A program made the translations under genes and the position numbers. 39,869 nucleotides of DNA from Coxiella sp. RIFCSPHIGHO2_12_FULL_42_15. Its GTDB lineage: Bacteria; Pseudomonadota; Gammaproteobacteria; Coxiellales; Coxiellaceae. The DNA lies in contig MGOZ01000039.1 of the NCBI GenBank assembly GCA_001797285.1, forward strand, positions 1-39,869, read 5' to 3'. A model generated the notes under the pieces. The model was given only the letters and a program-made list of their open reading frames with translations, was not told the DNA's origin and ran no database searches. Shown here in pieces: positions 1 through 39,869 of this stretch (its first letter is position 1; each line of letters begins with the position of its first letter).

Positions 1-570
1 CACCACTAAAGTAACTAATTTTTCAATATTTTTTTCACGTAAATAAGGGCGAATATCTTCATTCTGCAGCAAATAGCGTTGTTCTAATTCTTTCAAAATA
101 TTAGGCGTATATGTTAAATAGCAAGTATCGCTTCTTACTACTACTTCTTCTTTTTCTTCCCCTTCCTCTTCTTCTTTATCTATTACTTCTTTTTTGCTTA
201 CTATTTTTTCTTTTACAGGGTAAACAATTCCCCGGAGAGAGATATTCCAAGCGTTTTCTATTTGGGTTAATGGAATATTTGTATGGTATAGATGAGTATA
301 TGGATCGTGATAACTGATCCTACATTGCTCTCCTAATTCTGGAAGCCTTCTTTCTTCCATATAGGCACATTCCTTGTCTGAGGAGGTTGATAAATCGGCT
401 AGGTTTATCTCTATATCGTCGAAATCAAGCTCTTTTTGTATAACTTTCAGCCAATTTTCTTTTTCTGGCTTATCAAGCTGTTTCCAAAACTCAGCGATAG
501 TGAGTTGATCGTTATTTAACCTTTCTTTAGCTGCTTCAACCTGTTGAAAAAACTCTTTTAACCCACTCAT
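1..570 (-). CDS. Unknown protein, C-terminus cut off by window edge
   Basis: An open frame of 190 codons runs from ATG at 570 to position 1 with no stop, so the protein continues beyond the window. It begins MSGLKEFFQQVEAAKERLNN. The visible part is hydrophilic, with no signal peptide or membrane segment. Near residues 125-150 is a strongly charged Lys/Glu block (EEEEGEEKEE) followed by VVVRSD. The start is supported by AGGGT about 11 bases upstream and by an extended -10 element further up. I recognise no family. The charged linker and lack of a known fold would suit a secreted or effector-like protein in a Legionellales genome, but that is only a guess. Confidence is for it being a real gene. 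Confidence 0.7.
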   Translation of the reverse strand, partial: MSGLKEFFQQVEAAKERLNNDQLTIAEFWKQLDKPEKENWLKVIQKELDFDDIEINLADLSTSSDKECAYMEERRLPELGEQCRISYHDPYTHLYHTNIPLTQIENAWNISLRGIVYPVKEKIVSKKEVIDKEEEEGEEKEEVVVRSDTCYLTYTPNILKELEQRYLLQNEDIRPYLREKNIEKLVTLVV

Positions 571-617
571 TAAAATAGCTACCCTATGAAAAATATTTAA
601 AACACAATTAAAATAAT

Positions 618-626
618 TCTATAGCA
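618..626 (-). promoter_or_regulatory. Extended -10 promoter element for the 1..570 gene
   Basis: Read on the minus strand this is TGCTATAGA, an extended -10 (TGn plus TATAGA), about 50 bases before the ATG at 570. No -35 at standard spacing is convincing; a TTGACT lies about 24 bases upstream, which is too far. It is plausible as an extended -10 promoter only. Confidence 0.35.
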
Positions 627-754
627 TAAAAGTTAAGGTTAAATTAAAGTCAACTTGATAAAAAACAAAGCAAAACGGTAATTCCAGGTCCCGAAAAAGT
701 TCCAGAAGGGAATTGAGCGAGAATTCGATGATGGCTGTAAGGGCTTGATGAAAT

Positions 755-830
755 TGGTGGGTCGTGCGGGATTTGAACCTGCGACCAACGGATTAAAAGT
801 CCGCTGCTCTACCAGCTGAGCTAACGACCC
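755..830 (-). tRNA. tRNA-Lys (anticodon UUU)
   Basis: The minus-strand sequence folds as a standard tRNA of 76 nt including an encoded CCA. The acceptor arm is GGGTCGT/ACGACCC, the D arm contains AGCTCAGCTGGTAGAGC, the anticodon loop is CTTTTAA (UUU), and the T arm contains GGTTCAAATCC. The discriminator base is A at 758 and CCA is at 757-755. It delivers lysine at AAA/AAG codons. It stands alone, with no neighbouring tRNA. The bases upstream on its strand (831-900) hold only weak promoter matches. Confidence 0.97.
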
Positions 831-1087
831 ATTAAATGCAATGGAACCAATAGGTTAGCATTGATTCCACGGTTGAACAAGAGAAAGTGCATATACTGCC
901 TCGAACTTGAGTCAGCAATCATACTGATTCTGAATGAAATTACAAGCCATTACAGCAATTTTCGGCGAATATTTTTTAACATTTCGTTGTTTTTAAAGAA
1001 AAATTCTCTCACAACGGAGGCAAGGAGACTGCCATTCTCAGAGAACATAAAGTAGCAACTCATTGATTTAAAATGCTTGTGAGTTTC

Positions 1088-1285
1088 TTACCACCCATCA
1101 ATAAACTCAAGATCCTCCCGCAGTTGTTTGTCTTCAAAGTACTGCACCAAACGACTGTGCTTTTCGATACGAATTTTCTGCTTGGTTTTTGGGTCTGAAG
1201 GTTCTTGATCGGGCGTTATTTCCAGGGCATTGTCAGAATCACCGCCCATGTCATCGAAATCGATGTCATCCTTGGCTCGGCTCAT
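1088..1285 (-). CDS. Small acidic protein, PA3496-like
   Basis: This is a 65-residue protein beginning MSRAKDDIDFDDMGGDSD. A strong AGGAGG lies 9 bases before ATG 1285. An in-frame ATG three codons earlier directly abuts the AGGAGG and is therefore an unlikely start. The first 35 residues are acidic and probably disordered. The C-terminal half (KTKQKIRIEKHSRLVQYFED, then KQLREDLEFIDGW) resembles the R-x-x-I-E-x-x-x-E-x-x-x-L-R-E-x-L pattern I associate with the PA3496 family of putative envelope-integrity proteins. Its molecular role is not known. It has its own sigma70-type promoter and a palindrome upstream, so it is probably transcribed alone. Confidence 0.65.
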   Translation of the reverse strand: MSRAKDDIDFDDMGGDSDNALEITPDQEPSDPKTKQKIRIEKHSRLVQYFEDKQLREDLEFIDGW

Positions 1286-1319
1286 TATCAACATCCTCCT
1301 TGATGTTTTATTTTAGTTA

Positions 1320-1348
1320 GTTATACCGCAAAAATTTTTCAGCAGCAA
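1320..1348 (-). promoter_or_regulatory. Sigma70 promoter for the small PA3496-like gene
   Basis: On the minus strand, TTGCTG (1348-1343) is separated by exactly 17 bases from TATAAC (1325-1320). Transcription would start near 1313, about 28 bases before the ATG and just ahead of the AGGAGG. An 18-bp palindrome sits immediately upstream of the -35. Confidence 0.6.
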
Positions 1349-1354
1349 ATCTTT

Positions 1355-1372
1355 TTTACCATATATGGTAAA
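1355..1372. promoter_or_regulatory. Perfect 18-bp palindrome, possible operator
   Basis: TTTACCATATATGGTAAA is a perfect inverted repeat. It ends six bases upstream of the -35 box of the small minus-strand gene and five bases beyond the stop of the membrane-protein gene. It lacks a run of T on the minus strand that would make it a terminator for that gene. Its position suits an activator or repressor dimer site; no regulator is identified. Confidence 0.4.
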
Positions 1373-1377
1373 TTGAA

Positions 1378-2730
1378 TTAAGCGGGGAGTAACGCGCAAG
1401 TCGTTGTTGGCTTTGGAGGTGCCTTTTTAGTATGCATAAGGAGGTGATATTTATTAATAACAGCGATTTTTTCTGCTTTCTCTTTTTCCAGTTTTATGCT
1501 TTCTACGCTTTTTTCTTCGATTTTAATGTCGTGCTCTAAGTTCTTTATGCGTTGATGAATATCTTGAAAATTTTTCTTTGTTTCTGCCTCAAGTGTTTTT
1601 TTCAGCGTGGTAGCGTGATGCATTTGATCGCAAGGCGTACCGAGTAGCGCGTCAACGCCTGAAGCCATATTGGCATATTCCAAACTGGAAAATCGATACA
1701 GCTCCCATGCAATCCACGCTAAGGCAATCATCAAGCCAATGGGGGCAATAATGGTTGGAAGACCCATCGCGGCAGCACTTCCTACAACATAAACAGCGGA
1801 CATGTTAGCGCCTGCTGCATAAAGAGGAGCTGCGCATAACGTCCATAATACTTTTAATGCAAGGCGTTTTTTGGCGGATTTTTTGAACGCAGTTTCAAAT
1901 TGAGTGATCTTGTCGCAAACGTATTGTTGATTATGGAGCGTCCTTATTAGTAACTGTTCCAGTTCGCGGTGTTTTTCTAAGGATGCTCTTTTTTGTTCGA
2001 GCGTTATTGGAGTGTTACGATTTAAATGCAAAATAGCAGTACGAATCGTTTGGTTAATCGCTTCTAATTCTGTTGCTTGTCTTAAGAGACTTTGAAGTTC
2101 CTTGCAAGCGGTTAGATAAGGAATGTTCAACTTTTCGGCAACAGCAGCAACATCAAAGACAGCAGCAACGCTCGCCTCTACAAGACCGAATATCACACTC
2201 GCAGCAAATACAGCGGGCGGTATGAAAGCCCAGTGAAAACTCTCGCAAAGGTATTTGCAAAGTTCGAAAATGCCGGCCATGCCGCCGAGCACTTCAAAGG
2301 AAAGTAACCCAGCGCTGTAGAAGATAAACCACGACATTTTGAGGTGATAAATATAATTGGTTTTTTCTTCAGAAGCGGTTGCTGCTTTTTCCTCTTTAGC
2401 CGGAGGAAGGTAATACTGCAATTGCTCGGTGATTTCTGCGATGGAAATATCCGTGTACGCCATGAAAAAGGATTCTAATGCTTCCTTTGGTTTTTTCCTC
2501 TTGAAGCGTGACGGTAGTCTTGTCCTTTGCTTTTTGCTACGTAAGTAGGCTAATAGCACCTCTAATTCCATCGGAGGATTTCTTTCTTCCGCTTCTTGCT
2601 CAAGAATGGGTTCATCCCATAACAATGCAGCTTGCTCTGTTTTGCGCAGGCGATCGAACGCTTGATTAGAAAGCCGGTGAAAGTCTTCATACCGTCGGTT
2701 CCAAACAAATCGGGATTGCATAATCGGCAT
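1378..2730 (-). CDS. Unknown membrane protein with coiled-coil tail
   Basis: A 450-residue protein with no family I recognise. Visible layout: a charged N-terminal region (1-125) containing a basic patch (KKQRTRLPSRFKRKK, about 66-80); two hydrophobic stretches at about 131-158 and 166-198; an amphipathic helical segment (200-285); a third, Ala/Gly-rich hydrophobic block at 291-345 that could span the membrane twice; and a charged coiled coil at 375-425. There is no cleavable signal peptide. The start at ATG 2730 has CAAGG about 9 bases upstream. Membrane hairpins plus coiled coils without an enzymatic domain are common in Legionella/Coxiella type IV effectors, so such a role is possible but unproven. 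It is followed at once by the palindrome and promoter of the small gene. Confidence 0.7.
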   Translation of the reverse strand: MPIMQSRFVWNRRYEDFHRLSNQAFDRLRKTEQAALLWDEPILEQEAEERNPPMELEVLLAYLRSKKQRTRLPSRFKRKKPKEALESFFMAYTDISIAEITEQLQYYLPPAKEEKAATASEEKTNYIYHLKMSWFIFYSAGLLSFEVLGGMAGIFELCKYLCESFHWAFIPPAVFAASVIFGLVEASVAAVFDVAAVAEKLNIPYLTACKELQSLLRQATELEAINQTIRTAILHLNRNTPITLEQKRASLEKHRELEQLLIRTLHNQQYVCDKITQFETAFKKSAKKRLALKVLWTLCAAPLYAAGANMSAVYVVGSAAAMGLPTIIAPIGLMIALAWIAWELYRFSSLEYANMASGVDALLGTPCDQMHHATTLKKTLEAETKKNFQDIHQRIKNLEHDIKIEEKSVESIKLEKEKAEKIAVINKYHLLMHTKKAPPKPTTTCALLPA

Positions 2731-2823
2731 TAATTTTGCCTTGAGTGATGGGATTCTATTACTGAGGATATTAACAATAGCATATTAAAAAACTCTTAAT
2801 TGAGTGGCTGAAGATTAGATTAA

Positions 2824-2856
2824 ATAAAAATCCTCGCCGCAAGCAGCGGGGTATGA
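2824..2856. repeat. Degenerate single hairpin of the compound repeat family
   Basis: AAAAATCCTCGCCGCAAGC followed by AGCGGGGTAT matches the terminal hairpin of the four longer compound repeats (A-run, CCCC, GC-rich stem, GGGGTAT). It is imperfect and solitary, between two divergent genes. Confidence 0.5.
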
Positions 2857-2937
2857 GTAAATTAAACGGGATTCCTTGTGTCTTGCCATGGGTACGCGTT
2901 GTCGCTATTCTGAAAGACTTTTTTAGTGGAGATTTTC

Positions 2938-3342
2938 ATGTTGCCTGTTACGTTCAATGATGTGCCCGCAGAATGCATTAATTTTGCTGCCATTGCTTAT
3001 CATGTGCCCGCGACCTTGATTTTATCCATTTTAAAGACCGAGGATGGTCGTAATGGAACGGCAAAACGTAATGCGAACGGAAGTTATGATTATGGACCCT
3101 TTCAAATCAATTCGTGGTGGTTACCGACACTGAAGCGTTTTTCTATTACGCGTGAAGACATTCAGTTTAATCCGTGTATTAATGCCATGGTAGGCACATG
3201 GATTTTGGTACAGGCACTGACAGAGACGAAATTTTTGCCGCAAGGAGTGGGTAATTATAATTCGCACACGCCGCATTTAAACCAACGTTATTCACAGCAA
3301 GTGTTGCGTTGGTACCGGCTGTTTAACGAAAAGGCTGCTTAG
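2938..3342 (+). CDS. Small lytic transglycosylase / lysozyme-like protein
   Basis: A 134-residue protein resembling the SLT-domain transglycosylases of the VirB1/IagB/PilT type, which cleave peptidoglycan between MurNAc and GlcNAc. Matching features are Y-H-V-P-A at about residue 22, a catalytic-type Glu in SILKTEDGRNG, the NANGSYDYGPFQIN motif, a Cys late in the domain (NPCINA), and YNSHTPHLN near the end. No signal peptide is visible, so how it would reach the periplasm is unclear; the neighbouring gene encodes a membrane protease. ATG 2938 is preferred because GTGGAG lies 6 bases upstream; a GTG four codons earlier is possible. The next gene starts 9 bases after its stop, suggesting an operon. 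Confidence 0.75.
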   Translation: MLPVTFNDVPAECINFAAIAYHVPATLILSILKTEDGRNGTAKRNANGSYDYGPFQINSWWLPTLKRFSITREDIQFNPCINAMVGTWILVQALTETKFLPQGVGNYNSHTPHLNQRYSQQVLRWYRLFNEKAA

Positions 3343-3351
3343 GAACGGGCG

Positions 3352-3915
3352 ATGAATCATTTTTTAAATACATTTTTAAATAGCTTAACATTGTTAATAG
3401 AGCACGTTCCCACCGCCATCGGTGTGATTGCGGTTTTGTGGCTGATTCACGTGCTGAATTGGTGTTGTCGATATCGTTTGAATATTCTCGGTATTTATCC
3501 GCGCAACGTATGGGGATTAATCGGTATTCTTTTCTCGCCGATGTTACACAAAGATTTTCGGCATTTATTTTTAAATTCTATTCCATTATTTATTTTACTT
3601 AGTTTTATTTTTTTGTATGGCACAGTAATGGTGATTCAGCTCACACTGGTGATTGTGTTGTTTTCTGGAATGGGAATTTGGTTATTTGGCCGCAAAGGGA
3701 TTCACATTGGCGCGAGTGCGGTGGTGATGGGTTATTTTGGTTTTATTCTTGCGGTTGCCATCCGTACGCATTTGATTTTGCCCATGGTTATTGCTGCTGT
3801 TTGCGTTTTTTATTTGGGAAGCTTGTTTGGGAGTTTATTCCCAACGAAAAAAGCCGTCTCATGGGAAGGCCATTTAGCTGGATTTTTGGCGGGGATTGGG
3901 TTTGTGTTTTTTTAG
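3352..3915 (+). CDS. Rhomboid-family intramembrane serine protease
   Basis: A 187-residue polytopic membrane protein with about six hydrophobic segments. Rhomboid signatures are visible: HLFLN (His71, Asn75; oxyanion region), GASAVV with Ser122 as nucleophile, and GHLAG with His174 as its catalytic partner. Rhomboids cut transmembrane helices within the bilayer of the inner membrane. Length and order fit the minimal bacterial six-helix type. It follows the small transglycosylase by 9 bases. The substrate cannot be inferred. Confidence 0.88.
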   Translation: MNHFLNTFLNSLTLLIEHVPTAIGVIAVLWLIHVLNWCCRYRLNILGIYPRNVWGLIGILFSPMLHKDFRHLFLNSIPLFILLSFIFLYGTVMVIQLTLVIVLFSGMGIWLFGRKGIHIGASAVVMGYFGFILAVAIRTHLILPMVIAAVCVFYLGSLFGSLFPTKKAVSWEGHLAGFLAGIGFVFF

Positions 3916-3992
3916 TCATCTGAAAATTGAATTCGTCTTCATGAAATATTCGGGTTAGAGAAGCGTCTAAATTGATCAATATTAATACAATC

Positions 3993-4658
3993 CTAACTCT
4001 CGCCATTAGGTCGGGGCGTTGGCGTTTTAAATGGATTTAAACGTTCTGCGAGCGATTCTTCCTTATTATTGCTCGGTGTGGGTTCTGGTCGATGAATTAA
4101 TTTTTCAGCAAGTTCATGGGAATATTCTTTGTTTTTTTCTGATAATCCTTTGAGTGCTAACTCTTCACGTGCAGTAGCCTCTTTTTTTTCATCGAAGATG
4201 GCTAATGCCGCTGCGCTTATCGGGAGCGTTAATTCAAGATACTTCGCAAAAGAATGCGGCGATTGTTTTTCTTCCTCCTCATTTATTTCTTTTTCGATTT
4301 CTTCCTGCATTTCTGAATTAAGTTGTGCCGCATTGAGATCTCCATTGAATAAAAGATTGTTTGCACCACCATTCATGATTTCAAATAGTCGAGCTTCTGC
4401 CGTATTATTATCGGGCTTAAGTTCAGGACGTTTTTGAATATTATTTTGGAGCAAATCTTTAAACTTTTGTAGCACATTTTGCAAGTCTTTTTGAGTCCGC
4501 AAGGTGTCATTGTTGACAAGCGCAAGTGCGAGTCGGTTCGCGACTTTGGGGTCGTTATTTGCCGCTTGCAGCAATTGAGCACACAGCGATGGATTATTTC
4601 TGATGTCATTGATCATGCGTACTTGTTGAGTCCAACGTGGGTGGGGTTGACGTGACAT
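3993..4658 (-). CDS. Unknown acidic helical protein
   Basis: A 221-residue protein starting MSRQPHPRWTQQVRMINDI. ATG 4658 has GGAGA six bases upstream; a TTG four codons earlier lies within that ribosome-binding site and is rejected. It is soluble, Asn/Glu-rich and helical, with an acidic block EEIEKEINEEEEKQ near residue 125. A short hydrophobic patch (TLPISAAALAIFD) follows at about 145-157, and the tail is Pro-rich (RPEPTPSNNKEESL, FKTPTPRPNGES). I recognise no domain. It is convergent with the rhomboid gene. An effector-like protein is one possibility. Confidence reflects gene reality rather than function. Confidence 0.65.
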   Translation of the reverse strand: MSRQPHPRWTQQVRMINDIRNNPSLCAQLLQAANNDPKVANRLALALVNNDTLRTQKDLQNVLQKFKDLLQNNIQKRPELKPDNNTAEARLFEIMNGGANNLLFNGDLNAAQLNSEMQEEIEKEINEEEEKQSPHSFAKYLELTLPISAAALAIFDEKKEATAREELALKGLSEKNKEYSHELAEKLIHRPEPTPSNNKEESLAERLNPFKTPTPRPNGES

Positions 4659-4724
4659 GTCTTTCTCCAAAATTAAGGGGTCATAATAGCCTAGTTTACT
4701 CCTAAAACCTTAAAATAAAATTAT

Positions 4725-4763
4725 AAAAATCCCCGGACTTATGAGCGGGTTTGGCTTCGCTAT
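4725..4763. repeat. Truncated compound-repeat hairpin
   Basis: AAAAATCCCCGGACTTATGA followed by GCGGGTTTGGCTTCGCTAT matches the terminal hairpin of the compound repeats and the GGTTTGGCTTCGCTAT flank of the copy that ends near 19790. It is a relic without the conserved core. Confidence 0.5.
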
Positions 4764-4853
4764 TAATAATAGGGGTGTTTTAAAAAAAACAATAACACAA
4801 TAATATTTTGGACAATATTGGTTTTTCCTTTCTTCACTATACTTAAATTATGC

Positions 4854-4882
4854 GGACCTTCCCGTTGGCTGCAAGGCATCTT
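4854..4882 (+). repeat. Partial BIME-like repeat (GTTGGCGGCA family)
   Basis: GGACCTTCCCGTTGGCTGCA followed by AGGCATCTT matches the core of the repeats at 19212 and 26592. It lies just upstream of the YheT-type gene, within its probable leader. Confidence 0.5.
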
Positions 4883-4908
4883 ATCTTTGAAACAAAAAGG
4901 ATTGTGCA

Positions 4909-5862
4909 ATGGCGATGCAAGATATGCAAGACTTTGATCCGCCGTGGTGGCTAAAAAATAAACATATTCAATCGTGTTTTAGTGCAGTTTTTCGTCCCAG
5001 ATGCCAGAATTCATTGCGTTGGGAGCAGCTTGATCTTCCTGACGGGGATTTTATTGATTTGTGTTGGTCTGGAAAAGCGAGTTATCCAATTGTCATATTA
5101 TTGCACGGCTTGGAAGGTTCTTATGCCTCACATTACATTCAATTAATGATTCACGCGCTAACTCAAGCGAATTGGCATGTGGTAGTGATGAACTTCCGTG
5201 CGTGCAGTGGTCGCCTTAATCGGTTACCGCGTAGTTATCATGCGGGTGATACGCGCGATTTGGATTTTTTAGTGAAGACCTTGCGATATCGTTTTCCAAC
5301 ACAACCTATCACGGCAGTGGGATTTTCTCTGGGGGGGAATGTGTTGCTGCATCATCTCATTCACAATCCAGCATCGCCATTGGCTGCCGCAGTTGCCGTG
5401 TCTGTGCCTTTTGAATTGGCGCGTTGTGCGGATTTTATTCCGCCTTTGTATCGCTGGTCTTTGCTGCGGAGTATGAAAACCAAGTCAATTCAAAAAATTT
5501 TATTGGGCCAACCAATGCCAGCCACCATTGACGAGATAAAGAAAGTGTTTGATTTTCGATCTTTCGATGATTTATTGACAGCCCCATTGCATAATTTCCG
5601 TGATGCGGACGATTATTATGTTTGTGCAACCGTGCGTGGCTTGCTAAAGCGTATTGAACACTCTACTCTCATTATTCATGCGGAAGACGATCCTTTAATT
5701 CCTTGTGATACTATTCCACTGCAAAATGAGTTTTCGGCCAGTACGATTTTTGATTTGCACAAATGGGGTGGGCATGTCGGTTTTGTTTCAGGTGATTTGC
5801 CTTGGCGTATTGAGCGTTGGTTTCGGCTCCGTATCTTGGATTTTTTAAGAAAATCAGTATAG
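4909..5862 (+). CDS. yheT: YheT-like alpha/beta hydrolase
   Basis: A 317-residue cytoplasmic hydrolase of the YheT/COG0429 family. The family N-terminus is present (PPWWLKNKHIQSCF), as are the oxyanion loop LLHGLEGS, a R-A-C-S-G-R segment, and the nucleophile elbow GFSLGGN. The late acid and base positions are HAEDDPLIP and GGHVGF. The substrate is not established for the family; carboxylic ester hydrolysis is expected. ATG 4909 has AAGGA 7 bases upstream. The stop is only 34 bases before the preferred TTG start of the next gene, so the two are likely co-transcribed. Confidence 0.88.
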   Translation: MAMQDMQDFDPPWWLKNKHIQSCFSAVFRPRCQNSLRWEQLDLPDGDFIDLCWSGKASYPIVILLHGLEGSYASHYIQLMIHALTQANWHVVVMNFRACSGRLNRLPRSYHAGDTRDLDFLVKTLRYRFPTQPITAVGFSLGGNVLLHHLIHNPASPLAAAVAVSVPFELARCADFIPPLYRWSLLRSMKTKSIQKILLGQPMPATIDEIKKVFDFRSFDDLLTAPLHNFRDADDYYVCATVRGLLKRIEHSTLIIHAEDDPLIPCDTIPLQNEFSASTIFDLHKWGGHVGFVSGDLPWRIERWFRLRILDFLRKSV

Positions 5863-5896
5863 TTTCTTTTTATTGCTTGGATTTAGGATTAATATT

Positions 5897-7027
5897 TTGA
5901 TTCAGCTAGACCACAAAGTTTATAACGCACCTGGAATTTTGCTGAGTGTTCGCAAAGACAAAGAAAAGATTTCGCATTTTACTTCTGGTTTGAGTGACAT
6001 CCAAAAAAATATTCCCATAGAGCCCGGTCAGCTTTTTCGGTGTGGTTTGATCACCCGAATTTTTACTGTGGCAATTCTATTGCGCTTGTTGGATGAGAAT
6101 GCGTTTAATTTAGATGATCCGCTAGAAATTTTAGCGCGAAAACATCAGCAAGATCGCGGTTTGTTGCAAGTATTGGTGATGCAGTATCCGATTTTAAAAC
6201 CTATTTCCGTTCGAGAATTACTGAACAATACGTCCGGTTTGCCTTCATTTGATAAAACCATCGCTTATAACGAAATTTTTTTTAAAAAACCCCTCAAAAT
6301 TTGGCAGGTTGAAAATTATTTGGATGTTATTAGCGGTGTTGATGTTCGCTACCAATATGGTTATGAACCCGGTGTGCGTGGTTATTTTCGGGATTCAAGT
6401 ACGAATTTTATGATAGCCAGTTTAGTCATAGAAGCCATCTGTGGGTTGCAAACTTCAGAAATGATGCGCGAATTATTTCGCGAATTTTCTTTGGATGAGT
6501 CGCAATACCTTTCACACGGTGTGATGGAAAAAAAATTGTTGCCTCGTATGATGCATGGCTATTTGCCGATTTCACATCCTTATGCAGCCGCATTTGAAAA
6601 TTTTCCAGAGTTGACGTACAACGGCAATAAAGAATTGTGTGCGTATGATGTGACTATGGCATACACCGTTAATGGCATGGGTAATGCAGCATCGGTATCC
6701 ACCAGCAGTAATTTAATTCGCTGGATGGATCAACTGATGAATTGCCAAGTGGTCATCAATAATTTTAAGCAATTATTTACGGGTGTCCCTATCCGTCGTG
6801 AATCACGCGAGCAACAAGATTATTACTGTTTGGGTTTTTATAAAAGCATGACAAAATCGTTTGGTGAAATTATTTGGGCTGCAGGAAACAGCCTTGGCTA
6901 CAGCAGTTTTTTGGGGCACTCCGTTCAAAAGAACATTACATTTGCCCTAATTACAAACATCAGTCGCCTGCATTTTGGATTGCACAGCGAAGGATTGATT
7001 CCGGACATGCTGAAATTGATTTTATAA
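5897..7027 (+). CDS. Beta-lactamase-fold protein lacking catalytic motifs
   Basis: The fold follows the serine beta-lactamase / penicillin-binding-protein-like family (class C, EstB-like). Recognisable parts are VREL-LNNTSGLP, the helix after the YSN-type site (SLVIEAICG), and GYSSFLG near the C-terminus. The three catalytic motifs look lost. The S-x-x-K site reads G-L-I-T-R (Leu51, Arg54) in the RCGLITRIFTV segment. The Tyr of Y-x-N appears replaced (RDSSTNF). The H-T-G motif reads AAGNSLG. It is therefore probably a pseudoenzyme, possibly a binding or regulatory protein. No signal peptide is seen. The preferred start is TTG 5897, with AGGA 8 bases upstream; TTG 5873 is an upstream alternative with no ribosome-binding site. 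It is probably in an operon with the YheT-like gene. Confidence 0.75.
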   Translation: MIQLDHKVYNAPGILLSVRKDKEKISHFTSGLSDIQKNIPIEPGQLFRCGLITRIFTVAILLRLLDENAFNLDDPLEILARKHQQDRGLLQVLVMQYPILKPISVRELLNNTSGLPSFDKTIAYNEIFFKKPLKIWQVENYLDVISGVDVRYQYGYEPGVRGYFRDSSTNFMIASLVIEAICGLQTSEMMRELFREFSLDESQYLSHGVMEKKLLPRMMHGYLPISHPYAAAFENFPELTYNGNKELCAYDVTMAYTVNGMGNAASVSTSSNLIRWMDQLMNCQVVINNFKQLFTGVPIRRESREQQDYYCLGFYKSMTKSFGEIIWAAGNSLGYSSFLGHSVQKNITFALITNISRLHFGLHSEGLIPDMLKLIL

Positions 7028-7127
7028 TCTTAGATTAAAAATAAGTTAGAATTTAAGGTTTCTGTATGAAAAATATTCTTTTTAAGAACTATTTCAAGAG
7101 TTTTACCATAATCTCTGCGCGCAAATA
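7028..7127. other. Intergenic, no gene seen
   Basis: The 344-base gap between the beta-lactamase-like gene and the porin-like gene holds no convincing coding frame. Its first 100 bases show nothing distinctive; the remainder is a candidate promoter and a long untranslated leader. Confidence 0.5.
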
Positions 7128-7156
7128 TTGACTTGCTAAAGTGTCTCTTGTAATCT
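7128..7156 (+). promoter_or_regulatory. Candidate sigma70 promoter for the outer-membrane gene
   Basis: TTGACT and TAATCT are separated by exactly 17 bases. Transcription from here would give a leader of about 205 bases before ATG 7372, long enough for post-transcriptional control as is common for outer-membrane protein mRNAs. Confidence 0.45.
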
Positions 7157-7371
7157 GCCACCTCATGTAGACTTTGTAATAGGTTCACACTTACCTTTCT
7201 TAAACGGAACTTTCTGCACCTTTCATCATGAACGATGAAACACACAATAGGGAACATTAACGACGATGCATTCATCGACTTAAGGTTAGTTGTGCTGATT
7301 GACGTCGGTTTGATGGATCTACCGATATTTGAATTAAAGGGACAGTCCATAAATCCAAAGAAGGGGTAATT

Positions 7372-8103
7372 ATGAAGAAGGTATTATTAACTGCAACTGC
7401 GCTAGTTTCTTTAGGTGCTGCGTCTTTTGCGATGGCAGGTAGTGTAGAACAACCCGCTCATCAAGATTCAAAAGGCGGTTTATACGTCGGTGTGGGTGCT
7501 GGTTGGGGTGCATTAACAACACCATCTGACTTTTACAACAGCGGCTTGAACTCCAGTCTTACTAGCAGCTTTCAAAAAGAAAATGGCTTTGCAGGTCGTG
7601 TTAACTTAGGATACTTGTTCAGTGTTTCTAACAACGTATTGTTAGGTTTAGAAACAGGTTATATCTACTTACCAGAAACCACTAATACGTTGGTTACCAA
7701 TGCAAATCCATCACAAACATTGAAACAAGAATATAACCCACGTTATGTTTTAGACTTGTTGGGCGTTGCTAAAGTTTATGTTACCAACCAAATCAATTTA
7801 TTTGGTAAAGCAGGTCTTGCTTACGTCAGTCAAGAATACACAACTTCAGTTGTCACTGCTGGTAATGGAGCTCTAGTCTCTTCTTACAGCACCAAGCAAA
7901 AAGTATTGCCGGAAGTTGCTGTTGGCGCGGGCTACAACATTACGGATAACTTGGAAGCGAATATTACTTATGCACATGCGTTTGGCAGCGAAAACAACGC
8001 TCAGATTACCGATCTGACGTCTGCCACACCCATTTCGAACAAGAATGTTATTCCTTCGTTCAATACGGTAATGGCGGGTTTGAATTACACATTTAGCCTG
8101 TAA
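7372..8103 (+). CDS. Outer-membrane beta-barrel protein
   Basis: A 243-residue protein with a clear Sec signal peptide (MKKVLLTATALVSLGAASFA, cleavage after AMA at about 22). The mature part alternates hydrophobic and polar residues with turns typical of an eight-stranded OmpA/opacity-like barrel (GGLYVGVGAGWG, GFAGRVNLGYLF, LEANITYAHAFGS) and ends NYTFSL, close to the aromatic C-terminal signature used by BAM. It probably sits in the outer membrane as a surface antigen or small porin-like barrel. An AAGGGG ribosome-binding site precedes the start. It is monocistronic: a long leader upstream and a strong terminator just downstream. Codon choice looks cleaner than in its neighbours, which suggests high expression. 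Confidence 0.85.
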   Translation: MKKVLLTATALVSLGAASFAMAGSVEQPAHQDSKGGLYVGVGAGWGALTTPSDFYNSGLNSSLTSSFQKENGFAGRVNLGYLFSVSNNVLLGLETGYIYLPETTNTLVTNANPSQTLKQEYNPRYVLDLLGVAKVYVTNQINLFGKAGLAYVSQEYTTSVVTAGNGALVSSYSTKQKVLPEVAVGAGYNITDNLEANITYAHAFGSENNAQITDLTSATPISNKNVIPSFNTVMAGLNYTFSL

Positions 8104-8119
8104 TTGATTTAATGCAGAG

Positions 8120-8153
8120 CCAGGTTACACCTCGTGTGACCTGGTTTTTTTTT
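8120..8153 (+). terminator. Rho-independent terminator of the barrel gene
   Basis: An 11-bp stem (CCAGGTTACAC / GTGTGACCTGG, one G-U pair) with a 3-base loop is followed by nine T residues. It lies 17 bases past the stop codon and separates this gene from the convergent valS. Confidence 0.92.
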
Positions 8154-8169
8154 GAAAAGGGTGTGACTT

Positions 8170-10932
8170 TCATAATTTTTCGATGTTGATGTACTGCTCG
8201 CGTAATTTTTTCAACGTCAATTTTGTTTGTTCTAAGCGTTTTTTTTCTTTACTGACAATTTCTTCCGGTGCTTTATTGATATAGTTAGCATTATTTAATT
8301 TTTGACTCGACTTTTCAAATTCTTTCTCGAGTTTTTCAATTTCTTTGTTGAGACGTGACAATTCCGCATTTTTATCGATAAGGTCGGTGAGAGGAATATG
8401 GATTTCTAGCGTTCCAATCAGGCATGTTGCCGTAGCCTGCAAGTTTTCATCGGGTTTAGCCCAACCAATGTCGCTGACTTTGGCGAGGGTTTTAATATAG
8501 TAGTCGAAAGAAGCAATCTGCTCGTGTTCTTTTTTGCTGCCTTTGTTAAAAATCACTGGAATTCGCTTGCCGGGATTAATATTCATTTCGGCTCGAATCG
8601 TGCGAATAGCGATAATAATTTTCTTGAGCCACGCGATCGATTTATTGGCCGTTTTATCGATTTGGTCACTTTGGAATTGGGGAAAGGATGCGACCATGAT
8701 AGAAACACCGCTTTGATCAACCAAAGGCGCGACCTTTTGCCAAATTTCTTCTGTGATAAATGGCATGAGGGGGTGTAATAAGCGGAGTAATTTTTCCAAT
8801 ACTTCTAATATCGTTAAACGTGTGCCACGCAGTGTTGCTGCGCCCGTTTCGTGACGAGTTAAATCACACTTAGCAAATTCAAGATACCAATCGCAATATT
8901 CGTTCCAGGTAAATTCATAGAGCATTTGGGCTAATAAATCAAAACGGTATTGCTCGAAATATTGATGCGTTTGCTCAATGATATTTTGTAAGTGTGAACG
9001 TATCCATCGATCGGCCGTACTGAATTGCAACGCTTTATGGTCATTCATATCATGGCCTTGGGTGTTCATCATGGCGTAACGTGCGGCATTCCACAACTTA
9101 TTACAAAAATGGCGATAACCTTCTACGCGTCCCAGATCAAAATTAATATCGCGACCGTTGGTGGCTAAGGCACAAAAAGTAAAGCGCAATGCATCTGTAC
9201 CGTGTTCAGCAATGCCTTCGGGGAATTCTTGCGCGGTCATTTTTTCGATAGCGTTAGCCAGTTGGGGTTGCATTAATCCGCTAGTGCGTTTTTCAATTAA
9301 GGTTTTTAAGTCGATGCCGTCGATAATATCAATAGGGTCTAAAACATTTCCTTTCGTTTTCGACATTTTTTTGCCGTGGCTATCGCGAATTAAACCCGTG
9401 ATGTAAACTTCTTTGAAGGGAATTTTTCCCGTGAGTTTAAGACTCATCATCACCATACGGGCTACCCAGAAAAAGATAATGTCAAAACCGGTGATTAACA
9501 CATGGGTGGGATAAAATGTTTTTAGGTCAGTGGTTTTTTCCGGCCAACCGAGCGTTGCAAATGGCCATAAACTTGCAGAAAACCACGTGTCAAGAACATC
9601 CGTATCTTGAGTCAGTTTAATATCAGATGCGATATGATGACGCTCCCGCGCATCTAACTCATTAAAGCCGACGTAGCTGTGACCACAATCATCATACCAA
9701 ACGGGGATGCGATGTCCCCACCACAATTGTCGGCTGATGCACCAATCTTGAATGCCTTCTAACCATTGGCAATACGTTTTACTCCAATTTTCAGGGATGA
9801 ATTTGACATCCCCATTATTGACGGCATTCAATGCCGGTTCAGCGAGTGATTTCATTTTTACGAACCATTGATGCGTCAGGTAGGGTTCAACCGTAACGCC
9901 TGAGCGATCGCCTTTGGGTACGTTGAGACGGTGGGGTTCTGTTTTTTCAAGCAGCCCCTGTGCTTGTAAATCTTTAACGATATGTTCTCGTGCAACGTAA
10001 CGATCTAAGCCTTGATAGCGTTTGGGCGCATTTTCGTTAATTTTGGCATCGGGTGTAAGAATGTTGATCATTGGGAGATCGTGACGCTTGCCTATTTCAT
10101 AGTCATTGAAATCATGTGCGGGTGTGATTTTAACGCAACCCGTTCCAAATGTTGGCTCAACCGATTTATCCGCAATAATAGGGATAATTCTATCTGTTAA
10201 TGGCAAACGAATTTGCTTGCCAATGAGCTTTTTATAGCGTTCATCTTCAGGGTGAACGGCAACAGCCGTATCGCCTAACAGGGTCTCTGGACGAGTGGTC
10301 GCAACAATTAAATAGCTGTCATGATTGATCAACGGATAACGGATATGCCATAAATGGCCATCGACTTCTTCCGTTTCGACTTCAAGGTCAGAGATAGCGG
10401 TGTGTAAAGCAGGGTCCCAATTAACCAGTTTTTGTCCGCGGTAAATTAAACCGTCATTGTACAAACGAATGAACGCCTCATAAGTAGCACGGGATATCAT
10501 TTCATCCATCGTAAATCGAGCTCGATTCCAGTCCATGGAAGTGCCGAGGCGTTTCATTTGCTCCGAGATGCAGTTGCCGGAAATTTCTTTCCATTTCCAA
10601 ACTTCATCCACAAAGGCGTCACGACCCAGTTCGAGCCGGCCTTTGCCTTTGGTTTTTAATTGACGCTCAACCACCATTTGCGTTGCAATTCCGGCGTGGT
10701 CTGTACCTCCTTGCCATAAGGTCGCATGCTTTTGCATACGATGATAACGGATAAGTGCATCCATGAGAGTTTGTTGAAAGCCATGCCCCATGTGCAAGGT
10801 TCCCGTCACATTGGGTGGGGGCAGCATGATGCAATAAGGTTGGCCCTTTGTTTGTGTTTGAGCCAGCTTTTCTTTTTCCCACTGTTGAATCCAGTGTTGT
10901 TCAATATCGCTTGGTTTGTAGGTCTTATCCAT
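8170..10932 (-). CDS. valS: Valyl-tRNA synthetase
   Basis: A 920-residue class Ia synthetase charging tRNA-Val in the cytoplasm. The HIGH motif is HMGH at residues 47-50 ([13 protein letters not shown]). The CP1 editing domain follows ([36 protein letters not shown]). The KMSKS loop near residue 521 reads KMSKT ([14 protein letters not shown]). The anticodon-binding domain follows, and the last 60 residues form the tRNA-binding coiled coil typical of ValRS. The start [14 protein letters not shown] matches the family better than an ATG 11 codons upstream; neither has a strong ribosome-binding site. Length is normal. It is divergent from lptF across a 181-bp inserted element. Confidence 0.96.
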
Positions 10933-10977
10933 TTCTGTACCATTTATAGTCTGAATGAGCGTCATCGGCGCGCCGTT

Positions 10978-11158
10978 CAGGAATTCCCCATCTTTCGATG
11001 GGGAATTCCTTCCCTTTCATTGACGCGGGCTGCAGGGGACCTGCATCCTCGCGATCAAGGGGGAGCGCGCAAAGCTCCCTCTGGATAATCCCCCACTGTT
11101 TCAATCTTTTGTTTTCTCAAACAATAAGTTGCTAGATAATGAACTCGGGGAATTGCTG
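10978..11158 (+). mobile_element. 181-bp MITE-like element, copy A
   Basis: The element starts CAGGAATTCC and ends GGAATTGCTG, an imperfect 10-bp terminal inverted repeat. It is bounded by a perfect 9-bp direct repeat, CGCGCCGTT (10969-10977 and 11159-11167), the mark of a target duplication. Inside are a perfect hairpin (GGAATTCCCCATC / GATGGGGAATTCC) and a second stem near 11070. There is no open frame of note, so it is non-autonomous. A near-identical copy of the same length lies inverted at 26790-26970. It sits between the divergent starts of valS and lptF. CAG ends with a duplication near 9 bp might suit an ISAs1-like transposase, but that is uncertain. Confidence 0.88.
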
Positions 11159-11190
11159 CGCGCCGTTATTAGATTAGCGGGATTCGCAGG

Positions 11191-11218
11191 TTGATGCTAA
11201 AATTTTTTGATTTATGGT
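11191..11218 (+). promoter_or_regulatory. Possible lptFG promoter
   Basis: TTGATG and TATGGT are spaced by 16 bases, about 48 bases before the preferred GTG start of lptF. The match is moderate. It lies outside the 181-bp element, so it would have been present before the insertion. Confidence 0.35.
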
Positions 11219-11265
11219 GAAACCACGAGTCGCCGATATTTTTCCATAAAAGGTTAGGTTTGTCA

Positions 11266-12384
11266 GTGATTATTTTTCGGTATTTAGCTAAAGAAATTTT
11301 AAGTGCTGTTTTTGCGACCGCTATGGTGCTGATGATGGTTTTCGTGGCCAATCAATTTATTCATTACTTGAATGATGCGGCCAGCGGAAAATTAACGGTA
11401 CACGCAGTAGTTATGGTGACGGTCGTGCAGGTTCCTATGCTGATGGGATATATCTTACCGATGAGTTTGTTTCTTGCTATTTTGCTTACGTTGGGACGTT
11501 TATGTGTCGACCATGAAATGATGGTATTGTCCTCGTGTGGCGTGAGTAAAGCGCAAATCGTGCAAATGGTGATGATTATTGCGTTGGCGGTGTGCATTTT
11601 GGATGGCTGGTTAATGTTGGTGGTTGAGCCACTCATGTTTCGCTATCGTACGGAAATTGTGACGCATTCGGTTGAATCCGCCACATTAAAAAAAGTATTA
11701 CCGGGTCGCTTTCAAACGCTTGGGAGTGATAACCAAGTTCTCTATGTCAGTAAAGCGACGAAATCTAAAAATGAATTTCACGATGTGTTTGTTGCGATGA
11801 AAGGAAATTCGCAGGATGCGAAAACTGAAGCTTATCAATGGGATTTATTGTCAAGTGATTCTGTTGTTGAAAAACAAGTGCCGAATAATGGAGAGTTTTT
11901 TATTTTTAATCATGGTTATCGTTACTCTGGAATTCCGGGTGATCAAGATTATCAGGTGATGCAGTTTGGTGAATATTGGGTACGATTACCGGTACCAAAA
12001 ATTTCGATGGAAGGACGTTATTCGGCAATGTCAACGCGAGCACTCATGGCGACATATTCGCACGACAATCGCTCTGTCGCTGAGTTACAATGGCGTGTGG
12101 TAAATGTGCTTGCAACGCTGGTTTTTGCTTTATTGGCGGTTCCTTTAAGTGAGGTTAATCCACGCAAAGGAAAATTCGCGCAAATGCTACCCGCTATTTT
12201 GATTTATGTCGCCTATGCCAATATGATGTTTGTTGGAAAATCGTGGATTCAAGAAAATAAAATCAGTCCCGAAATTGGATTATGGTGGGTGCTCATGATT
12301 ATTCTATTACTCGCGGGATTTTTGTTTAGTTGTCAAAGCAGCCAATGGCACCGCTTACGATATCGAAAAAAGGCAGTGCGATGA
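11266..12384 (+). CDS. lptF: LPS export permease LptF
   Basis: A 372-residue inner-membrane component of the LptB2FG transporter, which extracts lipopolysaccharide and feeds it to LptC and the Lpt bridge. It starts MIIFRYLAKEILSA, matching the family N-terminus. Three helices lie before residue 130, a large periplasmic beta-jellyroll domain spans about 130-265, and three helices end the protein. GTG 11266 is chosen because it aligns with known LptF starts and AGG lies 7 bases upstream; TTG 11260 is an alternative. The stop overlaps the lptG start by four bases (ATGA), indicating translational coupling. Confidence 0.94.
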   Translation: MIIFRYLAKEILSAVFATAMVLMMVFVANQFIHYLNDAASGKLTVHAVVMVTVVQVPMLMGYILPMSLFLAILLTLGRLCVDHEMMVLSSCGVSKAQIVQMVMIIALAVCILDGWLMLVVEPLMFRYRTEIVTHSVESATLKKVLPGRFQTLGSDNQVLYVSKATKSKNEFHDVFVAMKGNSQDAKTEAYQWDLLSSDSVVEKQVPNNGEFFIFNHGYRYSGIPGDQDYQVMQFGEYWVRLPVPKISMEGRYSAMSTRALMATYSHDNRSVAELQWRVVNVLATLVFALLAVPLSEVNPRKGKFAQMLPAILIYVAYANMMFVGKSWIQENKISPEIGLWWVLMIILLLAGFLFSCQSSQWHRLRYRKKAVR

Positions 12385-13439
12385 AGTATCTTAATCGGTA
12401 TCTGGCAATCCATGTTATTTTTGCAACATTCGTGGTGTTGGCTGTTTTAGCGGGCATTGAAAGTTTCATGTTATTTTTTGGTGAAATGAATGAGTTGGGT
12501 AAAGCGGCTTATCAAGTTGATAAAGTGGTGGCGTATGTAGTGATGCAGTTGCCTTTTCAGCTCTATCAATTATTTCCAATGGCTGGATTTTTAGGTTGTT
12601 TAATTGGTTTAGGACGATTGCAAGCCAGCAGTGAATTAGTGGTCATGAGAGCGAGTGGTGTTTCTATTGTGGGCGTATCTGTTTCAGTTATTAAAGCGGC
12701 ATTGCTGATGATTTTAGTCATGACGTTAATGGGTGAGGGTGTAGCGCCACAATTACAGATGTACGCCGAGCATATGAAAGCAAAAGCGCTTGGCAAAGAA
12801 AAAAATTATACGAGTTTGGGTGGTATTTGGCTCAGAAATCACAATGAATTTATTCACATCAGTCAACTGAATTCAGCCGATCGTGCAAATGCAATTAGTA
12901 CGTTTATGTTGAATCAACATCACTTGTTGCAATCGCGTTTTGCGCAATACGCCGATAAAAAAGGAAAAAATTGGCAAATGCAAAATGTGCAACAAACGGA
13001 CTTCACGCCATCATTCGTTTTAGCGCAGACCATGGCGCAGGCGAGTTTACAGGCTGAATTTGATCCTGTTTTATTGTCACTCGGTCAAACCAGTGTGGAT
13101 CAGTTGTCGGTAAAAGGTTTGTATCAATCCATTAAATATCGACAAGAAGCTAAGCTCGATGTCGAGCAATATCGTTATGTTTTTTGGAGTCGAATTTTTC
13201 AACCGTTGGTGGCGGTTGTCATGATTTGTTTGGGAGTGCCATTCATCTTTGTGACACCGCGCAGTCAAAGTGCAGGCTTGAGAGTTTTAATGGGGATTAT
13301 TATCGGTTTTGCTTTTTATACATTGAACCAATTTTTGGGTCCTTTGGCAGTGGTTTATCAAATTCCGCCCTCGATTGCGGCGGTGATTCCCATCATGATA
13401 TTTACCATCGCGAGTGCTGTGCTGTTCCGGTGTATTTAG
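12381..13439 (+). CDS. lptG: LPS export permease LptG
   Basis: A 352-residue partner of LptF in the LptB2FG complex. It begins MKYLNRYLAIHVIFATFVVL and has the same 3 + 3 helix layout around a periplasmic jellyroll (about 125-255). The coupling-helix region LGRLQASSELVVMRASGVS faces the ATPase LptB. The start is fixed by the ATGA overlap with lptF, whose last codon and stop supply it. Length is close to the usual 355-360. Its end is 21 bases from the end of the convergent MFS gene, with no obvious terminator between. Confidence 0.95.
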   Translation: MKYLNRYLAIHVIFATFVVLAVLAGIESFMLFFGEMNELGKAAYQVDKVVAYVVMQLPFQLYQLFPMAGFLGCLIGLGRLQASSELVVMRASGVSIVGVSVSVIKAALLMILVMTLMGEGVAPQLQMYAEHMKAKALGKEKNYTSLGGIWLRNHNEFIHISQLNSADRANAISTFMLNQHHLLQSRFAQYADKKGKNWQMQNVQQTDFTPSFVLAQTMAQASLQAEFDPVLLSLGQTSVDQLSVKGLYQSIKYRQEAKLDVEQYRYVFWSRIFQPLVAVVMICLGVPFIFVTPRSQSAGLRVLMGIIIGFAFYTLNQFLGPLAVVYQIPPSIAAVIPIMIFTIASAVLFRCI

Positions 13440-13460
13440 TGCTTCAAATTGTCGGGGAGA

Positions 13461-14678
13461 TTATTCTGTAATTAAATGAGTGGTATTTTTAGCTAAAACG
13501 GTGAAATAAGTTATCACACCGAACGTGCCTAAAATAAGATAAGCCATCGCGAGAATCATTACGCCATTTAATGCAATGGCACCCACAACAGCACTGCAAA
13601 AAAAAGCAATGAGCATTTGAAAACTGCCAAACAAAGCGCTGGCCGCGCCGCGTTTATTATAAAACGGCGTGACGGCATATGATGTAGCGCTGATGGTAAT
13701 AAAAGTTTGGCAAAACATCGTTGCAAATACGGCCACTATGATGATGGTCATCGTAACGGAATGTAATGCGATAAAAATGCTGAGCCACACGCCGGCTATT
13801 AAAAGAATAAATAAGCCAATCAACATGGTTTTGTTACTACCGATCATTCGAATAGAAAGTGAATTTGCAATTTTTCCGATTAGATTTCCTGCCCCCATCA
13901 TTGTCGTTATCCACCCATAAAAAACGGGACTTAAATGATATTGTGTTTGAAAGATAAAAGAACTAACGGTGGCATAGATGATGATGGCAGCCAGACCTAT
14001 GCCTGCCAACAACGTGCTCGCAATAAAAATCGCATGCAGTAAAAGGGTTTTATAACTATCATATAAACCTCGTAAGGTGAATGCGTTAGGATTTTGGTGG
14101 TAGTTGGTTTCGGGGCAAAAAAAACCATATAAAAAAAGGGCCAACAATAACGCTAGGCCTAACGTAATAAAATTAGATTGCCATCCAAACCATTGCTGTA
14201 AATAGCCACCCATCATGGGAGCGAAAAGAGGGCTAAAACTGGTGATTAAACTCAACCATGATCCAATCAGAATAAATCGTATGCCAGTCAACGTATCCGC
14301 GAGAATTGCCCGTGTGAGCCCCGAACAAACCCCCATTCCGATGCCTTGCAATAAACGCATGGCTAAAAAATATTGAATACTTTCCGAAAAAACACTGGCA
14401 AATGAAGCAAAGGCACCCAGCGCTAAACCGAAGATGACAATAGGGCGTCGACCGTATTTATCTGATAGTGGACCATAAAATAAAATGCTGCTTGCAATAC
14501 CGAACAAAAATAAGGATACGGATTGTTGCATGTGTTCTTGGTTGGTGTGCAAATCCCTCATGATGTACGGCAAGGAGGCTAAATGGATATCGATCCCAAG
14601 GCCGCCACAAACAGCAATAAGGAGATTAATAGCGAGGATTTTTATTTCGGTGCGTGTGAGTTTTTGTGTGCTTTCCAT
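13461..14678 (-). CDS. MFS transporter, Bcr/CflA-like
   Basis: A 12-helix major facilitator superfamily protein of about 405 residues in the inner membrane. Family marks are D-I-H-L-A-S-L-P-Y-I in the first helix (the D-x-Y-L-P-A-L-P pattern of Bcr/CflA drug transporters), motif A GPLSDKYGRRP between helices 2 and 3, and RLLQGIGMGVCSG in helix 4. It probably exports a drug or metabolite by proton antiport; the substrate is unknown. ATG 14678 has AGGG 8 bases upstream; ATG 14702, directly after a run of six G, is the alternative. It lies 56 bases downstream of minE on the same strand and might be read through from it. Confidence 0.85.
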   Translation of the reverse strand: MESTQKLTRTEIKILAINLLIAVCGGLGIDIHLASLPYIMRDLHTNQEHMQQSVSLFLFGIASSILFYGPLSDKYGRRPIVIFGLALGAFASFASVFSESIQYFLAMRLLQGIGMGVCSGLTRAILADTLTGIRFILIGSWLSLITSFSPLFAPMMGGYLQQWFGWQSNFITLGLALLLALFLYGFFCPETNYHQNPNAFTLRGLYDSYKTLLLHAIFIASTLLAGIGLAAIIIYATVSSFIFQTQYHLSPVFYGWITTMMGAGNLIGKIANSLSIRMIGSNKTMLIGLFILLIAGVWLSIFIALHSVTMTIIIVAVFATMFCQTFITISATSYAVTPFYNKRGAASALFGSFQMLIAFFCSAVVGAIALNGVMILAMAYLILGTFGVITYFTVLAKNTTHLITE

Positions 14679-14734
14679 GCCATTAACCCTATCAATTGAC
14701 ATCCCCCCTACGAATTTTTTGTCGTATACAGAGG

Positions 14735-14992
14735 TTACTCAACCAGGACCGCATCTGGTAATTGTACATTAAGCTCTAAAATAGAGTTATTTTGATTGCA
14801 ATGGAAGTCAACTTTAACGGTATTAATATCAACGTTGGTGTAGCGCGCCACAACATCGAGAATTTCTTTGCGTAACATCGGCAAATAATCAGGGCTGCTG
14901 GATTCGGCCCGTTGTTGTGCAATGATAATCTGCAAACGCCCCTTCGCAACATTTGCTGACTTCTTGCGTTTAAAGTAGTCGATGACATTCAT
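14735..14992 (-). CDS. minE: Cell division topological factor MinE
   Basis: An 85-residue protein that stimulates MinD ATPase and drives pole-to-pole oscillation. The N-terminal membrane/MinD-contact helix (MNVIDYFKRKKSANVAKGRL, then QIIIAQQR) and the C-terminal topological-specificity domain (LRKEILDVVARY, VDFHCNQNNSILELNVQLPD) are both clear. Its ATG overlaps the minD stop by four bases, so the two are translationally coupled. Length is typical. Confidence 0.96.
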   Translation of the reverse strand: MNVIDYFKRKKSANVAKGRLQIIIAQQRAESSSPDYLPMLRKEILDVVARYTNVDINTVKVDFHCNQNNSILELNVQLPDAVLVE

Positions 14993-15810
14993 GATACCAA
15001 TTCCTTTTGGTTGCCAAAGAGTCGTTTGAAAAATCCTTTGGATTTTGCCGCGTCGGCGTTGTGAATGCCTTCTCCTAGAAAAGTATTCACGAGAGCGCGA
15101 TAGGCGGCGCCAGCATCGCTTTTGTTGTCACGAACGACAGGGATGCCGCGATTTGAAGCGTTTAATACGGCTTTGGATTCCGGAATAATACCCAGTAAAG
15201 GCACACCCAACAATTCTTTGATGTCATCAATGCTGAGCATGTCGCCAGACGCTACTCGTTTTGGTGCATAGCGCGTGATAATGAGGTGTTCTTCAATCGG
15301 TTCACCTTTTTCTGCACGAGCGGTTTTGCTGGAGAGTAACCCTAAGATTCGATCAGAATCACGGACGGAAGAAACCTCAGGATTGGTGACAATGAGCGCG
15401 CAATCGGCAAAATACATGGCGAGAAGAGCGCCTTTTTCAATTCCTGCGGGGGAGTCACAAATAATAAAATCGAATTCTTGTTTTAATTCCGATAATATTT
15501 TTTCAATGCCTTCGGTGGTAAGGGCATCTTTATCACGCGTTTGTGAAGCAGCCAAAACAAAAAGATTTTCGATGTTTTTATCGCGGATCAAGGCTTGTTT
15601 TAGATTCGCTTCACCGGAGATGACATTGACGATGTCGTAGACTACGCGGCGCTCACAGCCCATCACAAGGTCTAAATTACGTAGGCCGATATCAAAATCA
15701 ATAACGACAGTTTTAAATCCCCTTAAAGCGAGCCCTGTCGAGAACGAAGCGCTGGTTGTTGTCTTTCCGACCCCACCTTTTCCCGATGTGACGACGATTA
15801 TTTTGGCCAC
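14989..15810 (-). CDS. minD: Septum-site ATPase MinD
   Basis: A 273-residue membrane-associated ATPase that recruits MinC and oscillates with MinE to keep the Z-ring at mid-cell. The deviant Walker A motif KGGVGKTT is at residues 11-18, with D-F-D-I-G-L-R-N-L-D and CDSPAGIE following. The C-terminal amphipathic membrane-targeting helix (SKGFFKRLFGNQK) is intact. The start codon is GTG with AAGGGAG six bases upstream. It follows minC by 14 bases and overlaps minE by 4. Confidence 0.97.
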   Translation of the reverse strand: MAKIIVVTSGKGGVGKTTTSASFSTGLALRGFKTVVIDFDIGLRNLDLVMGCERRVVYDIVNVISGEANLKQALIRDKNIENLFVLAASQTRDKDALTTEGIEKILSELKQEFDFIICDSPAGIEKGALLAMYFADCALIVTNPEVSSVRDSDRILGLLSSKTARAEKGEPIEEHLIITRYAPKRVASGDMLSIDDIKELLGVPLLGIIPESKAVLNASNRGIPVVRDNKSDAGAAYRALVNTFLGEGIHNADAAKSKGFFKRLFGNQKELVS

Positions 15811-15824
15811 TTTTATCTCCCTTT

Positions 15825-16529
15825 TTAAATAGTAGTAATTTGTAGTTTTTCATTTTCCAGATAAATTTGGATCATGCCATTGCCTGGTATCGTTGGTACG
15901 GCTAATTTTTCATTGATTTGATAATAGCCCGCAATGGCGATTAATTCTGCTTCCAGTGATTTGCAGAAAATACGGGCATTGTTATCCCCATTAATACCGG
16001 CAAGGGCTCTTCCTCGTAAAGGACCATGAACATGAATATTTCCATCGGCAAAACATTCAGCGCCAGGATTGACGGCGGCTAAAATAATCAAATCGCCTCC
16101 CTTGGCATAGACTTGTGTGCCCGCTCTGATGGGTTTTGTGATGATTTTTGTCAGGGATTGATGGCTTTTTGTCGTGGCAACGGGTGTTGTGGCCGATTTT
16201 TCCTCTTTAAAAGAAGATTTTTTTAAAATGGCCAGACCCTGTTGCTGGGCTTTTTGTTCTATCTCTTTTTCAATACCACGGATTGCAACGGGAATCAGTT
16301 GGTGATTTCTAAAAGTAGACAGCAGGCCTTCAATATCGAGTTCATGCTGTGTTTTCAACTCGGAGAGATCAATCAATACGGGGGCCTGTTGAAAATACTT
16401 GGGCGCTTTATGGATGGTTTTGATCAGTTGTGATTGAATGCCATCGATGTTATGTTGAGTGAGCTTAATCACGGTTAATGGGATAAAATCAGCTTTGAGT
16501 TGAAAAAAATCATCCTGTGTCGAGTCCAT
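15825..16529 (-). CDS. minC: Septum-site inhibitor MinC
   Basis: A 234-residue inhibitor of FtsZ assembly, delivered to the poles by MinD. The N-terminal FtsZ-binding domain spans about 1-105. A Thr/Lys-rich linker follows. The C-terminal beta-helix for dimerisation and MinD binding begins near 130 and shows R-A-G-T-Q-V-Y-A, ADGNIHVHGPLRGRALAG and LEAELIAIAGYY. It is the first gene of minCDE. The upstream region on its strand is repeat-derived, and no clear promoter was found there. Confidence 0.94.
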   Translation of the reverse strand: MDSTQDDFFQLKADFIPLTVIKLTQHNIDGIQSQLIKTIHKAPKYFQQAPVLIDLSELKTQHELDIEGLLSTFRNHQLIPVAIRGIEKEIEQKAQQQGLAILKKSSFKEEKSATTPVATTKSHQSLTKIITKPIRAGTQVYAKGGDLIILAAVNPGAECFADGNIHVHGPLRGRALAGINGDNNARIFCKSLEAELIAIAGYYQINEKLAVPTIPGNGMIQIYLENEKLQITTI

Positions 16530-16593
16530 GTTTAATTTCTCAAGTCGTACTGGTTTAAGTTAATAGGGGTGTCGCCTTGCATTGATGTAACGG

Positions 16594-16632
16594 GTGCCTA
16601 CTCCAGGTTCGCGGGTCCTGCCGCTTGCCATC
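16594..16632. repeat. 39-bp inverted repeat, left arm
   Basis: This 39-base stretch (GTGCCTACTCCAGGTTCGCG onward to CTTGCCATC) matches 38 of 39 bases of the reverse complement of 17357-17395. The two arms enclose a compound repeat and the thioesterase gene, about 720 bases. Confidence 0.8.
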
Positions 16633-16755
16633 TCGCTGCGCGGCAAGATCTCTGGCTCGCGTCACCCGCTTTGCAGCAGATACATGAATCTGAGGTTACA
16701 CTCATTAATAGCGTCCAGCATAGCATTTACTGTAGAAAAATGCCACATGGTCTTC

Positions 16756-16912
16756 TTTAACTTGATTCCCCGCGGCTTGCCGCGGGACTTTTCGCGTGGG
16801 GTTTCCAAAGGGGAGCGAGCGTTCGCTCCCCTTGGTCGCCGTCCGCGAGGGTTTCCCGAGCAGGCGAAATTATTACAGGAAAAATCCCCGTGGCTTGCCA
16901 CGGGGATTTTTA
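16756..16912 (+). repeat. Compound hairpin repeat, copy 1 (subtype GCGGC/GTGGC)
   Basis: A 157-bp structured repeat. In order: hairpin CCCCGCGGC/GCCGCGGG, a second hairpin around GGGGAGCGAGCGTTCGCTCC, the conserved single-stranded core GGTCGCCGTCCGCGAGGGTT plus TCCCGAGCAGGCGAAATT, and a final palindrome AAAAATCCCCGTGGC/GCCACGGGGATTTTT. That palindrome could terminate transcription in both directions. Copies are at 30337 (same subtype, inverted), 19626 and 28629. No terminal direct repeat is seen. It lies between divergent minC and the thioesterase gene. Confidence 0.9.
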
Positions 16913-16927
16913 TTTGCTGCGTTGCGC

Positions 16928-16933
16928 TATAAT
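16928..16933 (+). promoter_or_regulatory. -10 box before the thioesterase gene
   Basis: A perfect TATAAT lies 28 bases before ATG 16962, just outside the last hairpin of the compound repeat. The place for a -35 falls in the A/T tail of the repeat (GATTTT), so the repeat appears to form part of the promoter. Confidence 0.45.
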
Positions 16934-16961
16934 TTTTTTTTACTTTGGAAGGGTGTGCTAT

Positions 16962-17351
16962 ATGTCGATAAAAAATTTTGAGCCACGCGGAGAATTAACG
17001 ATTCGTACGTTAGCGATGCCGGCGGATACCAATCCCAATGGAGATATTTTTGGTGGTTGGCTCGTGTCACAAATGGACTTGGCGAGTTCAAGTTTGGCGC
17101 AGAAGGTTGCTAAGCAACGCGTTGTTACGGTTGCCATCAATTCGATGACGTTTCTTTCTCCTGTAAAAGTCGGTGATTTTGTTTGTTGTTATGCCGAGCT
17201 TATTAAAATTAATCGTACGTCCATGGAGATCAATACCCAAGCGTGGGTATTGCGTACACCCGACCAAACACGCCATCAAGTGACGGAAGGCATTTTTACT
17301 TTTGTTGCCATTGATGCTGATGGTCGACCTACACCGGTGAAAAAAGCATAG
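16962..17351 (+). CDS. yciA: Acyl-CoA thioesterase, YciA type
   Basis: A 129-residue hotdog-fold thioesterase that hydrolyses acyl-CoA to free acid and CoA in the cytoplasm. The YciA/BFIT family pattern is clear: G-E-L-T-I-R-T-L-A-M-P-A-D-T-N, then NPNGDIFGGWLVSQMD with the active-site Asp and hotdog helix, and S-M-T-F-L-S-P-V-K-V-G-D-F-V. The ATG is preceded by GGAAGGG at 8 bases. An upstream in-frame extension is translated repeat and is discarded. It is flanked by the two arms of a 39-bp inverted repeat. Confidence 0.92.
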   Translation: MSIKNFEPRGELTIRTLAMPADTNPNGDIFGGWLVSQMDLASSSLAQKVAKQRVVTVAINSMTFLSPVKVGDFVCCYAELIKINRTSMEINTQAWVLRTPDQTRHQVTEGIFTFVAIDADGRPTPVKKA

Positions 17352-17356
17352 GCTGT

Positions 17357-17395
17357 GATGGCAAGCGGCAGGACCCGCGAACATGGAGTAGGCAC
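17357..17395. repeat. 39-bp inverted repeat, right arm
   Basis: This is the reverse complement of 16594-16632 with one mismatch. It begins five bases after the thioesterase stop and lies in the leader of lemA. Confidence 0.8.
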
Positions 17396-17474
17396 GCGTT
17401 GTGATTTGCTGAGATTCTCTGGCTTCTTGTGTTATATTTATCGGTACCCCTATCATTACCCAAAGGTGACCCAT

Positions 17475-18053
17475 ATGAAATTGCTCTATGCATTACTGGC
17501 CATCGCTGTTATCGTCATCACTTACACGATTTCCGTTTATAACGCCCTGATTCGACTCATCGAAGCGGTGCGCAATAATCAAAAGCAAATCGATGTTCAG
17601 CTTGATCGTCGATATAAAGTATTCGAGTCTTTAATCAATGTGGTTCGTAAGTACATGGATTATGAAAAATCCACGCTAAAAGAAGTGGTTGCACTACGTA
17701 ATCAAGCGCAACAAGCGAAAGAAACGGGTGATACCCAAACTCGTATGGCAGCGGAAAACAAAATTTCTAATATATTGGGTGGGTTGAACGTGGTGTTTGA
17801 GCAATACCCGGATTTAAAAGCGAATCAAAATGCGCTGCAATTACAAGAAGAAATTGTCAGTACAGAAAACAAATTAGCATACGCAAAGCAAGCATTTAAC
17901 GACAGTATTGAACGTTACAATGCCACCAAAAAATCTTTTTTTCAAGCCATGGTTGTCAGCCTATTTCGGGCCAAATTGGATTTTGATTTTCCTTATTGGC
18001 AATTAACGGCAGATCAAGTAAAAACGCAAGAAGATTACACAGTTAAGTTATAG
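17475..18053 (+). CDS. lemA: LemA family protein
   Basis: A 192-residue protein with an N-terminal membrane anchor (MKLLYALLAIAVIVITYTIS) and a long four-helix-bundle domain. It carries the LemA signature Y-N-A-L-I-R-L-I-E-A-V-R-N, Q-I-D-V-Q-L-D-R-R, then N-K-I-S-N-I-L-G-G-L and ERYNATK. Its biochemical role is unsettled; it is often found beside M48 proteases, as here, where the protease starts 9 bases downstream. ATG 17475 has AAAGGTGA five bases upstream. The topology places most of the protein in the periplasm. Confidence 0.92.
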   Translation: MKLLYALLAIAVIVITYTISVYNALIRLIEAVRNNQKQIDVQLDRRYKVFESLINVVRKYMDYEKSTLKEVVALRNQAQQAKETGDTQTRMAAENKISNILGGLNVVFEQYPDLKANQNALQLQEEIVSTENKLAYAKQAFNDSIERYNATKKSFFQAMVVSLFRAKLDFDFPYWQLTADQVKTQEDYTVKL

Positions 18054-18062
18054 TAGAAAGCT

Positions 18063-19118
18063 ATGCCAGATTCATTACGGGATTTTCATGTTTCTGCTGG
18101 AGATTGGCGCCAATCGTTGCGGCGCAATCGCAGCCGTACGCGTTTTGTCATTGTGACGTTTATTTTAATTTATCTTTGTATTGGCGTGTTAGTTGATCTC
18201 TATATTCAATCAGGTCACTATCCACAGGCGAGTCTTGCTCAAGTTTTTGTTGCGTTGATGACGTTTAAATTATTTCCAACGGCGACACTCATTTTAGGTT
18301 TCATTGCTGTTATTTCTCTCTGGGTGACGTTTGCGTTTCACGACAAAATGATATTGCTGGGAACGGAATATGTTGAAGTGACGCCTGAAACTGCTCGTAA
18401 TCTGAAGGAGAAACAGCTTTATAATGTGATTGAAGAAATGAAAGTTGCTGCGGGTTTGCAATATATGCCACGCGTTTTTATCATCGAAGCGGATTATATG
18501 AATGCTTTTGCAAGTGGTTACAGCGAAAAATCAGCGTTAGTTGCTATCACTCGTGGATTAATGGAAAAATTGGATCGTGACGAATTAACAGCTGTTATGG
18601 CTCATGAATTAAGTCATATTCGCCACATGGATATTAAACTTACTTTAATGGCGTCAGTATTGGCAAACATCACATTAATGATGGTGGACATTTTATTTTA
18701 TTCTGCCCTGTTTAGTTCTAGTGGGGAAGGTCATGGAGAGGGACGCTCTTCGCGTAACCATTTATTTTGGATTATTCTTTTTATTCGATATTTATTACCC
18801 ATTGTGACGGTTTTATTGATGCTGTATTTGAGTCGTACGCGAGAATATATGGCCGATGCCGGTTGCGTGGAGTTAATGCGAAACAATGAGCCGTTAGCGC
18901 GTGCCCTCACCAAGATCCAAAGCGATCATGAGCAACACCATGATCAATATGCAGCGGCGTATCAATCGACTCCACACGAAGCAGTACGACGGGAAGCCTA
19001 TATTTTTGATCCTGTAAAACAAGGGGTCACGGGGACAAATAGCCCTACCGATATGTTTTCGACGCACCCTGGGATTTTGAAGCGTCTTGCGGCTATTGGC
19101 ATCAAACGGAAAAGGTAG
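18063..19118 (+). CDS. M48 family membrane metalloprotease (HtpX-like)
   Basis: A 351-residue zinc protease of the inner membrane. The zinc site is HELSH (His181, Glu182, His185), with a third ligand Glu261 in SRTREYMADAG. Two hydrophobic helices (about 28-48 and 70-92) precede the catalytic domain, and two more (about 196-216 and 234-256) lie between the zinc motifs. It is longer than E. coli HtpX and belongs to the LemA-linked M48 group, probably degrading misfolded membrane proteins. The ribosome-binding site is weak (TAGAAAG), which suggests coupling to lemA. A divergent fragment of the 181-bp element starts four bases after its stop. Confidence 0.92.
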   Translation: MPDSLRDFHVSAGDWRQSLRRNRSRTRFVIVTFILIYLCIGVLVDLYIQSGHYPQASLAQVFVALMTFKLFPTATLILGFIAVISLWVTFAFHDKMILLGTEYVEVTPETARNLKEKQLYNVIEEMKVAAGLQYMPRVFIIEADYMNAFASGYSEKSALVAITRGLMEKLDRDELTAVMAHELSHIRHMDIKLTLMASVLANITLMMVDILFYSALFSSSGEGHGEGRSSRNHLFWIILFIRYLLPIVTVLLMLYLSRTREYMADAGCVELMRNNEPLARALTKIQSDHEQHHDQYAAAYQSTPHEAVRREAYIFDPVKQGVTGTNSPTDMFSTHPGILKRLAAIGIKRKR

Positions 19119-19121
19119 CGC

Positions 19122-19166
19122 CAGGAATTCCCCATCTTCCGATGGGAAATTCCTTCCCCTTCATTG
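19122..19166 (+). repeat. Truncated relative of the 181-bp element
   Basis: The first 45 bases follow copies A and B (CAGGAATTCCCCATC, hairpin partner GATGGGAAATTCC, then TTCCCCTTCATTG) with a few changes, after which similarity ends. It is an old, decayed or recombined copy directly behind the M48 protease gene. Confidence 0.6.
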
Positions 19167-19211
19167 CGACCAGGGAGGGGAAGGAGCGTCGAGCACAGGA
19201 TGTGCGTCCCT

Positions 19212-19295
19212 GAAAACAAAAGACCTTCCTGTTGGCGGCAAAGCACTTCGTGTGACCGTCATCTTCAAAAAACAACATGAAATATCCAGGCTAAC
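19212..19295 (+). repeat. BIME-like repeat (GTTGGCGGCA family)
   Basis: It begins GAAAACAAAAGACCTTCCTG and ends ATATCCAGGCTAA. The second half matches the unit at 26521-26590 (opposite strand), and the first part matches 26592-26622. It is intergenic only. Confidence 0.65.
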
Positions 19296-19296
19296 T

Positions 19297-19625
19297 GTTC
19301 CCATGAAAAGTGAGTGACTATCACACAAATTTCATGGTGATTTTGTAAATATTCGTTGACCAGGTCATAGGGTTACCCGCTTTCTGCCCCTCCTCACCGT
19401 CGTTCCCCTGCGATGGCGCCTACCTGAAGCGGTGAAGAATGATACGCTATTGCGCCAGAGACAGGGGAATCCAAATGTGGGCTTTCTTATAGGCAATCTT
19501 ACCCCTTAACTTGCTGTTACTTAATCATTTGTATATTTTTCATTAATGGTCATTTATCCTGGAAAACGAGCTTATTCCTTGGCGAAGGGAATTGAAGTGA
19601 TGGGGTTATCTGAGTTTATATCCGG
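19297..19625. other. Intergenic stretch without a gene
   Basis: No convincing coding frame, RNA gene or promoter is visible. An 8-bp stem TTCCCCTG / CAGGGGAA (about 19404 and 19462) encloses a loop of about 50 bases. This may be decayed repeat material. Confidence 0.4.
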
Positions 19626-19780
19626 ATAAAAATCCCCGGGCTTACGCCCGGGGTATTTTCCCATATGAATTTCGCCTGCTCGGGAAACCCTCGCGGACGG
19701 CGACCAAGGGGGAGAATTCGCTTTCTCCCCCTTTGGAAACCCCCATTGCGTAAAGCTCCTGGGCTGACGCCCAGGGTTTG
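19626..19780 (-). repeat. Compound hairpin repeat, copy 2 (subtype GGGC)
   Basis: A 155-bp copy inverted relative to copy 1: palindrome AAAAATCCCCGGGC/GCCCGGGGTATTTT, core AATTTCGCCTGCTCGGGAAA plus CCCTCGCGGACGGCGACC, a hairpin with GGGGGAGAATTCGCTTTCTC, and the end hairpin CCTGGGC/GCCCAGGG. The core equals that of copies 1 and 4, but the stems follow the second subtype shared with copy 3. Confidence 0.9.
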
Positions 19781-19799
19781 GCTTCGCTATAAATCCCCA

Positions 19800-19811
19800 C
19801 TGAATAGTTAC
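19800..19811 (-). mobile_element. Solitary IS66-like end
   Basis: On the minus strand GTAACTATTCAG equals the first 12 bases of the terminal repeat of the mini-element at 26720-27082. It overlaps the TAA stop of the coiled-coil gene. No matching second end was found nearby. Confidence 0.5.
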
Positions 19812-20731
19812 AATTCTTCTTTTTTATGAATCCAATTTTCAAATAATTCTTTCTGTATGGAATTATTTTTTTCTTCAAGTTCTTTGATGTACTGTTGGCC
19901 GCGTTCGAGTTCTTCATTCGCGAGTTTGAGAGAATGGTCACTACGTAATAATTTTTCCGATTTTTCTTTTAAGGTGGTTTGCAAAGTGCTATTTTCTGTT
20001 TCGAGTTTTGCGATTTGATCGATGAACTCGTTAGAACTTTGCTGCCAAGTTTGCTGTTCTTTTTTGAAAGTGGTTAACTCACCGGATATTTGCTGGTTTT
20101 CTTCACGCAGGATATTCACTTCATCCGTCAGTTGTTGTTTTTGATAATTGATTTTTTGTTGTAAGTGAGTGAGTTGCTGCTGATAGTCTTGATTGATTTG
20201 ATCGATTTTCGATTTCAATTTATCAATCAGCAAGTCGTTTTTATTCATGACATTCTGAATATCGTCATTGTGCCTTTGCTCAATGCTTGTTAACATGGCT
20301 TTTTGTTTGACGATTTCTTCTTGCTGTTTCAGGATATTTTCTTGGGTTATTTGCAATTCCTGTTGTAGCGTTATATTTTCTTGAGTAATTTTTTCAAATT
20401 CAGCATTTTTATGATTAAAATTATCTTGCAGCCGTTTAAATTCTTCGCGTGCTTCACTTAATTTATTGTAAAGAGTTTTGGTTTGTTCGGCCGTTTCGCG
20501 CTTGATTTCTTCAATTTTTTGCTTGTGTTGCGTTTCGATCTTTTGCCGCAATTCGGCAGCGGCTTCAATGAAAGGTGTGTACAAGGGATCTAAACCAAGT
20601 TCGGGTGCTAATGCTTGAGCGCGCATTTTTGCTCCATGCATTTTCGCGGCTGCAATTAACGTGGTTGGGCTTAGGTCCTCTCTCAGATTGTCATTCCCTA
20701 GGATGACGTTATCTTCCCTTGATTTGTTCAT
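19808..20731 (-). CDS. Unknown coiled-coil protein
   Basis: A 307-residue protein, almost wholly alpha-helical after about residue 55. It has long heptad-rich, Gln/Glu/Lys-rich stretches (residues about 60-300; for example ITQENITLQQELQITQENIL). The short N-terminal region ends with an APELGLDPLYTPF segment. There is no signal peptide or membrane span. I recognise no domain; structural or effector roles are both possible. Its TAA stop lies inside an IS66-like terminal sequence, so the natural C-terminus may have been lost to an insertion. The ribosome-binding site is weak (GAGAAAACCAGCC before ATG). Confidence 0.7.
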   Translation of the reverse strand: MNKSREDNVILGNDNLREDLSPTTLIAAAKMHGAKMRAQALAPELGLDPLYTPFIEAAAELRQKIETQHKQKIEEIKRETAEQTKTLYNKLSEAREEFKRLQDNFNHKNAEFEKITQENITLQQELQITQENILKQQEEIVKQKAMLTSIEQRHNDDIQNVMNKNDLLIDKLKSKIDQINQDYQQQLTHLQQKINYQKQQLTDEVNILREENQQISGELTTFKKEQQTWQQSSNEFIDQIAKLETENSTLQTTLKEKSEKLLRSDHSLKLANEELERGQQYIKELEEKNNSIQKELFENWIHKKEEL

Positions 20732-20801
20732 GGCTGGTTTTCTCGGCTTTGATTAAAGAATGGTTAAATATAACATAGCTTTTCAGTAGCAGACAATTTT
20801 T

Positions 20802-22493
20802 TTATGACTTCTTCAGAACAAATAAATAGCCTTCTAATGGTTTTTTTTGCTGGTACCTTAAAATAATGTTATTTTCACTCATGATGTCGAACCCATACTG
20901 AGAACTCAATGATTCTATATAATTTTTATTATGGGCATAGCGAATCGTTGTTTGCAAGAGATAAGGAGCATGAGCGGTTTTTTCGATAGAAAACGCAAAG
21001 AATCCACCCAATTTCAACGCGTTATAAACAGCATGAAAAACACGAGTGATTTCACCGAAATAGGGGAAAACATCTGCCGCAAGAATTAAATCACACTCTG
21101 TGAATCGAAGAAGCGCTGTTTCCAGCGGCTCATGGATAAGTTGTTGATAGAGATGTTTGGATTTTGCAATATCGAGCATTGCTGTTGCCACGTCCACGCC
21201 AATCAGTTCTTTTGCGCTTGCATAAAAGAGTTCACCACAAAGCCCCGTGCCGCATCCTAGATCCAATATTCGTAAACTGTTATCTTTTGGGTTGATGCAA
21301 TCCATGACGTGACGATGCAATTCACGGGGCACTTGATAATCCAGTTGCTCTAACAGATGCTTATCGTAATTAGGCGCATATTGATTAAAAAGATTTGCGG
21401 TGAATTGTGTTGGCGCAGCCGTTGGAATTTTATCCTGTGTTAAAGCGTGTAAAATGTGCTGTATCTCCTGATTTTCAGGGTCCAACGATTGTGCAGATTG
21501 ATAATGCTGAATGGCTTGCGCAATATTTTGTTGACCTAAATATAAAGCGGCTAAATTTAAATGAGTGGGGAGATAATGGGGTTCAATCAGGAGTGCTTGT
21601 TGAAAGTAATCAATGGCTTCATGATGACGTTGTTTTTCAAATAAAATCACGCCAACATTGTATAAACTTTCTAAATGAGGTCCATGCGCCAATCGTTGTA
21701 AATAACAGGCGAGCGCACGGTCTTTATCTCCTTTCAGATAAAAGGCATTAGCTAACATGGCTTTTGCTTCTTCGTGTGTTGGATCGAGCGCTAAACAGTG
21801 TTCGAGTGCGTCGATGGCTTCTAAAAAATCCTGGATTTTCAGTGCAGCGCTCGCAAGGGCGTAATAACTTTCTGTGGTGGGTTGAATTAAAATGCGTTTA
21901 TTAAGATAAACCATGGCACGTTGATAATCACCCTGCTGCAAATAAATATGGCCTAATTGGCCGAGTGCAGCGGCATGTTGTGGGGCAATGCGAATGACGT
22001 GTTCTAAATGAGAAATGGCGGTTTCAATCTGTTCTTCCTGTAAATAGAGACGCGCTAAATTAAAATGGGCATCTGGATAATCGGCATCAATAGCCAGTGC
22101 TTGCTGATAAAATTTTTCGGCTTGTGGCAATTGCTGTAATCGTAGATAGCAATTACCGAGATTACTTAATGCACCAGGATAATGGGGATTTATTTTTATG
22201 GCGTGTTGATAAGCGGTTATGGCTTCTTCTATTTTTGTTTGACGGCCAAGAATATTACCAAGGCTATTATACAGCGAAGGCTCTTTAGGCAACCGTTTTA
22301 TAGCACTGTTGATGAAGGCAGCAGCACGACGCAAATTCCCCAGTTGCACATTGAGCAGCACAATCATCTGGATGACAATCACATCATCGGGGTTGTCATC
22401 CAATAACTGGTGGTATTCGGTTAGCGCTTCATCCAGTTTGCCTTGCTGATGCAGCGCTTGTGCGTGCTGTAATTGTTGTTTGTTGATAGGCAT
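20802..22493 (-). CDS. TPR-repeat SAM-dependent methyltransferase
   Basis: A 563-residue two-part protein. Residues 1 to about 345 are roughly ten tetratricopeptide repeats (for example YNSLGNILGRQTKIEEAITA, ALSNLGNCYLRLQQLPQAEK). The C-terminal part is a class I methyltransferase with motif I LRILDLGCGTGLCGEL near residue 405, an acidic ADVFPYFGE segment and GGFFAFSIE. TPRs probably hold a protein partner or substrate; the methylated target is unknown. The start is ATG 22493, with TGAGG 9 bases upstream. It overlaps the mltB reading frame by 65 bases, an unusually long overlap, yet the first TPR needs this start. It is the last gene of the cell-wall cluster. Confidence 0.87.
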   Translation of the reverse strand: MPINKQQLQHAQALHQQGKLDEALTEYHQLLDDNPDDVIVIQMIVLLNVQLGNLRRAAAFINSAIKRLPKEPSLYNSLGNILGRQTKIEEAITAYQHAIKINPHYPGALSNLGNCYLRLQQLPQAEKFYQQALAIDADYPDAHFNLARLYLQEEQIETAISHLEHVIRIAPQHAAALGQLGHIYLQQGDYQRAMVYLNKRILIQPTTESYYALASAALKIQDFLEAIDALEHCLALDPTHEEAKAMLANAFYLKGDKDRALACYLQRLAHGPHLESLYNVGVILFEKQRHHEAIDYFQQALLIEPHYLPTHLNLAALYLGQQNIAQAIQHYQSAQSLDPENQEIQHILHALTQDKIPTAAPTQFTANLFNQYAPNYDKHLLEQLDYQVPRELHRHVMDCINPKDNSLRILDLGCGTGLCGELFYASAKELIGVDVATAMLDIAKSKHLYQQLIHEPLETALLRFTECDLILAADVFPYFGEITRVFHAVYNALKLGGFFAFSIEKTAHAPYLLQTTIRYAHNKNYIESLSSQYGFDIMSENNIILRYQQKKPLEGYLFVLKKS

Positions 22494-23475
22494 TTTTAAT
22501 AGCCTCACTTAATTGATAGACCGCCATGGCATAGTGAATACGAGGATTATATAACATAATGGTTCTAAAATTAGGATAGGTGAGCCAGTAATCATTATTT
22601 TTGGGCGATTCTGAGGCGAGTTTGATAATAGCTGCTTTTAATTTGAGATTGGTTTCGGATGTTGGAACGGGCACTCCTTTGTGTTGCCATGTTTTGATGG
22701 AATGCATGGGTTTGGCGGAATCAGAAATCAGTGCACTGTCGATTTCAACTGAAGTATTGAGTTCGGCTGCAATGGGCTGTTGTTTTTTCCAGCCCATTTT
22801 ACTGAGATAATTGGCAATACTAAAAATAGCATCGTTGGTATCATTCACGAGATCGGCGCTTCCTTGATTAGAAAAATCTACTGCATAATGACGATAGGTG
22901 CTTGGCATGAATTGCGGAATACCAATAGCGCCGGCATAGGAGCCTTTAAGTTGCAATGGTTTTAGTTTTTGTTCGCGGGTTAGTAATAAGTATTCAGTCA
23001 GCTCATGACGAAAAAATTGCTCTCGTCGCGGATAATAAAAACTGAGGGTAGTTAGGGTATCTAAGACGGGATAATTACCGATGTGTTGACCGTAACCAGT
23101 TTCAATACCAATGATCGCTACAATGAGGTGGGCGGGCACACCATATTTTTTTTCAGCTTGTTGAAGGATGCTTTGATGTTGCCTCCAAAAAGCGTTGCCA
23201 TTATCAATGCGTTGTTGAGTGATGAAGAATTTGCGGTATTCTGGCCATTGTTTTTCTTCGTAGGGATGATTCATTTTTTCGATGAGATTCTGGTCGATGT
23301 GTGTTTGTCGAAACAGCGCCGTGAGTTCTGTCTCGTTAAAATGATATTGCTGGTGAACGGATTTTATAAATTGTTGAATAGGCTGGGGGAGAGGTGTTGT
23401 TTCTGTGGTGGCTCCAACGTTGAATACAAGAAAAAACAAAGCAAATAATCCCAGCAGTAAATTCCGTAACAACAT
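22429..23475 (-). CDS. mltB: Lytic murein transglycosylase B
   Basis: A 348-residue periplasmic glycan-strand-cleaving enzyme. The signal peptide covers about 1-22 (ends FNVGATTE). There is no lipobox Cys, unlike E. coli MltB, so it is probably soluble. The catalytic Glu125 is in GIETGYGQ. Family segments Y-P-V-L-D-T-L-T-T-L-S-F, GSYAGAIGIPQFMPSTYR and the D-x-N-D-A-x-x-S-I-A-N-Y-L pattern are present. The last 16 residues (TTITARTSAASARQTG) look like a non-conserved tail created by reading into the next gene. It follows rodA by 78 bases. Confidence 0.93.
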   Translation of the reverse strand: MLLRNLLLGLFALFFLVFNVGATTETTPLPQPIQQFIKSVHQQYHFNETELTALFRQTHIDQNLIEKMNHPYEEKQWPEYRKFFITQQRIDNGNAFWRQHQSILQQAEKKYGVPAHLIVAIIGIETGYGQHIGNYPVLDTLTTLSFYYPRREQFFRHELTEYLLLTREQKLKPLQLKGSYAGAIGIPQFMPSTYRHYAVDFSNQGSADLVNDTNDAIFSIANYLSKMGWKKQQPIAAELNTSVEIDSALISDSAKPMHSIKTWQHKGVPVPTSETNLKLKAAIIKLASESPKNNDYWLTYPNFRTIMLYNPRIHYAMAVYQLSEAIKNAYQQTTITARTSAASARQTG

Positions 23476-23553
23476 GTTATCCTAAACTCCTTTCGATGAT
23501 TCGAATAGGTCCTCATTGTATGATGAGTTTGTAGCAAAAGGAAGCTCGCTGAT

Positions 23554-24693
23554 TCAACTGGACCACAACTTTCGATGGGTGTGTATTGACATGATCATGC
23601 CAAACGACGCCATGGTGGTTAGTATGGAACTGCCACCGTAGCTGATTAATGGTAGCGGTACACCAACAACGGGCAAAATACCAATCACCATACCAATGTT
23701 AATAAAAGCTGAAATAAAAAAAGTAAGACAGAGACTACCGGCCAGCAAACGATTAAAATTGCTTTGTGCTTGTGTGCTGATGTAGAGACACCGCCCGAGT
23801 ACGGCGAGAAAAACTAAAATAATAGCGAAACAGCCAATAAATCCAAATTCTTCACTGGCGACTGCATAAATGAAATCCGTCGCATGGGCGGGTAAAAATT
23901 GCAGATGCGATTGCGTGCCGTGCAAAAATCCGCGCCCCATAAATCCTCCGGAACCGATTGCAATTTTAGATTGGATAATATGGTAACCCGTGCCTAACGG
24001 ATCACGTTCGGGATTTAACAGGGTAAGTACTCGATTACGCTGATATTGATGCATGAAATGCCATAAAATGGGTGTGCAACCCGCTCCCACCACCACAATA
24101 CTTAACAATAAACGCCAACTCAAGCCCGCCAATAATAAAACAAAAAATCCTGAAAAACCAATGAGAATGGCGGTACCCAGATCCGGTTGTTTTGCCGTGA
24201 GTAAAACCGGTATTGCCAATAGACAAGCAGCCACTGTTAAATGAAAAGTGCGTGGTGGCAGTGGTTTATTGCACAGATAATAAGCCAGCATGATTGGCAT
24301 AGCGAGTTTCATAAATTCAGAAGGCTGAAAATGAAAAATCCCTAAATTAAGCCAGCGTCGTGCGCCTTGACTTGTATAACCAAAAAGCAAAACAAAAATC
24401 AATAAGACCAGCGTGATCGTAAAAAACCACGGCGCCCAGCGTTTGTAATAAATAGGAGGGATAGAAGCAAAAATGAAAAGCAATACAAACCCACCGAGCA
24501 TGCGTGCCGCTTGTTTTTCCACCATATTAAAATTAGAATTACTGGCACTGTAAAGAATGAGTAACCCAACACCGCACAACAGCAGCAATAACATCATGAG
24601 CACAGGGTCAATATGCAAGCGATACCAACGCAAATTTTTAATGGTATTACTGAAATTCGATGATTTTTTGTAAGAGAATTTAACTGTTTTCAT
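23554..24693 (-). CDS. rodA: Rod-shape peptidoglycan polymerase RodA
   Basis: A 379-residue SEDS-family glycosyltransferase with about ten transmembrane helices. It polymerises lipid II in the elongasome together with PBP2. Family signatures include L-L-L-C-G-V-G-L-L-I-L-Y-S-A, G-A-R-R-W-L-N-L-G-I-F-H-F-Q-P-S-E, KQPDLGTA, and the closing G-V-P-L-P-L-I-S-Y-G-G-S-S. The ATG lies 14 bases inside the end of mrdA, giving tight coupling. Confidence 0.97.
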   Translation of the reverse strand: MKTVKFSYKKSSNFSNTIKNLRWYRLHIDPVLMMLLLLLCGVGLLILYSASNSNFNMVEKQAARMLGGFVLLFIFASIPPIYYKRWAPWFFTITLVLLIFVLLFGYTSQGARRWLNLGIFHFQPSEFMKLAMPIMLAYYLCNKPLPPRTFHLTVAACLLAIPVLLTAKQPDLGTAILIGFSGFFVLLLAGLSWRLLLSIVVVGAGCTPILWHFMHQYQRNRVLTLLNPERDPLGTGYHIIQSKIAIGSGGFMGRGFLHGTQSHLQFLPAHATDFIYAVASEEFGFIGCFAIILVFLAVLGRCLYISTQAQSNFNRLLAGSLCLTFFISAFINIGMVIGILPVVGVPLPLISYGGSSILTTMASFGMIMSIHTHRKLWSS

Positions 24694-26515
24694 GGCGATG
24701 CTTCAAATAAAAATGAATGAGTTTGCCGGCAATTTGATTTCCCAACGTGCTGTGTTCGACAATCACGGAGAGTGCAATTTGCGGATGATCTACGGGCGCA
24801 AAGGCAATAAATAAATGATGATTGCGTAATTCTTTGGGAATATTAAGACTGGAATTATCTTCGTTGCGACTGTGGCCGTAAGTTTGTGCCGTTCCCGTTT
24901 TTCCAGCGATGGCAACATCATGGGGCCCGATAAGACGTGCTGTTCCTTCTTTTCCATCGATCACCTGTTGCATGGCATTAATGACGACGTCCCACGCTTC
25001 TGGATGAACGATGGGAACAGGTGCTTCTTCAGTGGGTTGTAATACGACGACATTGCCTGCTTCATCCATGGTTTTGAACAATAAGTGTGGCTGCATTTGC
25101 AGACCACGGTTTGCCATGGTGGTTGCAGCAAAAGCCAATTGCAATGGAGTGACGAGCAAAAAGCCTTGACCGATGCCTGTTTCCACCGTGTCACCGGTAT
25201 ACCATGCACTATGATGAGTGCGTCGTTTCCATTCAGGTGAAGGCACTAATCCCGATTCTTCACCGGGAAGATCAATTTGTGTTTTTTTACCAAAACCAAA
25301 TTCACTTAAGATGGTATCGAGTTCGTTAATACCCAGGCGAGCAGCAAGCTGATAAAAGAAACTATCGCAAGAAACTTCTATCGCTCGAGTGACATTGACC
25401 CAGCCGTGCCCGCGATGTACCCAATCGCGAAAAACATGGGTGGTATTGGGTAAGCGAAACCAACCGGGATCATAGATTCGGGCTGTGGGTGTGATGATGC
25501 CGCTGTCTAAACTACCCAGTGCAATAAAAGGTTTAACGGTAGATGCTGCCGGATATTGACCGTGGATCGCACGGTTAAATAAGGGATGATGGGGAGAATT
25601 TAATAAATCCTGGTATTCTTTTTGTGTGATGCCGCGCGAAAAAATATTTGCATCAAACGTGGGGTGACTCACTAAGGCGAGTACTTCACCTGTATCGGGT
25701 TTGATAACCACAATCGAGCCATTTTCGTTACCGAGTAATTCATGTGCCAAGGATTGCAAACGGCTATCGATGGTGAGATAGAGATTTTTTCCTGCCGTGG
25801 GCGGAGTTTTTTTGAGTGAGCGAACAATATGTCCTGTGGCATTGATTTCTGCCTCTTCGGAGCCTATGTGGCCATGCAAAATATTTTCATAGTATTTTTC
25901 AATACCGTTTTTACCAATATCATCAGAAGCGTCATAATTATCGTGATTAATGCTGCGTAATTCATCTTGATTGATGCGTCCAACATAACCCACAATTTCG
26001 CTGCTCGTATCACCGAGTGGATAAAAACGCATGGAGCGTGTTTCAATCACGACCCCGGAAAAAAAAGGCTGATTCACATAAAAGTTTGCAATTTCCTCTT
26101 CGCTTAATTTCATTTTTAGTGGAATGGGATCAAATTGGCGATATTGATTGCGGTAACGATTAAATTGTTTGATGTCATCATCAGAGATAGGGACAATTTT
26201 TTTTAGTTTTTCAATGATGGCAGGAATATTTTTAATTTTTTCTGGAATCAAAGCGAGTGAATAACTAGGAACATTTTTAGCGAGCACGACTCCATTTCTA
26301 TCGTAAATTAAACCGCGAGAGGGTTTAAGTGGGATAATGCTTAATAAATTTTGTCGCGATAACGTTGAAAAAAATTGGTGTTGGATAATCTGCAAATCAA
26401 TGAGGCGCGATAATAAAATGAGGGTAAAGATGCCAACAACGACCAGAGCAGTCATCGTCCGGCGTTTGAAGAGATAGGCTTCGTGAATGTGTTTGTTTAG
26501 AGTCGTTTTTCCCAT
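24680..26515 (-). CDS. mrdA: Penicillin-binding protein 2
   Basis: A 611-residue transpeptidase of the elongasome. It has an N-terminal membrane anchor (about 22-42), the PBP dimerisation domain (S-R-G-L-I-Y-D-R-N-G), and a transpeptidase domain with STVK (near residue 323), SCDSFFYQ and KTGTAQ (near 537). ATG 26515 (MGKTTLNKHIHEAYLFKRRT) is chosen because everything upstream is translated repeat. Its likely ribosome-binding site, CCAGG, is part of a BIME-like repeat that ends at the gene. It is separated from rlmH by about 570 bases of inserted elements although the two are adjacent in related genomes. Confidence 0.96.
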   Translation of the reverse strand: MGKTTLNKHIHEAYLFKRRTMTALVVVGIFTLILLSRLIDLQIIQHQFFSTLSRQNLLSIIPLKPSRGLIYDRNGVVLAKNVPSYSLALIPEKIKNIPAIIEKLKKIVPISDDDIKQFNRYRNQYRQFDPIPLKMKLSEEEIANFYVNQPFFSGVVIETRSMRFYPLGDTSSEIVGYVGRINQDELRSINHDNYDASDDIGKNGIEKYYENILHGHIGSEEAEINATGHIVRSLKKTPPTAGKNLYLTIDSRLQSLAHELLGNENGSIVVIKPDTGEVLALVSHPTFDANIFSRGITQKEYQDLLNSPHHPLFNRAIHGQYPAASTVKPFIALGSLDSGIITPTARIYDPGWFRLPNTTHVFRDWVHRGHGWVNVTRAIEVSCDSFFYQLAARLGINELDTILSEFGFGKKTQIDLPGEESGLVPSPEWKRRTHHSAWYTGDTVETGIGQGFLLVTPLQLAFAATTMANRGLQMQPHLLFKTMDEAGNVVVLQPTEEAPVPIVHPEAWDVVINAMQQVIDGKEGTARLIGPHDVAIAGKTGTAQTYGHSRNEDNSSLNIPKELRNHHLFIAFAPVDHPQIALSVIVEHSTLGNQIAGKLIHFYLKHRHENS

Positions 26516-26520
26516 ATTTT

Positions 26521-26661
26521 TTAGCCTGGATATTCCATGTTGCTTTTTGAGGATGACGGCCATATGAAGTGGCCTGCCACCAACGGGATGAGCTAACAAA
26601 AGACCTTCCCGTTGGCGGCACACCGACCATCGCTGTTCGATGTAAAATATCCGGGTTAGCA
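26521..26661. repeat. BIME-like pair of GTTGGCGGCA repeats
   Basis: Two units in opposite orientation. 26521-26590 on the minus strand ends CATGGAATATCCAGGCTAA. 26592-26661 on the plus strand runs from ACAAAAGACCTTCCCGTTGG to AAATATCCGGGTTAGC. The GTTGGCGGC cores can pair with each other as a hairpin. Related sequences are at 19212, 4854 and 38391. Confidence 0.65.
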
Positions 26662-26711
26662 TGTTGTTTGATGGAAGGCGCGACCATTATACAGCAATTT
26701 CCCATCCTTTT

Positions 26712-26719
26712 GTCTACCG
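26712..26719 (+). repeat. 8-bp target duplication, left
   Basis: GTCTACCG directly precedes the GTAACTATTCAGCC end and recurs at 27083-27090 right after the other end. The right copy contains the rlmH stop codon. Confidence 0.85.
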
Positions 26720-27082
26720 GTAACTATTCAGCCCCTTTTTAAAAGGGCCACAAATTCGCAAGAATGAGACAAGGTTGAAGGCAAAATTGCAGCAATTCCC
26801 CAAGTTCATTATGTGGCAACTTATTGTTTTAGAAAACAAAAGATTGAAACAGTGGGGGATTATCAAGGGGGAGCTTTGCGCGCTCCCCCTTGATCGCGAG
26901 GATGCAGGTCCCCTGCAGCCCGCGTCAATGAAAGGGAAGGAATTCCCCATCGGGAGATGGGGAATTCCTGGCAAAATTGACGAAAAAGCGCAGCATACGC
27001 GTTGGTATGTGAGCATTTTGAGGAAATTTTGCCTTCAAGATTGGCCATTATTGCGGATTCCCATTTTAGGCTGAATAGTTAC
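26720..27082. mobile_element. IS66-like mini-element with an insertion inside it
   Basis: Perfect 14-bp inverted ends GTAACTATTCAGCC (26720-26733) and GGCTGAATAGTTAC (27069-27082) are flanked by the 8-bp duplication GTCTACCG. GTAA ends with an 8-bp duplication are the known hallmark of the IS66 family. The element has no transposase. Removing the inner 181-bp insertion and one 9-bp duplication leaves 173 bp, with an internal inverted repeat TTGAAGGCAAAATT / ATTTTGCCTTCAA. It sits immediately behind the rlmH stop codon. Confidence 0.87.
26790..26970 (-). mobile_element. 181-bp MITE-like element, copy B (nested)
   Basis: Nearly identical to copy A at 10978-11158 in reverse orientation and of equal length. 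It is flanked by the perfect 9-bp repeat GCAAAATTG (26781-26789 and 26971-26979), which belongs to the surrounding IS66-like mini-element. This shows it jumped into that element later. Confidence 0.9.
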
Positions 27083-27084
27083 GT

Positions 27085-27552
27085 CTACCGATGATAAGGG
27101 TGATGACTGAGGATACTCCAGGCACGATAAATTTGTTCTGCAATGACAATTCGCACTACGGGATGGGGGAGTGTGAGTGCCGACAAGGACCATGATTCGT
27201 TTGCTTTTTGGATAACCGTTGGGCTGATGCCTTCTGGTCCCCCAATCAGGAGACTCACGTCTTGGCTTAGTTGATGGAATTGCCATAATTTTTGAGCAAA
27301 TTGTTCCGTTGAGAGTGATTTTCCGAGACGATCCAGCGTAATGATCACGGAATGGGAAGGAACAGTGGCAAGCAATTGCTCGCTTTCAATGGCCAGGAGT
27401 TGTTTTATGTTCGCGCTTTTGCTGCGTTTCTGTGCAGAAATTTCAATGAGCTGCAGTGAAAATTCTTTTGGTAGGCGTTTTGCGTATTCGGCATAGCCTT
27501 CTGAAACCCACGGGGGCATTTTCGTGCCGATAGCCAGTAAGTTAATTTTCAT
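27085..27552 (-). CDS. rlmH: 23S rRNA pseudouridine-1915 N3-methyltransferase
   Basis: A 155-residue SPOUT-family enzyme that methylates pseudouridine 1915 of 23S rRNA on the 70S ribosome. The trefoil-knot SAM site is visible (LLIGGPEGI, then LTLPHPVVRIVIAEQIYRAW) and the conserved C-terminal HPYHR is intact. Its start overlaps the end of rsfS by 11 bases. The TAG stop lies within the 8-bp duplication made by the downstream mini-element, so the insertion left the protein whole. Confidence 0.96.
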   Translation of the reverse strand: MKINLLAIGTKMPPWVSEGYAEYAKRLPKEFSLQLIEISAQKRSKSANIKQLLAIESEQLLATVPSHSVIITLDRLGKSLSTEQFAQKLWQFHQLSQDVSLLIGGPEGISPTVIQKANESWSLSALTLPHPVVRIVIAEQIYRAWSILSHHPYHR

Positions 27553-27904
27553 GCTCTTTGCGGAATTGTTCGGTGGTGCGCCATAGCTTTTCTAAGTCAT
27601 AGAATTGACGGGCGCTTGGCAACATAATGTGGACCACGATATTGACGAGATCCACGAGTATCCATTCGCCTTGCTCCTCACCCTCAATGCCCAGTGGGCG
27701 TATACCTTGATCGCGCATGGCACGTACCAGCTTGTCTGCCAACGCATTGGCATGGCGCGTTGAGGTGGCGCTGCAAACGACCATGCGGTCAGTGACATTG
27801 GTGAGGCTGGTGACATCAATATCTTTGATATCGATGGCTTTATTATCATCAAGAACTTTTAAGGCCAGGTCGCGTAGCGCAGCAGTTTCTAACATGGGCA
27901 TCAT
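27542..27904 (-). CDS. rsfS: Ribosomal silencing factor RsfS
   Basis: A 120-residue protein that binds uL14 on the 50S subunit and blocks joining with 30S under poor nutrition. The family core is clear: V-L-D-D-N-K-A-I-D-I, V-C-S-A-T-S-T-R-H, G-I-E-G-E-E-Q-G-E-W-I-L-V-D, V-V-V-H-type VVHIMLP, and YDLEKLW. The first of three closely spaced ATGs is given; the third (27895) is also possible. It overlaps rlmH by 11 bases and follows nadD by 67 bases. Confidence 0.95.
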   Translation of the reverse strand: MMPMLETAALRDLALKVLDDNKAIDIKDIDVTSLTNVTDRMVVCSATSTRHANALADKLVRAMRDQGIRPLGIEGEEQGEWILVDLVNIVVHIMLPSARQFYDLEKLWRTTEQFRKEHEN

Positions 27905-27971
27905 CTTACCGTAACATCAAAAGTCGCATCATACCTTTTAGCCCAAAAGGGGGTCAATCCTCTCACCCAAA

Positions 27972-28619
27972 TTATTTTTCTGAACTTCGATCGTAAAGCT
28001 GATGCTGTTTGATATAATCTTGCACTACGGTGGGCAGAAACTCACTGACATCCTGTTGTTTCGCAAGGCAGTGGCGAATGTGTGTTGCAGAAATAGGCGT
28101 GGGAAGGATGTTGAGTTGATACAGATGCCCGCTGCGTTGTGTGGAATGCAGGTTGGTAGAAAAGTGTTGTTCGTAAAAATCGCGGAGCATGACGGGGATG
28201 GACGTTTTGAATCCTGGACGATTCACAATAATAATGTGACAGTAATCCAGAATGTGTTGCCATTGATGCCACGTATTAAATTGCAAAAAACTATCGATAC
28301 CCATAATAAAATAATGCGTTTGCTCTGTGGTAGCCAATGCTCGCACCGTATCGATGGCGTATGAGAGACCTTGTCGTTCTATTTCAATCGTATTCAACGT
28401 AAAAAACGGATAATCTTGCAGTGCCAGCTGTACCATGGCTTGTCGATCCTCTACGGATGCCTGTGGAGAAATGCGATGCGTGGGCTTTTGTGCTGGAATA
28501 AATTGAATTTCATCCAAGTGCGCCAGCGCGAGAACCTGTTCTGCAATGTGCAAATGACCCTTATGTACGGGATCAAATGTTCCGCCTAATAGGCCAATCC
28601 GTTTTTGTGCTTTTTCCAT
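27972..28619 (-). CDS. nadD: Nicotinate-mononucleotide adenylyltransferase
   Basis: A 215-residue enzyme joining ATP and nicotinate mononucleotide to make deamido-NAD. The nucleotidyltransferase motif GGTFDPVHKGH is at residues 12-22 and the second motif ISATHIR lies near 180. Length is typical. GAGG precedes the ATG by 6 bases, just beyond the edge of compound repeat copy 3, which separates it from holA. Confidence 0.95.
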   Translation of the reverse strand: MEKAQKRIGLLGGTFDPVHKGHLHIAEQVLALAHLDEIQFIPAQKPTHRISPQASVEDRQAMVQLALQDYPFFTLNTIEIERQGLSYAIDTVRALATTEQTHYFIMGIDSFLQFNTWHQWQHILDYCHIIIVNRPGFKTSIPVMLRDFYEQHFSTNLHSTQRSGHLYQLNILPTPISATHIRHCLAKQQDVSEFLPTVVQDYIKQHQLYDRSSEK

Positions 28620-28628
28620 TTATATCCT

Positions 28629-28785
28629 CAAACCCTGGGCGTTAGCCCAGGAACTTTACGCAATGGGGGTTTCCCAAGGGGGAGAAAGCGAATTCTCCCC
28701 CTTGGGTCGCCGTCCGCGAGGGTTTCCCGAGCAGGCGAAATTCATATAGGAAAAATACCCCGGGCGTCAGCCCGGGGATTTTTAT
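28629..28785 (+). repeat. Compound hairpin repeat, copy 3 (subtype GGGC)
   Basis: A 157-bp copy with end hairpin CCTGGGC/GCCCAGG, a hairpin around GAGAAAGCGAATTCTC, core GGTCGCCGTCCGCGAGGGTT plus TCCCGAGCAGGCGAAATT, and final hairpin CCCCGGGC/GCCCGGGG with a T tail. It fills the holA-nadD gap. Its right edge contains the TAA stop of holA and its left edge lies ten bases from the nadD start. Confidence 0.9.
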
Positions 28786-29783
28786 TTGGCCATGCTAATG
28801 GTTAATTGCTCCAGTGTTTCCCAGGGGTCATCTAAACTCAGACCTTTTATCGCGCGATCGGTATTTTCAGCCAGTAACAATAAATTATGCACTTTATTGA
28901 GTGACAAGCGCGTTAGCGCTTGTTTTAGTAGAGGGCGCCGTTGTTGCCATTGTTTTTGTAATAATTCTTGTTGCGTGTATCCCTGACGTTGTTGAGAATA
29001 CAATTGTGCTAATTCACGTAATTCGCGGCAAATAGCCCATAATACCAAAGTGGCTTCAGTACCTGTATTTTTTAAACCTCGTAAAGAACGCAATGCTGAT
29101 TTTAATTGCCCCGCTAAAATCAACTGTCCCAAATCAAATACAGTATAACGCGCATTATCACTAATCGCTTGCAGGACGCGATCGGGTGTAATGAGTGTGT
29201 TGGGATGTAGAAGACGCAATTTGGTGAGTGCTTGATCTGTCGCCAGCAAATTTCCTTCGGTTAAATCACTTAATAAAGCAACACTTTCGCGGTTTAATTT
29301 AAGGTGTAATGTTGCCGCCCGTTGATGAATCCAAACGGGAAGTTCTGTTTTATTGGGCGCACGAATATGAACACAAACGCCATTGCTTTCAATGGCTTTA
29401 TACCAGCGTGTTTTTTGCTGCGCAGCCGTGAGTTTTTCCGTCAAAATTAATAGTAGTTTGTCTTCCGGTGGATGCGCCAGATAATCCAACAAATTTTGTG
29501 TGGCTTTTTCATCGAACTTTGCTGCGGGATTATTAATTTCAATAAAGGTTTTTTCACTGAAAAGAGAAAAATTCTGAGTGCGTTGCAGGAACGTCTGCCA
29601 AGAAAAACCCGTTTCCACATAATGCGTTTCGCGCTGTTGAAAACCAAGCTGTAATGCCCTTTGACGCAGAAGATCACAAGACTCCCGTTGCAGTAGCGTC
29701 ACTTCACTGGCAATTAAATAAATGCGGGTGAGTTGATTGGTTTGCAAGTGAGTGCGAAATTGAGCGGGTGCTAACGTTGGCAT
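28782..29783 (-). CDS. holA: DNA polymerase III delta subunit
   Basis: A 333-residue clamp-loader subunit that opens the beta sliding clamp. It shows the delta pattern Y-L-I-A-S-E-V-T-L-L-Q-R-E near the N-terminus, a F-S-L-F-S-E-K-T-F-I-E segment, and a helical C-terminal collar domain (RYTVFDLGQLILAG, LLLLAENTDRAIKG). It starts five bases after lptE, as in the usual lptE-holA pair. The stop lies inside a compound repeat. Confidence 0.93.
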   Translation of the reverse strand: MPTLAPAQFRTHLQTNQLTRIYLIASEVTLLQRESCDLLRQRALQLGFQQRETHYVETGFSWQTFLQRTQNFSLFSEKTFIEINNPAAKFDEKATQNLLDYLAHPPEDKLLLILTEKLTAAQQKTRWYKAIESNGVCVHIRAPNKTELPVWIHQRAATLHLKLNRESVALLSDLTEGNLLATDQALTKLRLLHPNTLITPDRVLQAISDNARYTVFDLGQLILAGQLKSALRSLRGLKNTGTEATLVLWAICRELRELAQLYSQQRQGYTQQELLQKQWQQRRPLLKQALTRLSLNKVHNLLLLAENTDRAIKGLSLDDPWETLEQLTISMAK

Positions 29784-29788
29784 AGGAA

Positions 29789-30328
29789 TTAATGTTTCCT
29801 TTGTGGTTGATTGAGCGAAATAATTGTATGTTGTGTGCCTTTACTGATAAGAAGATAATAAATCGAATTGACGATTTGTCGTGTTAATGTTCGACGCATG
29901 AGCGGCGTTATAGCCGAAGAACCCACTTGATTGACATTCAGTGTGACACTTTGGGTAGCGACCAGGGGTGTTTGGAATACCGTGAGTTTTTTCTTATTTT
30001 TTTGCATCAATAAGGTGGCTGTGACGGTTAAAGTGTAAATATAAGCAGTGGCTGAACTGGTGCTGTAAGCAGTTGGCAATATTGTGCTGGTTTTGCTGTC
30101 GGATAATGCTAATGTAAAAGGAGCAGCATTCTTTGATTCAGTAAAATGAACCCCCATTGCACGCAGTTTGCTTTGTAGATTTTGCGAAATCTCATTATAA
30201 ACGTTGTCAGAAGTGAAATAGAGATTTTTCAAATTCGCGGGATAAGCGTCTTGCGTTTGCAAATGAAAGCAACTGCCCATGAAACAGCATAATATTGTAA
30301 GTACGACTATTTTTACGAGCTTCAACAT
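29789..30328 (-). CDS. lptE: LPS-assembly lipoprotein LptE
   Basis: A 179-residue outer-membrane lipoprotein that plugs LptD and helps place LPS on the cell surface. The signal peptide is MLKLVKIVVLTILCCFMGSC with lipobox M-G-S-C (Cys20). The rest matches the LptE fold only weakly in sequence, but the position between leuS and holA is diagnostic. ATG 30328 has GAGG only 2 bases upstream; TTG one codon later would have better spacing. The region upstream is compound repeat copy 4, which ends nine bases before the ATG. Confidence 0.88.
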   Translation of the reverse strand: MLKLVKIVVLTILCCFMGSCFHLQTQDAYPANLKNLYFTSDNVYNEISQNLQSKLRAMGVHFTESKNAAPFTLALSDSKTSTILPTAYSTSSATAYIYTLTVTATLLMQKNKKKLTVFQTPLVATQSVTLNVNQVGSSAITPLMRRTLTRQIVNSIYYLLISKGTQHTIISLNQPQRKH

Positions 30329-30336
30329 GGCCTCAT

Positions 30337-30495
30337 TAAAAATCCCCATGGCAAGCCACGGGGTATTTTTCCTGTAATAATTTCGCCTGCTCGGGAAACC
30401 CTCGCGGACGGCGACCAAAGGGGAGCGAACGCTCGCTCCCCTTTGGAAACCCCACGCGAGAAGTCCCGCGGCAAGCCGCGGGGAATCAAGTTAAA
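30337..30495 (-). repeat. Compound hairpin repeat, copy 4 (subtype GCGGC/ATGGC)
   Basis: A 159-bp copy closely matching copy 1 in reverse: AAAAATCCCCATGGCAAGCC then CACGGGGTATTTTT, core AATTTCGCCTGCTCGGGAAA plus CCCTCGCGGACGGCGACC, a hairpin with GGGGAGCGAACGCTCGCTCC, and end hairpin CCCGCGGC/GCCGCGGGG. It fills the leuS-lptE gap and runs into the leuS stop codon. Confidence 0.9.
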
Positions 30496-32965
30496 TAACA
30501 ATATTAATTAATTTTCCTGGAACGATAATAATCTTTTTAATGGATTTATCTTCAAGAAAACGCTTAATATTTTCCTGGCGTAATGCGGCTTCTTCAATTT
30601 CTTTTTTATCGGTATCGGCAGCGACGGAAATGTGGCCGCGTAATTTACCATTGATTTGAACCACTAATTCAAGCGTTGTGGTTTGCATTGCTTTTTGATT
30701 TGCTTTAGGCCAGCCTGCTTCCAAAATATCGTTCTCAAAATCCAATTCACGCCATAAAACATGAGTGATGTGCGGTGTAATCGGAGCCAATAAACGTAAC
30801 AAGATACTCAAACCTTCGCGGATAATCGTAGCCTGTTCAGCATGATGGACGTTGAGTTTGCTAATGAGATTTTGAATGATCATGCAAGCGGAAACCACTG
30901 TATTAAATTGATGACGAGCATAATCGAAATTGGCTTGTTGCAATGCGCTGTGAATTTGCTTGCGAACATTTTGTAAATGACAGTCCTCTATTTTCAGTGG
31001 GATACTGTCGGAGAAATGTTGATTTAATTTTTTAATAACGGGTTGGGCTGACAGGGCAAATTGCCACACCTTACGTAAAAAGCGAAAACATCCTTCCACG
31101 CTGGTGTCTGACCATTCTAATGATAATTCAGGGGGGGCGGCAAACATAGAAAAAAGGCGGGCGGTATCAGCGCCATATTTTTTAATGAGTAGCGTTGGTT
31201 CTACCACATTGCCTTTTGACTTCGACATTTTTGCACCGTCTTTTAAAACCATACCTTGCGTTAAAAGACGAGTGAAAGGTTCATTACTGTTAATTAAGCC
31301 TTCGTCGCGCAGCAATTTATGCATGAAGCGTGCATAAAGCAGGTGCATAACGGCGTGTTCAATGCCACCGACGTATTGATCGACAGGAGTCCAGTATTTT
31401 GCGCGGTCATCCAGCATGGTTTGGTCCTGATGAGGACAACAGTAACGCAGGTAATACCATGAAGATTCCACGAAAGTATCCATGGTGTCGGTTTCACGTT
31501 TTGCCGCTTTGCCACAGCGTGGGCATTTTGTTTTTACAAAATGAGGGTTATCTGCGAGCGGTGAACCATGTCCCGTAGGTACAATATCTAACGGCAACAC
31601 GACGGGTAAATCCGTTTCAGGGACAGGAACAGTGCCGCAGTCTTTGCAATAGATAATAGGGATCGGCGTTCCCCAATAACGCTGTCGTGAAATCCCCCAA
31701 TCACGTAAACGATAATGTGTCTGGCGTTCACCCATTTTATTTTTAGTGAGTACATCAGCGATCACTTCAACGGCTTGTTTGGACGTGAGACCGTCGTATG
31801 GTGCTGAATGAATCAACGTACCTTCTTCTGTCATTGCGGCGGTTTGATAATCCCACGCTTCATTATTTTCTGGTTTAATGACAGGTTGAATCGGTAAATG
31901 AAATTTTAGCGCAAATTCATGGTCGCGTTCGTCGTGGGCGGGAACTGCCATAATCGCACCCGTGCCGTATTCCATCAAGACAAAATTGGTAATCCAGATG
32001 GGTAATTTTTTTTGTGTGAGGGGGTGAATGGCATAAAAACCAGAAAAAACGCCTTGTTTTTCCCGTGTGGCAATATCCGCTTCAGCCACTTTCATGTGCT
32101 GGCATTGTTTGAGAAATTGAGCTATTTCTTGATGAGAAGCTGCTGCTTTTTTGGCAAGAGGGTGGTCAAACGCGATGCCACAATACGTGACACCCAGTAA
32201 TGTGTCGGGTCGTGTGGTGAAAATAACGAGGGGTTCTTTTTCTTTTTCAACCCAAAAGGTCATTTGCACACCTGCCGAACGACCCATCCAATGGCGTTGC
32301 ATGGTAATGACTTCTTCGGGCCAGCCAGTCAGTTTATCTAAATCTTGCAATAATTCGTCGGCGTAGTCCGTAATTTTTAAAAACCACTGCGAAATTTCAC
32401 GTCTTTCAACAGGAGCTCCTGAGCGCCACCCTTTGCCATTAACGACTTGTTCGTTTGCTAATACTGTTTCATCCACAGGGTCCCAGTTAACGATGGATTT
32501 TTTTTTATAGGCCAAGCCTTTTTGAAACAGTTTGAGGAATAACCATTGCTCCCATTGATAATATTCAGGATCGCAGGTTGTGATTTCTCGACTCCAATCA
32601 ATTCCGTAACCCAGCTGTATGAATTGTTTACGCATCCGTTTGATATTTTTTTGCGTCCAGTCGTAGGGTGAAAGCGCATTTTTAATCGCGGCGTTTTCAG
32701 CGGGTAAGCCAAATGCATCCCAGCCCATGGGTTGCAGTACATTTTTACCGAGCATTCGTTGATAACGGCTGATGACATCGCCAATGGTGTAGTTGCGAAC
32801 GTGCCCCATGTGTAATTCACCGCTGGGATAAGGGAGCATGGAGAGGCAATAAAATTTTTCTTTGGTTAATTCTTCGCGCACTTCAAAGGTGCTGTGTTCT
32901 TCCCAGTATTGCTGAGCGAGCCGTTCGATTTCGCTGGGATCATAGGTACTATTCATGGTATTCAT
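30491..32965 (-). CDS. leuS: Leucyl-tRNA synthetase
   Basis: An 824-residue class Ia synthetase for tRNA-Leu. HMGH is at residues 52-55, the zinc-type cysteines are in CKDCGTVPVP and CPRCGKAAKRE, the editing domain has TTRPDTLLGVTYCGIA, and the KMSKS loop is intact (KMSKSKGNVVEP, about residue 578). The start is either ATG 32965 (AAGGA very close) or ATG 32956. It heads the conserved minus-strand cluster leuS-lptE-holA-nadD-rsfS-rlmH-mrdA-rodA-mltB. Confidence 0.97.
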   Translation of the reverse strand: MNTMNSTYDPSEIERLAQQYWEEHSTFEVREELTKEKFYCLSMLPYPSGELHMGHVRNYTIGDVISRYQRMLGKNVLQPMGWDAFGLPAENAAIKNALSPYDWTQKNIKRMRKQFIQLGYGIDWSREITTCDPEYYQWEQWLFLKLFQKGLAYKKKSIVNWDPVDETVLANEQVVNGKGWRSGAPVERREISQWFLKITDYADELLQDLDKLTGWPEEVITMQRHWMGRSAGVQMTFWVEKEKEPLVIFTTRPDTLLGVTYCGIAFDHPLAKKAAASHQEIAQFLKQCQHMKVAEADIATREKQGVFSGFYAIHPLTQKKLPIWITNFVLMEYGTGAIMAVPAHDERDHEFALKFHLPIQPVIKPENNEAWDYQTAAMTEEGTLIHSAPYDGLTSKQAVEVIADVLTKNKMGERQTHYRLRDWGISRQRYWGTPIPIIYCKDCGTVPVPETDLPVVLPLDIVPTGHGSPLADNPHFVKTKCPRCGKAAKRETDTMDTFVESSWYYLRYCCPHQDQTMLDDRAKYWTPVDQYVGGIEHAVMHLLYARFMHKLLRDEGLINSNEPFTRLLTQGMVLKDGAKMSKSKGNVVEPTLLIKKYGADTARLFSMFAAPPELSLEWSDTSVEGCFRFLRKVWQFALSAQPVIKKLNQHFSDSIPLKIEDCHLQNVRKQIHSALQQANFDYARHQFNTVVSACMIIQNLISKLNVHHAEQATIIREGLSILLRLLAPITPHITHVLWRELDFENDILEAGWPKANQKAMQTTTLELVVQINGKLRGHISVAADTDKKEIEEAALRQENIKRFLEDKSIKKIIIVPGKLINIVI

Positions 32966-33106
32966 TGTTCCTTAACTGACTTGAGAGAAGAGAATTGTTT
33001 AGAATACTCTTCTGCGCAAAATCTTCAAGCGCTCCCAATATGAGTGTAGATTCGCAGTGATGTGCTAGAGCGTGTCGTTAATGAGAAGAAAGAATTTTGC
33101 TCAAAC

Positions 33107-33227
33107 GTAGGGTGGATTAGCGCCGTCAGGCGCGTAATCCACCAAATCAAATTTCATTTTGTTCTTTTGCGGAATAATGAGATTTGATTTGGTGGATTAC
33201 GCGCCTGACGGCGCTAATCCACCCTAC
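33107..33227. repeat. Long perfect hairpin, 46-bp arms
   Basis: The left arm is 33107-33152 (GTAGGGTGGATTAGCGCCGT onward) and the right arm 33182-33227 is its exact reverse complement; the loop is 29 bases and pairs a few bases further. Sequences with GTAGGGTGGATTAGC and GTAATCCACC are, from memory, common intergenic repeats in Proteobacteria. It lies between the divergent leuS and the TraI-like gene, with no terminal duplication seen. It could act as a terminator-like barrier, but has no T run. Confidence 0.9.
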
Positions 33228-33271
33228 ATTTTGGCTAACTCATTGCCAATCGATTCTCTGTGGACATTTTA

Positions 33272-33300
33272 TTGACAAATCAAGGTGTTTTCTTAATAAT
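33272..33300 (+). promoter_or_regulatory. Strong sigma70 promoter of the TraI-like operon
   Basis: A perfect -35 TTGACA and AATAAT (5 of 6) are separated by 17 bases. Predicted transcription begins near 33307, 24 bases before ATG 33331. The five plus-strand genes downstream are closely packed, so it may drive all of them. Confidence 0.72.
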
Positions 33301-33330
33301 AGCGTTTTACTAGCCATGTGGGATAGATCC

Positions 33331-34563
33331 ATGTTTAATCGCCTTTATGAAAATACGCGCGGCAAGAAGCAATGGTATCGAATTGGGCAAAATCTGCCTA
33401 TCATGAGCGCAACCGCACTATTATCGGACAAAATTTATACTTATTGCATGGATCAGCTCAAGCAAATGGCGGGCTTGCCGCAAGAGCATTTTGACTTTTT
33501 CTATCAATCGTTTATTTATCGCTTTGCTGAGTTTGTACAAGTGATTCCTGAAGCGCGCAATGAAGTATTGGGCAGTCTCTTGACGAATGGTTTATTACGT
33601 GGTTTAAATACGCTTCATTTATTTGTCAATACCCTATCTGGGTCTACCCCCTTAGAGCGCTATGCATTATTTACGGCGTGTGTACTGCGCGATATTCACT
33701 TAGTGCTCACCAATCAAAAGATTTTTATTACCGATCAAGAAGGGGCTACTCTGAACGTATGGCAACCGTTTTGCGGACCCATGACAGAAGACGCCACTGG
33801 TCAAGGATATAAAATTATTCCTTTGTCATCGGCTTATCAGCGTATTGGCAGATCGCTACGTCCCGTATTAGCGCGCCAAGTGATCGGTGAAAATGGTTAT
33901 TTGTGGATTGCGAGTGATATTCGCTTATTGGCAGAATGGTTGGAAGCATTGAATGAAGAAGATGAAGAAGGCAGTGGGCGCCTCGTGAATGTCATTCGCC
34001 GTTATCGTCGTGATGGTGGTGGGCTTATTGATGATTTACCTATCGCTGTCGTCGATATTTTAGATGCTACGGCAACCGAATATGCTGATTTATTTTATCA
34101 ATGGCTGATTGACGGTATCAATGATGGCAGTATCAAAGTGAATGGTTCTGATGCGCATGTGCACATCACTCACTGTGGTGTGTTTATTGAATTTCCCGCA
34201 ATTTTTAAAACGTTTTCGGATTTATACAATGTGCCGGTCAATCATTTTGTGGTTTTTACGCAACTCGGAAATTTATTTGGTATTGCGCGTAAGGGGGGGC
34301 ATGATTATCAACATGCGCAACTCTTTTCGGAATATCCAGACGCGGGCGGTGCTCGAGCTGGATTTTTAAACCCAATGTCAGGTAAAAGCCATGCGTTGCG
34401 CGATGGGTTTTTAATATCCGATGTGAACAGTGTTTTTATTAACGGTCAGGTGCCAGATGTCACACCGTATATGAAAGTTCCGTCTACACTCAAACAACCG
34501 TTTCAAGCGTTGGCGGAATTCAATGCGATTAATAAACCGAATGCCACCATGAAAAATCGTTAA
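33331..34563 (+). CDS. TraI_2/TraI_2_C domain protein (relaxase-like)
   Basis: A 410-residue cytoplasmic protein. The first half resembles the TraI_2 domain of MobH-type relaxases (F-A-E-F-V-Q-V-I-P-E-A-R-N, then helices and a conserved-looking SSAYQRIGRSLRPVLAR region). The second half fits TraI_2_C: FYQWLIDGINDGSIKVNGSD, AHVHITHCGVFIEFPAIFK. The metal-binding His/Asp cluster of active MobH proteins is not evident, so it may not nick DNA. No conjugation genes are nearby. ATG 33331 has GGGA 7 bases upstream; ATG 33316 is an alternative without one. The stop overlaps the next start by one base (TAATG). Confidence 0.72.
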   Translation: MFNRLYENTRGKKQWYRIGQNLPIMSATALLSDKIYTYCMDQLKQMAGLPQEHFDFFYQSFIYRFAEFVQVIPEARNEVLGSLLTNGLLRGLNTLHLFVNTLSGSTPLERYALFTACVLRDIHLVLTNQKIFITDQEGATLNVWQPFCGPMTEDATGQGYKIIPLSSAYQRIGRSLRPVLARQVIGENGYLWIASDIRLLAEWLEALNEEDEEGSGRLVNVIRRYRRDGGGLIDDLPIAVVDILDATATEYADLFYQWLIDGINDGSIKVNGSDAHVHITHCGVFIEFPAIFKTFSDLYNVPVNHFVVFTQLGNLFGIARKGGHDYQHAQLFSEYPDAGGARAGFLNPMSGKSHALRDGFLISDVNSVFINGQVPDVTPYMKVPSTLKQPFQALAEFNAINKPNATMKNR

Positions 34564-35366
34564 TGCCAGCTTGTTATATTATCGTTGCCTTATCGTGTGA
34601 AGCAAAACCACTGTTGGCTCATTATCAATTGAAAAAAGATTACGCGGCCACCGTTTTTCCTGTATTTCGCAATGAAAAACGCGATATTCATTTAATCGTT
34701 ACGGGTGTTGGAAAAATTGCAATGGCCGCGGGATTAAGTTATTTGCGTTTAACGAAGCAAGGGTGTTGTTTGAATGTGGGGATTGCGGGTAGTCAAGCAT
34801 TTGCTCTAGGAGAACTGGTGATCGCAAATAAAATTGTGGATCACGCCTTGAGGCGAACTTTTTATCCGAATATTGCTTTATTAAAACGGCATACGTTTGC
34901 AGAAATTCATTCGTATGATCTTGTACAGTATGAATATCCGCAACAAGCCGTTGTTGATATGGAGGCCAGCGCATTTTTTCAGACGGCGGCGCTTTTTGTG
35001 CATCAAGATTTGATTCATTGCGCTAAAATTATTTCTGATACACATGCCTCTGAATTACGTGCAATGACTGCTTTACGAGTGACACAATTAGTTACCGAGC
35101 GATTGGATAAAATTAATGATTTGATCAATGAGCTTCAATCACTAGCGCTGCCAGAAATTGCGTCCCCTGTGATTTTTCCGTTTCAGCAGCGATGGCATTT
35201 TAGTCTTTATCAACAACATCAATTAAAAAAAATGCTGCAACGATGGGCGAGAGTGATCACATCGCAAGATCCGTTATTGGTGTGTGCTCCCGCGCGTCAT
35301 GCGCAGGAAGTGTTGCATATTTTACAACAACAATTGGAAAATGCGTCTTATCGGTGGGATGAGTAA
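34563..35366 (+). CDS. Nucleosidase / phosphorylase-family protein
   Basis: A 267-residue protein of the PNP/UDP phosphorylase fold, closest in pattern to MTA/SAH nucleosidase. Key sites are Glu13 in SCEAKPL, the glycine-rich N-V-G-I-A-G-S, the ribose-binding pair Met133-Glu134 in VVDMEASAFF, and Asp159 in IISDT. About 70 residues are added at the C-terminus (from about 200), longer than MTA/SAH nucleosidase. It would cleave N-glycosidic bonds of an adenosine-like compound. It is coupled to its neighbours: 1-base overlap upstream, 1-base gap to the radical SAM gene. Such an enzyme could remove 5'-deoxyadenosine made by the radical SAM protein (inference). Confidence 0.78.
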   Translation: MPACYIIVALSCEAKPLLAHYQLKKDYAATVFPVFRNEKRDIHLIVTGVGKIAMAAGLSYLRLTKQGCCLNVGIAGSQAFALGELVIANKIVDHALRRTFYPNIALLKRHTFAEIHSYDLVQYEYPQQAVVDMEASAFFQTAALFVHQDLIHCAKIISDTHASELRAMTALRVTQLVTERLDKINDLINELQSLALPEIASPVIFPFQQRWHFSLYQQHQLKKMLQRWARVITSQDPLLVCAPARHAQEVLHILQQQLENASYRWDE

Positions 35367-35367
35367 T

Positions 35368-36360
35368 ATGCAAGTTATTTATGTGGAAAAGGCGTTGCGC
35401 CATCATCCTCGTGTATTACGCATCATCAATCGTTTTCAGCAGCCAGAAATTATTTATTGTGATCATTATCGTGAAGTTTTTAATCGTAAAGCACAAAATT
35501 TTCGTTTGCAAAAACAAAATCCCGCATTACTGTTAGCAGAAAAACCGGGGCATCGGGTGTTGTCAACACCCAAAGGTTTTGGTATTGGCGGCATTGAAAA
35601 TTATTATTTTTCACACATGCTGAATTGCTTATACGATTGTCGTTATTGTTTTTTACAAGGAATGTATCCCAGTGCACATTATGTGGTGTTTGTGAATTAC
35701 GAAGATTTTATGCACGACATTCGAAATCAAATAGCGCAATATCCTGATAAGACGGTGTATTTTTTTTCAGGTTATGATGCAGATTCATTAGCGTATGAAC
35801 CAGTGACCGGGTTTTTAGCGGAGTTTTTGCCATTTTTTGCAGAGCAGTCACGTGCTTTTTTTGAATTGCGCACCAAATCTGCGAATGTCAATGCGTTGTT
35901 AAAAACAAAACCGTTGAAAAATGTCGTGGTTGCTTTTAGCTTTACACCGTCATTGATTTCGGAACAAGTGGAGCATAAAGTTCCGAGTGTTGCCAAACGA
36001 ATCGCAAGTTTAAAATTACTGGCCGATGCCGGATGGTCCATTGGATTGCGTTTTGACCCACTGATTTATGCGAATCATTACCAAGAATTATATGCACAAT
36101 TATTAGAAGATATTTTTATTCATTTGAATGTAGCGAGCATTCATTCGGTCAGTGTGGGACCGTTACGTTTTCCTGTTAAAATGTACGATAAATTATTAGC
36201 ACTTTATCCCGAAGATCGCCTGTTGGCGCATCCCTTGCAACGGCGTAACCATATTTATACTTATCGTGAAGATAAAGAAGAAGCGATGAAGCAATTTCTT
36301 CTTCAGCATTTACAGAAATATTTGCCTAAAACCCTTTTATTTGAGTGCCAAGCATCATGA
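35368..36360 (+). CDS. Spore-photoproduct-lyase-like radical SAM protein
   Basis: A 330-residue protein with the radical SAM cluster motif Cys87-x3-Cys91-x2-Cys94 (NCLYDCRYCFLQG). That motif and the following Y-V-V-F-V-N-Y-E-D-F follow the SPL family, which repairs a UV thymine dimer. As I recall the Bacillus enzyme, a key Cys sits in the E-A-S-C-T-S-D segment; here the corresponding place reads FFSGYDAD, without Cys. True photoproduct repair is thus doubtful. ATG 35368 is preferred; ATG 35359 overlaps the previous gene. It ends in an ATGA overlap with the SDR gene. Confidence 0.82.
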   Translation: MQVIYVEKALRHHPRVLRIINRFQQPEIIYCDHYREVFNRKAQNFRLQKQNPALLLAEKPGHRVLSTPKGFGIGGIENYYFSHMLNCLYDCRYCFLQGMYPSAHYVVFVNYEDFMHDIRNQIAQYPDKTVYFFSGYDADSLAYEPVTGFLAEFLPFFAEQSRAFFELRTKSANVNALLKTKPLKNVVVAFSFTPSLISEQVEHKVPSVAKRIASLKLLADAGWSIGLRFDPLIYANHYQELYAQLLEDIFIHLNVASIHSVSVGPLRFPVKMYDKLLALYPEDRLLAHPLQRRNHIYTYREDKEEAMKQFLLQHLQKYLPKTLLFECQAS

Positions 36361-37070
36361 AAAAAGTATTGATTACGGGTTCGAGCAGCGGTATTGGTGC
36401 TGCTATTGCGGATTTACTGTTGAGTCAGCAGATGACTGTTGTGGGTATTGCGCGTACACATAAAAATGCTCATCCCAATTATTTCCCCTATTCGATTGAT
36501 TGCAGTCAATTAGTGGGCTTAGAAACCGCTTTTAAAAAAGTGCATGCCGCGCATGAAGACATTGATGCGGTGATTTGCTGTTGTGGTTTTGGGCATTTTG
36601 TGGAGTTGGAACAGTTTTCTTTTCAACAAATGCAAGCCATGATGAATGTTAATTTTCTGAGTCAAGCATTATTAATTAAAACATTTATTTCAACATTAAA
36701 AAAACGCGAAGCCGCTAAAATTATTCTGTTAGGTTCTGAATGCGCGCAGATCGGGCAGAAAAAAGGCTCGTTGTACTGTGCCAGTAAATTTGCCTTACGG
36801 GGTTTCGCACAGAGCTTACGACACGAATGTCGTGCCGCAAATATTGCAGTTAGTTTGATAAACCCGGGGATGGTGGACACGCCTTTTTTTGAGCATTTAG
36901 AATTTAGACCGGGTTCGGATGACAGCCATGCGATTCAACCCGAGCAAATCGCCGCCATGATAGAGATGGTTTTGAAGCTTGATAATAATTGCGTGGTGGA
37001 AGAAATTAATTGCCAGCAAATGGTGAAAGTGATTGTAAAAAATACCTCAGCGAAAGCGGGGGAACTTTGA
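36357..37070 (+). CDS. Short-chain dehydrogenase/reductase
   Basis: A 237-residue classical SDR. The NAD(P)-binding motif TGSSSGIG is at residues 7-14 and the catalytic set is Ser127, Tyr140 and Lys144 (SLYCASK). The usual N-A-G motif after beta-4 is replaced by CCGFG, a mild departure. It reduces or oxidises a carbonyl/alcohol of unknown identity. The start is fixed by the ATGA overlap with the radical SAM gene. It is followed after 58 bases by the MFS gene. Confidence 0.9.
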   Translation: MKKVLITGSSSGIGAAIADLLLSQQMTVVGIARTHKNAHPNYFPYSIDCSQLVGLETAFKKVHAAHEDIDAVICCCGFGHFVELEQFSFQQMQAMMNVNFLSQALLIKTFISTLKKREAAKIILLGSECAQIGQKKGSLYCASKFALRGFAQSLRHECRAANIAVSLINPGMVDTPFFEHLEFRPGSDDSHAIQPEQIAAMIEMVLKLDNNCVVEEINCQQMVKVIVKNTSAKAGEL

Positions 37071-37128
37071 CAGCCTTCCTGCATTTTTGTACATTAGTTC
37101 AAAGACCATCATCTTATGGCAATCATTT

Positions 37129-38325
37129 ATGATTCAACAACGCGTTGCCGTTTTTCTTATTATTCTTTTTAGCCTCCAGGTATATGCCCCGTTAGATTTA
37201 TATATGCCCTCATTACCGCATATTGCGCATGACTTTCGTGTAGGACACACTGCGGTGCAATTAACGGTGACGTGGTGTTTATTAGGATTGGGGGTTATTC
37301 AGCTTTTTTGCGGTTTTTTGATGGATTGTTTTGGACGTCGACGGATTATTTTAATCGGTTTTTTATTGGCGATGCTGGGAGCGCTCATTGTTATTTTTGC
37401 TCCGACGGTGAGTGTTATCAATTTAGGACGTTTTATTCAAGGATGTGCTTCTGGGATTTTATTAGCGAGTGCGCGGGTGATGATATTGGATTGTTTCGAA
37501 GGCCGCGCGATGTATCATGCAGCCGCTTGGATCGGAATTTCAATTGGAATAACCCATGCCGTTGCGCCTTGGATAGGCGGTTACCTTCAACAATACACCC
37601 ATTGGAAAGTAAATTTTGGTGTTTTATTTTTTATTGCAGTCGCTTCATTTTTATATGTTTTTTTTGTATTTAAAGAAACACGGGTGTTTAAGACGGTATT
37701 TTCACTGTCGTCGATATTAGCATCGTATCGCGCGATTTTGTCGCAAAAGGCGTTCTGGGGTGGGGATTTAATTTTAGCATTATCGTTAAGTATGAGTATG
37801 GTTTTTAATTTTTTCATGTCTTTTTTGTTGCAAAAGAAAATGCATTATTCTGCTGTCGCTTTCGGTTATTGCCTACTGTTAATTTCACTCTGCTATTTTC
37901 TGGGTGCCTTATTGACGAAAAAATTATTGCGATGGATTGAACCACACCGCATGATCCAAGGGTCTTTACTGTCGATGATGTTTTTTTCAAGCGTGATGTT
38001 GGTATTTTCTTTATATGGAATCTTGAATATTTATTTGGTGATGTTGCCTACCTGTTTTATCGCAATGTCGTGTGGAATGGCCATACCCAATGTGACTGCA
38101 TTATCCCTTTCATTTTTTAAAACACACGCGGGAGTGAGCAGTAGTTCAATGGGGGCGTTCAGCGGTATTATGGCGGCCATAATGACAATCACATTGACGG
38201 GATTTAAACCGGTGACTTTGTTGCCATTAGCCGGTTATTTGTTTTTGGCTTCACTATTGATGGGTGTTTTTTATTATTTTCTGCTTTTGAAAATATTTTC
38301 AGTCTTGAAGAAAACAAAAAGTTAA
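37129..38325 (+). CDS. MFS transporter, Bcr/CflA-like
   Basis: A 398-residue, 12-helix inner-membrane transporter. The first helix holds APLDLYMPSLP, the D-x-Y-L-P-A-L-P pattern of Bcr/CflA drug-efflux proteins. The motif A loop (MDCFGRRR) and RFIQGCASGILLASAR in helix 4 are also present. It is a distant paralogue of the MFS protein at 13461. ATG 37129 is chosen by alignment; its ribosome-binding site is weak, and an upstream TTG is unlikely. It is last in the five-gene cluster and could export a product of that pathway or be unrelated. Confidence 0.85.
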   Translation: MIQQRVAVFLIILFSLQVYAPLDLYMPSLPHIAHDFRVGHTAVQLTVTWCLLGLGVIQLFCGFLMDCFGRRRIILIGFLLAMLGALIVIFAPTVSVINLGRFIQGCASGILLASARVMILDCFEGRAMYHAAAWIGISIGITHAVAPWIGGYLQQYTHWKVNFGVLFFIAVASFLYVFFVFKETRVFKTVFSLSSILASYRAILSQKAFWGGDLILALSLSMSMVFNFFMSFLLQKKMHYSAVAFGYCLLLISLCYFLGALLTKKLLRWIEPHRMIQGSLLSMMFFSSVMLVFSLYGILNIYLVMLPTCFIAMSCGMAIPNVTALSLSFFKTHAGVSSSSMGAFSGIMAAIMTITLTGFKPVTLLPLAGYLFLASLLMGVFYYFLLLKIFSVLKKTKS

Positions 38326-38390
38326 CACTCTTGGGGTGTTTTGTGAGCTATCTTGTTGAATTTTTACTATGTTGAGCGACGCTCATGCAA

Positions 38391-38428
38391 TGTGCCTTGC
38401 CGACAACGGAAACGTCTTTTGTTTTCAG
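38391..38428 (-). repeat. Partial BIME-like repeat (GTTGGCGGCA family)
   Basis: On the minus strand this reads CTGAAAACAAAAGACGTTTC followed by CGTTGTCGGCAAGGCAC, closely following 19212-19246 with several changes. It lies in the gap behind the MFS gene. The remaining bases from 38326 to 38485 show no gene. Confidence 0.5.
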
Positions 38429-38485
38429 GGGAATACCCTCCTGTACTTGATGTTTCTTACCTCCCTTGATCGTGACTCAATTAGA

Positions 38486-38622
38486 TAGGACTTACGCATT
38501 GACAAAAATAAATTTCATATAATCAGTAAGTTGCAACCAAGAAAAATGGGGGTTTTGTCACGACCGTAGTCGTGTAACCTATTGATTTTATAGTAAGAAA
38601 TTTTATCAATGCGTAAGTCCTA
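38486..38622. mobile_element. 137-bp MITE with 17-bp perfect ends
   Basis: TAGGACTTACGCATTGA at 38486-38502 and its exact reverse complement at 38606-38622 bound the element. TTAGA flanks it on both sides (38481-38485 and 38623-38627), a probable 5-bp target duplication; the outermost TA of each end could alternatively be part of the duplication. There is no reading frame inside. The transposase family is not identified from these ends with certainty. Confidence 0.85.
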
Positions 38623-38676
38623 TTAGAATAAAAATTATTCTAATTGAACATTTTTAAGTCAAATTTGATTTCCTTA

Positions 38677-38685
38677 TGCTATAAT
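38677..38685 (+). promoter_or_regulatory. Extended -10 promoter for the adhesin gene
   Basis: TGCTATAAT is a perfect extended -10 with consensus hexamer; the -35 region is poor, as is usual for this class. It would give a leader of about 160 bases before ATG 38853. Confidence 0.55.
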
Positions 38686-38852
38686 TACCCTAGAATCAGG
38701 GAAAAAGAAAAGAGTGCTTCATCTAATCAGGAGGATTGCGTGTGACCGCATTGATTTTTAATGGTTTTTTTAGATGAATGGATTCTGCCTTTAGTGTAGA
38801 AAAAGGAGCGGTTGCGGCGGATGGCGTCATGTTGATTTTTTGAGGTGTCACA

Positions 38853-39869
38853 ATGCAACTCCATCAGCTCTCAGAAAAAATGAAAGTAGCTTCTGTGAAT
38901 GGCGTGAGTTTCGTCGTTCAGGGGGGGGTTACAGTGCTCGTGAAGCCGGGCCAAGAAATTGATGCTGGCGCGGTGGTTGTTTTGCGAGGTAATAGCTCGG
39001 TTTCTGTTGTTACTTCTGCACCTGAGTCAGGCGCCAAAGAATCGGTTTTTTTCTCCCATGGGGTTGAATCAAGTGGTGAAAGTGCCAGTGTTGAGTTTTC
39101 TTCTCATGAAGTTGAGTCAACGACGAATGCCAAAAGTACCCCATTTTCTTCTCATGAAGCTGGATCAGCGACCAATGTTAAAAGTACCGCATTTTCTTCT
39201 CACGTTGAGTTAAATAAGACGCACAATTTTTCGCAACAAGCGTCTTCATCCGGATTCACTAACGAGTGGGGAACGAACGTTAACAAAGTCTTTTTAGTTT
39301 CTAGTGCCGGAGGTAGCAAGGAGGGGTCTCTGAGCACCAGTCCTCAGCAAGAAAAGGTTGGTTTGAGTTTACAACAAGTGGTGGAATCTGCAGCAGAGCT
39401 AGAGCTAAAGACAGAATCGACAATAGAGTCAAAAACGGAATCAACAAAATCCGCTAAATCACAGCTGACGTCCACGAGTAGTTATGATTACCTGACCAAT
39501 CAATCCATTATCCAAAATATTTCCTATACAGGATCGGTACTTGCAGCACCAGCACCAGCACCCACTCCTGCAACCGTCATCAGCGGTACGAGCACCATGA
39601 GTTTAATTGAAAGTGATGTGATTCAAAGCGCCAGCCGTACGTTAAATGCCACCAACAATAAGGCCTTTATCGTGCAAAGCAATGTGGCGGGCGGCAACGG
39701 GTATGGGAATTTCAGCATTACTGCGACTGGGGGTTGGACTTACAGCATGAGCAGTGCACACAACGAATTTGTGAGTGGACAAAACTATATTGATTTCTTC
39801 ACGGTTTCAACCATCGATGGCATCACGAAAGTCATTGTCGTCACGATGACGGGGACGAACGATGCGGCC
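38853..39869 (+). CDS. N-terminus of a large VCBS-repeat secreted adhesin (partial)
   Basis: 339 codons are open to the window edge; ATG 38853 has GAGGTG 5 bases upstream. Residues 1-55 (KVASVNGVSFVVQGGVTVLV, then PGQEIDAGAVVVLRG) resemble the retention module of LapA/BapA-type type I secreted adhesins. There is no Sec signal. Residues about 68-120 hold three tandem 16-residue units starting F-S-S-H or F-F-S-H. A Ser/Thr/Lys/Glu-rich linker follows, then an Ala-Pro run. From about residue 250 a VCBS/cadherin-like domain begins and ends I-V-V-T-M-T-G-T-N-D-A-A, the classic VCBS domain end. No LapG-type T/A-A-A-G cleavage site is obvious in the visible part. Probably several kilobases of repeats and T1SS genes follow. 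Confidence 0.82.
   Translation, partial: MQLHQLSEKMKVASVNGVSFVVQGGVTVLVKPGQEIDAGAVVVLRGNSSVSVVTSAPESGAKESVFFSHGVESSGESASVEFSSHEVESTTNAKSTPFSSHEAGSATNVKSTAFSSHVELNKTHNFSQQASSSGFTNEWGTNVNKVFLVSSAGGSKEGSLSTSPQQEKVGLSLQQVVESAAELELKTESTIESKTESTKSAKSQLTSTSSYDYLTNQSIIQNISYTGSVLAAPAPAPTPATVISGTSTMSLIESDVIQSASRTLNATNNKAFIVQSNVAGGNGYGNFSITATGGWTYSMSSAHNEFVSGQNYIDFFTVSTIDGITKVIVVTMTGTNDAA

Follow-up and report, generated by a model that had tools for sequence, protein, structure and literature searches.

Nested mini-transposons between rlmH and mrdA in a Coxiella genome, and a hairpin core that recurs within other kinds of ends

A stretch of 39,869 bp from contig MGOZ01000039.1 of Coxiella sp. RIFCSPHIGHO2_12_FULL_42_15 (hereafter the window) raises the question of how two small elements came to lie one inside the other between rlmH and mrdA, and of what the outer of the two carries. 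Both can be delimited exactly to the base, as the preliminary description of this DNA had proposed. The outer element (26720..27082, plus strand, 363 bp as present) has ends GTAACTATTCAGCC, the left one (26720..26733, plus strand) being complementary to the right one (27069..27082, minus strand) at 14/14 positions, and is bordered by two copies of the 8-bp target duplication GTCTACCG (26712..26719 and 27083..27090). It is split by the inner element (26790..26970, plus strand, 181 bp), whose ends CAGCAATTCCCCA and TGGGGAATTCCTG are complementary at 12/13 positions, with CAG[C/G]AATTCCCCA (also written CAG[C/G]AATTCCCC) as the consensus of inner-element ends, and which is itself bordered by two copies of the 9-bp duplication GCAAAATTG (26781..26789 and 26971..26979). 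Removal of the inner insert and of one 9-bp repeat leaves an outer element of 173 bp, and an uninterrupted copy of just this size (C18:26258-26430) shares 99.4% identity with the insert-free outer element. This bears out the proposed order of events and supplies the 173-bp filled version that had been predicted, but at another genomic site. The nest is thus the product of two insertions, the outer element having come first. That it might instead be an artefact of assembly is barely credible: some of the 53 contigs of the assembly do stop within copies of these repeats, but each of the two duplications is exact and where it should be, and either element is found alone, with a duplication of its own, at other loci. 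No Pfam domain was found at E <= 0.01 in the three open reading frames that overlap the nest.

Each element taken alone is an ordinary mini-transposon, and the usual explanation of such elements is that an insertion sequence has shrunk, so that a single parent supplied both the ends and the interior. For the outer element, the parent suggested earlier was an IS66-like one. IS66 elements have inverted-repeat ends that begin with GTAA and make an 8-bp target duplication, and the outer family resembles them in its GTAA ends, inverted over 14/14 positions, and in its duplication: the source genome (G000; 1.64 Mb, 53 contigs, 85% complete) holds six other uninterrupted 173-bp copies, five at 97.7-99.4% identity and one at 80%, and the 8-bp duplication is perfect in five of these six (6/7 counting the window), copy C52 having none. 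A genome search for the outer ends returned 32 sites with at most two mismatches, against 13 for the reversed pattern. The companion search for an IS66 transposase went the other way, PF03050 being absent from G000 in its 85% complete assembly; this domain is present in 16 of 37 genomes. Among 12 IS66 loci fetched from relatives, the end sequence borders an IS66 gene in three (L105, L110 and L111), the other nine being without it. At L105 and L110 tnpC stops at a TGA inside the end repeat, which in each case has 12/14 matches to GTAACTATTCAGCC; L105 has tnpB (PF05717) and a tnpC with four IS66 domains, and no left end was recognised upstream of its genes. At L111, two IS66 fragments and a DUF559 gene lie between GTAACTATTMAGC ends with a 7/8 duplication. 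None of the 12 loci showed a whole element in which an intact tnpC lies between two ends. What stands of the IS66 affiliation is therefore the ends, the 8-bp duplication and the relatives' IS66 genes that end inside a like repeat; compared with IS66 (PF03050) and the mini-transposons derived from it, including the tnpC that ends in such an end at two relatives' loci, the outer element differs in having no transposase, in an interior made of a hairpin core, and in an assembly without a partner IS66.

Some further traces of similar elements were seen in the same genome. Contigs C12 and C40 both end in GTAATTATTCAGCC, flanked by matching 8-bp TAAAATAG, and such identical flanks fit a longer, unassembled element with ends of this kind. 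A second mini-transposon family has GTAACTATTCAG-like ends, 8-bp duplications and a different interior at three loci (C9:26911-27079, or L042; C26:14262-14430, or L043; and L055), where the duplications are, by eye, aattgtcc, tgactgac and aaacaata. Another IS66-type family is represented in the window by a lone GTAACTATTCAGTGGGG end (19798-19811).

The inner element has at least 24 full-length copies in G000, including that of the window, a lower bound since 40 of 84 candidates were scored. Twenty-two of these are of about 181 bp (94-100% identity), one is of 209 bp and one of 212 bp, and partial copies exist besides. At the ends as listed, the 9-bp duplication is perfect in 16/24 copies, matches at 8/9 positions in 2/24 and is missing in 6/24, one of these six becoming perfect when its boundary is shifted by one base. 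The preliminary description took the perfect duplications of the nest as a sign of recent events, which is unproven, as duplications of 8 and 9 bp are a weak clock and full-size copies are 94-99% (inner) and 80-99% (outer) identical. Shorter inner-type forms of 34, 65 and 76 bp, at one locus each, have like ends and a perfect 9-bp duplication, and were for these reasons dropped as separate families; many inner-type ends are lone or decayed, without a partner. The inner end CAGSAATTCCCC occurs 152 times with at most one mismatch, against 9 times for the reversed pattern. Exact CAGSAATTCCCCA was counted in 36 genomes of the order: it is frequent in G000 (80 sites) and G041 (10 sites), both with zero control matches, and each of the other genomes has one site at most.

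The searches for a parent of the inner element did not find one. ISAs1 or another DDE_Tnp_1 group was set aside, with 0 matches to PF13808 and PF01609 in the 85% complete assembly, and the 20-mer of the inner left end had a single match in the species genome collection, within a coding region of an Acidobacteriota contig, which was taken as chance. REP elements moved by RAYT (Y1) transposases make no target duplication, and the 8- and 9-bp duplications of the elements rule against them; a group II intron or integron attC remnant was dropped because the end motifs of neither seem to fit. Elsewhere in the window, a second inner-family copy (10978-11158, duplication CGCGCCGTT) lies between valS and lptF, starting 13 bp from the start of the valS reading frame, and a right-end fragment of the family is present at 19122-19166. 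Three further copies (L094 2447-2513, L095 2581-2647 and L096 1033-1099) consist of no more than the rightmost 67 bp of the inner element, with a common start at base 115 and, by eye, no duplication.

What the outer element carries is a hairpin of about 110 nt, whose tip is nearly invariant and whose arms still pair while their letters change; neither this core nor a third repeat beside the nest figured in the preliminary description. In the window the core extends over 26756..27057 (plus strand), its left arm split by the inner element, with the apex GAAAAAGCGCAGCATAC...GTATGTGAGCATTTT at 26982..27019 (plus strand); the model of the core, which is 112 nt long in uninterrupted copies, matches at 26948-27057. 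When the DNA of the nest was searched against 27 relatives, four matched. In G002, G006 and G020 it is chiefly the right half of the outer core that is matched, with one match in G020 extending to the right end, and reading of the matched loci revealed the hairpin core as common to these three genomes; the match in G012 lies in a hairpin of the inner element. A further genome, G041, was reached via the inner-type ends, and its CAGCAATTCCCC elements contain the same core.

To assess the pairing of the arms, 25 copies from five genomes were aligned. Of the cells, 95.1% are paired, and both partners have changed in 27 of the 38 pairs. Values this high were reached in 0 of 500 shuffles, and pairing fell to 35-49% when the partners were slid by one to three columns. 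Without G041 (16 copies) the figures are much the same, with 95.6% paired and 26 of 38 pairs changed on both sides. A hold-out model built on these 16 copies, with G041, Halomonas and Pseudomonas left out, recovered seven of the ten loci of G041, with E between 8.3e-21 and 1.1e-17; the remaining three have one element end only. Twelve other core loci, six from plasmids and six from genomes of the class, all found earlier with related queries, gave eight matches at 2.3e-9 or better, one each at 2e-6, 3.4e-4 and 0.16, and one locus unmatched. The same model had no match in four loci of the inner element or in two loci of another mini-element family. A model of 19 copies, run on the window, found the outer element only (E 3.6e-19, the next best being 0.6), all model E-values being rough owing to a short calibration.

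These results bear on the simplest alternative, namely that two unrelated ordinary mini-transposons were nested by chance and that the likeness of the cores is a convergence of A+T-rich palindromes. Bacterial mini-transposons are commonly palindromic, and the whole nest does fold strongly on the strand tested (z -10.8). Even so, convergence is very improbable, since it would leave without explanation that slid pairings fail, and that a model ignorant of G041 retrieves its copies with E-values down to 8e-21 and zero loci of the inner element or of the second family. In addition, with one copy taken from each of 39 genomes or records, identity per column is mostly 90-100% in the apex, its covarying stem and loop excepted, as against mostly 30-65% for arm columns other than an A-run and a T-run at 77-90%; this is a description rather than an independent test, because the copies were found with models and patterns that contain the apex. 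Searches of Rfam gave nothing at E <= 1 for window positions 26500-27300, and for eight core loci only microRNA and snoRNA models below the gathering score. Judged by sequence and pairing, the core is homologous among its copies.

If the core is one and the same, its ends are not. The flanks of 111 core copies, drawn from 39 genomes or records, were scanned for inverted ends with a duplication, with swapped flanks as control. A score of 17 or more was reached by 27/111 copies against 0/333 flank-swapped controls, and one of 16 or more by 41/111 against 3/333; 45/111 copies have no end pair with a duplication. Some of the best rows lie inside the true ends (e.g., L236, L237, L319 and L282), so that rows have to be judged singly. 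A separate reading of the copies covered 66 of them, one row each, and the fetched loci L329-L336 were left out. In the clear cases the duplications around the core are 8, 9, 3 or 4 bp long. Ends GTAACTATTCAGCC with 8 bp occur at 5/6 G000 loci scanned and at L243 in G020, and ends CAGCAATTCCCC with 9 bp in G041, where four of seven scanned are perfect and two more match 8/9. Ends of the AGACCTCTTG type, in elements of 143 bp, go with 3 bp in G002 (all 16 elements with both ends recognised, of 20 core copies), as do ends GAACCTGTTCACGATC in L283, L301 and L279, which are three of the six copies in G203 and G056. Four-base duplications are CTAG with ends CAGGYTGTTGAAAAA (L291 and L316) and TTAA with ends GGAGCCTCTGATTAA in Halomonas (L261) and ends CAAGCCGTTGAAAAA/CAGGCTGTTGAAGAA in P. 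veronii (L262). As a separate observation, the hairpin core is also present in the IS66-remnant element with the DUF559 gene (L111 1266-2938), where it separates the two tnpC fragments.

The core carriers of G041 have the ends and the 9-bp duplication of the window's inner family. Outer (GTAACTATTCAGCC) and inner-type ends, the two types nested in the window, have thus each bound the core elsewhere. This distribution suggests that the core has been exchanged between different sets of ends. In principle, a single ancestral mini-transposon could have given the same picture without any exchange, if its ends had drifted until they were no longer alike. Some end sets are indeed close (GTAACTATTCAGC, GTAACTACTTGCCC and GTATCTATTCATC, with 8-bp duplications), and a single transposase family could account for 8 and 9 bp if these were the only lengths, but duplications of 3 and 4 bp, next to ends that are not at all alike, are the mark of other families, and G290 alone has the core within two kinds of ends, clear in L316 and weak in L293 (score 14, reached by 5/333 controls). 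Drift from one ancestor is, on these grounds, quite improbable. An intermediate with one core between two sets of ends, both duplications present, was not seen. Taking the above together, we consider it likely that the 173-bp outer element, split here by the 181-bp element, was moved by an IS66-family transposase, and that the core of the outer element, found elsewhere in other ends, was swapped between ends.

The way such a core could travel is suggested by the ends and duplications, together with what is known of insertion sequences. Each element would be a passenger without a transposase, moved in trans by the enzyme that reads its ends, which for the outer element is likely an IS66-family transposase; the inner-type ends enclose this core in a different genome. 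Core and ends might enter new combinations when one mini-element inserts into another and the old ends are then lost, and the nested insertion between rlmH and mrdA is a plausible first step of such a change; that the core is handed over we infer from its sitting in many kinds of ends.

More speculative is the reason for which the tip is kept. A host factor may recognise the folded strand, be it single-stranded DNA or RNA, because pairing persists while the letters change and the mismatched tip hardly varies; of all the steps proposed, this one has the least support. The arms by themselves would not demand selection, as template switching between them can keep them paired in a neutral way. The orientation of neighbouring genes, assigned by a crude reading-frame test around 111 copies, gave sense to antisense counts of 36:31 upstream and 34:47 downstream, the rest being unassigned, and the lack of a clear bias argues mildly against a role within host transcripts. 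The same lack of bias would suit an apex that acts as a double-stranded site for a dimeric host protein, the hairpin being incidental, as would its two halves being near-mirror images. We think this unlikely, since the innermost half-sites co-vary (GCATAC/GTATGT, GTGTAC/GTACAT, GTTTAC/GTAAAT), which is unexpected for a fixed duplex site, and the long arms also remain paired. The fuller reading of the hairpin, as a passenger module spread over the class, selected for its folded tip and carried by at least five or six kinds of ends with nested insertions handing it over, is held tentatively, and we put it at somewhat under an even chance.

The spread of the core is wide. The model of 19 copies (from G000, G002, G006, G020, G041, Halomonas and P. 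veronii) matches at E <= 1e-4 in 86/274 genomes and 73/222 genera sampled evenly over the class, a count that includes G000 and G020, both used in building the model, and for which up to 13 candidates were scored per genome. The class sampled is probably the Gammaproteobacteria, because the named core carriers Halomonas, Pseudomonas and Fukatsuia belong there. The uninterrupted outer copy L013 had no match in the phage collection, and in viral contigs the TTTAC form of the apex was seen in four stretches and the YRTAC form in none; with the apex so rare, viruses do not look like the main carriers. The P. veronii copy of the core had no match in 20,395 records of E. coli.

Several known families of small elements resemble those described here in one respect or another. 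QMITE1 and QMITE2 of Coxiella burnetii are likewise small and palindromic with end repeats, and QMITE2 shares direct repeats of 7-9 bp; compared by description, they differ in having one end-repeat model per family, an exchange of ends going unmentioned in the accessible text of the reports (PMC5896051; PMC10969869). MITEPsy1 of Pseudomonas syringae, gene-less, 100 nt long and caught moving in vivo, has a 4-bp CTAG/YTAA duplication like some core carriers, and its ends as given in the available part of that report, GGAAGGTCTGAAAAAGCC, are not among the clear end types around the core (PMC3189936). The ERIC, RU-2, RU-3, CIR and Correia elements share long paired stem-loops, that of CIR with a conserved GANTC motif at the loop; again by description, they differ in that a core within unrelated ends is not mentioned in the accessible text (PMC2229807). 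No description of one core within unrelated ends was found in such text as the open-licence literature offers. A core that keeps its structure and its tip across duplications of 3, 4, 8 and 9 bp fits poorly with the view of mini-transposons as shrunken insertion sequences. If the core is exchanged, the interior would be worth keeping whatever transposase moves it, and a function of mini-transposon interiors becomes testable via one conserved motif, present in 86/274 sampled genomes.

As to the locus itself, the preliminary description held that the outer element had landed exactly where it did no harm. The rlmH TAG (27085-27087, minus strand) does fall inside copy 2 of the outer duplication, and rlmH (27085..27552, minus strand) is intact, with 155 aa and the C-terminus HPYHR found in most relatives. 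Harmlessness in a wider sense is unproven, as the start of mrdA (penicillin-binding protein 2; 24680..26515, minus strand) lies 569 bp past the end of rlmH (or 422 bp, counting from the earliest ATG in the reading frame), as against 2-50 bp to the first in-frame ATG of PBP2 in relatives. The latter range comes from the 10 of 19 loci that could be placed, the other nine consisting of one without an ATG before the motif and eight without a PBP2 motif in the stretch examined. RlmH was found in 24 of 27 relatives, the closest being 59% identical, and the empty site CGGTAGAC could not be derived at base level from the 19 loci read. In shuffled sequences terminator-like sites average 1.0 (sd 1.1) and promoter-like sites 0.8, against 2 and 0 here. 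The start of mrdA was set at ATG 26515 because most of the codons upstream in its reading frame fall in the third multicopy repeat (26522-26658, arms TAGCCTGGATATT and AATATCCGGGTTA), which separates the nest from the mrdA start and contributes likely spurious codons to that frame. Of the 569-bp gap, 371 bp are taken up by the nest (one duplication counted) and about 140 bp by this repeat. For the repeat, 127 sources from the same genome were checked and 20 had matches, several of these overlapping one another and the window and the repeat's own locus being among them.
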